Assembly (NCBI GenBank): GCA_027345185.1
Contig: DAHWIK010000008.1
Span: 1 to 34,639, forward strand
Origin: Microcaldota archaeon
Lineage (GTDB): Archaea > Micrarchaeota > Micrarchaeia > Micrarchaeales > CABMGC01
DNA: 34,639 nt
Direction of reading: 5' to 3'
Under the pieces are notes generated by a model. The model saw only the letters and a list, made by a program, of their open reading frames with translations, was not told where the DNA came from and searched no databases. A program made the translations under genes and the position numbers. Positions within the stretch are counted from its first letter, which is position 1; each line of letters begins with the position of its first letter. Of this stretch, positions 1 through 34,639 are shown piece by piece.

Positions 1-167
1 TTTGTCTTTCCGTTCTGGTAGTGTGCAATCGACTTCTCAAGAATCTTGTTGTAGAACTGCTGCGCGAGGATCAGCCTTTCATCTATCTCTGCCTGCCTTG
101 TGGCATCAGGATAGATTCTGAATTTATAGGCCCTTGTCAGCTCCATGACCTTCATGTCGTTATACAT
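1..167 (-). CDS. tnpB: TnpB-like protein of an IS200/IS605-type element, N-terminal part
   Basis: Reading the minus strand from the ATG at 167 (or 155 or 146) gives 55 codons that run off the window edge. The segment ELTRAYKFRIYPDATRQ followed by LILAQQFYNKILEKS is the N-terminal helix-turn-helix signature of TnpB/OrfB. TnpB is an RNA-guided nuclease related to Cas12; its RuvC and zinc-ribbon parts would lie outside the window, as would any downstream omegaRNA. A hairpin typical of such element ends lies just upstream. The motif match is clear. Whether the gene is intact cannot be judged. Confidence 0.85.
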   Translation of the reverse strand, partial: MYNDMKVMELTRAYKFRIYPDATRQAEIDERLILAQQFYNKILEKSIAHYQNGKT

Positions 168-196
168 CTTTATACGCTTTTCTGCGGTTCGCTCTC

Positions 197-221
197 ATCC
201 CACCGCTAAAGCGTGTGGGAT
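197..221. repeat. Terminal hairpin of the tnpB element
   Basis: ATCCCAC at 197-203 pairs with GTGGGAT at 215-221, and CGCT pairs with AGCG inside it (one bulged T), leaving an AA loop. Short imperfect hairpins near the ends are characteristic of IS200/IS605 elements, which transpose as single strands. Its place about 30-55 bases before the tnpB start marks the element's left end; the exact boundary, probably between 222 and 260, is not visible. Confidence 0.6.
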
Positions 222-291
222 TTCCCGTTCACGATGTTAAAACCCACACAGTTGTTGCATACTATATGGAATTTGGAATTTTGAAGAAATC

Positions 292-300
292 ATTTAAATA
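292..300 (+). promoter_or_regulatory. TATA box for the gene at 333
   Basis: The sequence ATTTAAATA is a good archaeal TATA box. A start of transcription about 25 bases downstream would fall near 322, which supports the ATG at 333 over the one at 300 lying in the box itself. Confidence 0.5.
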
Positions 301-332
301 TGCCTGTTACGTTACTATATTGTTGGTTGGAC

Positions 333-902
333 ATGGCTTTAAAATCTGCTGAGAAAATGGGCGGCGTGCAGCACACATCGCTGAATAAGAGTGCAGTGGA
401 GTCTCTTGCTGTGGCTAGATTGCTGGAGATTCTTAAGGATACAGAGTATCTTGCACTGAACAGGAATATAGGGGAATTTGAAAAGGTTCCGGTAACTCCT
501 GAATTTCTTAAGGCCCTGGTAAAATACCCGTATGTTGGATTCGTGGTTGATGGCAATGTCGAAGAATGCCTCTATTCTATGGCTGAGGCTACATTAACGA
601 AATTTTTAAATAAGCTTAGGGATAACAAGCCTGAAGGATCCACTACTGAAAGGACCGCATTGGTATTCGATATATTTGACAGGTACGAAATGTGCATGAA
701 GGCTGATGCAAGGCTGCTTGAGAACAATAAATTTAATAAAGACTTTGTCAACTCAAACGCGTTCAGTGACGTCTGGAAGGACATACTAAGCGTTAGCCAG
801 ATAATAACAATGTCGTCTTTGAAAGACATGATTGCTTTCATGAAGGAGAACGGGGACCTTGACGACCAGGCAGTAAGAAGAGGTCTGCTACGTAGAAAGT
901 AG
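333..902 (+). CDS. Hypothetical protein, mostly helical
   Basis: A 189-residue protein from the ATG at 333. An in-frame ATG at 300 is rejected because it overlaps the TATA box. No family is recognised. The sequence is soluble-looking, charged and helix-prone, with no membrane segment or signal peptide and no obvious catalytic motif; the C terminus is basic (RRGLLRRK). It stands alone between the tnpB element and a convergent acetyltransferase gene. Base composition resembles the core genes, so it is more likely a lineage-specific cellular gene than part of the element. Confidence 0.7.
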   Translation: MALKSAEKMGGVQHTSLNKSAVESLAVARLLEILKDTEYLALNRNIGEFEKVPVTPEFLKALVKYPYVGFVVDGNVEECLYSMAEATLTKFLNKLRDNKPEGSTTERTALVFDIFDRYEMCMKADARLLENNKFNKDFVNSNAFSDVWKDILSVSQIITMSSLKDMIAFMKENGDLDDQAVRRGLLRRK

Positions 903-931
903 GTGCAGATTAGCGCAAGTTTAGTTGCAGG

Positions 932-1468
932 CTATTTCAATTGTAGATACATATACTCCATGTCTATGTATCTTCCGCCTCTTTTGACAAAATCCGGTCC
1001 TATGCCCCACTTCTTGAACCCGAATTTCCTGTATAGCCTCCTTGCTATCGAATTTATCGCCAAAAAATTCAGTTCTATTATCTCGAAATGGCTCTTGCAC
1101 TCCTTAAGTGAATCACGCACAAGCATCGTCCCGACACCTTTTCTCCTGAATTTACTACCCACCCTTATGCTTAAAACGCCAACATGGGACAGTTCCGAGT
1201 CAGGTATGTCCTTCTTGCGCACAAAACAATAGCCTATGACCTTGCCTTCGCATTCGGCGACCTTGAATACAGCGTTTCCGGAAGAATAGTCCTTGTACCT
1301 GCTCCTGAAGCGCTCAGACAGCTGCGACCCGGATAGCCTTTTTATGAATAGGTAATCCCCAAAGTTTGGATTTTTCTCTGAATCTTTCCTGTCGCTCGAT
1401 ATAAGATAGCTTACAAACTTTGAATCGCTTGGTTTTGCGTCTCTAATCTTTATTGAATTAAGGTACAA
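932..1468 (-). CDS. GNAT-family N-acetyltransferase
   Basis: A 178-residue GNAT domain protein. The acetyl-CoA pyrophosphate-binding motif A is visible as SIRVGSKFRRKGVGTMLV (R-x-x-G-x-G/A), followed by the usual C-terminal strand and helix with IARRLYRKFGFKK. GNAT enzymes move acetyl groups from acetyl-CoA to amines; the substrate (protein N terminus, small molecule or antibiotic) cannot be told. The start is a TTG at 1468; no ATG is available nearby. A TATA-like TTTAAATT around 1488-1495 suggests a nearly leaderless transcript. The gene converges on the hypothetical gene at 333. Confidence 0.85.
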   Translation of the reverse strand: MYLNSIKIRDAKPSDSKFVSYLISSDRKDSEKNPNFGDYLFIKRLSGSQLSERFRSRYKDYSSGNAVFKVAECEGKVIGYCFVRKKDIPDSELSHVGVLSIRVGSKFRRKGVGTMLVRDSLKECKSHFEIIELNFLAINSIARRLYRKFGFKKWGIGPDFVKRGGRYIDMEYMYLQLK

Positions 1469-1603
1469 AACACCACTTAAAAAGCTTAATTTAAATTAAA
1501 AGGCATATTTTATAAGCCTATCTAACCAATAGGTAAATTGAAGGTATTAAACTAGGTGAAACTATGTCTGATGGAGGAGGCTAATCAAAATATTTTATTG
1601 GAA

Positions 1604-1651
1604 AATATAGCAGATCTAGAAAGCAATACAACACATTGTCGAGTAAGAAGT
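1604..1651. repeat. 48-bp repeat, copy A (IS110-associated)
   Basis: This 48-base segment matches 34426-34473 at 46 of 48 positions in the same orientation. The second copy lies in the leader of an IS110-family recombinase gene. Here no recombinase follows: the repeat abuts the stop codon of the Lrp-like gene (1658). It is best explained as a solitary end or remnant of the same element. The rest of the 1469-1657 gap holds only A/T-rich sequence and the acetyltransferase promoter. Confidence 0.7.
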
Positions 1652-1657
1652 GTAGTA

Positions 1658-2755
1658 TTATAATCCTGTCTTGCTATAATCTACTTTTTCTGTTTTTATT
1701 TCGTCTAAATTCTTTTGCTGAACAGTATATGTATTATCAAATCTTCTGTAACACAAATTGCCAATTAATGTTTTTGTTAATATTGCAGTTTTTATTTCTA
1801 CTCCGCGGATTTTGGATAGTTCTTTTGTAATTATATCTATATCATTTTCAATTACTGGATATAAAGATACTATAGTAAAAGGCATCCATATATCTCCTAC
1901 TAACACGTATCTATTAAGTGGTTTGTTGGTATTTTTTATTATATTTTTAGCCATTAGTTTACTGGATTTTTGGAATTTCTTATAGTTAGTTATTTTCATG
2001 AATAAAACTGCAACATACTTTGCTTCTGATTTTTTCATGTTTATAGTTATGCGTTTAAGTATGCCTTTCTGAAGCAGCTTGTAGTAGGAATACTGGGATC
2101 TGCCCTTGTCAAAGCCATATTTCTTGTCGATTTCTGAAAAGTCAATGTTGCCATTATCGTTAAGTTCCTTAAGCACGGTAAATTCCCTTGCCATGACTTG
2201 CTGCTGCTTTTCTGTTGACCTGTTGAACGGCTCTGACTCTTTCTGCTTCATTCTGTCCTTGAATGTAGCTATGAACTCTGATCTTAGTGGAATGAAGCCA
2301 TAGGTGTCATAGAACGGCGTTATGTACCATTCTGCAGGATAGTCGAACAGCACGGTGTCCCTCATCAATTTTCTTCTTATCTCATTTATGTCGGATTCGC
2401 TCTCTGCGTACATTGAGAGCATTAGGTGGTAATCTCCGCCGCTTAGCACAAATGCTGCCTGTATCTTGGGCTCATACTTGAATGCGTCGCTGAGTTCATC
2501 ATTTATTGGTATCTTGCCCATGAACTTGATCAGTACCAGGAAACTAAGGTACCCGAGTTTCTTTACATCTATTTCTGCTATGTATTTTATGTGGTATTTT
2601 TCCTCTAGCTGCTTGATTCTTCTGTATGTCGGGTGCTTTGTAAGGCCTATTCTGTCCTTGATGAAGCTGAGCGGAGCCCTCCCGTTCATGCTTAGGATAG
2701 TGAGTATCTTGTTCTCTATCTCTTTGTCTCTTATTTCCAGCCTTTTCTTTGGCAT
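1658..2755 (-). CDS. Lrp/AsnC-like regulator with two HTH-RAM units
   Basis: A 365-residue protein from the ATG at 2755 (MPKKRLEIRDKEIENKIL). The reading frame stays open upstream to 2986, but that part is A/T-rich intergenic sequence. Residues 1-60 form an Lrp-type winged helix (ENKILTILSMNGRAPLSFI, then PTYRRIKQLEEKY); residues about 70-150 resemble the RAM/ACT-like effector domain. From about residue 190 the layout seems to repeat with a second helix-turn-helix and a second, more diverged RAM-like part. The usual family length is about 150, so this is a duplicated form. It is divergent from a stand-alone RAM-like gene at 2964, and a long inverted repeat lies between them. The 3' third is more A/T-rich than the rest. 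Confidence 0.7.
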   Translation of the reverse strand: MPKKRLEIRDKEIENKILTILSMNGRAPLSFIKDRIGLTKHPTYRRIKQLEEKYHIKYIAEIDVKKLGYLSFLVLIKFMGKIPINDELSDAFKYEPKIQAAFVLSGGDYHLMLSMYAESESDINEIRRKLMRDTVLFDYPAEWYITPFYDTYGFIPLRSEFIATFKDRMKQKESEPFNRSTEKQQQVMAREFTVLKELNDNGNIDFSEIDKKYGFDKGRSQYSYYKLLQKGILKRITINMKKSEAKYVAVLFMKITNYKKFQKSSKLMAKNIIKNTNKPLNRYVLVGDIWMPFTIVSLYPVIENDIDIITKELSKIRGVEIKTAILTKTLIGNLCYRRFDNTYTVQQKNLDEIKTEKVDYSKTGL

Positions 2756-2876
2756 ACTTAATCGTATATTTGGAACAAACATTAAAATATATGCGGTTAA
2801 TTGGCATGTATTCGTAGTTATATGCGGATGTATATCAATTATATATAAATAGAAGTTATGCCATAATGTACTACGG

Positions 2877-2939
2877 GTATGTGCAAAGTTTATTGGTCTA
2901 CGTACACCTATCCCCATTTTTGTACGTAGGCCCACATGC
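2877..2939. promoter_or_regulatory. Large inverted repeat between divergent regulators
   Basis: GGTCTACGTACA at 2895-2906 pairs with TGTACGTAGGCC at 2921-2932 (12 pairs, one T-G). An outer arm, GTATGTG at 2877-2883, pairs with CACATGC at 2933-2939 (one wobble). The inner loop is 14 bases and the left side has an 11-base bulge. It sits just before the gene at 2964, in the 200-base divergent region. It could be an operator for the neighbouring Lrp-like proteins or a structured leader RNA. Confidence 0.55.
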
Positions 2940-2963
2940 TTCTTTTTTATGATTGGTGAGGGT

Positions 2964-3221
2964 ATGCAGAGGATTGTAAAAAACACTAGAAGGGATAGCC
3001 TCTTTTTCGTAATGCCTGGAAAGGGAAGCGACGTTCACAGGAGCGCCAAGAGGCTGATAGGAGTGAGAAAGATTCGTGAAGTGCTGATAACCGAAGGGAG
3101 CTATGGCTTTGTAGTAAGGGCTGACCCCAGTGTTGAGCAGCAGTGTCTTAGCAGGGAGATATCACGGATAGTTGGCGGGAGCTCCAGGATGGCAATGTGC
3201 CATTATCAGTATAGGAAATAG
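2964..3221 (+). CDS. Small stand-alone RAM (Lrp effector)-like protein
   Basis: An 85-residue protein. The segment REVLITEGSYGFVVRAD, followed by a helix and a closing strand near the C terminus, has the rhythm of the Lrp/AsnC effector-binding (RAM) domain, without a DNA-binding part. Such stand-alone domains can co-assemble with full-length regulators. The start is uncertain: ATG 2964 has GGTGAGG just upstream (2955-2961) but closely spaced, and an in-frame ATG at 2949 would add five residues. It is the first gene of the row leading to the HerA-like ATPase, 12 bases before the next gene. Confidence 0.6.
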   Translation: MQRIVKNTRRDSLFFVMPGKGSDVHRSAKRLIGVRKIREVLITEGSYGFVVRADPSVEQQCLSREISRIVGGSSRMAMCHYQYRK

Positions 3222-3233
3222 GCTTCTTGGGAG

Positions 3234-3431
3234 ATGCAGATCTTACTTGGCATTGTAGAACAGAGCATAGCCCTTCTTGGCCTCATAATAAGCGTATTGA
3301 TAGACGGATATCTGGTTGCAGGATACCTTCATGGGAAGCCCCACCAGATTGATTTTGAGAGGATTATAAGGCCGGTATCGATATTCTTCGTGGCGCTGCT
3401 TGTTTGCAAGGTGGTTATCTGGATTACCTAG
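3234..3431 (+). CDS. Tiny membrane protein, two predicted TM helices
   Basis: A 65-residue protein with hydrophobic stretches at about residues 4-30 (IALLGLIISVLIDGYLVAGY) and 48-64 (VSIFFVALLVCKVVIWI), separated by a short polar loop with charged residues. No family is recognised. It starts 12 bases after the preceding stop, so it is probably co-transcribed with it and with the HerA-like ATPase gene. A small membrane partner or anchor for that ATPase is an inference from context only. Confidence 0.6.
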   Translation: MQILLGIVEQSIALLGLIISVLIDGYLVAGYLHGKPHQIDFERIIRPVSIFFVALLVCKVVIWIT

Positions 3432-3466
3432 ACAGAATACTGGATTATGGGCATTCAAGCAGGTTT

Positions 3467-3685
3467 ATGGCTAGCGAGTTCCTGGTTTCTAATCTTGCAT
3501 TTTCATCAATAATAGGATTATATCTGGCGGGCTTGCAGACCAAGTTGCTGGAATTTGCTTGCTTTATTATGGTTCTGGTATTTTCTATGTTGATGATAAA
3601 GGCTAGGTCCAGAATACCTGAGGTCAGGCATCAGATGGTCCTTACCCTTCTTAATTTTTCAATAGCCTTGGCATTGGTTCTGTGA
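3467..3685 (+). CDS. Small membrane protein next to the HerA-like ATPase
   Basis: A 72-residue protein from the ATG at 3467; the frame is open back to a TTG at 3404 that would overlap the previous gene. Two or three hydrophobic segments are visible (about residues 6-22, 26-43 and 57-72), with a basic patch (KARSRIPEVRHQ) between the last two. It ends 12 bases before the ATPase gene. The function is unknown; the size and position resemble small membrane subunits of secretion or conjugation systems, but no sequence signature proves that. Confidence 0.55.
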   Translation: MASEFLVSNLAFSSIIGLYLAGLQTKLLEFACFIMVLVFSMLMIKARSRIPEVRHQMVLTLLNFSIALALVL

Positions 3686-3697
3686 CGGTGTGCTTGC

Positions 3698-5896
3698 ATG
3701 GAAGAATTATCGGAGTTTGACATAGCTTCAGTGGCTTACGACCTAAATAGAAAACTTTTTCTCGATTATCTGCTTGGAAAGCAGTTCATGCTCCGTCATG
3801 ATTTATCCGGCAGTACCTCCATCATAACATCTGATGGGAGCATACGAGGGATAAATGGGTCAGGGGTGGGATTAAATGTGGAGTTGAGGCAGGGAATTGC
3901 TGGTGCAGACTCGGAATTTTTGTGCATTCCTATAGCTACATTTGCGCCGAGGGAGCAGAAAGGCCCGATAACCTATCCCCTTGATGCATTGTATAAGGTG
4001 TTTGCAGGCCTTGAAACAGATATCTTTACATCGTTCTGCCCTGCCAGCGTGGAAGAGATAACGAAGCTTAAGCATGATGCAGAGGACAGGATAAGCAAGA
4101 TAGAGGTAAGGCTCTCACATGGACTAAATTACAAGGATATAGGCCGGAATACATCAACTGCAACAGACTCATACTACCAGTCGTATGAGAAGAAGCTTCT
4201 AGGGATGGTGCTTGAGAACATAAACGAGATATTGATCTCGAAATGCTCTTCGTATAAGGTTATCTTCTTCGTAAAGAGTTCGGATAAGGCAGATGGAATA
4301 GTAAAATATCTCAAATCAAATTCGGTAGTGCTGAGCCAGGAGCATTTCAGGTCAAAGAATATGTTGGACTTATATAACCATGCAAAAAAGATGGATGCGG
4401 TGCCGCTTTCCTATGCCAATGCCGCCCAGGCAATAGGACTGTCAAGCAGGGTTACGCACTTGACAAGGGTGCGAACAGGAGAGGCCTCTGGCAATGGCGA
4501 CATAAATATAGGAAATTATCTGGATTCGGGGATAAATGAGACTAATGAGCAGGTTTCAATTAGCAGTTCTGCATTGAATCTGGGCACGTTGATAACTGGC
4601 CTGCCCGGCACTGGAAAGACAAGGCTGACACAAAGTCTAATAGAACAGGTTTTCAGGCTTGATTCAAAAGTAGCCATAATATCCCCGACAGGAGAATGGA
4701 ATGGATTCGGAAGCAAGAACTCCATTACTGTGCTGAACTTAGGCAGGGCAGACAACAGAATAAATTTCTTTAAATGCGAGGTGCCAAATTCAAGAAAATT
4801 CTATGAGAATCTTGCAATGCTTGTTGCCGTAGGATGCAACTCCGGTCCATATAAGAATTCAGTCGAAAAGTGCCTTATCGCGGCATTTTCAAAAGCATAC
4901 TCTAAGACCAGCAACCCAGATCCGCAATTGGTCTATGAGGAGATAGAAGAAGCCATAATAGAACAGCATGGCAAACGCACCTCGACTTCTGTCAAATATA
5001 CCAAGCATGGTGAAAATGCCAGGGCTGCGCTTGAAAGCTTAAGGCAGTTGCTTATGATGCCGCAATTCGCTTATGGTGAAGGAATCAGCTTCAGGGATAT
5101 TGTTGCAAAAGGGGTGATATTTGACCTGTCTGAGATAAGCAATAACGCAAAACCCCTAATCTATGCAATGATATTGAACCAGCTATATAACATATGCGAC
5201 CAGTTTGACCTTGATGGGGACAATGAGGTACGCCTGACACTCTGTTTGGAGGAGGCGCAGTTGATATTCAATGCAGAAGATGAATCAGGAGCTACATTGG
5301 ATCTCAAGGAAAGAATACAGAACTTCAGGAAAACCGGGGTTGGACTTGTGCTAATAACACACAATATCAATGACATAAGCCCTGAGATAAGGAGGCTCTG
5401 CCAGAACAAGTTTTATTTCAGGCAGAGCGCAGACGTGGCCAGGTATGCTGCAAATGACCTGGTATTTGATGAGCTAGAATATAGTAAAGTAATAATGATA
5501 TTGAAGACATTGGGGCAGAGGGAATGCGCGGTAAATGCTATAACAGTTAAGGACGGCAGAAAAACGGTCTCTAACTCTATTTTCTCAAAAGTTAGTGATT
5601 ATGCATGCCCTGAATTAGGGATTGGTGTTGAAAATACATGCATAAAACCAAGAAAAACAACGATAAAGATAGTTTATAGTAAAGATGCCGAACAAAGATT
5701 AAGATATACGATTTATTATCTTGGGGAAAGAATTACGCACGGAACTACAAATGGAACCGAGATAACAGAGGAGGGTCTGCTTGAGGATAGATTTTACAAG
5801 TTGGTGGCAATCGGGGCAAGAAAGAGGGACAACAGAGAATTTGAGATAGTTGGAGGTTCTGAAAATACGATAACATTGCAGGAAACTACGAATTGA
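3698..5896 (+). CDS. HerA/VirB4-like P-loop ATPase
   Basis: A 732-residue protein. Residues 1-290 are an unrecognised N-terminal region. Walker A is GLPGTGKT at 301-308. A hydrophobic strand ending in LCLEEAQLIF near 511-520 is Walker B with paired glutamates. The segment FRKTGVGLVLITHN matches the next conserved strand of the HerA/FtsK superfamily, which drives DNA or protein translocation as hexameric rings. A beta-rich tail of about 90 residues follows. Canonical HerA sits beside NurA, Mre11 and Rad50, none of which is here. The row with two tiny membrane proteins fits a membrane-linked translocation ATPase (VirB4/TraC-like) better than repair, but that is inference. GGTG at 3687-3690 is a plausible ribosome binding site. 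Confidence 0.75.
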   Translation: MEELSEFDIASVAYDLNRKLFLDYLLGKQFMLRHDLSGSTSIITSDGSIRGINGSGVGLNVELRQGIAGADSEFLCIPIATFAPREQKGPITYPLDALYKVFAGLETDIFTSFCPASVEEITKLKHDAEDRISKIEVRLSHGLNYKDIGRNTSTATDSYYQSYEKKLLGMVLENINEILISKCSSYKVIFFVKSSDKADGIVKYLKSNSVVLSQEHFRSKNMLDLYNHAKKMDAVPLSYANAAQAIGLSSRVTHLTRVRTGEASGNGDINIGNYLDSGINETNEQVSISSSALNLGTLITGLPGTGKTRLTQSLIEQVFRLDSKVAIISPTGEWNGFGSKNSITVLNLGRADNRINFFKCEVPNSRKFYENLAMLVAVGCNSGPYKNSVEKCLIAAFSKAYSKTSNPDPQLVYEEIEEAIIEQHGKRTSTSVKYTKHGENARAALESLRQLLMMPQFAYGEGISFRDIVAKGVIFDLSEISNNAKPLIYAMILNQLYNICDQFDLDGDNEVRLTLCLEEAQLIFNAEDESGATLDLKERIQNFRKTGVGLVLITHNINDISPEIRRLCQNKFYFRQSADVARYAANDLVFDELEYSKVIMILKTLGQRECAVNAITVKDGRKTVSNSIFSKVSDYACPELGIGVENTCIKPRKTTIKIVYSKDAEQRLRYTIYYLGERITHGTTNGTEITEEGLLEDRFYKLVAIGARKRDNREFEIVGGSENTITLQETTN

Positions 5897-5905
5897 CAGG
5901 AAAAG

Positions 5906-5914
5906 TATAAATAT
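5906..5914 (+). promoter_or_regulatory. TATA box of the vapBC pair
   Basis: TATAAATAT preceded by a purine-rich stretch (AAAAG). Transcription would start near 5933-5937, giving a leader of only about ten bases before the ATG at 5944. Confidence 0.55.
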
Positions 5915-5943
5915 GTATATAGACTATATGTAGATTGGATACA

Positions 5944-6162
5944 ATGAAGACTATAATGATAAGTGACGATACGTACGAAAAGCTTTCGTCAATAAAGGGC
6001 AAGAGAAGTTTTACAATGCTGCTTTCAGACTTAGTGAATAGCCTGAAGCAAAAAAAGAACGAGGACATAATGAAATTCGCAGGAATAATGAATGCGTCCG
6101 AGGCTAAAGAGGTAGAAAAGATAGCAAAGAGGATAAGGCAGAATGCGAAGGCGGGGATATGA
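5944..6162 (+). CDS. vapB: VapB-type antitoxin (UPF0330/DUF217 family)
   Basis: A 72-residue protein. MKTIMISDDTYEKLSSIKG followed by KRSFTMLLSDLVNSLK is the hallmark N-terminal ribbon-helix-helix-like region of the archaeal DUF217 antitoxins; the C-terminal part would wrap and block the toxin. The upstream in-frame TTG at 5935 is rejected because it lies at the expected transcription start. The gene overlaps the toxin gene by four bases (ATGA), the usual arrangement for coupled translation. Antitoxins of this type normally repress their own promoter. Confidence 0.88.
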   Translation: MKTIMISDDTYEKLSSIKGKRSFTMLLSDLVNSLKQKKNEDIMKFAGIMNASEAKEVEKIAKRIRQNAKAGI

Positions 6163-6560
6163 AGTTGTTTTTAGATTCTTCGGCAATAATCGAGTTTCTG
6201 AAGGGGAACGATAAGGCAAGCGATGCAATAGCTGCAGCAGACGAACTGTATACTAGTTCAATATGCGCATATGAAGTTTTGGTAGGAGAAAAATTTGTAG
6301 AGTTGAAGGGAATGCGTTCTGCCTATCAGGCCACGCTCAAATTTTTTGATTCTGTTTTAACCTTGCAATTTACTTATGCTGACTCGGTAGGAGCCTCTAA
6401 AATAGCTGCTGAATTGATGTTGAGCGGGAAGAAAGTGAATGATTTTGATGTGCTTTTGGCTTCACAGGCGCTTGCTAATGGTGCAACCATATTGACAAAG
6501 GATTCCAGGCATTTTGAAGTGATAAAGGATAGTACAGGCCTGTCAGTAGAAGCACTATGA
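6159..6560 (+). CDS. vapC: VapC toxin, PIN-domain ribonuclease
   Basis: A 133-residue PIN domain with the acidic metal-binding set in place: D6 (FLDSSA), E39 (CAYEVLVGE), D95/D97 (NDFDVLLAS) and D115 (TKDSRHF). VapC toxins cut specific RNAs, often tRNA or the rRNA sarcin-ricin loop, when not held by VapB. The overlap with vapB and the complete active site indicate a functional pair. It ends four bases before the convergent nreA stop. Confidence 0.92.
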   Translation: MKLFLDSSAIIEFLKGNDKASDAIAAADELYTSSICAYEVLVGEKFVELKGMRSAYQATLKFFDSVLTLQFTYADSVGASKIAAELMLSGKKVNDFDVLLASQALANGATILTKDSRHFEVIKDSTGLSVEAL

Positions 6561-6564
6561 ATTA

Positions 6565-7770
6565 TTAGGCCAGTCTCTTCTGCTTGAGCGATAAAGTCAG
6601 CAGCGTGCTGTTCTTTATCCACGTATTGACGGGTATGTCCATCCTTGTGCTTACGAAGGCGAATAGCTCCTCGAATCCGTGAAGCTCTATTGGTTTTCCA
6701 CGCAATGCCTCCCTTACGTGCTCCCTGACGTTCCACACTCCAACAGGCATTATATATCCAGGGTGGGCTTCCCTTAGTATCACAACCTTTCCCTGCCTCT
6801 TCAGCTTGTCGAGCAGCTCAGATGACGCCAATCTTGCGGCATAGTAGCACCCGCCTATCTCGGCGTACTTGCTCCTTCCCTTGAAGGGCTCATACGAAGA
6901 GGATATCTCTATGTTAGGGCTGTCCTTGTTCCATGTGGTGTTGGGATACCATGCCTCAACCAGCTCATACTCCCACGCCCCAGGTATGACTATCACAAGC
7001 CACCTGTTGTCAAGCGCTATGAGCTGGTAGACCTGTATTGTGTCCAGGCTATCATATTCCTTCACTGATTTAAGCTTGTACTTTGAAAGGGTGTCGTCCA
7101 CTGCAGTTATGCTCCATCGCGTAGGGACGAATCTCCTGTTCTTCCCGTATCCGAGTATGCCTCCTGCAAGTGACTTCTGTATCTTTGAGACCGGAACATC
7201 CTTCTCGTAAAGCTCTATTATCGCCTTGGTTGCGCTCAGGTCGGTGTCAAAATAGGCGCTCTCGACCTTAGGATTCGCCCTGCTGTTGTCTATCTTCATG
7301 TCTTTCATGCCTGCGCTAGGCCCGTATGGCTGGCTGTTCTCATCAAAGTGCATGCTCAGCGTGGGCTTGTGCTTGAGCACCTCCTCCACACTGCTGTACT
7401 TGTCGGCCATTGCAAGCTCTGCAATCATCTCCTCTATCCTGCCGTTGTCTGCGTTGTGTATGTTGGTCCTGTACATGCCCCTGATGAGGTTTGACCGGTA
7501 CTGGACTATCTCCTCTATGCTCTTTCCCACCCACATCTCAGGGCTTGCCATTATGCTCGTGTCCCCGATGGTCGGTGGGACGAGCGGGCCGATGTAGACG
7601 TTTGGGTATCCGAACCTTCCAACGAATATGTCGGGAGGAGAAGATCCATAGACCTCCGTGCCGCTCACCTTTTCAAGCGTCTGGAACTTGTAGTAGTACT
7701 TCATGAAGTCAGGGTTCTTCATGTTGCGGTAGACCGCGCCTGTCCTGACCACCTGCATCTCTTCCTGCAT
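6565..7770 (-). CDS. nreA: NreA-like archaeal DNA repair protein, reduced form
   Basis: About 400 residues matching the archaeal Nre family (DUF650/DUF651), recognised from SSPPDIFVGRFGYPNVYIGP near the N terminus and HPGYIMPVGVWNVREHVREA near the C terminus. NreA helps repair DNA damage and in other archaea binds PCNA. Two usual parts are missing: the N-terminal cysteine zinc-finger stretch, and the C-terminal PCNA-binding motif (here the protein ends SLKQKRLA). The start at 7770 (ATG) follows a GTG at 7773; a TATA box near 7785-7792 would also suit the ATG at 7758 as a leaderless start. Confidence 0.82.
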   Translation of the reverse strand: MQEEMQVVRTGAVYRNMKNPDFMKYYYKFQTLEKVSGTEVYGSSPPDIFVGRFGYPNVYIGPLVPPTIGDTSIMASPEMWVGKSIEEIVQYRSNLIRGMYRTNIHNADNGRIEEMIAELAMADKYSSVEEVLKHKPTLSMHFDENSQPYGPSAGMKDMKIDNSRANPKVESAYFDTDLSATKAIIELYEKDVPVSKIQKSLAGGILGYGKNRRFVPTRWSITAVDDTLSKYKLKSVKEYDSLDTIQVYQLIALDNRWLVIVIPGAWEYELVEAWYPNTTWNKDSPNIEISSSYEPFKGRSKYAEIGGCYYAARLASSELLDKLKRQGKVVILREAHPGYIMPVGVWNVREHVREALRGKPIELHGFEELFAFVSTRMDIPVNTWIKNSTLLTLSLKQKRLA

Positions 7771-7863
7771 CACGACACCTAGAAATATATATCCAAAAGA
7801 AAGTTTATTTACTGTGATTGCATCGCCATTAAACCTAGGTATAAACTTGTCAAAAAGGACGGG

Positions 7864-8274
7864 ATGACAGCGATAATAATAAACAGGAATAAGATCCTCC
7901 TGCTGAAGAGAAGGAATGTTCCTATAATAACTAATCCAGGAATCTGGTCCTTCCTGTCAGGCGCAAGGGACGTAAATGAAAGGTACATAGAGACTGCTTA
8001 CAGGGAGATAAGGGAGGAATCCGGAATAGATAGGCGCTCATTGAACCTGCTTTTCAAGGAAAGGATGTTGATTGCAGATAGGAAAAGGGGGATAATGTGG
8101 CTTAATTGGGTATTCATATTCAGGTCTAATACAGGAATAGTAAGGCTGGACTATGAGAACAGCAGATACAGGTGGGCGACAATTGGCCAGATAGAAAAGG
8201 AGATAAACTATACGAACATATTTATTAACAACAAGGAACTTGTAAAAAGGATACGGGGTTATGTTTACGGATAA
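7864..8274 (+). CDS. Nudix hydrolase
   Basis: A 136-residue protein with a perfect Nudix box, G-x5-E-x7-REUxEExGU: from G in GARDVNE to REIREESGI (roughly residues 37-59). Nudix enzymes hydrolyse nucleoside diphosphates linked to another group, using Mg bound by the box glutamates. The N-terminal MTAIIINRNKILLLKR is the family's first strand. The specific substrate cannot be predicted; 8-oxo-dGTP-type sanitation or NDP-sugar hydrolysis are both possible. It overlaps the start of the M24 peptidase gene by 14 bases, so the two are co-translated. Confidence 0.92.
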   Translation: MTAIIINRNKILLLKRRNVPIITNPGIWSFLSGARDVNERYIETAYREIREESGIDRRSLNLLFKERMLIADRKRGIMWLNWVFIFRSNTGIVRLDYENSRYRWATIGQIEKEINYTNIFINNKELVKRIRGYVYG

Positions 8275-9364
8275 AAAGACGCTTAGCAATAGGATAAAGA
8301 ATGTGTTCAGGGCTGCTAAAGGCATCAGGAGCATACTAATAGTCAATACCGGCTCTGAAGACCCAAATTTCATCTACATGACGGACCTGATAGGCGGGCT
8401 GTTTGAAGGGAGCCTGCTCCTAGTAACGAATTCTGGGGTGACCCTGTTTACATCGCCGCTGGAATATGAACTTGCAAGGGAGCAGCTCAATAACGGGATA
8501 AGGATAGTAAATCTGAACAAGAAGGATAAACTTGAGATCCTAGTGAATGCGGTGAAGGGAAAGAAGGTCGGCATAAATGGCAACTTCATTCCGTACGAAA
8601 TGTACAGGCGCCTGAAGAAGAGGCTTAAAGTCAAGGAATTTGTGGACGTGTCGGAAGCATTTGAGAAGGCGAGGCAAGTCAAAGACAGCAATGAGATAAA
8701 AAGGATAAAGGACGCAAACATTATAACAAAGAGGGCAATAGCTGAAGTCCAGAGAGGACTGAAGGCAGGCATGACAGAAAAGCAGGCTGCATCCAGATTT
8801 GATTCCTTGATATTGAAGCTTGGCGCAGATGGTACATCGTTCCCTTCAATAGTATGCTTTGGACGTAATGCTGCGCTTCCGCACCACAGTCCTGACAAAA
8901 CTAAATTGAGATACGGGGATTTTGTGCTGATTGATGTTGGCGTAAAAATGGACAACTACTGCTCAGATGTCACGAGAACCATAATATTCGGGAAGGGAAG
9001 AGGCAGGATAAAGGACTACGGCAGGAAAGCAGAGATATTAAAGATTGTAAAGGATGCCCAGAGCTTGGCAATAAGATCTATAAAGGAAGGGCAGATAGGC
9101 GAAAACCCGCACCTGATAGCAGAGAAGCATATCAATTCAGCATGCAATGGCAGATACAAGGGAACATTCATACATTCGCTGGGCCATTCGATAGGGATAG
9201 AGGTTCATGATGGCTCTGGAAGATTCCTTACGCCAGGATCAAAGCTTGTGCTCAGGGCAGGAATGGTAACTTCAGTTGAACCTGGAATATATGTTCCGGG
9301 TTTTGGAGGTGCAAGGTTTGAGGACGACATAGTCGTGACAAAGAAGGGAGCAATCGTACTTTAA
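8261..9364 (+). CDS. pepQ: M24 metallopeptidase, Xaa-Pro dipeptidase-like
   Basis: A 367-residue protein with a creatinase-like N-terminal domain (about 1-135) and a pita-bread catalytic domain. All five metal ligands of the M24 family are present: D225 (LIDVG), D236 (CSDVTRT), H309 (SLGHSIG), E340 (VEPGIY) and E354 (RFEDD). The enzyme would cleave the bond before proline in peptides, helping recycle amino acids. The two-domain layout favours prolidase/aminopeptidase P over methionine aminopeptidase. It overlaps the Nudix gene, and the tRNA-Pro gene begins two bases after its stop codon. Confidence 0.9.
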   Translation: MFTDKKTLSNRIKNVFRAAKGIRSILIVNTGSEDPNFIYMTDLIGGLFEGSLLLVTNSGVTLFTSPLEYELAREQLNNGIRIVNLNKKDKLEILVNAVKGKKVGINGNFIPYEMYRRLKKRLKVKEFVDVSEAFEKARQVKDSNEIKRIKDANIITKRAIAEVQRGLKAGMTEKQAASRFDSLILKLGADGTSFPSIVCFGRNAALPHHSPDKTKLRYGDFVLIDVGVKMDNYCSDVTRTIIFGKGRGRIKDYGRKAEILKIVKDAQSLAIRSIKEGQIGENPHLIAEKHINSACNGRYKGTFIHSLGHSIGIEVHDGSGRFLTPGSKLVLRAGMVTSVEPGIYVPGFGGARFEDDIVVTKKGAIVL

Positions 9365-9365
9365 T

Positions 9366-9438
9366 GGGGAGTTAAGCTAGCTTGGTAGGCTACCACCTTC
9401 GGGAGGTGGAAACTCGAGTTCAAATCTCGGACTCCCCG
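9366..9438 (+). tRNA. tRNA-Pro (anticodon CGG)
   Basis: A full cloverleaf can be folded. Acceptor arm GGGGAGT (9366-9372) pairs with ACTCCCC (9431-9437). The anticodon stem CCACC/GGTGG encloses the loop TTCGGGA, giving anticodon CGG, which reads CCG proline codons. The T arm is TCGAG-TTCAAAT-CTCGG. The discriminator base is G (9438) and CCA is not encoded. There is no intron. It directly follows the pepQ stop and may be processed from the same transcript. Confidence 0.93.
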
Positions 9439-9562
9439 ACCTTCTTCCGGGGTTATATATAGAAGCCACAAATGTTTATCTGTCTGGCAGAGACCCTGCA
9501 CCAAATCGGTTGCACGTTAAGGTATTTAATTTGACAAGTTCCTATACCTGACTGGTAATAAA

Positions 9563-9625
9563 ATGAAAAAGCCCTCACACAAAAAGATAGATGAAGTGGC
9601 AGGGATTGTTGGTGTGTCAGGTTGA
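9563..9625 (+). CDS. Possible 20-residue leader peptide before the antiporter
   Basis: A short ORF (MKKPSHKKIDEV..., 20 residues) begins about 35 bases after a TATA-like GTATTTAAT and ends in TTGA, so its stop overlaps the candidate TTG start of the antiporter gene. The stop/start overlap is what suggests coupling. No other evidence supports expression; it may be chance. Confidence 0.25.
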   Translation: MKKPSHKKIDEVAGIVGVSG

Positions 9626-10875
9626 TTCTGGAATCTGTAGTGCCGATGTTAAATGTCGACATATTTTTGGCGGTCATAGCAATAATAATCATTATCGGTT
9701 ACATAAGCAAATTCATATTTAAGCTGACCAAGATACCCGAAGTTGTAATCCTGATGCTAATAGGCATATCCTTGGGGCATTTAGGCAATTTGCTTCCACA
9801 AACGTATATTGCTACGCTGAATTACGTTGCACCTCTATTTGGAACTATTGCCCTGATTACAATAATGTTCAACAGCAGCAAAAACATAAGATTCGGAGAC
9901 AGGGCATCTCCGGTAGGGATTGGACTCCTATTGGCAGTTGCAGATGTGCTGGTAGTCACAATAGTGATGGCTGTTTTCATGAAAGCAGTGTTCGATTGGC
10001 CGTTAATATATGGTGCTATACTTGGTGCCATACTTGGTGAAACGACAGCGATAGTAGTCCTGCCCCTGATCAACAATTTAGAAATAAACAAGGACGTCTA
10101 TAATATGGTCCTGACGGAGGCGACAGTTAATTCCGCCATCTCGATATTGATATTTTACCTTATGATTTCGTTCTTAAATGGCTCGGCATTTACGCTTTCT
10201 TCATATTCTTTCTATATTGTCTCCTCACTGAGCATCCCTATCGTTATCGGTGCGGCAATAGGCTTGATATGGTTATACATCACTAATACAGTAAAATGGG
10301 CAAACGGATATCTGCCGACTATAGCAATAGCATTACTACTTTACAGCGCTGTGTCTTCCCTGAATGGATCGGCAATAATATCAGTACTGGTATTTGCCAT
10401 TATACTTGGAAATTCTGGAGTGATAAATGAATATATATACAAACGCGAACCTCAAAGCAAAGAAGAAGATAATGGGTTAGAAGAGAACCTCGAGTTCTTA
10501 ATAAGGACATTTTTCTTTGTATTCATTGGAATTATAGCCGTTATTACAGTAACATACCTGGCATATGCTCTGTTAATAACCGCAGTACTCATCATATTAA
10601 GGTATATTGAAGTCATTCCTATAATAAGGAATGATAAAAAGGTGCGAGGCTTCGTGTCATCGCTTGTGCCGAGGGGACTAACTGTGGCAGTACTTTCAAC
10701 AATACTGTATTCATCAGTTGGCGGGACTTACCCCACCCAGATATTCGAGATCTCGTTCATGGTGATAATATTCACAAACATAATAGCAAGTGCACTGATA
10801 AGCAACTCGGTTAGAAAAATGGAAAAGTCGCAAGAAGAGCCCGTAAAGAGTGCCGAGAATGCCAGATATGCCTAG
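9622..10875 (+). CDS. Cation/proton antiporter (Na+/H+ exchanger family)
   Basis: Up to 417 residues with about 12 hydrophobic segments. The segment KIPEVVILMLIGISLGHL is the conserved first domain of CPA-type exchangers. LGAILGETTAIVVLPL and LTEATVNSAISI supply the buried acidic and asparagine residues (T-E-A-T-V-N) that fit the ion-binding site of the CPA1/CPA2 group. The C terminus is a short charged tail. It would exchange Na+ or K+ for H+ across the cell membrane for pH or salt balance. The start may be the TTG at 9622 or the ATG at 9646; the ATG leaves the first helix intact. Confidence 0.88.
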   Translation: MILESVVPMLNVDIFLAVIAIIIIIGYISKFIFKLTKIPEVVILMLIGISLGHLGNLLPQTYIATLNYVAPLFGTIALITIMFNSSKNIRFGDRASPVGIGLLLAVADVLVVTIVMAVFMKAVFDWPLIYGAILGAILGETTAIVVLPLINNLEINKDVYNMVLTEATVNSAISILIFYLMISFLNGSAFTLSSYSFYIVSSLSIPIVIGAAIGLIWLYITNTVKWANGYLPTIAIALLLYSAVSSLNGSAIISVLVFAIILGNSGVINEYIYKREPQSKEEDNGLEENLEFLIRTFFFVFIGIIAVITVTYLAYALLITAVLIILRYIEVIPIIRNDKKVRGFVSSLVPRGLTVAVLSTILYSSVGGTYPTQIFEISFMVIIFTNIIASALISNSVRKMEKSQEEPVKSAENARYA

Positions 10876-10913
10876 CTGCGGAACCTGAAGGGCATATGTA
10901 CTACCCCGCGTGC

Positions 10914-12092
10914 TCAGGATAGCCTGTCCCTGTAATCCTCGTATCCGAACCTTCTTACTATCGTTGTCCTGCCTGTCTTTTTGCTGTAAAGGGCTATGGA
11001 AGGGTGTTTGATGCCATTGAATGTGGTTGTCTTGACCATTGAGTAGTGGGCCATGTCAAGAAAGACCAGTCTGTCTGATGGCTTTAGCCTCCTTGAAAAT
11101 GAGTAGTCGCCTATCACATCGCCTGCCAGGCATGTGAGTCCGCCAAGCCTGTATGTGTATCTATGCTCTCCGGGCTTTCCTGCGCCGATTATGTTAGGTC
11201 TGTATGGCTGTGCAAGGACATCGGGCATGTGCGCCTCTGCTGATGTGTCCAGTATGGCTATGTCCATGCCATTGTGCACTATGTCCAGCACTGTTGACAC
11301 AAGCACACCTGCGTTCAGTGCCACAGCCTCTCCTGGCTCCAGATGAACCTGCACCCCATGCCTCTTCTTGAAATTGTTTATTGTCCTGACCAGCAGTTCA
11401 ACGTCGTAATCCCTCCTGGTTATGTGGTGCCCGCCGCCAAAATTAACCCATTTCATCTGCGGTATCTGCTTGGCGTAAAGCTTTTCGAAGGACTTGAGCA
11501 CTCTTACCAGCACGTCTGCATTTTGCTCGCACAGGGCATGGAAGTGAAGCCCGTCAAGCCCCGTAAGGTCAAGGCCTTCCAGATCCTTTGGGTGCACACC
11601 AAGCCTTGATCCTGAGAGCGTGGTGTTGTAAAGGTCTGTCTCTACCTCAGACCTTCCGGGGTTTACCCTTAGGCCGACCTCTATCCTCTTTCCGCTTCTG
11701 GCTATAATGCCCCTGTATTTTTTCCACTGTGCCACTGAATTGAATATTATCACGTCGGAATATTTTATCGCTTTCATCATGTCTTCGTCTGAGTACGCAA
11801 CAGCGAAAGTATGGACCTCCTTTCCGAACTTTTCGTATCCCAGTTGCGCCTCTATAGGCCCGCTTGCCGATATTCCATCAAGGTATCTGCTAGCCATCTG
11901 GAAAGTGCTGTGCATTGCGAACGCCTTGAGTGCGAGCAGCACCTTGGCGCCGGTGCGCTTCCTCACATCAGCCAATATCTCTAGATTTCTTTGGAGAATG
12001 TCTTCGCTTACAATGAAGCACGGGCTTTCGACTTCTCCAGTAACCTTTTCTGGAAAGTTCTTAAGTTCACCGAGGTAAAAATCCTTTGCCAT
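10914..12092 (-). CDS. nspC: Carboxynorspermidine/carboxyspermidine decarboxylase
   Basis: A 392-residue fold-type III PLP enzyme. K56 in LLALKAFA is the expected PLP lysine. FGGGHHITRRDYD, instead of the glycine loop of diaminopimelate decarboxylase, and LDTSAEAHMPDVL near the C-terminal active site are signatures of NspC. It removes CO2 from carboxynorspermidine or carboxyspermidine to give norspermidine or spermidine. It lies eight bases after the dehydrogenase that makes its substrate, so the two form one operon. Diaminopimelate decarboxylase was considered and is less likely. Confidence 0.9.
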   Translation of the reverse strand: MAKDFYLGELKNFPEKVTGEVESPCFIVSEDILQRNLEILADVRKRTGAKVLLALKAFAMHSTFQMASRYLDGISASGPIEAQLGYEKFGKEVHTFAVAYSDEDMMKAIKYSDVIIFNSVAQWKKYRGIIARSGKRIEVGLRVNPGRSEVETDLYNTTLSGSRLGVHPKDLEGLDLTGLDGLHFHALCEQNADVLVRVLKSFEKLYAKQIPQMKWVNFGGGHHITRRDYDVELLVRTINNFKKRHGVQVHLEPGEAVALNAGVLVSTVLDIVHNGMDIAILDTSAEAHMPDVLAQPYRPNIIGAGKPGEHRYTYRLGGLTCLAGDVIGDYSFSRRLKPSDRLVFLDMAHYSMVKTTTFNGIKHPSIALYSKKTGRTTIVRRFGYEDYRDRLS

Positions 12093-12100
12093 GCTACTGC

Positions 12101-13324
12101 CTACTGCGGAAGCTTTCCCTTAAACTCGACTTGGTTCCAGGGCAGTCCGTACTTGTTCAGTGCCTCCATGAACGGATCCGGATCGAGCTGCTCTGTATTG
12201 AATACTCCTTTGCCTTTCCAGATCCCCTTTACCATGAGCATTGCTCCTATCATTGCCGGAACGCCTGTGGTGTATGATATTGCCTGAGCACCAACCTCCT
12301 TGAAAGACTCTGCGTGGTCGCATACGTTGTATATGTAGACCGATCTCTTCTTGCCGTCCTTTATGCCGGTAATCACATTGCCTATCACGGTCTTGCCAGT
12401 ATAGTTTGTGCCTAGCTTTGCTGGGTCTGGAAGCAGGCTTTTCAGGAATCTTATGGGAATTATCTTCTTGCCCTCATAGTCGACATCATCTATCCTTGTC
12501 ATACCGACATTCTGCAGGACCCTGAGATGGGTAAGGTAGTTCTCGGAGAAGGTCATCCAGAACCTTATCCTCTTCAATCCCTTTATGTTCTTTGCCAGAG
12601 ATTCCAGTTCCTCATGGTACAGGAGATAACTTTCCTTTTCACCGACAATTGGATAGTTGAAGCTGAAGTGTACGCTCTTCGGATCAAGGATAGGCGGCGT
12701 TTCGATCCACTTGCCATTCTCCCAGTGCCTTACCGTCTGGGTCACTTCCCTTATGTTTATCTCAGGGTTGAAGTTTGTGGCGAATGGATGGCCATGGCTT
12801 CCAGCATTACAGTCCAATATGTCTATGTAGCTTATTTCATCGAAGAGATGCTTCTGTGCGTATGAAGAGAAGATGTTTGATACTCCGGGATCGAAGCCGC
12901 AGCCCAGCACCGCCATGAGCCCCTTCTTCCTGAACTTTTCCTGATAGGCCCACTGCCAGCTGTATTCGAAGTGCGCAACGTCTGGAGGCTCATAATTGGC
13001 GGTGTCAAGGTAGTTTACGCCTGCCTCAAGGCACGCGTCCATTATGCTGAGGTCCTGATATGGAAGCGCAATGTTGACCACAAGGTCAGGCTTGAATTTC
13101 TTTATCAGTGCGACAAGCTCTGAGACATTATCTGCATTTACTTCTGCAATTTTTATGTCCCTGCCTGTCCTTTCCTTTGTATCCTTTTTTATCTGATCGC
13201 ACTTTGACAATGTCCGGCTTGCAAGAATTATCTCATTGAAAGTTTCCGAGTTCTGAGCGCACTTCTGGACCACCACCCGCCCTACCCCTCCGGCACCTAT
13301 GATCAGTAATCTCCCCATCGACAT
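12101..13324 (-). CDS. Carboxynorspermidine dehydrogenase (saccharopine dehydrogenase family)
   Basis: A 407-residue NAD(P)H-dependent enzyme. The Rossmann motif GAGGVGRVVVQ is at residues 10-20, and the body (NIALPYQDLSIMDACLEAGVNYLDTANY; LGCGFDPGVSN) matches the LYS1/LYS9-like branch known as CANSDH. It condenses L-aspartate semialdehyde with 1,3-diaminopropane or putrescine and reduces the product. The paired nspC gene separates it from lysine-pathway saccharopine dehydrogenases. The divergent genes at 13535 and 14853 make its aspartate semialdehyde. A TATA box for this operon lies near 13367-13378. The start is ATG 13324, with a second ATG at 13318. Confidence 0.9.
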   Translation of the reverse strand: MSMGRLLIIGAGGVGRVVVQKCAQNSETFNEIILASRTLSKCDQIKKDTKERTGRDIKIAEVNADNVSELVALIKKFKPDLVVNIALPYQDLSIMDACLEAGVNYLDTANYEPPDVAHFEYSWQWAYQEKFRKKGLMAVLGCGFDPGVSNIFSSYAQKHLFDEISYIDILDCNAGSHGHPFATNFNPEINIREVTQTVRHWENGKWIETPPILDPKSVHFSFNYPIVGEKESYLLYHEELESLAKNIKGLKRIRFWMTFSENYLTHLRVLQNVGMTRIDDVDYEGKKIIPIRFLKSLLPDPAKLGTNYTGKTVIGNVITGIKDGKKRSVYIYNVCDHAESFKEVGAQAISYTTGVPAMIGAMLMVKGIWKGKGVFNTEQLDPDPFMEALNKYGLPWNQVEFKGKLPQ

Positions 13325-13433
13325 CGCTCTGAATTAAATGTAATACCTATTTGCATTAAGCATCTTATTAAATATTTTGTATTTTTCAATCTAATTTGAT
13401 AAAAAAATTTTAAATTATGCAGGTTGGGAAATT

Positions 13434-13466
13434 ATCTCCATAAGATATGAGGTTAGCATTGGAGAT
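13434..13466. promoter_or_regulatory. Inverted repeat upstream of the aspartokinase gene
   Basis: ATCTCCA (13434-13440) and TGGAGAT (13460-13466) form a perfect 7-bp inverted repeat with a 19-base spacer, in the 210-base gap between the two divergent operons. It could be an operator shared by both; seven bases may also occur by chance. Confidence 0.3.
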
Positions 13467-13534
13467 TTATCTGGACATCGGAATTTGGGGGAAGTCTTTT
13501 TATTCTTGATGCATGCAAATAAAATGAAGATCCA

Positions 13535-14851
13535 ATGTTAGTAATGAAGTTTGGGGGCACTTCTGTAGGGAGCGCTGGAAGAATACTGGATGTTGTTGGG
13601 ATAGTAAAATCGCAACTGTGCAATGAGCCGATAGTTGTCGTCTCCGCTTTGGGCGGAGTGACAGACAGCCTTATAAATATCGGCAATGAATCTGCTTCAG
13701 GAAAGGATGTAAGCCTAATGCTAGAGCAGGTAATAGACAGGCATTATGAGATGGTAAACAGGCTCAATCTGGATAAGAAAATAATTGCCAAGGAAGTTGA
13801 ACAGCTAAGCAGGTTGGTTGGCGAGATATTTCTGCTCGGCGAGGCCACTCCGAGGAATATTGACAAGCTCATGTCATTCGGTGAGAGAATGTCGGCAAGG
13901 ATAGTTGCGGCATGCATGAGGAGCTTCGGGTTACATGCGCAAGCTTATGACGCCTACGACTTGGGAATGACAACGACCCCTAATTTTGGAGATGCCGACG
14001 TGCTGCCAGAAACCTACCAGAACATACGCGAAGGACTTGCGAACAAAAAAGAGATACCAGTCATAACAGGATTCATAGGAAAGAGCAGGAATGGAGATAT
14101 TACAACACTTGGAAGAGGAGGCAGCGATTACACGGCATCTATTATAGGCGCAGCAGTGGGAGCCAGGGAGATACAGATATGGACAGACGTTAACGGAATA
14201 ATGACTGCAGACCCTAAGATAGTGAAGACTGCGAGGAGCGTAGATGAGGTATCCTACAAGGAGGCGGCAGAGCTTGCAATGCTTGGGGCTAAGGTGCTAC
14301 ATCCGAAGACCATACTTCCAGCAGTGGAGAACAACATACCTGTAAGGATACTCAATACGTTCAATCCAAGGCACAGGGGTACGCTGGTGCTTAACAGCAT
14401 AAGCACTGGATCCAGGGTGACTTCTATAACCTACAAAAAACACATACTTGCAATAAGCATATCCAAGTCCGGCAAACTGGACGAGAAAGGCTTCTTGAAG
14501 AAGGTTCTTGAGACGTTCGACAGGCGCGGGGTGCCTGTGGACCTGATATCAAACTCAAAGATAGGAGTATCAGTTACCATAGATGAAAAATACGGCACCG
14601 TGGAGCTCATGGATGACCTTAAGAAGGTAGGAAAGGTTGAAGTGAAGAGCAACAGGGCAAGGGTCTCCTTGGTAGGCAACGACCTTCTATACATGCCGGA
14701 CATACTTGAGACTATGTATTCTTCATTGAAGAGAATTCGGATAGAGATGGTATCATCAAGCATATCAGAGAAAAACACTAGCATAGTCATAGAGGAGAAG
14801 TACGCTGACAGTGCAGTCAAGAGGCTGCATACTACCTTTTTCAGTAGATAA
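13535..14851 (+). CDS. lysC: Aspartokinase with C-terminal ACT domains
   Basis: A 438-residue enzyme that phosphorylates aspartate. The kinase domain (1 to about 275) shows KFGGTSVG at 5-12, GFIGKSRNGDITTLGRGGSDYTA (nucleotide-binding glycine loop) and WTDVNGIMTADP. Two ACT domains follow from about 300, with a VDLISNSKIGVSVTID segment typical of the effector site; in relatives they bind lysine or threonine. It is one base apart from the aspartate-semialdehyde dehydrogenase gene. In this context its product probably feeds the polyamine genes across the divergent promoter, perhaps along with amino-acid synthesis elsewhere. Arginine is encoded mainly by AGG/AGA. Confidence 0.95.
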   Translation: MLVMKFGGTSVGSAGRILDVVGIVKSQLCNEPIVVVSALGGVTDSLINIGNESASGKDVSLMLEQVIDRHYEMVNRLNLDKKIIAKEVEQLSRLVGEIFLLGEATPRNIDKLMSFGERMSARIVAACMRSFGLHAQAYDAYDLGMTTTPNFGDADVLPETYQNIREGLANKKEIPVITGFIGKSRNGDITTLGRGGSDYTASIIGAAVGAREIQIWTDVNGIMTADPKIVKTARSVDEVSYKEAAELAMLGAKVLHPKTILPAVENNIPVRILNTFNPRHRGTLVLNSISTGSRVTSITYKKHILAISISKSGKLDEKGFLKKVLETFDRRGVPVDLISNSKIGVSVTIDEKYGTVELMDDLKKVGKVEVKSNRARVSLVGNDLLYMPDILETMYSSLKRIRIEMVSSSISEKNTSIVIEEKYADSAVKRLHTTFFSR

Positions 14852-14852
14852 A

Positions 14853-15905
14853 ATGGCAAGGATATCCGTAGGAATACTGGGCGCTACAGGAATGGTAGGC
14901 CAGACATTAGTCCAGCAGATAGATAAGCACCCGTGGTTCAAGGTTACGGAACTTGCGGCATCTGATAAATCCGCTGGGGAACGCTACGGTGAGGTGATGA
15001 AAAACAGGTGGAACATAAGCTCTGCAATGCCAGACTATGCAAGAGACCTTGTAGTGAAGGAGTGCAGGCCAAACCTTGACTGCGACCTTGTGCTGTCTGC
15101 GCTAGATTCAAGCGTAGCAAAGGAGGTAGAGGAGGATTTTGCCAAGAGTGGATATGCAGTGTCAAGCAACGCCAAGAACCATAGGATGGATCCTGATGTG
15201 CCTTTGCTCATCCCTGAAATAAATGCGGGTCATGTAGAACTCATCAAAAAACAGCAGAAGCAGCGCGGATGGAAAGGTTTCATAGTCACAGACCCGAACT
15301 GCTCGACAATACACATGTGCCTTGCGCTGAAGCCGCTGCTGGACAGTTTCGGAATAGAGAAGGTAATGGTCACGACAATGCAGGCGCTGAGCGGAGCAGG
15401 ATACCCAGGCGTATCATCTATGGACATAGTGGACAACGTGATACCATTCATATACGATGAGGAGGAGAAGGTAGAGACTGAGCCGCTCAAGATATTCGGC
15501 AGTTTTTCCAAAGATGGGATCAATCCGGCAGGTATGAAGGTAAGCGCACAGTGCAACAGGGTTGCGGTTAGGCATGGCCACACAGAATGCGTCAGCGTTA
15601 AATTATCTAAGAAGGTTTCCGAAAAGGAGATAATCAAATCATTTGAGGAGTTCGCTCCGAACATGTCGCTAGGGCTGCCTTCATCGCCAAAGCATCCAGT
15701 AGTCTATCTTGAAAATGACAACAGACCGCAGCCCAAATTGGACGTTAACCTGGAGAACGGGATGGCATCGGTGGTAGGAAGGCTGAGGGCCTGCAGCATA
15801 CTTGACTACAAGTTCGTTGTGCTGGGCCATAACCTGATAAGAGGGGCTGCCGGAGCCGCAATACTCAACGCTGAATTGCTAAAGGTAAAGGGTTACTTGG
15901 ACTAG
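14853..15905 (+). CDS. asd: Aspartate-semialdehyde dehydrogenase
   Basis: A 350-residue NADPH-dependent enzyme that reduces aspartyl phosphate to aspartate semialdehyde. The Rossmann loop GATGMVGQ is near the N terminus, the catalytic cysteine is C150 in TDPNCST, and RHGHTE carries the active-site histidine. The length matches the archaeal/fungal class. The ATG at 14853 follows the aspartokinase stop by one base; a longer frame from 14811 is rejected because it would overlap that gene. The stop codon is six bases from a repeat that borders the island downstream. Confidence 0.95.
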   Translation: MARISVGILGATGMVGQTLVQQIDKHPWFKVTELAASDKSAGERYGEVMKNRWNISSAMPDYARDLVVKECRPNLDCDLVLSALDSSVAKEVEEDFAKSGYAVSSNAKNHRMDPDVPLLIPEINAGHVELIKKQQKQRGWKGFIVTDPNCSTIHMCLALKPLLDSFGIEKVMVTTMQALSGAGYPGVSSMDIVDNVIPFIYDEEEKVETEPLKIFGSFSKDGINPAGMKVSAQCNRVAVRHGHTECVSVKLSKKVSEKEIIKSFEEFAPNMSLGLPSSPKHPVVYLENDNRPQPKLDVNLENGMASVVGRLRACSILDYKFVVLGHNLIRGAAGAAILNAELLKVKGYLD

Positions 15906-15910
15906 CCCAT

Positions 15911-15925
15911 AAAGCCGTTGCAAAC
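15911..15925 (+). repeat. Left 15-bp direct repeat bordering the island
   Basis: AAAGCCGTTGCAAAC occurs here and again at 22434-22448 in the same orientation. The inner seven bases TTGCAAA (15918-15924) lie immediately outside the terminal inverted repeat on both sides, as a target duplication would. Locally, AAAGCCG-TTGCAAA-CGGCTTT is also a 7-bp stem hairpin just after the asd stop. Confidence 0.7.
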
Positions 15926-15943
15926 GGCTTTGCTAATAAAGTC
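15925..15943 (+). repeat. Left terminal inverted repeat
   Basis: CGGCTTTGCTAATAAAGTC matches the reverse complement of 22422-22440 at 18 of 19 positions. Its first 16 bases without the leading C are also followed by the same motif family as the inner array: GGCTTTGCTAATAAA is found exactly, inverted, at 22067-22081. Confidence 0.75.
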
Positions 15944-15983
15944 CATCCTGCTCCCAAAGTGACATTTATGCTCCAAAAGTCCC
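15931..15983 (+). repeat. Left subterminal motif array
   Basis: Three same-direction copies of a degenerate motif: TGCTAATAAAGTCC (15931), TGCTCCCAAAGTGAC (15949) and TGCTCCAAAAGTCCC (15969). The last two are spaced exactly 20 bases, as in the right-hand arrays. This is the pattern expected of transposase binding sites. Confidence 0.6.
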
Positions 15984-16033
15984 TTTCTTGGGTTTCTTCT
16001 CGCCAGTTTTGCAGAATGAGTTTGCCTTGTGGC

Positions 16034-16048
16034 AGAATATATTTTAAT
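16034..16048 (+). promoter_or_regulatory. Promoter element reading into the island, left
   Basis: AGAATATATTTTAAT includes a TATA box for the gene at 16133, with a leader of about 60 bases. The identical 15 bases occur inverted at 22330-22344, also pointing inward, at a similar distance from the border. Confidence 0.55.
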
Positions 16049-16132
16049 CCTATGCAAACAATGAGTATCAGAGAATTTAGGTGTTCATGAGATGGGTATC
16101 GTCGGTCTGACTTTAAGTGGGGCGAGTAAATA

Positions 16133-18142
16133 ATGAAAGCCGATTCGCCTAACACAGTCATTTCAATACCAGAAGGGTATATATCCGACTACATTGATGG
16201 CACTTTCAGAAAAGATATACCAGAAGAATATGTCCGACAAAATATTGAAAAACGTTTAGTTAATGAACATAAATACTTACCAGAACAAATTGCAGTAGAA
16301 TTCAAGATTAAGCAGGGGTCAAAAAGTAAGCGTATTGATTTAGCTATTTTTCCAGATAATCTTGACAAGAAACAGGAGAATATTCAGATAATCATCGAAT
16401 GCAAGCGTGAAAATGTTGAACCTTCTAATCGTGAAGACGGAATTGAACAACTTAAAAGTTATATGGCGGCCTCACTTAATTGCGAATGGGGAATGTGGAC
16501 AAACGGGAAAAGCAAATTTGTTTATCGTAAAATAAAGGATTCTAAAGGCAGAATTACTTTTGAAGAACCTAATGACATACCTTCAAAAGGCAGAGATATT
16601 TCAGAGATCGATCGCCCAACTCGTGATTCTCTTAAACTTGCAACTGAGGACAATTTCCTTTTTGCATTCAGAACGTGCCACGACCATATTTTTGTTAATG
16701 ATGGAATGCAAAAGCAACCTGCTTTCTTTGAGTTGCTTAAGGTTATTTTCTGTAAAATTACAGATGAACGTAATATACCTCAACCATTAGAATTTTATGC
16801 AAGTAGCGAGGAAAAATCCTCAAACGATGGAAGGCTGACCGTGCAAAAGCGTATAAGTAAAATCTTTGACAAAGTTAAAAGTCGTTACCCCACCATCTTT
16901 GACAAAAACGACGAGATAAAACTCAAACCAATTAGTCTTGCGTATATAGTTAGTGAACTGCAAAAGTATAGCTTCTTAGATACTGTGATAGACGTAAAAG
17001 GCAAAGCATATGAAGAAATTGTTGGAGCAAATTTGCGTGGAGATCGTGGAGAGTTCTTCACACCAAGAAATGTTCAGCGTATGCTAATTAAAATGCTAAA
17101 TATAACGCTGGATGAAAAAGTACTTGACCCTGCCTGCGGAACTGGAGGTTTTCTCGTAATTTCCATGAATGACGTTATAAAACGTCTAAAGGAGGAGATG
17201 GTTCGCACAACGCATAAAAAAGAAAGCGAATGGAACGATTCATTACGTGAACGCTTAAGAGAAAGTATTAAGGAGAAGGCATCACAAAACTTTTTTGGTT
17301 TCGACATTAATCCAGACCTTGTAAAAGCAACTAAAATGAACATGGTAATGAACAATGATGGTAGTGGAAATATATTGCGTAATGATTCGTTACAACATCC
17401 TCACGAAATGCCAGAAGAAGTTAAAGAGTTCTTATCTAAGGTTTTTGAGTTAGATAAAGACCAAATACGCCAGCCTTCAGATTTAGCCCTATTTGATGTT
17501 GTAGTAACTAACCCACCATTTGGAACTAAATTGCCAGTAAAGGATCAAAATGTTCTTGAACAATATGACCTTGGTCATGTTTGGAAAAAGGAAGAAGGTA
17601 CAAACTACTATCAAACTGAAAAGATATGCAGCTCACGTGCTCCAGAAGTTTTGTTTATTGAGCGTTGTTATCAATTCTTAAAACCTGGTGGTAGGCTTGG
17701 GATTGTCTTACCTAATGCACTACTTGGTGCACCAGGACTCGAATATGCCTGTATTCGTGAATGGATTTTGCAAAAGTTTAACCTTATAGCCAGTATTCAA
17801 TTAAATCCCGATACCTTCCAACCACATAATGGTACACAAACGTCTGTCTTGATTTTACAAAAGAAAACATCGAAGGAATTGCAACAAGGCAATCGTAATT
17901 ATCAAGTATTTTTTGCCATAGCGGATAAAGTTGGACATGATAAACGTGGAAATGAGCTTTGGAAAAGAGATAAAGAAGGAAACGAAATTCTTGTACCAGA
18001 TGAATATATACCTGAGCTTGAAATTAATGCAAAAAATATACCTGCAATACAAATGCCCAAGAAAAGAGTGCGGGATGACCAAACTATGCCAATCGCCGAA
18101 ATTTTCTTGAACTGGAAAAAGAAAGAGGGCTTAGGATGGTGA
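16133..18142 (+). CDS. Restriction-modification protein: nuclease domain fused to N6-adenine methylase
   Basis: A 669-residue protein. Residues about 30-150 form an HSDR_N-like PD-(D/E)xK domain with D69 (KRIDLAIFP) and E89-C90-K91 (IIIECKREN). A HsdM-like helical region follows, then the methylase with DPACGTGGF (SAM-binding motif I) from residue 332 and NPPFG (catalytic motif IV) from residue 460. It methylates adenine in a target read by the specificity subunit at 18136, whose gene overlaps this one by seven bases. No HsdR motor is present, so a BcgI-like type IIB/IIG enzyme is more likely than a full type I system; a protection-only methylase is the alternative. CGT/CGA/CGC arginine codons are common here, unlike the flanking AGG/AGA-rich genes, suggesting transfer. 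Confidence 0.85.
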   Translation: MKADSPNTVISIPEGYISDYIDGTFRKDIPEEYVRQNIEKRLVNEHKYLPEQIAVEFKIKQGSKSKRIDLAIFPDNLDKKQENIQIIIECKRENVEPSNREDGIEQLKSYMAASLNCEWGMWTNGKSKFVYRKIKDSKGRITFEEPNDIPSKGRDISEIDRPTRDSLKLATEDNFLFAFRTCHDHIFVNDGMQKQPAFFELLKVIFCKITDERNIPQPLEFYASSEEKSSNDGRLTVQKRISKIFDKVKSRYPTIFDKNDEIKLKPISLAYIVSELQKYSFLDTVIDVKGKAYEEIVGANLRGDRGEFFTPRNVQRMLIKMLNITLDEKVLDPACGTGGFLVISMNDVIKRLKEEMVRTTHKKESEWNDSLRERLRESIKEKASQNFFGFDINPDLVKATKMNMVMNNDGSGNILRNDSLQHPHEMPEEVKEFLSKVFELDKDQIRQPSDLALFDVVVTNPPFGTKLPVKDQNVLEQYDLGHVWKKEEGTNYYQTEKICSSRAPEVLFIERCYQFLKPGGRLGIVLPNALLGAPGLEYACIREWILQKFNLIASIQLNPDTFQPHNGTQTSVLILQKKTSKELQQGNRNYQVFFAIADKVGHDKRGNELWKRDKEGNEILVPDEYIPELEINAKNIPAIQMPKKRVRDDQTMPIAEIFLNWKKKEGLGW

Positions 18143-19593
18143 AACAAGAAAAAGTGGATCTACAAGAGCAAATTCAGATTGCTTCGCAAGAAGAAATCAA
18201 ATGGACAAGTACCCAGCTTTCCGAGATTCTCCAACGAAATGAACGCTTTGATGCCGCATACTTTAATGCTGAAGGAAAAGTTGCACGAAGACTTATAGAA
18301 AACTGCACTTTTGACAAATTATATTTAAATTCTGAAAATGGGTTTGCCAAAGTATGGCATCGTCCTCGGTTTAGAAGAATCTTTATTGATAATGGAATCC
18401 CAATATATACTTCGTCTCAAATTCTCGAATTCAATCCAAAGACGGATAAATATGTATCAAATAAGACGGATACGGATTTAACTCCTCTCTATCTACAAGA
18501 AGGTCAAATTGTAATGACTTGCTCTGGTAGCGTGGGATATACAAGCCTCGTTACTCAAACGTTAAATGGACGATTATTTTCTCACGATTTACTTAGAATA
18601 GAACCATACCAAAAGTCAAATGTTGGCTATATTTACGCATTTCTAAAGTCAAGAATTGGACAGATTTTAGTAACGACAAATAATTATGGTTCAGTAGTAA
18701 CGCATTTAGAACCAGAGCACCTTTCGTCACTCTCAATTCCAAATCCATCAGATAAATTTAAACTCGCAATCAATTCAAAGATAATGAAAGCTTTTGAATT
18801 ACGAGATAATGCTAATACTCTAATTGCAAATGCAGATAAAATTTTGAGTTCTGCATTAAATCTCATTCCACTCAATGAGCTTAAACCAAAATATTTCGTA
18901 CCTGATGAGATTCGTAATTTTGAAGTTAAAACATCAGATTTAGATTTAAGATTCGAAGCCAACTATCATACACCATTGCTTGATGAAATAGACGAACGAC
19001 TTAAAAATAGCAATGTAGACTTAACAACTGTTGGAGATAAGAGGGTCAGCAAAGATGTAATTTTACCAGGCAGATTTAAACGAATTTATGTAGAAACAGA
19101 ATATGGCGTTCCGTTTCTCGGTGGTAGAGATATTACGCAATTTGATCCACCAGAACTTGATTATCTTTCCCTTAAGGGGCATGCAAAAAGAATAGCTAAA
19201 GAACTGACACTTTCTCAAAATATGTTGTTAATCACTTGTAGTGGCACTATTGGAAACACTTTACTCGTACCTAAATATCTGGAAGGTTGGACAGCAAGTC
19301 AACATATTATACGAATTGTGCCGGCTGATTCATTCAATGCAGGGTATCTCTATGCTTTTCTTTCAAGTGATTACGGATATCAGTTAATTAAAAGAAATAC
19401 ATATGGGTCAGTTGTAGATGAAATTAACGATGACCAAGTTTCTAACATAACTATACCCTTATTAAAACCTGAAAAGATGGACGAGATTGGTAATTTTGTT
19501 TTGAAGGCTAATGAGTTACGTTCCGAAGCATGGTTCTTAGAGAAGGAAGCCATACGAGACGTTGAAAATTTGATAAAGGATAATCAAAAATAA
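18136..19593 (+). CDS. hsdS: Specificity subunit (HsdS-like) with two target-recognition domains
   Basis: A 485-residue protein in two halves. Each half has a target-recognition domain with the conserved core: ITMTCSGSVGY-like IVMTCSGSVGYTSLV near residue 125, and MLLITCSGTIGNTLLV near 360. Each ends in a helical spacer (KIMKAFELRDNANTLIANADKIL; FVLKANELRSEAWFLEKEA). The two domains read the two halves of a split DNA target. The halves differ, so the target is probably asymmetric. The gene overlaps the methylase gene (ATGGTGA) and shares its A/T-rich, CGN-arginine codon style. Confidence 0.9.
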   Translation: MVKQEKVDLQEQIQIASQEEIKWTSTQLSEILQRNERFDAAYFNAEGKVARRLIENCTFDKLYLNSENGFAKVWHRPRFRRIFIDNGIPIYTSSQILEFNPKTDKYVSNKTDTDLTPLYLQEGQIVMTCSGSVGYTSLVTQTLNGRLFSHDLLRIEPYQKSNVGYIYAFLKSRIGQILVTTNNYGSVVTHLEPEHLSSLSIPNPSDKFKLAINSKIMKAFELRDNANTLIANADKILSSALNLIPLNELKPKYFVPDEIRNFEVKTSDLDLRFEANYHTPLLDEIDERLKNSNVDLTTVGDKRVSKDVILPGRFKRIYVETEYGVPFLGGRDITQFDPPELDYLSLKGHAKRIAKELTLSQNMLLITCSGTIGNTLLVPKYLEGWTASQHIIRIVPADSFNAGYLYAFLSSDYGYQLIKRNTYGSVVDEINDDQVSNITIPLLKPEKMDEIGNFVLKANELRSEAWFLEKEAIRDVENLIKDNQK

Positions 19594-19597
19594 TGAG

Positions 19598-19768
19598 TTA
19601 AGCTTCTTCAAAGACTCTAATCATCACTTCTTTGCCTATTTCATCGGATAATTGCGGAGTCCTAATGGTTATCATGCCATATTTGTATTCCTTTATCTTA
19701 CCATCTGATAGCTTTTTGTGGTCTATCCCAGAGCTTACCTTTACCCTGAAAGTACCTATTTGCTTCAT
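19598..19768 (-). CDS. Small protein divergent from the transposase
   Basis: A 56-residue protein starting MKQIGTFRVKVSSGIDHKK, with alternating hydrophobic residues suggesting a beta-rich fold; the family is not recognised. It ends four bases after the hsdS stop, on the opposite strand. The gap to the divergent transposase holds three copies of a 15-bp motif, so it may be an insertion-sequence accessory or regulatory protein. The open frame continues upstream to 20023 but that part overlaps the transposase and its motif array. Confidence 0.5.
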   Translation of the reverse strand: MKQIGTFRVKVSSGIDHKKLSDGKIKEYKYGMITIRTPQLSDEIGKEVMIRVFEEA

Positions 19769-19780
19769 AAGTATCCACTT

Positions 19781-19875
19781 GTATTCTAATAAGAAAGGTA
19801 TATAAACCCCTCTCAATTCTAATAAGATAGCAGTAAGGTATATATATGTTGTCGTGTGTATTCTAATAAGAAAGT
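19781..19875. repeat. Three copies of an ATTCTAATAAGAAAG motif
   Basis: Near-identical copies begin at 19783 (ATTCTAATAAGAAAG), 19816 (ATTCTAATAAGATAG) and 19860 (ATTCTAATAAGAAAG), all on the plus strand, 33 and 44 bases apart. TATA-like GGTATATA follows the first two. They fill the gap between the divergent small gene and the transposase and look like operator or transposase-binding sites. Confidence 0.65.
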
Positions 19876-19881
19876 GTTTGT

Positions 19882-21095
19882 ATGAACGCAAGGAGAATAA
19901 AGGGAGAACAGCTCGCAAGGGCTGTCCAGATACAGAAGAAAGGTATGGACAAGTGGATAGTCCCAAGCCAAACAGGAAACGGAGAATACACAGTAAACAG
20001 GTCAGTGAGGATTTTAGATGCACCTGCCCTGACTACCAGAATAGGGGGCAAGCGTGCAAGCATATCTACGCCGTTGAGGTCAAGGTGCTAAAGTGGTTTG
20101 ACAATCAGGGCAATTCAGGCACGGAAGTAATAATAACCAAGCGTACGACCTACTCGCAGGACTGGACTAACTACACTAAAGCTCAAACGGATGAGGGCAG
20201 GCTCTTCCACGAGCTATTGAAAGACCTTGTTGAGAATGTTCCTGACGAGCCATACACCTTTGGCAGGCCCAAAGTTCCTTTGAAAACTGCTCTATTCTGT
20301 GCAATAGAGAAGGTTTACAGCATGAAGTCCAGCAGAAGGGCATATTCCCAATATCAGGAAGCGGAAGCCAAACAGCAGATAGGCAAGGCCCCGAACTACA
20401 ATATGATAAACAAGAGGCTAAATGATGTGAAGATAACGCCTGTTTTGCAGGAATTACTGCATATTACCGCCATGCCTCTCAAATCAATAGAGACAAAGTT
20501 CAGTCCTGACAGCACAGGATTCAGGACTACTCAATTCAGCGATTATTGCGAACAGAAACACGGAACGAAGAAACAGCATAAGTGGATAAAGTGCCATGCG
20601 ATAACTGGCAATACAACGAATATCGTAGTTAGTGCAATAATAACTGATGAGAACGGCGCAGATAGTCCCCAGTTTATTCCTCTTGTTCAAGACGTGGCTA
20701 ATATGGGCTTTGATATAAGCGAAGTAACTGCAGACAAGGGTTATAGCGCAATAGCGAACTACAATGCAGTTCAGGAAGTAGGCGGACAGGTATATATCCC
20801 ATTCAAGAGCAACGCTACTGGAACTGTGTATAGTGGCAATAAGGCAAGGTTATGGCGTAAGATGTTCCATTACTTCCAGCTAAACAACGATGAATTTATG
20901 GAGCATTATCATAACAGGAGCAACGTAGAGACCACCTTCCATGCAATAAAGGCAAAGTTAGGGGATTGCCTAAAGAGTAAGTGCTATGTAGCTCAAGCGA
21001 ATGAGACGCTGTGCAAGCTGATAGCATACAACATTACAGTCCTGATAAATTCAATGTATGAATTAGGTATAAAACCTGAGTTTATAAGCAATTAA
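19882..21095 (+). CDS. SWIM zinc-finger DDE transposase, split by a frameshift
   Basis: The protein lies in two frames. From ATG 19882 the first frame gives MNARRIKGEQLARAVQIQKK and WIVPSQTGNGEYTVN, a normal N terminus for this transposase type. Near 20000 the sequence must slip by -1 to continue as VSEDFRCTCPDYQNRGQACKH, a SWIM zinc finger (CxC...CxH). The catalytic domain follows, with D in DSTGFRTT, D in TADKGYSA and E in NRSNVETTFHAIK, giving a complete DDE triad, ending at 21095. The joint is either a programmed -1 frameshift, as in several insertion sequences, or a one-base deletion. No canonical slippery heptamer is seen (AGTAAAC). Terminal repeats specific to this insertion sequence were not found. 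Confidence 0.8.
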
Positions 21096-21248
21096 CCTGT
21101 TTGACGACGTTAAATAGAAAGCTTTAATAATCAGATTGACGTTATTTCCTATAACTTTTGATAACCTCAACGCATGGAAGAGTTATAAGTATTTATAAGC
21201 TTTATTATGTGTATAAAATTAGGCAACAATTGAGAACAGATGTGAGTT

Positions 21249-21479
21249 ATGGTAGGAGAGCAGATATACGAGATTCAGATAAAGCCATTCGCAGAACTAA
21301 GCGATACCGCACAGTCGGAAGTAGCACTAAAGTTAGAGAATCTGCCGAAGGCATTCAGATACAGGGGCTTTGCAAAGATTGTTTATGCAAAAGCATCTCC
21401 ACTTAGAGTAATAAGTGTAGATCCTATCGAAGGAAATATACTTGATTATTTTAATACTATAACAAAGTCAAAAGGCTAA
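21249..21479 (+). CDS. Unknown 76-residue protein, first of a pair
   Basis: Begins MVGEQIYEIQIKPFAELS; mixed alpha/beta, no membrane segment, family not recognised. A TATA-like GTATTTATAA lies near 21188-21198. It is followed after 27 bases by a second unknown gene in the same direction. The small-then-larger gene order inside a restriction-modification island resembles a toxin-antitoxin or defence pair, but no motif supports a specific activity. Confidence 0.6.
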   Translation: MVGEQIYEIQIKPFAELSDTAQSEVALKLENLPKAFRYRGFAKIVYAKASPLRVISVDPIEGNILDYFNTITKSKG

Positions 21480-21506
21480 TACCCTGCGACAGTAGAGAGG
21501 AATTTA

Positions 21507-22016
21507 TTGTCCGATTCTTATAATGTTGAGATACTTATTGATGGAGATGTGTTGGAAAATCTTCTCCTTAATGGAGAGGAACAAAAATTTCTTTTATATT
21601 GGATATATTCTAATAAAACAAAGGCAGTAGTTCCAAAAAAATCTTGGAAAGGATTTTATAAACAACGAAAAAAGAACTGTGGCGATAATAAAGAGGTTTT
21701 TGATTCAATTATAGCTTCTTTTAGAGGCATAGTAACACCATATAGAACAAAGTATGTAGATGAAACTGGTGCAGTAATACCAGACGATGAAGAGAATCCT
21801 GACGCCGATGATAAAGATGATTTTACAATGATAACTACCATAATAAACAGACATTATGCAACAGTGAAATATGTTATAGTGAAAGACCCTGCACCATATA
21901 GAACTCAAGAACCCAAAATAAAACCAGAAAGGATAACAACTCTTGAAGGATTTTACAAGATAAATGCTGTTGAAAATTACGAATCCTTTAAAAAATTTCA
22001 AGAAGTATTAGAATAA
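21507..22016 (+). CDS. Unknown 169-residue protein, second of a pair
   Basis: Starts at TTG 21507; no earlier ATG fits. The opening SYNVEILIDGDVLENLLL has an acidic residue after a hydrophobic strand, as in PIN-like nucleases, but the later acidic residues of a PIN domain cannot be matched with confidence. The middle holds a very acidic stretch (PDDEENPDADDKDDF, near residues 90-105). AGA dominates for arginine. The gene ends two bases before a motif array like those at the island ends. Function unknown. Confidence 0.6.
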   Translation: MSDSYNVEILIDGDVLENLLLNGEEQKFLLYWIYSNKTKAVVPKKSWKGFYKQRKKNCGDNKEVFDSIIASFRGIVTPYRTKYVDETGAVIPDDEENPDADDKDDFTMITTIINRHYATVKYVIVKDPAPYRTQEPKIKPERITTLEGFYKINAVENYESFKKFQEVLE

Positions 22017-22018
22017 TC

Positions 22019-22081
22019 TGCTAATAAATTGCTGTATATGCTAATAAATAGGATTAATTAGCAGGATTTATTAGCAAAGCC
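22019..22081. repeat. Inner motif array of the island
   Basis: TGCTAATAAATTGC (22019) and TGCTAATAAATAGG (22039) are direct copies 20 bases apart. Two inverted copies follow (22051-22063 and 22064-22076), ending in TTTATTAGCAAAGCC (22067-22081), an exact inverted match to the left border's GGCTTTGCTAATAAA. This looks like a second, inner right end, so the island may be composite or nested. Confidence 0.65.
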
Positions 22082-22096
22082 AGATAGAGCCAAATC

Positions 22097-22297
22097 TTAT
22101 TTTGTAGATTCAAGCTCATCTAAGCATTCTACTTTTAATATGGTAGAATTTGCAAGGTATCTTGGATTATTCTTTAATCCTATATCAGATGCTCTATTCC
22201 AAACATCTTCTACTGTTCTGTAATCTTCTGGTAAATTTACCACTATACTTGACTCTGGACTTGAGCCTCTTCTGAAATGTATTTTATATTTTGGCAT
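22097..22297 (-). CDS. Unknown 66-residue protein near the island's right end
   Basis: Starts MPKYKIHFRRGSSPESSIVV and reads as a small alpha/beta protein; no family recognised. It has its own promoter (22330-22344) about 25 bases before the expected transcript start. It lies between the inner array and the outer right border and points inward, mirroring the restriction-modification operon at the other end. Confidence 0.6.
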   Translation of the reverse strand: MPKYKIHFRRGSSPESSIVVNLPEDYRTVEDVWNRASDIGLKNNPRYLANSTILKVECLDELESTK

Positions 22298-22329
22298 AAA
22301 ATCATCAATAATAGAATTACAAAAGTGGT

Positions 22330-22344
22330 ATTAAAATATATTCT
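22330..22344 (-). promoter_or_regulatory. Promoter element reading into the island, right
   Basis: On the minus strand this reads AGAATATATTTTAAT, identical over 15 bases to 16034-16048. It serves the 66-residue gene at 22297. Confidence 0.55.
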
Positions 22345-22376
22345 ACAAACTTCTTCAGCTTATAAACCAATTAATT

Positions 22377-22421
22377 TGCTCCTAAAGTCCCGAAATTGCT
22401 CCTAAAGTAAGTTAAGGAGCA
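22377..22421. repeat. Right subterminal motif array
   Basis: TGCTCCTAAAGTCCC (22377) and TGCTCCTAAAGTAAG (22397) are 20 bases apart. An inverted partial copy, AAGGAGCA, follows at 22414-22421 directly before the right terminal repeat. Confidence 0.65.
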
Positions 22422-22440
22422 GACTTTAGTAGCAAAGCCG
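22422..22440 (-). repeat. Right terminal inverted repeat
   Basis: GACTTTAGTAGCAAAGCCG; its reverse complement matches 15925-15943 at 18 of 19 positions. It is followed immediately by TTGCAAA. Confidence 0.75.
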
Positions 22441-22448
22441 TTGCAAAC
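22434..22448 (+). repeat. Right 15-bp direct repeat bordering the island
   Basis: AAAGCCGTTGCAAAC, identical to 15911-15925. The part outside the terminal repeat, TTGCAAA (22441-22447), is the candidate target duplication. Confidence 0.7.
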
Positions 22449-22452
22449 AGAA

Positions 22453-22463
22453 TGTATAAATAT
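22453..22463 (+). promoter_or_regulatory. TATA box for the gene at 22500
   Basis: GTATAAATATA lies six bases beyond the island's right direct repeat. An in-frame ATG at 22452 falls in this box and is therefore not the start. Confidence 0.5.
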
Positions 22464-22470
22464 AGGGAAA

Positions 22471-22492
22471 CACCTCTTACTTTTGAGAGGTG
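22471..22492 (+). promoter_or_regulatory. Leader hairpin covering the ribosome binding site
   Basis: CACCTCT (22471-22477) pairs with AGAGGTG (22486-22492) around an 8-base loop. GAGGTGG (22487-22493) is the ribosome binding site for the ATG at 22500, so the hairpin would hide it. Control by RNA folding, temperature or a ligand is possible. Confidence 0.5.
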
Positions 22493-22499
22493 GAAATTT

Positions 22500-23153
22500 A
22501 TGCATGCGGTAAAACGCGGGCCTATAAAGTTGGCGAATATACCCGGATTGCCGAAAGAGCGCATGGATGAGCTCAATAGGTTCTTATTTGAAATATGGGG
22601 CATGCCTTTACTGACCCCCATGGCGCCACCAAAAGAGAACTGGAGAGTCTTTCATGATGAGGATCCTGTTAAAGCCCTTGAATCTGCAAGGCTTGCCCTT
22701 AATTATGCTGCTGGAGGAAGTTCTCTTGAGAATCTGAGCCGGCCATACAGGAATGCATTTAACGAAGCCACAAATGCTGCACATTTTGCTGAACCTGCAC
22801 GTATAAGAAGCGAAGCTACAAGGAATGCCCAGTATTTCGCCAGAATGGAAGGGGAATACTTTGCACGCTCTGCGGGAGAGGCAGTATCCAGGTTGGTTGG
22901 CAGCAATACCGAATTGATGGGGATGGTAATCTCGACTGCAGACCTGAAATATCCGAACGGTGGTAAGGAGGATGCAGCAAATGAAGCTGCGGAGAGAATT
23001 AGTGCACTCAGAATGGGATATGTGGTAGTTGGAAGTGTCGATGGAATATATTACCTGATCTGCATCGGAACTCCTCCATCATGGCAGTTCTTGGAAGATG
23101 GCAGGAGTGCATTAAGGAGGCTTTCAATAAATGATCGTGGGATTCGGACCTGA
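22500..23153 (+). CDS. Hypothetical protein, alanine-rich helical
   Basis: A 217-residue soluble protein from ATG 22500, chosen by its ribosome binding site. Residues about 55-130 are rich in Ala, Glu and Arg (EATNAAHFAEPARIRSEATR) and look like long helices. The C-terminal third (MGMVISTADLKYP; MGYVVVGSVDGIYYLICIG) looks alpha/beta. No family or catalytic motif is recognised. It is the first gene outside the island and converges on the metal transporter gene. Confidence 0.65.
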   Translation: MHAVKRGPIKLANIPGLPKERMDELNRFLFEIWGMPLLTPMAPPKENWRVFHDEDPVKALESARLALNYAAGGSSLENLSRPYRNAFNEATNAAHFAEPARIRSEATRNAQYFARMEGEYFARSAGEAVSRLVGSNTELMGMVISTADLKYPNGGKEDAANEAAERISALRMGYVVVGSVDGIYYLICIGTPPSWQFLEDGRSALRRLSINDRGIRT

Positions 23154-23219
23154 TCTGGACTTTACTAAATCGATTTGGCAAACCAGACTTATTGCGCACG
23201 CATGACTGCATGGATATGC

Positions 23220-24254
23220 TCATGATTTATCAGTGGTGGGGATTTTTTTTCTACTGAGAATCTCAATTATACCAAGCACCAAACTTCCTACGCCAACCAC
23301 TCCGACTACTAGCAGGACAAGCACAGTGGCAACGCCTATAGAATCGAGATTTGGTATTGGATTGTCTGTGCTTAGGGCTATGGTATCCAATACTGGAAAC
23401 GCGACTATCAGCGCGCCTATCACAGCGAACAGAATGCCTCCGTAAAAGAGGGTCCTGCCTGCAGTCTTTCTCCCTACATAAGTTATCTGCTCAACGCTTA
23501 GCTTCTTTAATCTTGCAAGGTTTGCAAATAAGCCACCGAATATTATCTGCATGAGCATTGTGCCAAGTCCGAAAAACAATCCTGGTAATGGGGCATATAT
23601 CAGACCAGGCACCTGAGGTGCAAGTATGAATGTTATTATTGTGGCGTATGCACCAAATCCCCATCCTGCAACCAAGCCGTGCAATACCGCCATTTTCAAT
23701 GAAACAGGTTTTGGCGATTCTGTAGATGCCTTTGATGAAATAATGGAGCGATGCCCTCCGCTGCCAAGTATACGGTCTATTGGCAGATGCAGGTATATTC
23801 TTTTTCTAAGTATGTACGCTCCGGCCACTGCCATAACTATTCCCACAATTATGTAGACCGGACCATCAAGATTGTATGTCTTGTATATTGCTGCAAGACC
23901 GATGAAACCCAAGGTCGTTAATATTGCCCTTTGCAACGTAAACCCTGAGGAAAAGGCCAGACCTGCCTTCATTCCCTTCCTTGTGCTGTAGCTTCCTACA
24001 GCATAGCTGAAGGTTATCGGCCATGTGTGCTCATCTGGAGTGGCCCCATGCATAATCCCTAGTATCAATGATATTGCCAGTATGGCAATTATGGGCAGTT
24101 CTGATGGAGGATTAAGTATGTAATTAAGGCTGAGCCGGATTCCGCTCATATAAAAAAGTACGATTAGCGCTATGGCTACTGCGGCCATTGCAGCGGCAAG
24201 CACATATCTAGGCTGCATTGCCTTTACATTAGAATGCGAATCTACTGCTCCCAT
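23220..24254 (-). CDS. NicO/NiCoT-like metal transporter
   Basis: A 344-residue membrane protein with about eight hydrophobic segments. LGIMHGATPDEHTWPITFSYAVG in the second segment resembles the His/Asp metal-selectivity motif of the nickel-cobalt transporter superfamily (NiCoT HX4DH; UreH/RcnA-like forms), and LHGLVAGWGFGAYATIITF is the matching second-half motif. It would move Ni or Co across the cell membrane; direction is not evident. It is divergent from nikR, with a palindromic operator between them, which supports nickel. A TATA box near 24292-24300 lies beside that operator. Confidence 0.72.
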   Translation of the reverse strand: MGAVDSHSNVKAMQPRYVLAAAMAAVAIALIVLFYMSGIRLSLNYILNPPSELPIIAILAISLILGIMHGATPDEHTWPITFSYAVGSYSTRKGMKAGLAFSSGFTLQRAILTTLGFIGLAAIYKTYNLDGPVYIIVGIVMAVAGAYILRKRIYLHLPIDRILGSGGHRSIISSKASTESPKPVSLKMAVLHGLVAGWGFGAYATIITFILAPQVPGLIYAPLPGLFFGLGTMLMQIIFGGLFANLARLKKLSVEQITYVGRKTAGRTLFYGGILFAVIGALIVAFPVLDTIALSTDNPIPNLDSIGVATVLVLLVVGVVGVGSLVLGIIEILSRKKIPTTDKS

Positions 24255-24301
24255 TCAGTTCAATCTCAATAAGCCCATAAATGGAATAGCAAAATATTTA
24301 A

Positions 24302-24336
24302 ATGTTATTATATTTTAATTAAAAAGTTAATAACAT
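24302..24336. promoter_or_regulatory. Candidate NikR operator
   Basis: ATGTTATTA (24302-24310) and TAATAACAT (24328-24336) form a perfect 9-bp inverted repeat with a 17-base spacer. NikR proteins bind two half-sites spaced in this way (E. coli GTATGA-N16-TCATAC). The site touches the transporter's TATA region and lies about 60 bases before nikR, so it could control both. Confidence 0.65.
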
Positions 24337-24396
24337 AGATGGAGGTTTTAGGGGAGTCGATATTTATTAATCTTGTTTGGGATTATCTAAAATGCT

Positions 24397-24801
24397 GTGT
24401 GTGTTGTATTGGAGATACTAAGCATATCTATTGATAAGGAAGCACTCAAGAAACTTGATGAAGTCCAGAAAAGGTTAGGCTACAAGAGCAGATCGAAGAT
24501 GCTGAGGAGCGCCCTGCAGAGCCTTGTAAAGGATTACGAGGGGCTTGAAGGGCTTAGGGGTGAGGTTGAAAGCGTCTTTGTGCTTACATATTCTGACCGC
24601 CAGAAGGGCAACGTATCAGACCTGCTCCACGGATTTGAGGATGCAATAAAGACTGAGATGCACCATCATCACTCGAATACGTGCATAGATATACTCAACC
24701 TTGAGACTAACGCAAGCACTACGAGAAAGTTCTTCAGTTCTGTAAAGAGCGACAAGTCCATATATTCTGTGACTTATTCCATAGTCAGCGAAAAGAGGTA
24801 A
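24397..24801 (+). CDS. nikR: NikR-like nickel-responsive regulator
   Basis: A 134-residue protein with an N-terminal ribbon-helix-helix (LEILSISIDKEALKKLDEVQ, then SRSKMLRSALQSL) and a C-terminal ACT-like domain. Candidate nickel ligands are H78, H89, H91 and C96 (MHHHHSNTC), matching the E. coli NikR set H76, H87, H89, C95 in spacing but one residue shorter before the cysteine. Nickel binding would drive DNA binding at the palindrome upstream. The start may be GTG 24397 or TTG 24409; the latter gives the usual short N-terminal strand. Confidence 0.9.
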   Translation: MCVVLEILSISIDKEALKKLDEVQKRLGYKSRSKMLRSALQSLVKDYEGLEGLRGEVESVFVLTYSDRQKGNVSDLLHGFEDAIKTEMHHHHSNTCIDILNLETNASTTRKFFSSVKSDKSIYSVTYSIVSEKR

Positions 24802-24806
24802 AGCTG

Positions 24807-25268
24807 TCAGAGGTCCAAATATCTAAGCAGCATAAGGTCGTCGTCCCTAAAGCCATGCTTCTCAAAGAGACGCTTCGAACTCGTGTTTAGTTTGTGCACT
24901 CCCGCAAATACGGTCTTGTACCCCACCTTCTTGAATTCTGCCATGCTTTCCTCAATCAGCGCCTTGCCTATCCCCATGTTTCTGTATTCGGAATCAACTA
25001 CCAGGCGACCTAAGTATCCATAGAACTTTGATTTTCCGCTCCTTCCGCTGTCGTCGAATCCGAATATGTAGCCCACCACCTTTCCGTCCTTCTGCGCGAC
25101 CAGACTGTATTTGTTGAAATCCTCCAGGGTATTTTCGTACCTTTTCTTGGTAAAGACATCGGGGGTAATCTGTCCGGATTGTACCAGAAGCTCCTTTACC
25201 CGCCCATAATCCCCTGCCGTAGCCTTGCGTATTACAAACTTTCCGGAATCAGTTTTATTTTTACCCAT
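24807..25268 (-). CDS. GNAT-family N-acetyltransferase
   Basis: A 153-residue single GNAT domain. Motif A is LVVDSEYRNMGIGKALIEESM, followed by NTSSKRLFEKHGF, the usual motif B. It acetylates an unknown amine using acetyl-CoA. It converges on nikR (five bases between them) and is divergent from the MFS fragment at 25338. It is only distantly similar to the acetyltransferase at 932. Confidence 0.9.
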   Translation of the reverse strand: MGKNKTDSGKFVIRKATAGDYGRVKELLVQSGQITPDVFTKKRYENTLEDFNKYSLVAQKDGKVVGYIFGFDDSGRSGKSKFYGYLGRLVVDSEYRNMGIGKALIEESMAEFKKVGYKTVFAGVHKLNTSSKRLFEKHGFRDDDLMLLRYLDL

Positions 25269-25337
25269 AAAATCCCTACTTGTCTACGTTTTACATATGG
25301 GTACAGAATATCTTTATATTATTGCATAGCACTGTTT

Positions 25338-25835
25338 ATGGCATTATTGAAAGGACTCGCATTGGTGCCCTTTGCAATAGTAAACGTTGTAGCGGCACCG
25401 GTGCTTGGACGGTACATTCCGAGGATGGGTGTGCGGCCCTTCTTCGTATCAGGCGCGGTCATAGCTATAATTGGTTTCTTCATGGCCTCTACCGCAGCAG
25501 GACCTATAACCGCAATAATAGGAGAGGCGATAGGCGGACTTGGAGTTGCTATTGTGACAATACCTACGATAAACCTTCTAGTATTGAGCATAGACAACAA
25601 GGAGATGGGCATTGCCACCTCCATGAATTCTGTATTCAGGTTTCTGGGCAGTGCGCTCGGGGCGCCAGTTGCTGGACTGCTAATAGCAACTTATGAGTCA
25701 AGGGTCGCATTCCAGTATTCCTTCTATCTTGCAATGATATCTATGGCTGCGGTATTAGTGGTATCGCTTTTTGCAGATGAAATACTGGGAAGGAACAAGA
25801 GGTTGGAAAGGATTGAGGAAGAGGTAAGCATCTGA
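25338..25835 (+). CDS. MFS transporter, C-terminal part only
   Basis: 165 residues with five hydrophobic segments. RYIPRMGVRPFFVSGAVIAIIGF and GIATSMNSVFRFLGSALGAPVAG are typical of the last segments of 14-helix drug transporters (DHA2 type), which are normally 450-500 residues. The N-terminal two thirds are missing and the upstream sequence belongs to the divergent acetyltransferase. A TATA-like CTTTATATT (25312-25320) could still drive the ATG at 25338. Either a degraded gene or a half-size protein; a remnant is more likely. Confidence 0.7.
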   Translation: MALLKGLALVPFAIVNVVAAPVLGRYIPRMGVRPFFVSGAVIAIIGFFMASTAAGPITAIIGEAIGGLGVAIVTIPTINLLVLSIDNKEMGIATSMNSVFRFLGSALGAPVAGLLIATYESRVAFQYSFYLAMISMAAVLVVSLFADEILGRNKRLERIEEEVSI

Positions 25836-25899
25836 TATTGTCAATTGCATTTGCCAGCCTTGCAGCAAGTGTTATTAAATTTGGTTGAAATTAACAGTC

Positions 25900-26331
25900 A
25901 TGCAGGATAATAGTTTCACATGGAAGGAAAGGGTGCGGATATATGACACTGACATCCAGGGAATAGTCCATTATGCGGGATACTACAGGTTCTTCACTGA
26001 CACTATGGAACAGTTCTGCAGGAAGACCATTAACATTAGCTTCCCGATGCTGAGCGACAGGATATGGCTAGTAGTAGTTGAATCGAAGGCATCATACCAC
26101 AAGCCTGCAAGGTTGGGAAATATGCTGAGCACCAGACTGAGAGCGGAGATGATAGGAAAGAAGGCAGTCCGCTTCAATTTCAGGATTTATAGTAGAAGGG
26201 AGCTTATGTGCGAAGGCAGTATAGTGCATGTCGCAATAGACAACAGAAAATGGAGGGCTGTGCCTGTGCCAGAGGCCTTGAAATCTGCAATTGAGAGATT
26301 TGAATCGCATCGAAGCCGCGCAGTTAGATGA
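25900..26331 (+). CDS. Hot-dog fold acyl-CoA thioesterase
   Basis: A 143-residue protein of the 4-hydroxybenzoyl-CoA thioesterase/YbgC type. RIYDTDIQGIVHYAGYYRFF holds the catalytic aspartate and the conserved H-Y-x-x-Y motif of the central helix. It would hydrolyse an acyl-CoA; the acyl group is unknown. The ATG at 25900 is preferred over a TTG at 25885, which lies close to an A/T-rich promoter (ATTAAATTT, near 25875). Its 3' end overlaps the convergent rnhB by eight bases. Confidence 0.88.
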   Translation: MQDNSFTWKERVRIYDTDIQGIVHYAGYYRFFTDTMEQFCRKTINISFPMLSDRIWLVVVESKASYHKPARLGNMLSTRLRAEMIGKKAVRFNFRIYSRRELMCEGSIVHVAIDNRKWRAVPVPEALKSAIERFESHRSRAVR

Positions 26332-27031
26332 AGTCCTCCATCCGGCTCTGCCTTATTATCTCCATTGTCTTCCACCTGTTCCGCAGGTAGGAGGCAAGCT
26401 TTTCATCGCTGAGATTCTTCTTTATAGCATTCACTGTCTTTGTGTCAGATGGATAGCCGGAACCTATGTCTATGCCAACCTCATCGGTTATGCGCTCTAT
26501 CTCGTCGTCCCTAGATACCTTGGCTATTATGCTGGCACCTGAAACAACAGGATACTTTACATCGGATTTGTGCTCAGATATAAGCTTTATCGCCTCCTGC
26601 GCACCTATCACAGGATTGCTCAGGCTTGAAGTGCCGCTCACGGTCATTGTCCGCTTTGAGAACAGGCACACCCTTATCCCGAACTTGTCCTCAACCACAT
26701 CTGGAGAGTCAAGGTAGATCTTCTTAGGTAGCGTGTTTAGCTCATCTATGAGCCTTGCAAAGTTAAGAGCTTCAAGCCCGTTCAGGGAGACGCCACCAGC
26801 CATTGCCCGGTTTATTTCGTCGTTGGTTATCCTGTATACCTTCACCTCCTCTGCGATGGAGGTGATTTCGTCGAAGAGGAATTCGCGTTTCCTCCTTGTG
26901 AGCAGTTTTGAGTCCCTGACGCCTATTTTTGAGAGTTTTGCCTCCTTGGCCTTGGTTATTGATATGACGCTGATTACTAGCGGCCCTACTACTGCCCCGC
27001 GGCCGGCCTCGTCGCCGCCTGCTATAATGAT
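26324..27031 (-). CDS. rnhB: Ribonuclease HII, no canonical start codon
   Basis: About 235 residues. IAGGDEAGRGAVVGPLV gives the first catalytic D and E, and GVRDSKLLTRRKR, VVSGASIIAKVSRDDEIE and GSGYPSD follow as in archaeal RNase HII, which cuts RNA in RNA-DNA hybrids at replication primers and misplaced ribonucleotides. The frame is intact up to two stop codons, yet no ATG, GTG or TTG lies before the first catalytic motif. AAAGGTG is placed five bases before an ATC (27029-27031), then ATT, ATA, so a non-canonical ATC or ATT start is assumed. It follows the PRC-barrel gene by 13 bases. Confidence 0.88.
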   Translation of the reverse strand: MIIAGGDEAGRGAVVGPLVISVISITKAKEAKLSKIGVRDSKLLTRRKREFLFDEITSIAEEVKVYRITNDEINRAMAGGVSLNGLEALNFARLIDELNTLPKKIYLDSPDVVEDKFGIRVCLFSKRTMTVSGTSSLSNPVIGAQEAIKLISEHKSDVKYPVVSGASIIAKVSRDDEIERITDEVGIDIGSGYPSDTKTVNAIKKNLSDEKLASYLRNRWKTMEIIRQSRMEDFI

Positions 27032-27044
27032 GAGAACACCTTTA

Positions 27045-27296
27045 TCAGAGGGATTTCTTGTCTACTACTATGAAGTCGTTTACAGCCATTACACTTGTGT
27101 ATGGGACAGCCAACTTTCCTCCCTTTATGTCCAGCTTGTTGACGTACTCGCTGTCTACGTTCGGCTCGACTATAAGGGAGTTGAGCTTGCCTGTTGCCTC
27201 AAGCACTTCAGCATCGACGAATTTGCCTAGGTCAAATCCATCGCTGGTAACTACTTCCTTTCCTACGAGTTGCTCTGCTATAACATATTTTACCAT
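27045..27296 (-). CDS. PRC-barrel domain protein
   Basis: An 83-residue protein from ATG 27296, with GGTG five bases upstream; an earlier in-frame ATG at 27320 is less likely. VIAEQLVGKEVVTSDGFDLGKFVDAEV and the closing VPYTSVMAVNDFIVV are the standard PRC-barrel layout. Small archaeal PRC-barrel proteins are widespread, and some link to RNA processing or cell division; the role here is unknown. It is the first gene of an operon with rnhB. Confidence 0.85.
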   Translation of the reverse strand: MVKYVIAEQLVGKEVVTSDGFDLGKFVDAEVLEATGKLNSLIVEPNVDSEYVNKLDIKGGKLAVPYTSVMAVNDFIVVDKKSL

Positions 27297-27340
27297 TTGC
27301 ACACCTTTGGTTTCTATCAATTATACTTGTCGGTGAAATA

Positions 27341-27348
27341 TTTAAATA
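27341..27348 (+). promoter_or_regulatory. TATA box for the wHTH gene
   Basis: TTTAAATA. With the usual spacing transcription starts at about 27369, which is the A of the ATG, implying a leaderless transcript. Confidence 0.55.
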
Positions 27349-27368
27349 TGTATGTAATTAGAAGCTTA

Positions 27369-27689
27369 ATGTTGGGGAGTTTTGTGGAAGACAGTATAGG
27401 GACACTATTGCTGAAGGACAAACAGGTCAGGATTCTCTCAGCTCTGGCAAACAGGGGCAGGGAGTGGCACCTGACAGACCTTGCAAAGGAAACAGAGGTC
27501 ACTTATGTACACATAAGCAAGTTCATAAAGAGGTGTGAGGCGTGCGGAATGGTCGAATCTGAAAAGCACGGCAGAGTAAAGAAGCTAATTCTTACTGACA
27601 AGGGTGCTGAAGTGGCAAAGAACGTGGCAAATATAGTAGAGAAGATAAACTCCGTGGACCTGAAGTCTGCACCGCGACAACAGAAGTGA
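27369..27689 (+). CDS. Winged-helix transcription regulator
   Basis: A 106-residue protein from the leaderless ATG at 27369. KQVRILSALANRGREWHLTDLAKET, then VTYVHISKFIKRCEACGMVESEKHGRVKKLILTDKG, is a MarR/ArsR-like winged helix with recognition helix and wing. There is no separate effector domain, only a short helical tail that may dimerise. It is divergent from the PRC-barrel/rnhB operon and ends next to the convergent gene at 28103 with no gap. Confidence 0.82.
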   Translation: MLGSFVEDSIGTLLLKDKQVRILSALANRGREWHLTDLAKETEVTYVHISKFIKRCEACGMVESEKHGRVKKLILTDKGAEVAKNVANIVEKINSVDLKSAPRQQK

Positions 27690-28103
27690 TCAGACCGCTT
27701 CGACTACTGTCCTTTTCTTCATGGCATTGAGGACATGAGCGTAGTCCCTGTAGTGTATGAATGCGGTTATCGTGATCGTGTACTCTCCCTTGTCCGTGCC
27801 AGAGCTGCTGAACACCTCAACCTTCGCCTCCTTGCTTTCACTTGGGGCAATGGTGCCAAGCCTAACCTCCTTCTCCTTGGCTATCCCTGTAGTATCGAGG
27901 CTTATCCTGTCAGGCACCTCCACCACAACAGAGCTAGTTACAGGCTCCTGCGTCATGTTCCTGAGACCCACTATCAATGTTGCCGAGCCCCTGTTGTTCG
28001 CCTTAAGCTTGTAAGGAACGAATTCAGTTGTTATGTTGTACGGCAACTGCTTTCTAAGATCAGTAGCAACGTCCTTTTTCCCGAATAGATCGAATATTCC
28101 CAT
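27690..28103 (-). CDS. Beta-sandwich protein, function unknown
   Basis: A 137-residue protein with no signal peptide or membrane segment. After MGIFDLFGKK, residues 25-115 alternate in a beta-sandwich (CARDB/Ig-like) pattern: GSATLIVGLRNMTQEPVTSSVVVEVPD, LGTIAPSESKEAKVEV, GEYTITITAFIHY. Such domains are usually extracellular, so an apparently cytoplasmic one is unusual. The role is unknown. Confidence 0.65.
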   Translation of the reverse strand: MGIFDLFGKKDVATDLRKQLPYNITTEFVPYKLKANNRGSATLIVGLRNMTQEPVTSSVVVEVPDRISLDTTGIAKEKEVRLGTIAPSESKEAKVEVFSSSGTDKGEYTITITAFIHYRDYAHVLNAMKKRTVVEAV

Positions 28104-28189
28104 ATCATCGCCAGTGCCTGTCGCCTGTAATTATAAGGTAGTGAGTAATATATTTAATCGTTGCCATGGTATAAGGTGTTGGTGCATAC

Positions 28190-28603
28190 ATGATCCTGAA
28201 CATCTACACCGACGGAGCTTCAAGAAACAACCCTGGAAAGAGTGCCTCTGGATACTTGGTGCTGGGCGAAAATGGCGATCCGCTCATTGGAAAATCATTC
28301 TATAATGGCATAAAAACAAACAACGAGGCAGAATACCTCGCAATAGTGGCTGCACTTGAATCCGTGTCACATGAATACGGATACAACATACAGATAAACC
28401 TGCACTCCGACAGTAGGCTCGCGATAAGTCAGCTAAAAGGCGATTTCAAGATAAAGAGTCATGAGCTCAAGAAGCTCCATAAGACAGCTATAGAGCTGCT
28501 CAAGAAGTTCGATGCCTACTCTCTGATCAATGTGCCAAGGGAGGACGAACACATAACAGAAGTTGACGCTAATCTCAATATTCTGCTTGACAGGTACGAG
28601 TAG
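28190..28603 (+). CDS. rnhA: Ribonuclease HI
   Basis: A 137-residue RNase H fold with the full catalytic set: D8 (IYTDGASRNNPG), E48 (TNNEAEYLA), D74 (LHSDSRLA) and D126 (EVDANLN). It degrades RNA in RNA-DNA hybrids. It is of the archaeal short type without an N-terminal hybrid-binding domain. A TATA box (TATATTTAA, near 28149-28157) precedes it. The next gene starts directly after its stop codon, so the two are co-transcribed. Confidence 0.93.
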   Translation: MILNIYTDGASRNNPGKSASGYLVLGENGDPLIGKSFYNGIKTNNEAEYLAIVAALESVSHEYGYNIQINLHSDSRLAISQLKGDFKIKSHELKKLHKTAIELLKKFDAYSLINVPREDEHITEVDANLNILLDRYE

Positions 28604-28996
28604 ATGGGCATGGATTACAGGGGCACAATAATAGGAGAATCTCTGGAAGACAAGAGCATATTTGATAAGGTTAAGGTAATCGGAACCAGAGTGGAAAAGG
28701 TCACTAAAAGGCACAAGACCCAGTGGCTGAGGCAGTGGACCATATATACGATTGAGATACCAGAAGCAAGGGCGGATGCGTTGGCGGGCGTGATAAGTCG
28801 GTCCATTGTAAGAGAGCATGGGCATGCCTGGTACGTGAACTTCAAGAATGATAGGACGCACTACATAATATTCCTTGAAAAAGTGTTCAAAGTTGACAGG
28901 ATAGGCGTGGACGGGTATCAAAAGGTAAGGGAATACGGAATTTCGCTCGGGATACCGGAATACCAGCTTGACTTTTCACCAGAAGTCGAAGTCTGA
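28604..28996 (+). CDS. Conserved hypothetical protein downstream of rnhA
   Basis: A 130-residue soluble protein beginning MGMDYRGTIIGESLEDKS. The segments RHKTQWLRQWTIYTIEIPE and HAWYVNFKNDRTHYIIFLEKVFKV resemble an uncharacterised family I associate with DPANN and candidate-phyla genomes; there is no known activity. The start abuts the rnhA stop (TAGATG); the second ATG at 28610 is an alternative. Confidence 0.7.
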   Translation: MGMDYRGTIIGESLEDKSIFDKVKVIGTRVEKVTKRHKTQWLRQWTIYTIEIPEARADALAGVISRSIVREHGHAWYVNFKNDRTHYIIFLEKVFKVDRIGVDGYQKVREYGISLGIPEYQLDFSPEVEV

Positions 28997-29024
28997 CCGC
29001 TTTTGACATGCTCTATTAATAAGG

Positions 29025-29035
29025 TATATAAATTA
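29025..29035 (+). promoter_or_regulatory. TATA box for the TPR-AAA ATPase gene
   Basis: TATATAAATTA. Transcription would start near 29052-29055, leaving a short leader with an AAAAGGGG ribosome binding site before the TTG at 29070. Confidence 0.5.
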
Positions 29036-29069
29036 GAAAACATAATATTGCGTTGTAAAAGGGGTTTAA

Positions 29070-31634
29070 TTGGCATCATCACCAGACGCAAAACCGAAGA
29101 GCGATACAGTTAGTCCTAAAGCCAAGGAGATCTACAAGAAGGCAGGGACTCTGTTCGAGGAGAACAAGTTTGACGAGGCCATAGAAGCCTACGGCCAGGC
29201 GATAGCAGAGGATCCGAACTATGCAAGTGCGTATTTCAACAGGGCACTTGCCTATGCGATACTAAACAAATATGCAGATGCGACAAGGGACGCAGAAAAG
29301 GTACTTGACATAGAACCAGACAGCTACGACGCGCCATACGTGATGGGAATAATAGCGGAATACCAGAACGACTTCCAGGGAGCGAAGGAGTGGTACGAGA
29401 AGGCGTTGTCAAGGAACCCGAAATACGAACAGGCAAGGTCAAGGCTTGAGCAGCTGAAGAAGAAGTCTGAGAAGCACCCCGAGCTTCCAACAGGCAACAA
29501 GGAGAAAGGAGTAGTTGATGAGACAGTCGTGGAAGAGGGGCAGATTAAGAAAATTAGGTTCCACAAATCCACTATCACATTCAAGGACGTGGTGGGGATG
29601 GATAAGCAGAAGAAGGTAATCCACGACAACATAATACTCGCAATAAGGAAGCCTGACCTGCTCAAAGCATACGGAAAGAAGCTCGGCCTCGGCGTTATCT
29701 TTTATGGTCCTCCAGGCAACGGAAAATGCGTGGCTGCCGATACAAAGGTATTGCTACCAGATGGAAGATATGTGTCGATCAAAGAAGTTGTTGAGAAGAA
29801 GGAGCCCCAGATCCTAACTCTGACCCCAATGCATAAACTTGCTGTAAAGAATGTGACTGGGTGGTGGAAGCTTCCAGGCAAGCCTCTCCTGCGAATAACT
29901 ACTAAGAGAAACCGTATATTAGAGTGCACTCCTGAACATCCATTACTAATAGGGTCTGACTGGGTAGAGGCGTCCACGTTGAAGGAGGGAGATAGAATAG
30001 GCGTGCCTAGGCATATGCCTATCTTTGGGTCAGTTAACATGCGGGAATGCGAAGTTAAGCTCTTAGCATACTTTATAACTGAAGGAGGCCTTACACAGGG
30101 AAAGGCCTGCTTTACTAATTCAGACATTGAAGTTTTAGAGGATTTCCAGTCTGCAGTAAAACAGTTTGATTCAGTACTGCACATAAATGTGCAGTCGAAG
30201 GATGGAAGAGTCATGACAATGTACGTTAATGGACATATGACTGGAGGAAAGGAGAGGAACTCAATGCAGCTATTCCTGGACAAAAGTGAATTATCATTTA
30301 CAAATTCTTATGAAAGGGAGGTGCCAAAAGCAGTATTTACTTTGCCCAAACGCCTACTTGCGTTATTCTTAAATCGTCTATTCACTGGTGATGGCTGGTT
30401 CCAAGTAAATAGCAAACACAGTGGCATATATGGTACAAAGGAGATGAGAGCAATAGGATACGCAAGTAACTCTGAAAGGCTGGTTAGAGATATCCATCAT
30501 CTTCTCCTGAGATTTGGGATCTTGTCAAATATTTATCATATGGGCAAAGGAAATTGGGAGCTAATAGTTCATAGAAACAGGGATATCGACATCTTCATAG
30601 AAGAAATAGGTATGTTTGGAAAGAAGGCAGATAAATTAGTTAAGAAAAAGGACAGTTGGGGCAAGATAAAGAAACATGGAGGCAACAGAGTAGTTTATGA
30701 AGAAATAAAGAAAATAGAAACACTTCCTGCACCAGAGTACGTTTATGATCTTACAGTAGATGAAACCCATAATTTCATAGCGAATGACTTCTTCGTGCAC
30801 AACACCTATTTAGTAAACGCAATAGGAGGAGAAACAGGATCGAACGTAATCATTGCTGCAATCAACCAGATAGTGGACATGTATGCGGGAAACACCGAAA
30901 AGAACATGCACGCGATATTTGAGCAGGCAAGAAAAGCAACGCCCTGCATCATCTTCTTCGACGAGCTTGATGCTCTGGGAGTGAAAAGGGGAGGCGACGG
31001 AGGAGGCGGAGAGGGTCAGAGCTTCATGCGTATGGCAGTGAACCAGTTCCTTCAGGAGATGGACGGAGTAGAGAAGAATCCAGAGGGGATATTCGTAATA
31101 GGGGCTACCAACGCGCCGTGGGACATCGATCCTGCACTAAAGAGAAGCAAAAGATTCGGAGAGACAATCTACATGCCGCCTCCTGACTACAAGACAAGGA
31201 AAGGGGCATTCAAATATCACACCCGCAATATGCCTCTCGCGCACATAGACTACAGCAGGCTTGCGCGTGCCACAATGGGATTTTCTTCAGCAGACATTGA
31301 AGAGATATGCGACAAAGCCGCACTTATCCCTGCTGTTGAAGAGGACGCGGGAGGTAAGAGGAGAAAAGTAAGGATGGGCGACTTCCTCAAGATGATAAAG
31401 ACCCATGGGAACACTCTTGACGAATGGTATGGGATGGTCAAGAAGGATATAATAAGCAAGACGGAGACGCAGATAGTGGATGGAAAGAAACAGGTGACTG
31501 TAAAGGAGGGCAAGCTCGGCCCTGAGGAAAAGAACAAATACAAGGCGCTAATAAAGGACGTGAAGAGGAATTCAAACCCAGTCTACATATTCGTGAAGAA
31601 GCTTGTAAGATGGTTCTCTCTTTATATAATATAG
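29070..31634 (+). CDS. TPR-AAA+ ATPase interrupted by an intein
   Basis: An 854-residue precursor; removing the intein (220-578) leaves 495 residues. Residues about 18-120 are three TPR repeats (FDEAIEAYGQAIAEDPNYASAYFNRAL), a protein-docking module. The AAA domain begins FKDVVGMDKQKK. Walker A is GPPGNGK|T, split by the intein after K219. Walker B is IIFFDELDALG (D631, E632), and GATNAPWDIDPALKRSKRF gives sensor 1 and arginine-finger regions of the Vps4/p97/proteasomal ATPase group. A C-terminal extension of about 90 residues is rich in charge. Likely a remodelling ATPase for protein complexes; the partner is unknown. The start is TTG 29070. Confidence 0.9.
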   Translation: MASSPDAKPKSDTVSPKAKEIYKKAGTLFEENKFDEAIEAYGQAIAEDPNYASAYFNRALAYAILNKYADATRDAEKVLDIEPDSYDAPYVMGIIAEYQNDFQGAKEWYEKALSRNPKYEQARSRLEQLKKKSEKHPELPTGNKEKGVVDETVVEEGQIKKIRFHKSTITFKDVVGMDKQKKVIHDNIILAIRKPDLLKAYGKKLGLGVIFYGPPGNGKCVAADTKVLLPDGRYVSIKEVVEKKEPQILTLTPMHKLAVKNVTGWWKLPGKPLLRITTKRNRILECTPEHPLLIGSDWVEASTLKEGDRIGVPRHMPIFGSVNMRECEVKLLAYFITEGGLTQGKACFTNSDIEVLEDFQSAVKQFDSVLHINVQSKDGRVMTMYVNGHMTGGKERNSMQLFLDKSELSFTNSYEREVPKAVFTLPKRLLALFLNRLFTGDGWFQVNSKHSGIYGTKEMRAIGYASNSERLVRDIHHLLLRFGILSNIYHMGKGNWELIVHRNRDIDIFIEEIGMFGKKADKLVKKKDSWGKIKKHGGNRVVYEEIKKIETLPAPEYVYDLTVDETHNFIANDFFVHNTYLVNAIGGETGSNVIIAAINQIVDMYAGNTEKNMHAIFEQARKATPCIIFFDELDALGVKRGGDGGGGEGQSFMRMAVNQFLQEMDGVEKNPEGIFVIGATNAPWDIDPALKRSKRFGETIYMPPPDYKTRKGAFKYHTRNMPLAHIDYSRLARATMGFSSADIEEICDKAALIPAVEEDAGGKRRKVRMGDFLKMIKTHGNTLDEWYGMVKKDIISKTETQIVDGKKQVTVKEGKLGPEEKNKYKALIKDVKRNSNPVYIFVKKLVRWFSLYII
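29727..30803 (+). other. Intein with LAGLIDADG homing endonuclease in the Walker A loop
   Basis: 359 residues, from C (first intein residue) to HN (end), followed by T as the +1 nucleophile. Block A is CVAADTKVLLPDG; block B has the T-x-x-H (ECTPEHPLL); block F/G reads YVYDLTVDETHNFIANDFFVHN in two parts. The endonuclease core is shown by LLAYFITEGG and LNRLFTGDGW, the two LAGLIDADG-type helices. Splicing residues are all present, so it should splice. The insertion point, the P-loop of an ATPase, is a favoured conserved site. A/T content is slightly above the host gene. Confidence 0.93.
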
Positions 31635-31642
31635 GTTTGTAC

Positions 31643-31999
31643 ATGTCGGTAAAATACGTTGACAATTCTGAGCTGGTAATACATCACGCATACGATGTCA
31701 GCGTGGACGACCTGATGAGGTTCTGCATCGCAAGATCGCACAACTCTCCGACATTATATTGGGCTAATGGGATTGCGTTTTACTATGAGCAGATACCGCC
31801 TATGATGAACGCCAAGGTCGAAGAGGACTTCCTGAACGGCAAGGATCACTGGGCAGAAGTCTACTACTCGGATATGGGCGACTACAAAGACACCTTGGAG
31901 ATGAGCGACGGCGAGTTCAGAGGTGCAAAGATAAGGGTGGTTGACGCCTCGAAGTTCATGCCGCACAAGGACTTTGCAAAATGGGCGAAGGGCAGATAG
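31643..31999 (+). CDS. Unknown protein downstream of the AAA ATPase
   Basis: A 118-residue soluble protein from ATG 31643, eight bases after the ATPase stop; an in-frame start at 31610 would overlap the ATPase gene. It reads MSVKYVDNSELVIHHAYDVS, with aromatic-rich middle (LYWANGIAFYYEQIPP) and a basic end (KWAKGR). No family is recognised. Tight spacing suggests the same operon as the ATPase and perhaps a partner or substrate role. Confidence 0.65.
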   Translation: MSVKYVDNSELVIHHAYDVSVDDLMRFCIARSHNSPTLYWANGIAFYYEQIPPMMNAKVEEDFLNGKDHWAEVYYSDMGDYKDTLEMSDGEFRGAKIRVVDASKFMPHKDFAKWAKGR

Positions 32000-32071
32000 G
32001 TTTAAATTCTTGAATGTGATAAGCTTCTTGTTATTCAGGCGACATAGGATAATCAAGGCACAGATGATAGA

Positions 32072-32731
32072 GTGGATTCAATAATAGGTAGAGACATCTC
32101 TGCTGACTCAAAGGATACTGGCAAGGTCATGACGAACTCGGAGATGCTAAAGGATGTCGTCAGGCAGCACTGGCACCAAAAGCTCGACGGCACAGACAAG
32201 GCCAAGGTGAAGGCACTTGCAAATGAGATTGATATTCATCTCGCAAACATAACAAACGTGGTAGACCCGCTTGACTACGAGATATTCTGTGTGCCTAACA
32301 TGATATCGCACTCCAAGCACATGTCAAGGGATGAATTCGACAAGTATCTCAGGCTGATGGAGTCCATGGCGTATGGATACTCATCTGTATTCGGGAGCGA
32401 TGTTGCCGGACTTGCGCTCATAGGGATATCATCAAAGGCTAAGAACGTAAGCGGAGTAGAGAGATATCATAAGCTGCTCTCAGCACACGTCGAATCTAAG
32501 ATCAAGACCTATCATTCCAAGATAGAGAAGAGGAAGAGGCACGTAGACGGCCTTTATTTCAGGGTGAGAACGCATGAGAGGAGCATACTCAGATTCTTCA
32601 GGAGGGGCAGGATATCCAAGCTTACAAGAAGGATAGACTACGGCATACGCAGAGTCGAGTCTCTGAACTACAAGTTCGACAAGTTCAATGGCATATACAG
32701 GAACCTTAAGCTACGGAGCAACAAAGATTAA
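32072..32731 (+). CDS. Unknown helical, basic protein
   Basis: A 219-residue protein starting at GTG 32072 (ATG 32129 is the next choice). The C-terminal 80 residues are strongly basic and helical (KRKRHVDGLYFRVRTHERSILRFFRRGRISKLTRR), suggesting nucleic acid or membrane-surface contact or a coiled coil. A TATA-like GTTTAAATT is near 32000. No family or catalytic motif is recognised. Confidence 0.65.
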   Translation: MDSIIGRDISADSKDTGKVMTNSEMLKDVVRQHWHQKLDGTDKAKVKALANEIDIHLANITNVVDPLDYEIFCVPNMISHSKHMSRDEFDKYLRLMESMAYGYSSVFGSDVAGLALIGISSKAKNVSGVERYHKLLSAHVESKIKTYHSKIEKRKRHVDGLYFRVRTHERSILRFFRRGRISKLTRRIDYGIRRVESLNYKFDKFNGIYRNLKLRSNKD

Positions 32732-32752
32732 CTTTGCACTCCAATTTCCGTT

Positions 32753-33336
32753 ATGCGACAGTTGACTGAGCTGACCCTGCGTGGGGGAAAGGCTCCAAGG
32801 TGGCTATTTGGGCGGATGGTAAGGCTTAGCGGAGCGATATCCGAAGCGATAATGGACGAGTACGGACCGGATGAGCTGCTGCTCAGGCTCTGCGACAGCA
32901 ACTGGTTCCAGGCCTTGTCCTGCGCAATAGGATATGACTGGCACAGCGGCGGCACTACGACCGTGACAATGGGAGCGCTAAAGGAGGCGCTTAAGGATAA
33001 CACAGAGATATCTATAGCGGGAGGCAAGGGAAAGGCAGGCGGGATAAGTGAGACTGCAGAAGGTCCTGCTGGCCAGGTCAATGCGGCGGACATTGCAATA
33101 AGGAAGGTATTCTCAAAGATATATCCAGAAATTTCTAAGGTAGTACTGATAGATTACGGAGTAGTCCTGACTGGCATGTTAAGAACACGGAGAGCGCTGT
33201 CAGAGTAGTCATGGAATTCTCAGATGGCAATGAGAAGTGGAAGTGTACTGGAGTGTCAAAGAACGTGACAAGCGCTTTAATTGATTCGCTTACAGATGGT
33301 CTCAACTATTACCTCTATAAGGACAGGAAATACTGA
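32753..33336 (+). pseudogene. Chimeric remnant: DUF763 head joined to isopropylmalate/citramalate synthase tail
   Basis: Residues 1-100 (LTLRGGKAPRWLFGRMVRLSG; NWFQALSCAIGYDWHSGGTTT) are the N terminus of an archaeal DUF763 protein, normally about 370 residues. From about 33062 the sequence changes to the C-terminal allosteric (LeuA dimer) domain of 2-isopropylmalate or citramalate synthase: GQVNAADIAIRKVFSKI, then VVLIDYGVVL. The frame then breaks at about 33180. The rest continues in another frame (33181-33336) as NTESAVRVVMEFSDGNEKW and GVSKNVTSALIDSL. So an internal deletion fused two gene ends and a frameshift followed. The 151-residue open frame ending at 33208 may still be translated. 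Confidence 0.75.
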
Positions 33337-33345
33337 AGATGGGCA

Positions 33346-34311
33346 TTACACTACATGACCAGGAAGCGTGTCTATTCCTGACTGCGATGAAGAATTTGAA
33401 ATTGAAGTCTCATTCATGTAAAAAGAGAAGCTACCATCAGGTCCGGAGAAGATCGCTGACAGGCTCAATGGAACATAGTACGTATCAGATAGGCACATGC
33501 CGAATATCCCAGAACCAGTATTAGTGCCGTTAGAGCTAGCCTGAGCGAGTGTTCCTGAAATGTATGTGCAGTTCTGGCCATGATATTCGCTTTGGTAAAC
33601 ATCTGTGTAAGAGGGGGTTATCCCGAACTGGCTTAATTGATAGAAGTCAAAATTGGAGATATCGTTCATTTTAATGCCGAGAAGCTCGCTGCCTGCATTG
33701 CATTGCACATTCCTGCTTCCGAAAAGCACGCCGTTCTCATTGCCGGATGATGCTGCGGTTAGGTTGAAGTTTTCGCATGTGAAAGTTCCGTTTGAAAGCC
33801 CGAGATAGATTATGTTAACGTCGCCAAATACAGACGCGCTCGTGGCATTTATATCAAATCTGCTGATGTCCCCATATCTTGATAATGATACATTGAGTGG
33901 GGAATTGAATGCAAGTAAGCTTGCAGCCCCTGTTCCGTGTGCATATATCTTGCCGGCATAATCAACTGTGAATTCAGATATGTTTGAGAGATGCGATGAC
34001 GTTAGATTGGCAAGTTGCTGTGTTGCAGTAAAGCTTTGAAGGCTGGGGAGAACAGCAAGATTGGATTTTGGCGCGGAATTAAGATTCTGGAATACTGGAA
34101 GTTGCTGCAAACCTTTGGATCCCACATAATTAAGTCCGATAAAGGCCAATCCGGCTATTATTAGCAATCCTATTATTGCAAGCGCGGCTTTTGCAAGCGG
34201 AAATGCCTTCTTAGATGAGCTGATTGCACCTTTTGCAACCGTGATCTTCTTTGCTAGCCGTGGTTCTGTCTGTCTCTTGCCCTTGCCGTTCAGATCGGAT
34301 TGCTTTGCCAT
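33346..34311 (-). CDS. Membrane-anchored surface protein
   Basis: A 321-residue protein. Residues 1-40 are basic and cytoplasmic, residues about 41-65 form one transmembrane helix (AALAIIGLLIIAGLAFIGLNYVG), and the rest is outside: rich in Ser, Thr, Asn and Gly, with many N-x-S/T sequons and a few cysteines that could pair. This is a type II or uncleaved-signal-anchor layout typical of archaeal envelope proteins. No known domain is recognised. Its TATA box is near 34343-34352 on the minus strand. Confidence 0.75.
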   Translation of the reverse strand: MAKQSDLNGKGKRQTEPRLAKKITVAKGAISSSKKAFPLAKAALAIIGLLIIAGLAFIGLNYVGSKGLQQLPVFQNLNSAPKSNLAVLPSLQSFTATQQLANLTSSHLSNISEFTVDYAGKIYAHGTGAASLLAFNSPLNVSLSRYGDISRFDINATSASVFGDVNIIYLGLSNGTFTCENFNLTAASSGNENGVLFGSRNVQCNAGSELLGIKMNDISNFDFYQLSQFGITPSYTDVYQSEYHGQNCTYISGTLAQASSNGTNTGSGIFGMCLSDTYYVPLSLSAIFSGPDGSFSFYMNETSISNSSSQSGIDTLPGHVV

Positions 34312-34425
34312 AACATCGCAATACTATACATATTAGCACATATAAATATTTCTGAAGACAGATGATAATCGAGAACGGAAAGCAGTGGGAGTCCTAACAA
34401 CTGACAGAAAGACATACGTGACCAG

Positions 34426-34473
34426 AATATAGCAGATCTAGAAAGTAATACAACACATTGTCAAGTAAGAAGT
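34426..34473. repeat. 48-bp repeat, copy B, at the IS110 left end
   Basis: 46 of 48 bases match 1604-1651. It lies 86 bases before the recombinase start codon, and similarity ends sharply on both sides. The upstream edge near 34426 is a candidate for the element's left boundary. Confidence 0.7.
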
Positions 34474-34505
34474 CCGACATGTTTAATTCCTCCTCCTGGC
34501 ACCTA

Positions 34506-34537
34506 ACGCCGCAACAAGTCAGATAATGTTGCGGCGT
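34506..34537 (+). ncRNA. Hairpin in the IS110 leader, candidate bridge (seek) RNA part
   Basis: ACGCCGCAACA (34506-34516) pairs perfectly with TGTTGCGGCGT (34527-34537), 11 bp with a 10-base loop (AGTCAGATAA), 21 bases before the recombinase ATG. IS110-group elements encode a structured RNA in this non-coding left end that pairs with target and donor DNA. The hairpin is a fact of the sequence; its membership in such an RNA, whose ends cannot be set here, is inference. Confidence 0.45.
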
Positions 34538-34558
34538 GATGTATAAACAGGTGCAAAC

Positions 34559-34639
34559 ATGGAAATAGCAATAGATCTAGGAAAGCGAAAGAGTTACGTT
34601 GTCATGGAAGACAACGGCAGATTGGTAAAGGAAGGCTAC
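34559..34639 (+). CDS. IS110-family recombinase, first 27 residues
   Basis: MEIAIDLGKRKSYVVMED followed by NGRLVKEGY is the opening of an IS110-type DEDD recombinase: the first aspartate of the RuvC-like site is D6 (IDLGK). The gene runs off the window. The typical leader with a strong hairpin supports the call. Whether the rest of the gene is intact is unseen. Confidence 0.82.
   Translation, partial: MEIAIDLGKRKSYVVMEDNGRLVKEGY

What the first reader, a model, noticed from the sequence alone, without database searches (positions are those of the whole stretch)
15911..22448. A 6.5-kb transposon-like defence island with terminal repeats, target duplication and subterminal arrays
Seen: CGGCTTTGCTAATAAAGTC at 15925 and its 18/19 inverted match ending at 22440; TTGCAAA directly outside both; within a larger 15-bp direct repeat AAAGCCGTTGCAAAC. 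Both ends also carry TGCTCC(N)AAAGT motifs with 20-bp period and an identical inward 15-bp promoter. The cargo is a restriction-modification pair, a transposase and unknown genes. Such symmetry is hard to get by chance and fits a mobile unit not matching any family I know. Alternatives are site-specific integration at the 15-bp repeat, or a nested composite.
Basis: partly seen in the sequence, partly recalled or inferred. Interest (0 to 1): 0.78.

Follow-up and report, generated by a model that had tools for sequence, protein, structure and literature searches.

The report
Promoter-targeting archaeal transposon carrying defence genes
This is a 6.5-kb jumping DNA element in a tiny archaeon that carries a restriction-modification (anti-virus) gene pair and belongs to a widespread, apparently undescribed family that inserts itself at one fixed position just upstream of archaeal gene promoters, which may help explain how defence genes spread and pile up in these genomes.

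Summary
Two congeneric genomes have the neighbouring genes side by side without it. It belongs to a large archaeal family; 75 elements with exact 9-bp duplications were delimited (48 discovery, 27 validation). Transposase and ends are related to bacterial IS903 (IS5 family), but the transposase has an added N-terminal SWIM zinc finger, elements are about 5 kb, and the ends carry repeats at fixed, asymmetric positions whose sequence changes together with the element's own terminal repeat. Cargo is rich in restriction-modification genes (DNA methyltransferase in 18 of 31). Insertions sit upstream of archaeal core promoters: a TATA box starts exactly 6 bp beyond the duplication (29/48; background 0.25 per offset), replicated in 13/27 later elements, with a BRE in between. 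Serial insertion at one promoter probably explains the 15-bp direct repeat. This copy's transposase has a frameshift. How the promoter is recognised is inferred, not shown. New variant of a known kind.

The parts
15911..15916 (.). AAAGCC immediately outside the left TSD: probable relic of the end of an earlier element at the same promoter
   Evidence: in 11 of 75 sites a GGCTTTG-like end (<=1 mismatch) abuts the TSD, with the promoter on the opposite side. In the window only 6-7 bp remain, so this is weak for this copy
15917..15925 (.). left copy of the 9-bp target site duplication GTTGCAAAC
15926..15943 (+). left terminal inverted repeat GGCTTTGCTAATAAAGTC (unit starts at position 6)
15949..15980 (+). 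left subterminal units TGCTCCCAAAGT (15949) and TGCTCCAAAAGT (15969), positions 24 and 44 from the end, direct orientation
16034..16048 (+). inward TATA-like 15-mer AGAATATATTTTAAT, upstream of the methyltransferase gene
   Evidence: I7; identical inverted copy at 22330-22344
16133..18142 (+). MAD2/HsdM-like N6-adenine methyltransferase with N-terminal HSDR_N_2 nuclease-type domain (669 aa)
   Evidence: Pfam N6_Mtase 2e-34 and HSDR_N_2 8e-26; NCBIfam MAD2 626 bits over the full length, cut-off 720
18136..19593 (+). MAD5/HsdS-like specificity subunit (485 aa)
   Evidence: NCBIfam MAD5 424 bits, cut-off 400; Pfam Methylase_S
19601..19768 (-). 56-aa protein divergent from the transposase; homologues in 8 of 48 elements, no Pfam match; possible regulator
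19784..19871 (.). three copies of TTCTAATAAGA between the divergent genes; possible operators
   Evidence: D3
19882..21095 (+). SWIM-DDE transposase (ORF called 19854-21095). Relatives show the true start is ATG 19882, with a 1-nt gap after 20001 that puts the first 40 residues out of frame. Catalytic D, D, E kept
   Evidence: Pfam DDE_Tnp_1 3e-23 and SWIM 3e-5; alignments
21249..21479 (+). 76-aa ORF, unknown
21507..22016 (+). 169-aa ORF, unknown
22018..22081 (-). orphan right end of another family member (TIR GGCTTTGCTAATAAATCC, inverted units at 36 and 56), no partner end or TSD
   Evidence: sequence
22097..22297 (-). 66-aa ORF, unknown, downstream of the right inward TATA
22330..22344 (-). 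right inward TATA-like 15-mer
   Evidence: I7
22377..22408 (+). right subterminal units TGCTCCTAAAGT x2, positions 36 and 56 from the right end, inverted relative to the right TIR
22422..22439 (-). right terminal inverted repeat GGCTTTGCTACTAAAGTC
22440..22448 (.). right copy of the target site duplication GTTGCAAAC
22449..22462 (+). target promoter: BRE AGAATG (22449-22454) and TATA box TATAAATA (22455-22462); probable gene start 22500. TATA kept in the uninterrupted relatives

Best explanation
The island is one insertion of a cargo-carrying DDE transposon from a large archaeal family related to IS903. Shown from sequence: GGCTTTG ends, exact 9-bp target duplications, three transposase-type units at each end in a fixed asymmetric layout, unit sequences that change together with the element's own terminal repeat, defence-rich cargo, empty sites in relatives, and insertion with the duplication ending exactly 6 bp before a TATA box, that is, just upstream of BRE-TATA. 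Inferred: the SWIM-bearing N-terminal part of the transposase binds the units and builds a multi-subunit complex that tells left from right end; the strand-transfer complex is directed by the core promoter, either by the TBP-TFB complex on BRE-TATA or by that DNA itself; inserting there leaves BRE, TATA and the gene intact, so it is a harmless site; because the site survives each insertion, later elements land at the same 9 bp between the promoter and the earlier element and stack up, a possible route to defence islands. The MAD2/MAD5-like pair is most likely a restriction-modification system carried as cargo. This particular copy is probably immobile by its own means because its transposase gene carries a frameshift, unless that is an assembly error.
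For: TSD: exact-repeat counts peak only at 9 bp. Empty site: asd adjacent to the 22452 homologue in G005 and G007. Movement: the L046 and L108 elements are 100% identical over 5.6 kb in two different families, with different TSDs, and a contig of a third genome is exactly that 4,975-bp element with one difference. Family: transposase in 59 of 301 genomes of the phylum and in many other archaeal groups plus a few bacterial MAGs. Ends: units at left 24 and 44 (30 and 26 of 48) and right 36 and 56 inverted (29 and 27 of 48); own-probe matches 1.73 per element against 0.12 for other elements' probes, none of 100,000 permutations reaching it. Promoter: TATA at offset 6 in 29 of 48 sites, background 0.25 per offset, p about 5e-49; 13 of 27 in the later set, background 0.31, p about 3e-17. 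The BRE motif emerges although the alignment used only TATA. 8 of 39 insertions in ORFs where 28 are expected, p 2e-11. Serial insertion: 11 sites with a GGCTTTG-like end abutting the TSD, the promoter-like sequence always on the other side. Cargo: DNA methyltransferase in 18 of 31 elements; a flank control of 125 ORFs shows no methyltransferase family among the 25 commonest.
Against: No transposition was observed; everything is comparative sequence, mostly from metagenome-assembled genomes. The window's own transposase is frameshifted and its genome holds a single copy. About 40% of discovery sites and half of validation sites lack a TATA match within one mismatch at offset 6. The archaeal TATA consensus used is from general knowledge. 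The role of TBP/TFB and of the SWIM domain is untested. Cargo statistics come from one phylum, elements share ancestry, and the flank control shows only the 25 commonest families.
Confidence: 0.86

Rival explanations
1. The transposase recognises a TATA-like or AT-rich target sequence by itself, with no help from promoter-bound proteins; promoters are hit because they carry that sequence.
For: TATA and BRE are sequence signals, and DDE transposases often have target sequence preferences. The strict 6-bp spacing would also fit direct reading.
Against: The motif is one-sided (no information above 0.3 bit on the other side), unlike the symmetric preferences usual for two-fold symmetric strand-transfer complexes. 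It includes the BRE, which TFB reads. The two bacterial-borne elements with TSDs (L221, L224) show no such site, though n=2.
Confidence: 0.4
2. The fixed position is survivorship: insertion is nearly random and only insertions upstream of a core promoter survive selection in compact genomes.
For: Genomes are dense, and insertion into genes is depleted.
Against: Selection would allow many intergenic positions; it cannot give a spike at offset 6 with almost none at 5 or 7, nor repeated insertion at the same 9 bp.
Confidence: 0.04
3. Site-specific integration by a recombinase at the 15-bp repeat AAAGCCGTTGCAAAC.
For: A perfect 15-bp direct repeat flanks the island.
Against: No recombinase gene inside; a DDE transposase is present. 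In the relatives the duplicated 9-mers all differ and only their length is constant.
Confidence: 0.01
4. The island is a nested composite: two family members of different end type fused, the outer ends now moving the whole.
For: A complete orphan right end of another unit type lies at 22018-22081; L037 has a similar internal end.
Against: The outer ends and transposase go together: G001 carries an element with the same right end (68 bp identical), related left end and 85% identical transposase DNA but no MAD cargo. The composite origin of the right-hand 1 kb remains possible and does not conflict with the main reading.
Confidence: 0.3

Closest known systems
IS903 (IS5 family)
   Same: Homologous DDE catalytic domain (57 bits); terminal repeat GGCTTTGTTGAATAAATC and 9-bp duplication (PMC10569121; L150)
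   Different: The IS903-type element is about 1.05 kb with a 307-aa transposase, no SWIM domain, no cargo and no subterminal arrays (L150). The archaeal elements are about 1-10 kb, mostly cargo-bearing and promoter-positioned
TnGBS / ISLre2 / ISKra4 group (prokaryotic Mutator-like p-MULT 3 and 4)
   Same: Insert at a fixed distance upstream of promoters (15-17 bp upstream of the -35 box of sigma-A promoters; PMC3942029)
   Different: Different transposase superfamily, bacterial sigma-A promoters instead of archaeal BRE-TATA, and p-MULT 3 elements mostly insert in one orientation whereas here both ends face promoters about equally (23 L, 19 R)
Ty3 and other retrotransposons guided by TFIIIB
   Same: Integration at a fixed position next to a TBP/TFIIB-family promoter complex (subject of PMC5911963, listed; detail from general knowledge): a functional parallel to the inferred mechanism
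   Different: Retrotransposon integrases of eukaryotes, Pol III genes; no relation by descent. Protein guidance is untested here
Tn7-like transposons
   Same: Several transposase-binding sites at each end in an asymmetric layout; defence cargo; safe target (general knowledge)
   Different: No TnsA/B/C-type genes found in the window's element; one transposase gene; 9-bp instead of 5-bp duplication
MADS (methylation-associated defence system)
   Same: Cargo pair resembles MAD2 and MAD5 over their full lengths
   Different: Only two genes of the multi-gene system lie in the element; MAD2 is below NCBI's cut-off

Membership tests
IS5 family, IS903 group | DDE_Tnp_1-type catalytic domain related to IS903 | tested here: met
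   Pfam DDE_Tnp_1 83 bits; family HMM finds the IS903-type protein at 57 bits
IS5 family, IS903 group | NCBIfam IS5_2 equivalog cut-off (140 bits) | tested here: not met
   117.8 bits
IS5 family, IS903 group | GGCTTTGTTG-type inverted ends and 9-bp duplication | tested here: met
IS5 family, IS903 group | compact IS with transposase only | tested here: not met
   Median 5.1 kb, other genes in nearly all
Prokaryotic Mutator-like (p-MULT) elements | Mutator-type transposase | tested here: not met
   Pfam and NCBIfam hits are DDE_Tnp_1/IS5 type, none to Mutator/IS256
Prokaryotic Mutator-like (p-MULT) elements | insertion at fixed distance upstream of promoters | tested here: met
   For archaeal BRE-TATA, (works alike; not a member)
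MADS | MAD2 and MAD5 above curated cut-offs | tested here: inconclusive
   MAD5 424 vs 400 met; MAD2 626 vs 720 not met
MADS | remaining mad genes present | tested here: not met
   Other ORFs of the element match no PADLOC family; the rest of the genome was not searched for them
Type I-like / IIB-like restriction-modification | methyltransferase, nuclease-type domain and specificity subunit | tested here: met
   N6_Mtase, HSDR_N_2, Methylase_S
Type I-like / IIB-like restriction-modification | methylation and cleavage activity | not testable with these tools
   Needs expression and methylome/cleavage assays
Tn7-like transposons | TnsA/B/C target-selection proteins | tested here: not met
   None among the window element's ORFs

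The most novel reading that the evidence does not exclude
A lineage of IS903-like transposons in archaea has acquired a SWIM zinc-finger domain and multi-site ends, and uses the TBP-TFB promoter complex as its landing signal, inserting exactly upstream of BRE. Because the landing site survives each insertion, elements carrying restriction-modification genes stack at the same promoters, a specific mechanism by which archaeal defence islands are built.
Probability: 0.45. Interest if true: 0.88.

Novelty: new variant of a known kind. Interest (0 to 1): 0.8.

Why it matters
Positioning of a DNA transposon at a fixed distance from the archaeal BRE-TATA core promoter was not found described in the papers I could search. 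It would be an archaeal counterpart of sigma-A-promoter-targeting bacterial elements and of TFIIIB-guided yeast retrotransposons, testable with archaeal TBP and TFB in vitro. It also gives a concrete way for restriction-modification and other defence genes to spread and cluster in very small DPANN genomes, and a set of natural insertions that mark real archaeal promoters. The unit sequences that change together with the terminal repeats offer a ready-made data set for the DNA specificity of the transposase.

Tried and rejected
Seven-bp duplication: rejected, peak at 9 bp only. Integrase site at the 15-bp repeat: rejected (variable TSDs). Repeats as common genome-wide motifs: rejected, the own genome has only the two ends and one degenerate inner end. 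Symmetric target palindrome, suggested by the first logo: it was a mixture of both orientations; oriented sites have a one-sided motif. Solved-structure search with the transposase profile gave nothing useful; fold search gave Tn5 transposase as best (E 6e-4), i.e. a DDE fold. Pfam/NCBIfam/PADLOC gave nothing convincing for the 76-, 169-, 66- and 56-aa ORFs. L035 (nearest relative with the same right end) has no intact TSD. Using a locus as search centre failed.
Full report
What was checked. The window is contig C4 of a 0.92-Mb genome in 49 contigs; its relatives with names are mostly Micrarchaeota metagenome-assembled genomes, so the host is a DPANN archaeon of that kind.

Borders. In relatives' loci I looked for pairs of GGCTTTG-like inverted ends flanked by exact direct repeats of any length. 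Counts by length were 4:175, 5:56, 6:10, 7:2, 8:0, 9:32, 10 and more:0; 4:109, 5:29, 6:7, 7:1, 8:1, 9:37, 10:1 in a second set that partly overlaps the first; and 4:111, 5:27, 6:6, 7:5, 8:1, 9:32, 10:1 in a third. The duplication is therefore 9 bp. In the window it is GTTGCAAAC (15917-15925 and 22440-22448), and the element is 15926-22439 (6,514 bp). One of the 32 is a bacterial IS903-type element (L150, 1,054 bp), fetched as a yardstick.

Empty site. In congeneric genomes G005 and G007 the asd gene (80% identical) is directly followed by the homologue of the 22452 gene, with no island and with the TATA box of the target promoter kept; in G007 a single GTTGCA-like stretch remains. The nearest relative element, in G001, has the same right end (68 bp identical), a related left end and 85% identical transposase DNA, but in 3.2 kb and without the MAD2/MAD5 genes. 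So both the insertion and the cargo are variable.

Family and recent movement. The transposase occurs in 59 of 301 genomes of the phylum, in Methanothrix and other Methanosarcinales, Thermoplasmata, Diapherotrites, Aenigmatarchaeota, Altiarchaeota, Nanohaloarchaeota and Woesearchaeota, and in a few bacterial MAGs. Two elements in genomes of different families are 100% identical over 5.6 kb at different target sites, and in a third genome a whole contig is exactly that element (4,975 bp, one difference). Mis-binning could place such contigs in a wrong genome but would not create element borders with different duplications.

Relation to known elements. The catalytic domain is of the IS5/IS903 kind. 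IS903B has ends GGCTTTGTTGAATAAATC and a 9-bp duplication (PMC10569121). Differences: an N-terminal extension of about 90 residues with a SWIM zinc finger (conserved CxC...CKH), elements of about 5 kb (median), cargo, and elaborate ends. A model of a relative's transposase (mean pLDDT 81) resembles Tn5 transposase best (E 6e-4), as expected for a DDE enzyme.

End architecture. Taking positions 6-13 of each element's own terminal repeats as probes, matching units lie at positions 24 and 44 in direct orientation at the end upstream of the transposase (30 and 26 of 48 elements), and at 36 and 56 in inverted orientation at the other end (29 and 27 of 48). Other positions have at most 3. The unit sequence differs among elements (TGCTCC, TGCTCAT, TGTATAA, TGCACG, TGTTTAT, TGTCCNT ...) but follows the element's own terminal repeat: 1.73 exact matches per element with its own probe against 0.12 with those of others, not reached in 100,000 permutations. 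The simplest reading, by analogy with how transposases bind the inner part of terminal repeats (general knowledge), is that all units are binding sites of the same transposase. This is inferred.

Cargo. In the 31 elements of the first set, Pfam assigns a DNA methyltransferase (N6_N4, N6, D12 or C5) in 18 (17 of 30 if the identical pair is counted once; some assignments rest on protein clusters). MamI- and NgoPII-type restriction enzymes, HNH, Mrr, AIPR, DruA, HerA/NurA-like and MORC-like genes also occur. Of 125 ORFs from the flanks of the same elements no methyltransferase family is among the 25 commonest (rarer single hits cannot be excluded because the list is cut). In the window the cargo is a MAD2-like methyltransferase with a nuclease-type N-terminal domain and a MAD5-like specificity subunit.

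Target choice. Only 8 of 39 insertions lie inside ORFs of at least 120 aa where 28 are expected (p 2e-11). Looking outward from the duplication, a TATA box (TTTAWATA or TATAWATA, at most one mismatch) starts exactly 6 bp away in 29 of 48 sites; the background is 0.25 per offset, and offsets 5 and 7 have 1 and 0 (counts at 4 and 8 are largely the two-base self-overlap of TATATA). After orienting by TATA alone, the 6 bp in between show RAAANN, which I take as the archaeal BRE (1.1-1.4 bits at the two strongest A's), while the other side of the duplication shows nothing comparable. The rule was then tested on newly fetched elements from Methanothrix, Thermoplasmata, Woesearchaeota and relatives: of 27 unambiguous elements 13 have TATA at offset 6 (background 0.31; p about 3e-17), and the BRE pattern reappears. 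Ends without a detected partner show the same peak (9 of 40 at offset 15 from the end, background 0.8). The two bacterial-borne elements with TSDs lack it. Either end may face the promoter (23 left, 19 right). In the window the target is AGAATG-TATAAATA at 22449-22462, before a gene probably starting at 22500.

Serial insertion. At 11 of 75 sites a GGCTTTG-like end (at most one mismatch) abuts the duplication from outside, and every time BRE-TATA-like sequence lies on the opposite side; L200 is a perfect tandem pair sharing the duplication.

State of this copy. Compared with relatives, the window's transposase lacks one nucleotide after position 20001, which separates the first 40 residues from the rest. 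The catalytic D, D and E are kept. If not an assembly error, this copy cannot make a normal transposase.

What is not shown. Transposition itself, binding of the units, the role of the SWIM domain, involvement of TBP/TFB, and activity of the restriction-modification pair. The literature search covered only the open library offered here; closest in behaviour is the p-MULT group that inserts 15-17 bp upstream of the -35 box of sigma-A promoters (PMC3942029), which is a different transposase superfamily.

Noticed in passing
22018-22081: Orphan right end of a differently specified family member (units TATTAGCA at 36 and 56) inside the element; L037 has a similar internal end at 241.
   Followed up: partly
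19601-19871: Conserved 56-aa divergent gene (8 of 48 elements) and three TTCTAATAAGA repeats between it and the transposase: possible autoregulation.
   Followed up: partly
29070-31634: TPR-AAA ATPase ORF of 854 aa whose Walker A region (GNGK, then CVAADTKVLLPDG...HN) appears interrupted by an intein.
   Followed up: no
L194 1-4975 and L108 7819-12793: A contig of MAG UBA446 is exactly one 4,975-bp element, one base different from the copy in another genome.
   Followed up: yes
L200 110-5042: Two identical elements in tandem sharing one 9-bp duplication.
   Followed up: partly
L046 2754-11503: The same element as L108 but with about 3 kb of extra DNA nested inside and a short duplicated stretch.
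   Followed up: no
22452-23153: Target-side gene of unknown function, no Pfam/NCBIfam match, homologues in three congeners (36-53% identical).
   Followed up: partly
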